Source: Lachnospiraceae bacterium UBA4317 (GTDB lineage: Bacteria; Bacillota_A; Clostridia; Lachnospirales; Lachnospiraceae). Taken from it: a stretch of DNA of 10,200 nucleotides. Location of the stretch: contig DGUF01000211.1 of assembly GCA_002394525.1 (NCBI GenBank), positions 9,600 through 19,799 of the forward strand. Reading direction: 5' to 3'. This document shows, one piece after another, positions 1 to 10,200 of this stretch (positions are counted from its first letter, which is position 1; every line of letters begins with the position of its first letter). The position numbers and the translations under genes were made by a program. Below the pieces are notes generated by a model. It was not told the DNA's origin. It worked only from the letters and a program-made list of their open reading frames with translations, and ran no database searches.

Positions 1-32
1 AGAGTGCCTGTCCCCTTGTCACACTTGTCCCC
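1..32 (-). repeat. type 1 GGGGACAGGCACT element, truncated by window edge
   Basis: Bases 3-22 are the exact reverse complement of GTGACAAGGGGACAGGCACT, which recurs at 8949-8968, 8973-8992 and (inverted) 9013-9032. Bases 1-25 are identical to 9011-9035. A second partial core (CTTGTCCCC) follows at 24-32. The element lies immediately downstream of the cotH1 stop codon and, read on the strand of that gene, is in the sense orientation. The partner arm, if any, lies outside the window. Confidence 0.85.
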
Positions 33-35
33 GCA

Positions 36-2153
36 TCAGGGAATATAGACCGGATCAAACTCCCGGTCTTCATAGATGGGCTCGTCGGGCTGCAGGAGGT
101 TTCCGGCGGGATCCGACCAGCCGGTGATGAAGCCGTTGGCTTCGCGCTGGGGGGAGGACTGCTTTTCGCCGTAGTCCCAGGTGGGCAGAAAGCCCATGCT
201 TTCCCCGTCGCGGACGTAGTAGGAGAAGTCGTCCCAGGCGAAGTGGAAGAGGAGGCGGTGGAAGCTGTCCGGGTCGCTGTAGTAGTCGTGGAGGAACTGG
301 ACTCTTTCCTCGAGCAGGGTCTTTACCAGGCCGGTGCGCTCGTCGTAGTCCAGGTCCTTGTGCCAGCGGAGGTAGTGGAGTTTTGTATCGACTTCGAGGA
401 GGTCCCTGTTCTGGTCATATTCATTTTTCAGAATATTCCGGATGACGGGCTCCAGCTCCTCCAGGTAGATCTTTGAGACCAGGGCGGCGAAGTCGGGATC
501 CTGGCCCATGCGATGGAGCCAGCGCTTGCGGCCGTCCCTGAGCCAGAGGGTCCGGGCGGAGGTCTTGTAGTAGTCGCCGCAGTTCATGTTGCCCAGGCAG
601 AGGTCGAAATCCCAGACGGGGCCGCAGTAGAGCAGGGGGTCGCCGGCCTTTTTGTAAAAGAAAAAGCTGTAGAACTCGTCGTCGGACTGGACGAAGAAGT
701 CCTGGATCAGGTACATGCGGGCCCAGGAATCCATGTCAAAGTAGTCGAAGCAGGTCAGGCCGGTGTCGGGGTTGGTCCAGTCGTCGGCGAAGAGGGCCTT
801 CTCGGCCTCGCGGACATAGTCAGCGATGTACTGGTATTCGCTGACCGAAGGCTGGGAGGGCGACTGGATGTCGATGTGGTGGGTATCCGTCGAAAACCAG
901 ACGTCGTTTTTGCTGTAGCGCTCGTCCATTTCCAGCAGATAGCCGCCGGAGATGTCCTCGGGATCATTTTCCCAGTCGTAGGCCAGGGCCTCGTGGCCGT
1001 CCTCATCGGTCTCCATGACGATGCTCTTGAGGGTCTTGCGGGGGAGGGCCGCGCCATCGGCAGTAGAAGGACTGGAATCGCTCTTGTCCGCGGCAGAGGC
1101 GCCTTCCGTGGAACCGGTCCCGGAATCGGCCGTTTCCCCCAGGTCGTCCGCGTCCGCCTGCTCGGGATTGGCCTTGCGGTTGGCCTTCTGCAGGTTGTTG
1201 ATCTTCACAGTGCCGCCGCTGACATTGAGCCGCTGGTTGAGCAGGTAGAGGGCCTGGTAGCGGCCGTTGATATAGAGGTTGACGAAGCGGGTCTGGGGCG
1301 TGTAGGCCAGGCCCAGCCGCTCCGCGGCCAGGAAGGCATAGTACTGGCGGACCTGGGAGGAGTCCCAGAAATTGGCGATCAGGGCAAACTTGCGGCAGCT
1401 GCTCATGCCCAGGAGCTCATTTTCCTCCTCCATGTTGAGGTTGTAGGGCTTCTTTTTCTGGGACCAGGTGGAGTTGCCCCGGCCCTTGATGCTGCAGGTT
1501 CCGCTGCTGTCGGGCGTGCCGTCCGTCTGATAGATCCGGTAGACCGCGTCCTCCGACGTCTCGTGATGGCGGTCGTCGTTGACAGCCTCCATGGATCCGC
1601 TGGCGGTCTCGATATACATGGAAGGGATATTTTGCGTATAGAGAAAAACGACATCCTGAGAGTCCGCGGAATTGCCGTCCGCGTCCAGGATCGTAAAGGT
1701 GTAATGGACATTCTCAGCGAAAGCCGGGAGCCTGTCTCCGGACCGGAAGGAGCCGGAGATCTTTTTTTTCGAATCATTGCGGCTGTCGTCGGGGGCCTCC
1801 TCGACTGACAGGGTCTCGGCGCTGTTCATCCGCAGGAAGAGGTGGTCGTCCATTTCCGCGGGGACATAGGCGTACCAGGTGCCGGAGTCTTTGTCCTCGG
1901 TCAGGCGGAACCAGGCCTCCTCGTTCTCGTGCCCCTTGTCCGGGACAGGGTTCCCGATGATCCTCTCGTCGGCCCTGCCGCTGAAGGTCAGCCCCTCGAA
2001 ACCGGCAGGGTAATCCTCCGCCCGCCCCTCAGGATCCAGCTGCCAGTGGGGATAGTATTCGTGGTGGCTTTCGATCCTGGCGCCCAGGATGAAAATGATG
2101 CTCAGCGCGCCCAGCAGCAGGAGCGGGACCGCGTGATTGTATTTTTTCTTCAT
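36..2153 (-). CDS. CotH-family atypical kinase, membrane-anchored (paralogue 1)
   Basis: Encodes 705 residues. The start at 2153 is preferred over an in-frame upstream ATG because GAAAGG lies 10 nt upstream and the protein then opens with a short basic stretch (MKKKYNHA) followed by a hydrophobic segment at about residues 9-24, a signal anchor or signal peptide; the rest is probably extracytoplasmic. CotH-family motifs appear in order: GRGNSTW (224-230), KKPYNLN (234-240), FVNLYINGRYQALYLL (about 290-305), KINNL (from 317), GGYLLEMDER (403-412), FVQSDDE (487-493) and WDFD (514-517). By family knowledge, the Asp of the QSDDE segment (D491) corresponds to the proposed catalytic Asp and WDFD supplies the metal-binding Asp; this assignment is from memory of the family. 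A low-complexity Ser/Asp/Ala/Gly linker occupies about 325-375. The substrate is unknown: the founding family member phosphorylates spore-coat proteins, but nothing here indicates a coat role. It appears monocistronic, and I found no convincing promoter. Confidence 0.88.
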   Translation of the reverse strand: MKKKYNHAVPLLLLGALSIIFILGARIESHHEYYPHWQLDPEGRAEDYPAGFEGLTFSGRADERIIGNPVPDKGHENEEAWFRLTEDKDSGTWYAYVPAEMDDHLFLRMNSAETLSVEEAPDDSRNDSKKKISGSFRSGDRLPAFAENVHYTFTILDADGNSADSQDVVFLYTQNIPSMYIETASGSMEAVNDDRHHETSEDAVYRIYQTDGTPDSSGTCSIKGRGNSTWSQKKKPYNLNMEEENELLGMSSCRKFALIANFWDSSQVRQYYAFLAAERLGLAYTPQTRFVNLYINGRYQALYLLNQRLNVSGGTVKINNLQKANRKANPEQADADDLGETADSGTGSTEGASAADKSDSSPSTADGAALPRKTLKSIVMETDEDGHEALAYDWENDPEDISGGYLLEMDERYSKNDVWFSTDTHHIDIQSPSQPSVSEYQYIADYVREAEKALFADDWTNPDTGLTCFDYFDMDSWARMYLIQDFFVQSDDEFYSFFFYKKAGDPLLYCGPVWDFDLCLGNMNCGDYYKTSARTLWLRDGRKRWLHRMGQDPDFAALVSKIYLEELEPVIRNILKNEYDQNRDLLEVDTKLHYLRWHKDLDYDERTGLVKTLLEERVQFLHDYYSDPDSFHRLLFHFAWDDFSYYVRDGESMGFLPTWDYGEKQSSPQREANGFITGWSDPAGNLLQPDEPIYEDREFDPVYIP

Positions 2154-2214
2154 AATATAAAAACCTTTCGGCTGTTGTATTTGAAAAACGGCATTGATGC
2201 CATACACATGAAAA

Positions 2215-2282
2215 CACATGAAATTGCCGGAGCGGCGTATGAACTGTCATAGCTGCCGCGCACATGAAACTGCCGGAGCGGC
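2215..2282. repeat. 22-bp direct repeat upstream of cotH1
   Basis: CACATGAAA-T/C-TGCCGGAGCGGC occurs at 2215-2236 and again at 2261-2282, with one mismatch and a 46-bp period. It lies 60-130 bp upstream of the cotH1 start, where its promoter should be, but I see no convincing -35/-10 pair on the minus strand here. Confidence 0.7.
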
Positions 2283-2399
2283 ATTCAAATCGTATAGCCA
2301 TGGCCTGATATTGACAGAGTGAGCCGGCGATATTTTCAGCAAAGTACTTTTTTCATCATAAACGTATCGACAAAAATCCACAAGATTCTTTTTGCCCCC

Positions 2400-2476
2400 T
2401 GCCGGACCGGACTGATTCTACTTGCTCCTGCCGGACTTTGTTTTACTTGTTCCTGCCGGACTTGTTCTGCTCGGAG
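2400..2476. repeat. degenerate 25-bp tandem repeats (TGCCGGAC core)
   Basis: TGCCGGAC occurs at 2400-2407, 2429-2436 and 2454-2461. The last two lie in a 25-bp unit of the form ACTTGYTCCTGCCGGACTT, and a further partial copy (ACTTGTTCTGCTCGGA) follows. It directly precedes the 52-bp array. The stretch 2283-2399 shows a lone TTGACA (2311-2316) with no -10 at a workable distance, and nothing else that I can identify. Confidence 0.6.
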
Positions 2477-2489
2477 GACATATCTGACG

Positions 2490-2814
2490 AAAGGTCACGC
2501 ATATTTTCAGAAGGGGAAGCGACAGAGCTGCCGCGGGAGAGAAAGGTCACGCATGTGCGAGAAATCCGTGTCGCCCAGAGGGGATATCAGACAAAAGGTC
2601 ACGCATATTTCCGGTAGGTGAAGCGACAGAAGCACCGAAAGAGAGAAAGGTCACGCATGATTCCGGAAAGCGAAGCGACAGAGCCGCCGCGTGGGCGAAA
2701 GGTCACGCATGTGCGAGAAATCCGTGTCGCCCAGAGGACATATCCGACAAAAGGTCACGCATGATTCGGGAAAGCGAAGCGACAGAGGAGCCAAAAGAGA
2801 GAAAGGTCACCCCT
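2490..2814. repeat. 52-bp tandem repeat array, 6 full units plus a partial
   Basis: The 13-mer AAAGGTCACGCAT starts at 2490, 2542, 2594, 2646, 2698 and 2750, with a degenerate copy (AAAGGTCACCCCT) at 2802: an exact 52-bp period without a single indel. Two unit types exist. Type I (2490, 2594, 2646, 2750) continues with a TTCCGGAAAG-like segment and GAAGCGACAGA. Type II (2542, 2698) continues with GTGCGAGAAATCCGTG and TCGCCCAGAGG. The two type II units are 156 bp apart and differ at only 3 of 52 positions. The end of a preceding type II unit (GGACATATCTGACG) is visible at 2476-2489. The 52-bp period breaks any reading frame, so I treat the array as noncoding. It ends about 65 bp before the galactokinase -10 box. 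Confidence 0.92.
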
Positions 2815-2856
2815 GTGCCGGTCGCAAAAAATGCATAAAAAAAAGCCATTTTTCCA

Positions 2857-2886
2857 TACAAGACTAAATCGCTCTGCGCGTATAAT
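2857..2886 (+). promoter_or_regulatory. candidate promoter of the galactokinase gene
   Basis: A perfect TATAAT (2881-2886) lies in an AT-rich stretch about 107 bp upstream of the galactokinase ATG. No good -35 is present at 17 bp (TACAAG at 2857-2862 is the nearest, with an 18-bp spacer and weak match), so an activator may be needed or the call may be wrong. The 52-bp array lies directly upstream. The roughly 100-nt leader contains only a small CTGCC/GGCAG hairpin near 2938-2950. Confidence 0.5.
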
Positions 2887-2992
2887 GAAATATAAAAAAG
2901 AATAGGTTGCACATGGGCGCAAGTATTGACGTGGAGTCTGCCGGGGCAGGAACCATCGGGGAAGCTGCAGGGCAGGAAAGGGGGAAGAGAAC

Positions 2993-4282
2993 ATGTATGA
3001 CAGAAAGACACTGGCGCAGGAGCTGCGCCGGGGAGCAGTCAACACCAGGATCGAGGAGGTCTACGGCTGCAGCTCGCCGCAGACGGAAGTCTATGCGGAG
3101 CGGCTGGCAAGGGTGGCAGAGGGATTTGACGCCACATTTGCGGACAACGCCTCGGACCGGCTGGGCCTCTACAGCGCACCCGGGCGCACTGAGATCGGCG
3201 GCAACCACACAGACCACCAGTGCGGCTGCGTGCTGGCTGCCAGCGTAAATTTGGATGCGGTCGCGGCTGCGGCCCCCAATGGCAAAAATACCATCTGCTT
3301 CTTTTCAGAAGGGTACGGGATGATCGAGGTGGATCTGGACCGGACAGAGCCTGTCGAGTCCGAGAAGGAGTCCACGGCCGCCCTGATCCGCGGCATGGCC
3401 GCCCAGGCAAAGGAGCGCGGATTCGAGATCGGCGGCTTTGACGCATACTGCACCAGCAGCGTGCTGGGCGGCTCCGGCCTCTCCTCCTCAGCGGCTTTTG
3501 AGACCCTGACGGGGGTCATCCTCAATGACTTTTACTGCGATAATACCTTTGACGCGGTGGAGATCGCGAAGATGGGCCAGAAGGCGGAGAACCTCTGGTT
3601 CGGCAAGCCCAGCGGCCTGATGGACCAGTCCGCCTCCTCCGTCGGCGGTGTCGTCGCCATTGATTTCGCAGATGTGGACAAGCCCGTTGTCGAGAAGATC
3701 GACCTCAACCTTGCGAAGGAAGGATATGCCCTCTGCATCATCGACTCCCGGTCCAGCCACGCCGACCTGACCGACGCCTATGCGGCGATCCCCGAAGAGA
3801 TGAAAAAAGTCGCCGCCCTCTTTGGCCAGACATATCTGCGCGGGATCACAATGGACCAGCTCCTGCAAAAGACTGAAGAGATCCGCAGCGCCTGCGGCGA
3901 CCGCGCCTTCCTGCGCGCCATGCACTTCGTGCTGGACAACGAGCGCGCTCAGCAGGAGGCCCGGGCCCTGCGGGACGGGGACTTCGACCGCTTCCTCGGC
4001 ATCGTGAATACCTCCGGCCATTCCAGCTATGAATACCTGCAGAATACTGCCGTTGAGGGCAGCGTCTCCAGCCAGGCCGTCAACGTCGCCCTGGCCCTCT
4101 GCGACGTCCTCCTCGGAGGCCGCGGCGCCCACCGCGTCCACGGCGGCGGCTTCGCCGGCACCGTCCAGGCCTTTGTCCCCCTGGACATGCTCGAGACCTT
4201 CCGCGCCGGCATCGATGCCGCCATCGGCGAAGGCAGCTGCCACGTCCTCTCCATCCGCCCCGTCGGAGGAGCCATCCTGTAA
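2993..4282 (+). CDS. galactokinase-family GHMP sugar kinase
   Basis: Encodes 429 residues, slightly longer than the 380-400 typical of GalK. The start is supported by a GGGGGAAG ribosome binding site. All three GHMP/galactokinase motifs are present: the sugar-binding signature APGRTEIGGNHTDH (62-75), the phosphate loop GGSGLSSSAA (159-168) and the C-terminal HGGGFAGT (383-390). GLMDQ (208-212) places the catalytic base at D211, and R65 of motif 1 is the usual partner. The expected reaction is ATP-dependent phosphorylation of galactose or a close analogue at C1 in the cytosol, feeding the Leloir pathway. Motif 1 is unusual: classical enzymes read GRVNLIGEHTDY, whereas here the sugar-contacting Glu is Asn71 and the Tyr is His75. 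A divergent clostridial galactokinase branch seems likely. No galT or galE neighbour is visible, so the true substrate is inferred only. The 3' third of the gene uses C-ending codons markedly more than the 5' part. Confidence 0.87.
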   Translation: MYDRKTLAQELRRGAVNTRIEEVYGCSSPQTEVYAERLARVAEGFDATFADNASDRLGLYSAPGRTEIGGNHTDHQCGCVLAASVNLDAVAAAAPNGKNTICFFSEGYGMIEVDLDRTEPVESEKESTAALIRGMAAQAKERGFEIGGFDAYCTSSVLGGSGLSSSAAFETLTGVILNDFYCDNTFDAVEIAKMGQKAENLWFGKPSGLMDQSASSVGGVVAIDFADVDKPVVEKIDLNLAKEGYALCIIDSRSSHADLTDAYAAIPEEMKKVAALFGQTYLRGITMDQLLQKTEEIRSACGDRAFLRAMHFVLDNERAQQEARALRDGDFDRFLGIVNTSGHSSYEYLQNTAVEGSVSSQAVNVALALCDVLLGGRGAHRVHGGGFAGTVQAFVPLDMLETFRAGIDAAIGEGSCHVLSIRPVGGAIL

Positions 4283-4302
4283 GACTGCGGACGCCCGGAA
4301 GG

Positions 4303-4352
4303 GCCGTCAGATGCAATCATCCGGGAAGCCGTCAGCTGCAATCATGAGAAGG
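4303..4352. repeat. two-copy 25-bp tandem repeat
   Basis: GCCGTCAG-A/C-TGCAATCAT occurs at 4303-4320 and 4328-4345 in a 25-bp period, just after the galactokinase stop codon. The preceding CCCGGAAGG suggests a third degenerate unit. No coding potential. Confidence 0.65.
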
Positions 4353-4424
4353 AATTCTCTATTCCTCAGCCGACCGAATATGATCGGCAGGGATGTTATC
4401 CGGTCGATAAGATCATGAAATTCT

Positions 4425-4468
4425 ACCGCCGCGCCAGGCCCTTACATGAGCCCGGTACGGCGGTTTTT
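4425..4468 (+). terminator. rho-independent-like terminator after galactokinase
   Basis: Arms ACCGCCG (4425-4431) and CGGCGGT (4458-4464) form a 7-bp GC-rich stem around a long 26-nt loop, followed by a T run (4464-4468). It lies about 140 bp after the stop codon. The long loop makes it weaker than a textbook terminator. Confidence 0.6.
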
Positions 4469-4491
4469 ATGTGACCAAAGAACATGTCCAC

Positions 4492-4635
4492 GGCCTGATC
4501 CACCTGCGGCCTGATCCACCTGCGGCCTGATCCACCTGTGGCCTGATCCACCTGCGGCCTGATCCTTCTGCGTCCTGATCCTTCTGTGACCTGATCCTCC
4601 TGCGTCCTGATCCTCCCGCGGCCTGATCCGCGTCC
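4492..4635. repeat. 16-bp tandem repeat array, 9 units
   Basis: The CCTGAT core starts at 4494, 4510, 4526, 4542, 4558, 4574, 4590, 4606 and 4622, an exact 16-bp period. The consensus is GGCCTGATCCACCTGC. The first units are nearly identical (CCACCTG) and later ones drift to CCTTCTG and then CCTCCTG, a gradient typical of expansion from one end. The period is not a multiple of three, so the repetitive reading frames across it on the minus strand are by-products. Between this array and 4812 I see only a 10-bp direct repeat GCTGTCCTGA (4740-4749 and 4761-4770). Confidence 0.93.
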
Positions 4636-4812
4636 CGGGGGCGGCGTCCCGATTTTACCATCCACCTGCGCAAAACTTGCAGAAATCGCCCCCTTTTGGC
4701 CAGAAAACATCAAAAAAGACCTAAAGAAGCCGGGATTTTGCTGTCCTGATTTTTATCAAAGCTGTCCTGAAATAGATTTCCTCCCCCAAGTCCCAATGCT
4801 AATATGTACACA

Positions 4813-4832
4813 GATCAGGGGAAAACCTGATC
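4813..4832. promoter_or_regulatory. perfect inverted repeat upstream of promoter, possible operator
   Basis: GATCAGG (4813-4819) and CCTGATC (4826-4832) are perfect 7-bp arms around a 6-nt spacer, 20 bp upstream of the TTGACA box of the next gene. No T run follows on either strand, so a terminator is unlikely. The arm CCTGATC is the same heptamer repeated nine times in the 16-bp array. Confidence 0.5.
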
Positions 4833-4852
4833 GGGAAAAAACAAATTACAAT

Positions 4853-4880
4853 TTGACAAACACCAATCGATAAATACCAT
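4853..4880 (+). promoter_or_regulatory. sigma-A-like promoter for the 82-residue gene
   Basis: A perfect TTGACA (4853-4858), a 16-bp spacer and TACCAT (4875-4880, 4 of 6 matches) lie about 70 bp upstream of the start codon at 4950. This is a reasonable vegetative promoter with a leader of about 60 nt. Confidence 0.6.
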
Positions 4881-4949
4881 TCAGATTCATCCGGAAAATA
4901 AGGAAAAAATGCGGATGAAGGCGCAAAGAGAGCGCAGGAGGAAATAAAT

Positions 4950-5198
4950 ATGAAGATCAGAAACTACAGCGAAATCCAGGAACTCAACGCAGCACTTGAA
5001 AAGTGCACAAACTCCGTCTGGCTCATGGGCCCCAACGACGAGTCCTACGATATGAAGAATCCCGAGGAGTTCATCAACGGCATTCTCAGACTCACAGAGG
5101 GCAACAAGAACAACGATGCCGACCAGTTTGGCCTTTACACCAATACCCTCCAGGATGAGGTCATCCTGAAGGACGTCTGCCGCAAGCTGGCTGCATAA
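4950..5198 (+). CDS. small protein of unknown function, 82 residues
   Basis: A short soluble protein, beginning MKIRNYSEIQELNAALEK, with no membrane segment or signal peptide. AGGAGG (4936-4941) sits 8 nt before the ATG, an ideal ribosome binding site, and a promoter lies upstream, so it is very probably expressed. The sequence mixes charged and hydrophobic residues, with a CTNSVWLMGPND segment (19-30) that looks like a beta strand and turn, followed by an acidic NPEEFINGILRLTEG helix (37-51). It carries two Cys (C19, C78). It resembles, from memory, small uncharacterised proteins common in Lachnospiraceae, but I cannot name a family or function. It stands alone between the 16-bp array and a convergent gene. 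Codon use (AAC, GAG, CTC rich) looks like that of its neighbours. Confidence 0.8.
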   Translation: MKIRNYSEIQELNAALEKCTNSVWLMGPNDESYDMKNPEEFINGILRLTEGNKNNDADQFGLYTNTLQDEVILKDVCRKLAA

Positions 5199-5205
5199 GG
5201 CATCC

Positions 5206-5230
5206 GGCTCGCAAGACCCGCGAGCGAGCC
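5206..5230 (+). other. hairpin after the 82-residue gene
   Basis: GGCTCGC (5206-5212) and GCGAGCC (5224-5230) form a 7-bp GC stem 8 nt after the stop codon. Only TT follows, so it is not a classical terminator. It may stabilise the transcript, which then ends at the stronger hairpin at 5301-5347. Confidence 0.5.
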
Positions 5231-5300
5231 TTGAAATCATGAAAAGAGTTTATCTGCAGATGCTCACCCAAAGCTCTGCAGGCACGAGAGAAAACAAAGA

Positions 5301-5347
5301 CAGGTCCGAACGTACTGATTTTGCTTCAGTATGTCCGGACCTGTTTT
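5301..5347. terminator. bidirectional terminator between convergent genes
   Basis: Arms 5301-5318 and 5326-5343 pair over 18 positions with one mismatch and one G-T pair around a 7-nt loop. TTTT follows on the plus strand (5344-5347). On the minus strand the sequence past the stem reads TCTTTGTTTT. It can end both the plus-strand 82-residue gene and the minus-strand DUF1284-like gene. Confidence 0.85.
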
Positions 5348-5376
5348 GAGTCAAAAGGGGACGGTTCTGCTGACTC
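5348..5376. repeat. type 2 GGGGACGGTTCTG element
   Basis: A GAGTC/GACTC-bounded element with core AGGGGACGGTTCTG. Its reverse complement matches 9171-9198 closely: both are bounded by GAGTC and GACTC and share CAGAACCGTCCCC. The outer GAGTCA (5348-5353) and TGACTC (5371-5376) are inverted. It abuts the terminator at 5301-5347 and overlaps the stop codon of the DUF1284-like gene. Confidence 0.8.
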
Positions 5377-5968
5377 ACGCCCGCCCCGAGCAGATCTCTC
5401 TGCACAGGGACAGCCACTCGCAGTCCGGACAGCAGGCCTCAAGCAGTTCGGAACTCATGCGCGGCATGCCCTTGGACGCCGGCCCCTCCGTGAAAACATG
5501 GCCTGCCGCCAGGCCTGCATAGTCCAGGACCAGCTCATCAAAACGCTCAGGCTTATCAGACCGGCACCGGCCGTCAACACAGTTGGGACAGCTGCAGCAC
5601 AGGTCGTCACAGCCCCGGACCAGCCGGATGGAAGTTTCACTTATTCCCGTCTCACTTATTCCTGTCTCCCTGGCTCCTGTCTTTTTGCCTCTCGGCTCGC
5701 CTTCCCCCGATTCACCGGACTTGCTGCCTTCCCCTGACTCATCCTTTCCGCGATCAAAAAATGGCAGAAACCCCGTCCGGCCGGATATTTCCGTCATCCT
5801 CTGCACAAATTCCGGGCTGTAGCCCCGGCCGCGGAAATTCTGCAGACACAGAAGGTGGTGGGGACGCAGACGGACCTCCTGCAGGGCTTCTTCTCCGGAG
5901 GCGCCTTCATTCGGGGAACCACAATTATTTTCACTGCGCACATTTAAATCGGATAAATCTCTGAGCAT
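5375..5968 (-). CDS. DUF1284-like cysteine-rich protein
   Basis: Encodes 197 residues. The start at 5968 is chosen because GAGG lies 7 nt upstream; in-frame GTG/ATG codons 5-6 codons upstream have no ribosome binding site. The RPHHLLCLQNFRGRGYS segment (35-51) is the hallmark of DUF1284. The C-terminal part holds clustered cysteines: C120, C124, C125, C127, C130 and C135, then C179, C180, C183, C189 and C193, in CxxC-like arrangements that suggest metal or iron-sulfur binding; this is inferred, and the family function is unknown. Residues about 72-113 are a low-complexity Gly/Glu/Ser/Lys insert that includes three 5-residue repeats (ETGIS). DUF1284 proteins are usually about 130-150 residues, so the insert and the N-terminal extension account for the excess length. 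The gene converges with the 82-residue gene, and its stop lies inside a type 2 element. Confidence 0.78.
   Translation of the reverse strand: MLRDLSDLNVRSENNCGSPNEGASGEEALQEVRLRPHHLLCLQNFRGRGYSPEFVQRMTEISGRTGFLPFFDRGKDESGEGSKSGESGEGEPRGKKTGARETGISETGISETSIRLVRGCDDLCCSCPNCVDGRCRSDKPERFDELVLDYAGLAAGHVFTEGPASKGMPRMSSELLEACCPDCEWLSLCREICSGRA
5637..5681. repeat. 15-bp in-frame tandem repeat in the DUF1284-like gene
   Basis: TCACTTATTCCCGTC (5637-5651), TCACTTATTCCTGTC (5652-5666) and the degenerate TCCCTGGCTCCTGTC (5667-5681) repeat every 15 bp. On the minus strand they encode ETGIS-type pentapeptides inside the low-complexity insert. The period keeps the frame, so copy number can vary without breaking the gene. 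Confidence 0.8.
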
Positions 5969-5994
5969 GAAAAAACCTCGCATCACTATTTTGC

Positions 5995-6024
5995 TTGACG
6001 CTTCTTTGTACGAAAAGGTATGAT
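5995..6024 (+). promoter_or_regulatory. sigma-A promoter of cotH paralogue 2
   Basis: TTGACG (5995-6000), an 18-bp spacer and TATGAT (6019-6024) give 5 of 6 matches at both boxes. The start of transcription would be near 6031, giving a leader of about 177 nt before the ATG at 6208. It is divergent from the DUF1284-like gene. GGTATG (6017-6022) and CATACC (6056-6061) form a loose inverted repeat overlapping the -10. Confidence 0.65.
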
Positions 6025-6090
6025 TATCTACGCTGTAAAATTAATATAAAATTAACATACCAATAACATACGAATGGTAATTTGATGAGC

Positions 6091-6134
6091 CCCGGTCATT
6101 GCCGGGATCTTTTTCCCGATTTTAAAGAATCGGG
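6091..6134 (+). promoter_or_regulatory. two leader hairpins upstream of cotH2, first terminator-like
   Basis: CCCGG (6091-6095) and CCGGG (6102-6106) form a short GC stem followed by ATCTTTTT, which resembles a small intrinsic terminator inside the leader. CCCGATT (6115-6121) and AATCGGG (6128-6134) form a second, perfect 7-bp stem with a 6-nt loop. The arrangement could be an attenuator, but I see no known riboswitch or T-box core. Confidence 0.4.
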
Positions 6135-6207
6135 ACATTCCCTGCCGGGATTTGCCGGATCAGTTCATGGCCCGCAAAAAAACGGCGGAAACAAACGGAG
6201 GACGCAA

Positions 6208-8910
6208 ATGCAGCGAAGAGAACACCGGATCACAAATAAACGGATCTTTTTCCTGATCCTGATCCCTGTACTGGCGGCAGTGGTCCTGCTGTCAAATTCA
6301 GAAAAGAGGGCCGGGGCCGGCAGCGGCGCCCCCGCAGAGTCCGCAAAAGCGGAGGACGCTGGCCGCGGCGGGGATGCCGGGCAGGACGGGGAAGCGGGCC
6401 GGGATCAAAAAGCTGAAGATTCCGAAGCTCAGGAAGAAAATAACGCTGCGGCTGCGGAAGGTACACCGGACAGTACAGAGGAAGCCGAAGGTGTGACCGC
6501 GGCCGCGGCCGCTGAGGAATACGATCCGGTCAAGGAAATCTCCTTTACCTGCAAGAAAAAAGCGGACCATCAGCGGTCAGTCCCGGTGCAGATCAATGCC
6601 GCGATCCTGGGCGGCGGGGAAGGCACAAAGTGCTGGGCCGTCTTCCTGCCGGCGGAGATGGCGGACCACCCGTATCTGCAGTTTACCGCCTATGAAAATG
6701 TGACCTTTGAGCCCCTGCAGGAGTGGGAGCGGCTGGGAACCGGTGTCCTGGCCGGCGGAGCCGGCCAGGACACCGATGCGCAGGATTCGGCCGCCGGATC
6801 TGCCGGCAACAATTCAGCGGAGAACCCATTGAGCGGAGCTGCCGCGGAATCCTTCGATGCCGCAGCCTCCGGTGCCCGCAGCTATGCCTCCGGGGAGGAG
6901 GTTGAGGACCTGACCAACGGCAGCGCCTTCCGCGTGCGGATGACGGCCGCGGACGGAACAGAGCAGACGACCGACCTCTATGTTTTTTCCTGTAAGGACA
7001 TGCCGACCATGTACCTGGACCTGGAGAGCGGCAGCACTGCGGCCGTGGACGCCGACAAGACCAAGCAGACCTCCGAGGAGGCGCAGTTTGTGGTCTGCAG
7101 ACCGGACGGAAAAACGGATTCCAGCGGCAGGTGCAGGGTCCGGGGCCGCGGCAACAGCACCTGGGGCATGATGAAAAAACCCTATAACCTGAATCTGGAG
7201 GAAAAGCAGAGCATTCTGGGGATCCGGGAGTGCAAAAAATACTGCCTGCTGGCCAATACCTTTGACCCCACAAACCTTCTGGACAGGATCTCCTCCCAGC
7301 TGGCGGCCGGATTTGAGATGCGCGATACGCCGGAGGGAGAGTTCGTCAACCTCTATCTGAACGGCAGGTACAACGGCCTGTACTTCCTGTCCCAGCGCCC
7401 GCGCACGGGCGGATCCGTGAATATCAAAAAACTGGATGACAAGATTCTGGAGGCCAACGGCCTTCTGACCGAGGAGGACAAGGCCGAGACCATGAGCCTG
7501 CTCGGAAGCACAGGCGATGAAGAGAGCGGGGACAGCGACCTGACCGCAGACCAGGCGGCAGGATCTGTAAATGCCACGGGCACTTCCGACAGCAGGAACG
7601 AAGAGCAGACTGCAGACCAGGCGGCAGGATCTGTAAATGCCACGGGCACTTCCGACGGCAGGAACGAAGAGCAGACTGCAGACCAGGCAGCAGGATCTGT
7701 AAATGCCACGGGTGCTTCCGGAAAAAAGAACGAAGATCAGACTGCAGGCCAGGCGCCGGGATCCGCGGATGCCGCATCCGCCTCCGGGAAAGAAGCTGAT
7801 AAGGGGACAGGCTCCGGGTCAGCCGTCCGGAATGAATCATCCGGACCGGCTGGGAAAGCCGAAACCTCCGGCCGGACTGCCCGGAAGACCTCCGCGCAGA
7901 TCCCCAAAAAGGTTGCCCTCCACGAAGAGGGAGACTCGTTAAAAAAATGGGCCTACAACTGGCCCAACGAACCGAAAAACAATACCGGAGGCTACCTGCT
8001 GCAGCAGTATTCCAGATACAGCGGGGACGGCTGCTGGTTTTCCACCAACCACCGCCGCTTCCGCATCATGTCTCCCTCCTGCCCCACAGTCGGAGAAGTC
8101 AACTACCTGTCCGATTATATGCTCTCCGCCGAGCGCGCGATCTACACGCAGGGCGGCCGAGACCCCGAGACCGGAAAACACTACAGCAGCTTTCTGGACC
8201 TGCCCTCCTGGGAGGACATGTTCCTGCTGGAGGAATTTTTCGCCGAGTGGGACGCGGAGCGCTGGAGCTTTTACATCATCAAGGACAAGGATGATCCCCT
8301 CCTCTACTGCGGCCCGGCCTGGGATTTTGACCACTCCGCCGGCACCATGATCTACGGCACCTACCCGGAGACGGCCGTCAGCATGCTGCTCTTCCGCGAC
8401 ACCCGCCACGGCTGGCTCTACAAGCTGCTGATGCACGATGAATTCGTCGAAGACCTCCACACCCGCTGGAGAGACTGCTTCTCCCCCGCCATCCACGCCT
8501 ACCTGGACGGACAGCTGGAAAAAGAGATCGCGGCCATTGAATCCGCCGCCTATATGAACAACATCCGGCGGGCCAACGACTACGACTTCCGGGAAAAAAC
8601 AGATGCCCTCACGACCTGGCTGCAGCGCCGCCTCGCCTTCCTGGACGACTACAGCAGCAGGGAGGACGGCAAAAAAGGCTCTGACAAATACTGCCGCGTG
8701 GAATTCCAGTTCAAATGGGGCTCCCTCTCCCACTATGTCCTGCGGGGCCAGCCCCTGGGCTACCTGCCCCTGCCTGAATTCGGAGAGACCCAGATCAAAT
8801 CCCAGATTGAAAAAAATGAGATCATCGCCTGGAAGGACGAAGAGGAAAAAGAGATCGACCCGCAGATCCTGATCGACCGCGACCGCGTCTTCACCCCCGT
8901 TTACCGCTGA
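6208..8910 (+). CDS. CotH-family atypical kinase, membrane-anchored (paralogue 2)
   Basis: Encodes 900 residues. The start at 6208 is chosen because GGAGGA lies 5 nt upstream and the protein then begins with a basic stretch and a transmembrane anchor at about 11-26; the open frame extends 42 codons upstream without a ribosome binding site. After the anchor comes an Ala/Glu/Gly-rich stretch (about 30-105), then the CotH core: GRGNSTW (313-319), KKPYNLN (322-328), FVNLYLNGRYNGLYFL (about 379-394), GGYLLQQYSR (594-603), FAEWDAE (678-684) and WDFD (705-708). D682 aligns without gaps to D491 of paralogue 1, the likely catalytic Asp. The linker between the KKL and GGYLL segments is about 150 residues and carries four 22-residue repeats. 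The motif GGYLLEMDER of paralogue 1 is GGYLLQQYSR here, losing both acidic residues, so activity could differ. Otherwise the two proteins align throughout, including the C-terminal G(F/Y)LP and PVY segments. Substrate unknown. Confidence 0.88.
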   Translation: MQRREHRITNKRIFFLILIPVLAAVVLLSNSEKRAGAGSGAPAESAKAEDAGRGGDAGQDGEAGRDQKAEDSEAQEENNAAAAEGTPDSTEEAEGVTAAAAAEEYDPVKEISFTCKKKADHQRSVPVQINAAILGGGEGTKCWAVFLPAEMADHPYLQFTAYENVTFEPLQEWERLGTGVLAGGAGQDTDAQDSAAGSAGNNSAENPLSGAAAESFDAAASGARSYASGEEVEDLTNGSAFRVRMTAADGTEQTTDLYVFSCKDMPTMYLDLESGSTAAVDADKTKQTSEEAQFVVCRPDGKTDSSGRCRVRGRGNSTWGMMKKPYNLNLEEKQSILGIRECKKYCLLANTFDPTNLLDRISSQLAAGFEMRDTPEGEFVNLYLNGRYNGLYFLSQRPRTGGSVNIKKLDDKILEANGLLTEEDKAETMSLLGSTGDEESGDSDLTADQAAGSVNATGTSDSRNEEQTADQAAGSVNATGTSDGRNEEQTADQAAGSVNATGASGKKNEDQTAGQAPGSADAASASGKEADKGTGSGSAVRNESSGPAGKAETSGRTARKTSAQIPKKVALHEEGDSLKKWAYNWPNEPKNNTGGYLLQQYSRYSGDGCWFSTNHRRFRIMSPSCPTVGEVNYLSDYMLSAERAIYTQGGRDPETGKHYSSFLDLPSWEDMFLLEEFFAEWDAERWSFYIIKDKDDPLLYCGPAWDFDHSAGTMIYGTYPETAVSMLLFRDTRHGWLYKLLMHDEFVEDLHTRWRDCFSPAIHAYLDGQLEKEIAAIESAAYMNNIRRANDYDFREKTDALTTWLQRRLAFLDDYSSREDGKKGSDKYCRVEFQFKWGSLSHYVLRGQPLGYLPLPEFGETQIKSQIEKNEIIAWKDEEEKEIDPQILIDRDRVFTPVYR
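7543..7806 (+). repeat. 66-bp in-frame tandem repeat in cotH2, four units
   Basis: Units at 7543-7608, 7609-7674, 7675-7740 and a diverged one at 7741-7806. Each encodes 22 residues of the type TADQAAGSVNATGTSD followed by an NEEQ-like end (residues 446-533). The first two units are almost identical at the DNA level, which points to recent duplication. The period is a multiple of three, so copy number can change without a frameshift. Confidence 0.92.
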
Positions 8911-8921
8911 GTGTCTGCGGC

Positions 8922-9034
8922 GTTACAAGGGGATGGGTACTTGTAGGTGTGACAAGGGGACAGGCACTCGGCGTGACAAGGGGACAGGCACTCTGTCACA
9001 GCATTGTGACAGAGTGCCTGTCCCCTTGTCACAC
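8922..9034. repeat. cluster of type 1 elements with a perfect 28-bp inverted repeat
   Basis: Three direct copies follow the cotH2 stop: a degenerate one at 8922-8941 (GTTACAAGGGGATGGGTACT), exact ones at 8949-8968 and 8973-8992, and an inverted exact copy at 9013-9032. The last pair belongs to a perfect 28-bp inverted repeat: arms 8973-9000 and 9005-9032 with a 4-nt GCAT loop. As RNA this would be an extremely stable hairpin; with no T run after it, it is not a typical intrinsic terminator. It may still protect or end the cotH2 transcript. No other terminator is visible after cotH2. Confidence 0.92.
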
Positions 9035-9036
9035 TC

Positions 9037-9064
9037 TCCTGACTCACTGTCCCTCCTGACTCAC
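9037..9064. repeat. TCCTGACTCAC direct repeat, degenerate type 2 element
   Basis: TCCTGACTCAC occurs at 9037-9047 and 9054-9064. The stretch CTGTCCCTCCTGACTCAC (9047-9064) resembles CCGTCCCCTCTGACTCAC at 9183-9200, so this looks like a decayed type 2 element next to the type 1 cluster. Bases 9065-9170 show no gene and no structure that I recognise. Confidence 0.55.
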
Positions 9065-9170
9065 CGGGCCGCGGTCTGCCTGAAAGCTGGCACCCTGTAG
9101 ATCAGACAGCAGCGGACCTTCGCCTAAATCTCCACAACCTTACAGCATGGAACTCTGCCGGAATCCCGAT

Positions 9171-9199
9171 GAGTCGACAGAACCGTCCCCTCTGACTCA
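9171..9199. repeat. type 2 GGGGACGGTTCTG element
   Basis: GAGTC (9171-9175) and GACTC (9194-9198) bound the core CAGAACCGTCCCC. It is the same element as 5348-5376, which lies in the opposite orientation. It ends two bases before the bioY stop codon. Confidence 0.8.
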
Positions 9200-9200
9200 C

Positions 9201-9788
9201 TCAGGCTGTGACCGAATCCCGGTACATGCTTTTGCGGATCGCGTTTTCCACGGGGGGCGCGATCAGGCAGACGGCTGCCATTTTGATGAAGTTGCCGGGG
9301 ATAAAGGGGATCACACAGGCGGCCAGAGAGGCCTCGAGGTTCATGCCGGTGACAACCATAAACCAGGCGGTGCCAAGGATATAGAGGGCCAGGTTGCCGG
9401 CGATCATCCCCAGGACCATGAAAAAGATCCTGACCGGCATTTTTTCCCTGCTGCCGAATCTCTTGTAGATCAGACCGGTGAGCCAGGCCAGGGGGATATA
9501 TCCGACGATGTAGCCCCCGGTCATACCCAGGACATTTCCCAGCCCCCCGGTCCAGCCGGCAAAAACAGGCAGTCCCACGGCGCCCAGCAGGACATAGATC
9601 AGCTGGCTGGCTGCCCCCAGAGTCCCGCCCAGCAGGACTCCGGCCAGCATGACCGCGAAGGTCGCCAGAGAGATGGGGACTCCGCCGGCCAGGGGGATGG
9701 ACAGGGGAGCCAGAATGCAGGTGATCGCCGCGCAGGCTCCGCACAGGACAAGATTACTGGTTTCGGACAGAGAATTTTTGCTTTTCAT
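9201..9788 (-). CDS. bioY: BioY, biotin-specific S-component of an ECF transporter
   Basis: Encodes 195 residues, the usual BioY length. The start at 9788 follows GAAGGA with 6-nt spacing; 14 upstream in-frame codons lack a ribosome binding site and fall at or before the predicted transcription start. The protein is an integral membrane protein with about six hydrophobic segments. BioY features include PLAGGVPISLATFAVMLAG (32-50), GGLGNVLGMTGGYIVGYIPL (81-100) and the C-terminal PFIPGNFIK (161-169). It binds biotin and delivers it to an energising module (EcfT plus two ATPases) encoded elsewhere, as is normal for solitary bioY genes. The usual PxxPGD motif has Asn166 where Asp is expected. 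Expression is almost certainly repressed by BirA through the operator at 9857-9892. Confidence 0.93.
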   Translation of the reverse strand: MKSKNSLSETSNLVLCGACAAITCILAPLSIPLAGGVPISLATFAVMLAGVLLGGTLGAASQLIYVLLGAVGLPVFAGWTGGLGNVLGMTGGYIVGYIPLAWLTGLIYKRFGSREKMPVRIFFMVLGMIAGNLALYILGTAWFMVVTGMNLEASLAACVIPFIPGNFIKMAAVCLIAPPVENAIRKSMYRDSVTA

Positions 9789-9836
9789 CACAATTCCTTC
9801 TTTCAATATTTTATGCGTCCGGGCGGGCACCTACAA

Positions 9837-9865
9837 AGCATACACACATGGAAGGTAATTGTCAA
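9837..9865 (-). promoter_or_regulatory. bioY promoter
   Basis: On the minus strand a perfect TTGACA (9860-9865), a 17-bp spacer and TATGCT (9837-9842, 4 of 6). Transcription would begin near 9830, about 40 nt before the ATG. The -35 lies inside the biotin operator, so BirA binding would block RNA polymerase. Confidence 0.75.
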
Positions 9866-9892
9866 CCTGTGCGCAATCATAGGTTAACAATT
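9857..9892. promoter_or_regulatory. BirA biotin operator
   Basis: AATTGTCAACC (9857-9867), a 14-bp spacer and GGTTAACAATT (9882-9892) are 11-bp inverted arms with one mismatch. They match the established biotin-repressor site TTGTAAACC-N14/16-GGTTTACAA. Its position over the -35 box of bioY fits biotin-dependent repression by BirA, encoded elsewhere. Confidence 0.92.
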
Positions 9893-9921
9893 AAAAAATC
9901 CAAAAGAAATAAAAAAAGTTG

Positions 9922-9950
9922 TTGAATATCTCCGGCGAATCTAGTATTAT
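9922..9950 (+). promoter_or_regulatory. tRNA-Ala promoter
   Basis: TTGAAT (9922-9927), a 17-bp spacer and TATTAT (9945-9950) lie 35 bp before the mature tRNA. The region upstream is A-rich (an UP-element-like tract at 9891-9918), as is common for strong stable-RNA promoters. Confidence 0.75.
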
Positions 9951-9984
9951 AGGTGAGTCGGCAAAACACGACAGAAAAACGCAT

Positions 9985-10057
9985 GGGGGCGTAGCTCAGT
10001 TGGGAGAGCGCTACACTGGCAGTGTAGAGGTCATGGGTTCAAGTCCCACCGTCTCCA
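9985..10057 (+). tRNA. tRNA-Ala (anticodon GGC)
   Basis: A complete 73-nt cloverleaf: 7-bp acceptor (GGGGGCG with CGTCTCC), D arm GCTC/GAGC, anticodon arm CTACA/TGTAG with loop CTGGCAG (anticodon GGC), T loop TTCAAGT and discriminator A at 10057. The G3-U70 wobble pair, the main alanine identity element, is present. The 3' CCA is not encoded (CTC follows), so it must be added after transcription. The outermost T-stem pair is an A-C mismatch. Confidence 0.95.
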
Positions 10058-10062
10058 CTCAG

Positions 10063-10101
10063 AGAGGTATTTGTACACAGAGTACGGATACCTCTTTTTT
10101 T
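10063..10101 (+). terminator. intrinsic terminator of the tRNA-Ala gene
   Basis: AGAGGTAT (10063-10070) and ATACCTCT (10088-10095) form a perfect 8-bp stem, with an inner GTAC/GTAC pairing (10073-10076 and 10082-10085), followed by seven T (10095-10101). It begins 6 nt after the tRNA. Confidence 0.93.
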
Positions 10102-10152
10102 CTTTACAGGAAATTCCGATTTCTAGTGGCGCAAAAATAACCGCATGTCAAC

Positions 10153-10166
10153 CGAACATACGTTAG
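10153..10166. promoter_or_regulatory. LexA (SOS) box candidate
   Basis: CGAACATACGTTAG matches 12 of 14 positions of the Gram-positive LexA consensus CGAACRNRYGTTYC; only the last two bases deviate. It lies close to the right edge, so any controlled gene begins beyond the window. Nothing else in 10102-10200 is recognisable. Confidence 0.5.
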
Positions 10167-10200
10167 AGAATGGGGCTTTAGACATACGAAAAAGATGATG

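Follow-up and report, generated by a model that had tools for sequence, protein, structure and literature searches.

GGGGAC hairpins at four gene ends of a Lachnospiraceae contig probably belong to a REP-like repeat family dispersed by Y1 transposases

Our analysis indicates that four gene ends in the window, the whole 10,200-nucleotide stretch of Lachnospiraceae bacterium UBA4317 DNA analysed here, carry short hairpins of a family that a transposase acting on single-stranded DNA has probably spread among related genomes. We favor the explanation (probability of about 0.85) that these GGGGAC elements are REP-like, non-autonomous mobile repeats, dispersed by Y1 transposases of the TIRYT type and surviving mainly behind stop codons.

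Pfam identified two CotH proteins, GalK, DUF1284 and BioY in the window, and no transposase was found inside it. The elements (Table 1) are of two types with self-complementary arms, GTGACA-(AGGGGACAGGCACTC)-TGTCAC for type 1 and GAGTCA-(..GGGGACGGTTCTGC)-TGACTC for type 2. The arms differ between the types and GGGGAC lies in the loop of both, in agreement with the common core claimed by an earlier note on this DNA. That note had also placed type 1 near both cotH stops and type 2 at the DUF1284 and bioY stops, and this was confirmed: 13 nt separate the cotH1 stop from its type 1 copy, the degenerate copy begins 12 nt after the cotH2 stop, and an arm of the type 2 copy supplies the TGA of DUF1284 (5377–5375). 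Its broader claim that the elements sit at gene ends holds for these four ends but not for every match, as a core match at 3309 falls in galK and the type 2 copy at 5348 is antisense to DUF1284 (and sense to the small gene upstream). AAGGGGACAG also occurs within the cotH2 reading frame (7801), away from any stop. The two complete type 1 hairpins form a perfect 28-nt inverted repeat whose halves are 4 nt apart, and folding of 8947–9035 gave −38.9 kcal/mol (z −10.1). The stem at 5297–5347 was not listed by the terminator consensus scan, and Rfam returned nothing above its gathering scores in the window except a tRNA.

The core AAGGGGACRG, with at most one mismatch, occurs nine times in the window versus 1.85 expected, and at least nine matches were reached in 0 of 200 shuffles. 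GGGGAC hairpins with exact arms of at least 6 nt number five, versus none for each of eight permuted cores; one exact-arm hairpin in the galK reading frame (4163–4186) we take to be chance. From the permuted cores, an effect of base composition was judged an unlikely source.

Table 1. Positions of the GGGGAC elements and adjoining features in the window.
Feature	Position	Strand	Basis
Type 1 element 3′ of cotH1; right arm past the window edge	1–22	−	Exact 22-nt repeat with 8973–8994
cotH1 stop (38–36) and partial unit TGCGGGGACAAGT ahead of the type 1 copy	23–38	−	Sequence 3′ of the stop
Terminator-like stem, 22-nt arms 86% complementary, T4 tail; adjoins the type 2 element	5297–5347	.	I12; folding
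Type 2 hairpin; minus-strand TGAGTCA gives the DUF1284 stop	5348–5376	+	Sequence; 3′-end comparison; exact-arm hairpin scan
Degenerate type 1 copy, arms TACAAG/CTTGTA around GGGATGGGTA	8922–8945	+	1 mismatch; repeat family D7, 75%
Partial type 1 copy, left arm and core without right arm	8947–8969	+	Sequence and repeat scan
Complete type 1 hairpin, GTGACA AGGGGACAGGCACTC TGTCAC	8973–8999	+	Repeat scan; exact-arm hairpin scan
Complete type 1 hairpin, inverted, REPIN-like pair with 8973–8999	9005–9032	−	I2, 100%
Degenerate partial type 2 arms, TGAGTCA GGAGGGACAG TGAGTCA on the minus strand	9040–9063	−	Read from sequence
Type 2 hairpin, two bases past the bioY stop (9203–9201)	9171–9198	−	Sequence; 3′-end comparison; exact-arm hairpin scan

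Copy number, placement and transposase linkage were examined in genomes and loci of relatives rather than in the window's own genome. The exact type 1 sequence is nearly absent across the family (1 of 397 genomes), so relatives were searched by architecture instead of sequence. Many dispersed copies, for which the earlier note had proposed a search, were found. The GAGTCA family occurs in 17 of 61 genomes, the richest with 90 (G425), 62 (G419), 42 (G414) and 24 copies, and the reversed control gave 0 in all 61; the GTGACA family occurs in eight of 61, with 27 copies in G003 and again none for the control. A looser hairpin pattern matched 49 times versus 7 for its reversed control. The flanks of galK showed no hairpin excess, either in the six closest relatives (1 versus 0–3 for control cores) or at 64 more distant loci (12 versus 5–18). 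Copy number differs at shared sites (L191 versus L188, L126 versus L128). No perfect empty site was present in six cross-genome alignments drawn from the matches listed among 298 hairpin clusters; the aligned sites differed in copy number, had copies in common or had flanks that were unclear, and the listed matches were mostly overlapping loci within one genome. Many copies are paired (35 of 50 in G419 stretches, 34 of 49 in G425 stretches), with a spacer of 12 nt for 29 of the 35 paired copies in G419 and of 69–71 nt for 25 of the 34 in G425.

That note had also proposed looking for a flanked Y1 (IS200-like) transposase, and in relatives such genes repeatedly have a hairpin of this kind next to them. 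By our own reading, GGGGAC hairpins of a recognisable family adjoin 14 of 31 distinct long Y1 transposases of the genus, one of which (L163) rests on a weak match, and nine of the 14 have hairpins on both sides within 700 nt. The other 17 are without such a family; in five of them the loose rule picks up stray GGGGAC matches, which were left uncounted. In the genus, 12 of 31 transposase loci have a GGGGAC hairpin with exact arms of at least 6 nt, and in the class 15 of 29 do. At the class loci there are 31 such GGGGAC hairpins versus 0–1 for ten other cores, and at the genus loci 41, versus 12 for the overlapping core CAGGGG and 0–4 for the others. Under a looser rule, hairpins are present at 20 of the 26 class loci analysed (29 fetched), and upstream and downstream inverted repeats in 22 of 26 versus 11 of 78 mismatched pairings. 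No GGGGAC hairpin was seen by eye at any of 14 short IS200-like loci. G414 carries its own hairpin family on both sides of its transposase. In G425, a near-identical pair overlaps the transposase 3′ end, with another about 1 kb upstream; the former could be ordinary stop docking instead of an element end. Transposase presence is associated, not tightly, with the two arm families (15 of 21 versus 11 of 40 by hand counts, p = 0.0023). No such transposase was found at E 1e-20 in the copy-bearing genomes G419, G003, G006, G420, G428 and G451.

The linked transposases are about 250 amino acids long with a conserved R.TGI-like C-terminal tail. All 13 members of alignment A1 match NCBIfam NF047646 (REP-associated tyrosine transposase; best E 1.8e-21), with the first scoring 53.1 where the cut-off is 80. 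Pfam HTH matches are weak and scattered, that of the first member lying below the cut-off.

Arm sequence largely follows transposase clade. Placed on the transposase tree, the arm families require six changes for seven groups, which is the minimum and was reached in 0 of 200 shuffles, although the GAGTCA group is not a single clade and support for the K-TGTCA branch is weak (80/55). The arms also covary: among 14 representatives 94% of cells are paired and 20 cells changed on both sides, a score reached by 0 of 500 shuffles in a set where most hairpins were included because their arms pair. The count of pairs with double changes was reached by 49 of 500 shuffles.

In four genomes pooled, with genes taken from our own simple caller on stretches picked around elements, 72 of 100 clusters are at most 30 nt from a stop (41.3 expected), 49 of 65 clusters in tandem gaps are closer to the stop (p = 2.5e-5), convergent gaps outnumber divergent ones 35 to 9 (p = 8e-8), and 2 of 134 fall inside genes. 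The suggested bias to gene 3′ ends thus holds for the pool, and the tandem-gap test is not significant in G003 (p = 0.11) or G414 (p = 0.067) alone. Single copies in tandem gaps are sense in 24 cases and antisense in nine. Some singles may be decayed pairs, and pair geometry alone puts a sense copy beside the stop.

This docking and the sense bias would fit an element acting primarily at the 3′ end of the RNA, in which a hairpin behind the stop is retained because it stalls ribosomes, stabilises the mRNA or terminates transcription, and mobility is a side effect or a thing of the past. E. coli REPs at most 15 nt from a stop are described, in excerpts of PMC12306157 citing an earlier study, as lowering translation, and a hairpin directly after the stop is common to both, with a different sequence family. 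The pairs in G425, moreover, enclose a covarying, terminator-like stem. Against this, 14 orthologous gene ends in six relatives had no element within 200 nt, no window element was in the list of intrinsic terminators (GC stem followed by a T run), and an RNA role alone does not predict that the loop is common to the families while the arms are specific to each and linked to transposases close by. We regard this explanation as unlikely as the primary one, though it is compatible with dispersal as mobile repeats. Inverted pairs resemble MITEs, and the repeats could be the terminal repeats of an ordinary double-strand (DDE) insertion sequence; this is very improbable, since the adjoining genes are Y1_Tnp in all 13 members of A1 and every single repeat in relatives is already a hairpin with polarity. 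Least credible is a local duplication confined to this locus, for while type 1 copies cluster at 8922–9032 and the type 1 sequence seldom occurs elsewhere in exact form, the same architecture recurs in tens of copies in relatives where the reversed control gives zero.

Returning to REP-like mobile repeats, the unit is a short imperfect hairpin, with family-specific self-complementary arms of about 5–8 bp around a near-constant loop, GGGGAC(A/G)G, and a common form is the inverted pair (REPIN geometry). We propose that these units are dispersed by Y1 (HuH) transposases of the TIRYT type, which are about 250 residues long, have a putative HTH-like tail at the C terminus, and are largely accompanied, clade by clade, by their own arm family. 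The transposase would likely recognise the single-stranded hairpin through the loop motif and cognate stem, cut, and then copy or move the pair. Insertions would persist mainly in the short stretch directly 3′ of stops, where an arm sometimes supplies the TGA. We infer that such a transposase is, or once was, encoded in the window's genome, and the elements may affect RNA or translation. More tentatively, and with the odds somewhat against it, a second, loop-tagged REP class could extend across the bacterial class. In this class a constant GGGGAC loop and family stem would be read instead of a GTAG foot, and copies would dock at stops, sometimes supplying them. In G425 at least, they would form mobile gene-end cassettes with a bidirectional terminator between the hairpins. 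Such pairs of transposase and hairpin, with the same loop and different stems, offer a natural series from which recognition rules could be read. They also make it testable why repeats settle directly behind stops, and whether gene ends or terminators can be spread along with a mobile element.

Searches of the open-licence literature for the strings GGGGACGGTTC and GAACCGTCCCC gave only matches unrelated by title, and none was found linking RAYT with REPIN and Firmicutes. Nothing more on the GGGGAC family appeared among the matches listed, which does not by itself prove novelty; TIRYT terms do not occur in PMC3686654. The earlier suggestion of a REP-like family moved by a Y1/RAYT transposase is supported in kind by the Y1-linked hairpins. 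As far as excerpts and general knowledge go, the GTAG REP/RAYT/REPIN systems of E. coli and Pseudomonas share with them short imperfect palindromes, inverted pairs, extragenic positions near 3′ ends and a cognate Y1 transposase. As in REPINs, two inverted hairpins form a unit with constant spacing in relatives. However, the conserved tag of the GGGGAC hairpins is in the loop, and no GTAG/GTGG 5′ foot is apparent in the copies inspected. Viewed by eye and uncounted, the sequences to the left of 99 copies (G419, G425) have no GTAG consensus. In the window, GTAG (8943–8946) precedes the arm of one partial copy by 2 nt, and the other copies are without it.

The elements more closely resemble the TIRYT/TIRtron repeats, in which inverted repeats containing a GGGG motif (GGGGWSAS) lie on either side of Y1 genes and repeat families often occur in dimers or clusters (Di Nocera et al. 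2013, PMC3733652, as excerpted). A Y1 gene with flanking inverted repeats, and dispersed families that are paired or clustered, are likewise present in relatives. Type 1 GGGGACAG conforms to the motif, whereas type 2 GGGGACGG deviates at the seventh base. In the excerpts, PMC3733652 regards its repeats as terminal inverted repeats, some of which contain self-complementary tracts; by comparison, the GGGGAC families examined form hairpins in which GGGGAC(A/G)G is enclosed by arms that covary and whose family largely matches the transposase clade. Their copies dock at stop codons, in hosts related to a Lachnospiraceae bacterium. The excerpted TnpA_REP survey (Quentin et al. 2018, PMC6006769) reported no REP-like sequences, by automatic or manual search, with subclasses 2.1 and 2.3. 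Subclass 2.1, as described there, consists of long Y1 proteins whose C-terminal tail is HTH-like; the proteins of our set are also long Y1 transposases, with a putative tail of this sort. If they are subclass 2.1, the GGGGAC hairpins are REP-like sequences of the kind that the survey did not find. The loop-tagged GGGGAC hairpins may be the missing partner of subclass 2.1, a candidate substrate for a large group of transposases that the survey left without one.

Our analysis has confirmed that the two families of short GGGGAC elements described in an earlier note are real and lie at the gene ends where it placed them. Both follow one common plan, in which six-base self-complementary arms (GTGACA/TGTCAC in type 1, at the cotH ends, or GAGTCA/TGACTC in type 2, at the DUF1284 and bioY ends) enclose a loop containing GGGGAC. 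In the window, which carries two CotH genes, galactokinase, a small 82-aa gene, the DUF1284 gene, bioY and a tRNA, the core AAGGGGACRG (at most one mismatch) occurs nine times against 1.85 expected, a number never equalled in 200 shuffles. Five GGGGAC hairpins were found, versus none for eight permuted cores; we take one of the five, within galK, as chance. A pair of type 1 copies forms an exact 28-nt inverted repeat whose folding is far stronger than that of shuffles. Partial units lacking the right arm precede complete copies in the window (Table), and arm-plus-GGGG units do so in two relatives' genomes, G419 and G425 (e.g. at L283, L285 and L286).

Table. Partial elements and other repeats located in the window
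Positions	Feature	Setting
23-35	partial units (left arm plus core, or arm plus GGGG)	in tandem ahead of a complete copy next to a stop
8947-8969	partial units (left arm plus core, or arm plus GGGG)	in tandem ahead of a complete copy next to a stop
7795-7823	AAGGGGACAG, short arms GCTGA/TCAGC; perhaps an old copy lying in frame	low-complexity linker within the second CotH reading frame
2490-2815	AAAGGTCACGCAT (or close), seven times at a spacing of exactly 52 nt	cotH1-galK interval
4491-4634	about nine tandem repeats of 16 nt, CGGCCTGATCCACCTG	downstream of galK
7509-7772	repeats of 66 nt	CotH linker

The window's gene neighbourhood is conserved in relatives. The closest of these (L001-L006) are MAGs titled mostly Lachnospiraceae, with galactokinases 86-89% identical, and none of 14 orthologous 3' ends inspected in them was followed by an element within 200 nt. 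The elements at the window's gene ends are probably a recent arrival; the relatives' flanks are too diverged to define an exact empty site. Genome-scale tests were run on relatives, and "genus" and "class" refer here to those of G001, the source genome of L001, the class being taken as Clostridia.

The mobile character suggested by the earlier note agrees with the dispersed copies present beyond one locus in these relatives. With a loose pattern, 49 matches were obtained over 11 genomes, against seven for its reversed control. The GAGTCA-arm pattern was present in 17 of 61 genus genomes (90 copies in G425, 62 in G419, 42 in G414 and 24 in G004), with no reversed match in all 61, and the GTGACA-arm pattern in eight of 61 (27 copies in G003; controls zero). 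The sequence of type 1 itself proved rare, occurring in one of 397 family genomes. The spread is uneven, since galK flanks from the six closest relatives and 64 more distant loci showed no excess of GGGGAC hairpins. Several G419 contigs (e.g. C13, C26, C57 and C61) start or stop at a copy, as would be expected if dispersed repeats interrupt assembly. Longer forms related to the element, GGGGACRG..AAAAGGACCGTCCCC, frequently form back-to-back pairs (L096, L099, L105, L108, L109 and L164); the one at L164 adjoins a transposase.

The proposed bias to gene 3' ends was borne out in four copy-rich genomes taken together, where 134 clusters were placed using a simple codon-usage gene caller made for this analysis, on stretches selected around elements; 23 clusters lacked two neighbours and two lay within genes. 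Convergent or tandem gaps held 100 clusters, of which 72 were within 30 nt of a stop, with 41.3 expected under even placement in the same gap. The upstream stop was the nearer one for 49 of 65 clusters in tandem gaps, a test not significant on G003 alone or G414 alone, and convergent gaps held more clusters than divergent ones (35 to 9). Some copies in relatives have a TGA in common with the gene, as does type 2 at DUF1284 in the window. According to PMC12306157, E. coli REPs also lie close to stops, where a hairpin no more than 15 nt away reportedly lowers translation.

PF01797 matches were present in all 11 relatives and were of two sorts, short IS200-like proteins and long Y1 proteins of around 250 aa whose C-terminal tail is conserved and R.TGI-like. 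GGGGAC hairpins adjoin several of the long proteins; by eye, none was seen beside 14 short ones. A profile search detected long transposases in 26 of the 61 genomes of the genus, with loci obtained for 30 of 49 places. After removal of eight duplicates, one locus without a usable frame and four partial or doubtful ones, 31 of the 44 genus loci examined remained. The Y1 transposase flanked by such sequence that the earlier note anticipated was found in relatives, with recognisable-family hairpins at 14 of these 31 loci (both sides within 700 nt at nine; at one, L163, the match is weak) and at 12 when exact arms (at least 6) were required. Stray GGGGAC matches at five of the other 17 were left out of the count, and at eight of these 17 loci inverted repeats surround another motif, CCAGAGGT. 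Long Y1 transposases forming a sister group are adjoined by other inverted repeats, with motif ACCCCAGAGGT and varying outer arms (L119, L127, L129, L156, L170, L172, L134 and L138). At class level the long transposase occurred in 44 of 148 genomes; 29 loci were fetched and 26 analysed, 20 of which had GGGGAC hairpins, many with still other arms.

With exact arms, GGGGAC gave 41 hairpins at the genus loci versus 0-4 for other cores and 12 for a control core overlapping the same elements; at the class loci it gave 31 (at 15 of 29), and ten other cores 0-1. Inverted repeats, in a test not requiring self-complementarity, flanked 22 of 26 class transposases, versus 11 of 78 mismatched upstream/downstream pairings. 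Across 14 representatives, all five counted arm pairs change on both sides somewhere; no shuffle reached the covariation score, and 49 of 500 reached the number of double-changed pairs. The inverted-repeat result and core controls are the safer evidence, because most hairpins in the covariation set were found through their arms.

Arm families beside genus transposases comprise GAGTCA, K-TGTCA, GGAGACA, CTCACACA, TGGGAC and a longer type. Mapped on the protein tree they take six changes, the minimum, and none of 200 shuffles came as low, although the GAGTCA group does not form a single clade and support for K-TGTCA is weak. G004 has three long transposases with three adjoining arm families, one with a single hairpin, and the G414 transposase has several own-family copies on both sides. 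The 3' end of the transposase gene in G425 is overlapped by a near-identical hairpin pair, and a second pair lies about 1 kb upstream; the overlapping pair could be ordinary stop docking, since this genome has 90 copies.

Inverted pairs hold 35 of 50 copies in the G419 stretches, 29 of these with a 12-nt spacer, and 34 of 49 in the G425 stretches, 25 of these with a 69-71-nt spacer. The spacer measures at least 40 nt in 22 of 23 distinct G425 pairs, and 21 of these 22 fold strongly (z < -3 against simple shuffles). An alignment of 15 of the 17 spacers sized 69-71 nt showed compensatory changes at eight of 12 stem pairs; one of 500 shuffles had as many and none reached the score, while the number of further pair types was no better than shuffled. 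Within the G425 stretches this stem type was found as 18 distinct examples, all located between element copies (15 by script; three by eye, adjoining decayed copies), whereas about 1.86 Mb of sequence from other genomes yielded none. The stem, which lies inside inverted pairs, mostly in a 69-71-nt spacer, at L252-L271, L302, L303, L305 and L310, resembles a bidirectional terminator that the pairs may carry as cargo.

Taken together, these elements are best read as a REP-like hairpin family dispersed by TIRYT transposases. From the earlier guess of a REP-like family moved by a Y1/RAYT transposase, the REP-like behaviour and the linkage to long Y1 proteins in relatives stand, but the association is only moderate: by hand count, the transposase was present in 15 of 21 genomes with elements versus 11 of 40 without (p 0.0023). 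In six copy-bearing genomes, G419 and G003 included, no long transposase was detected at E 1e-20; transposase loss and assembly gap are indistinguishable here because draft genomes may be incomplete. The sole related solved structure found by sequence was 4er8, a TnpA_REP (E 7.7e-4). Di Nocera et al. (PMC3733652) describe TIRYT genes with GGGGWSAS repeats, some forming families; Quentin et al. (PMC6006769) report no REP-like sequences for subclass 2.1. The GGGGAC elements behave like REPs, and differ from them in the constant tag carried in the loop.
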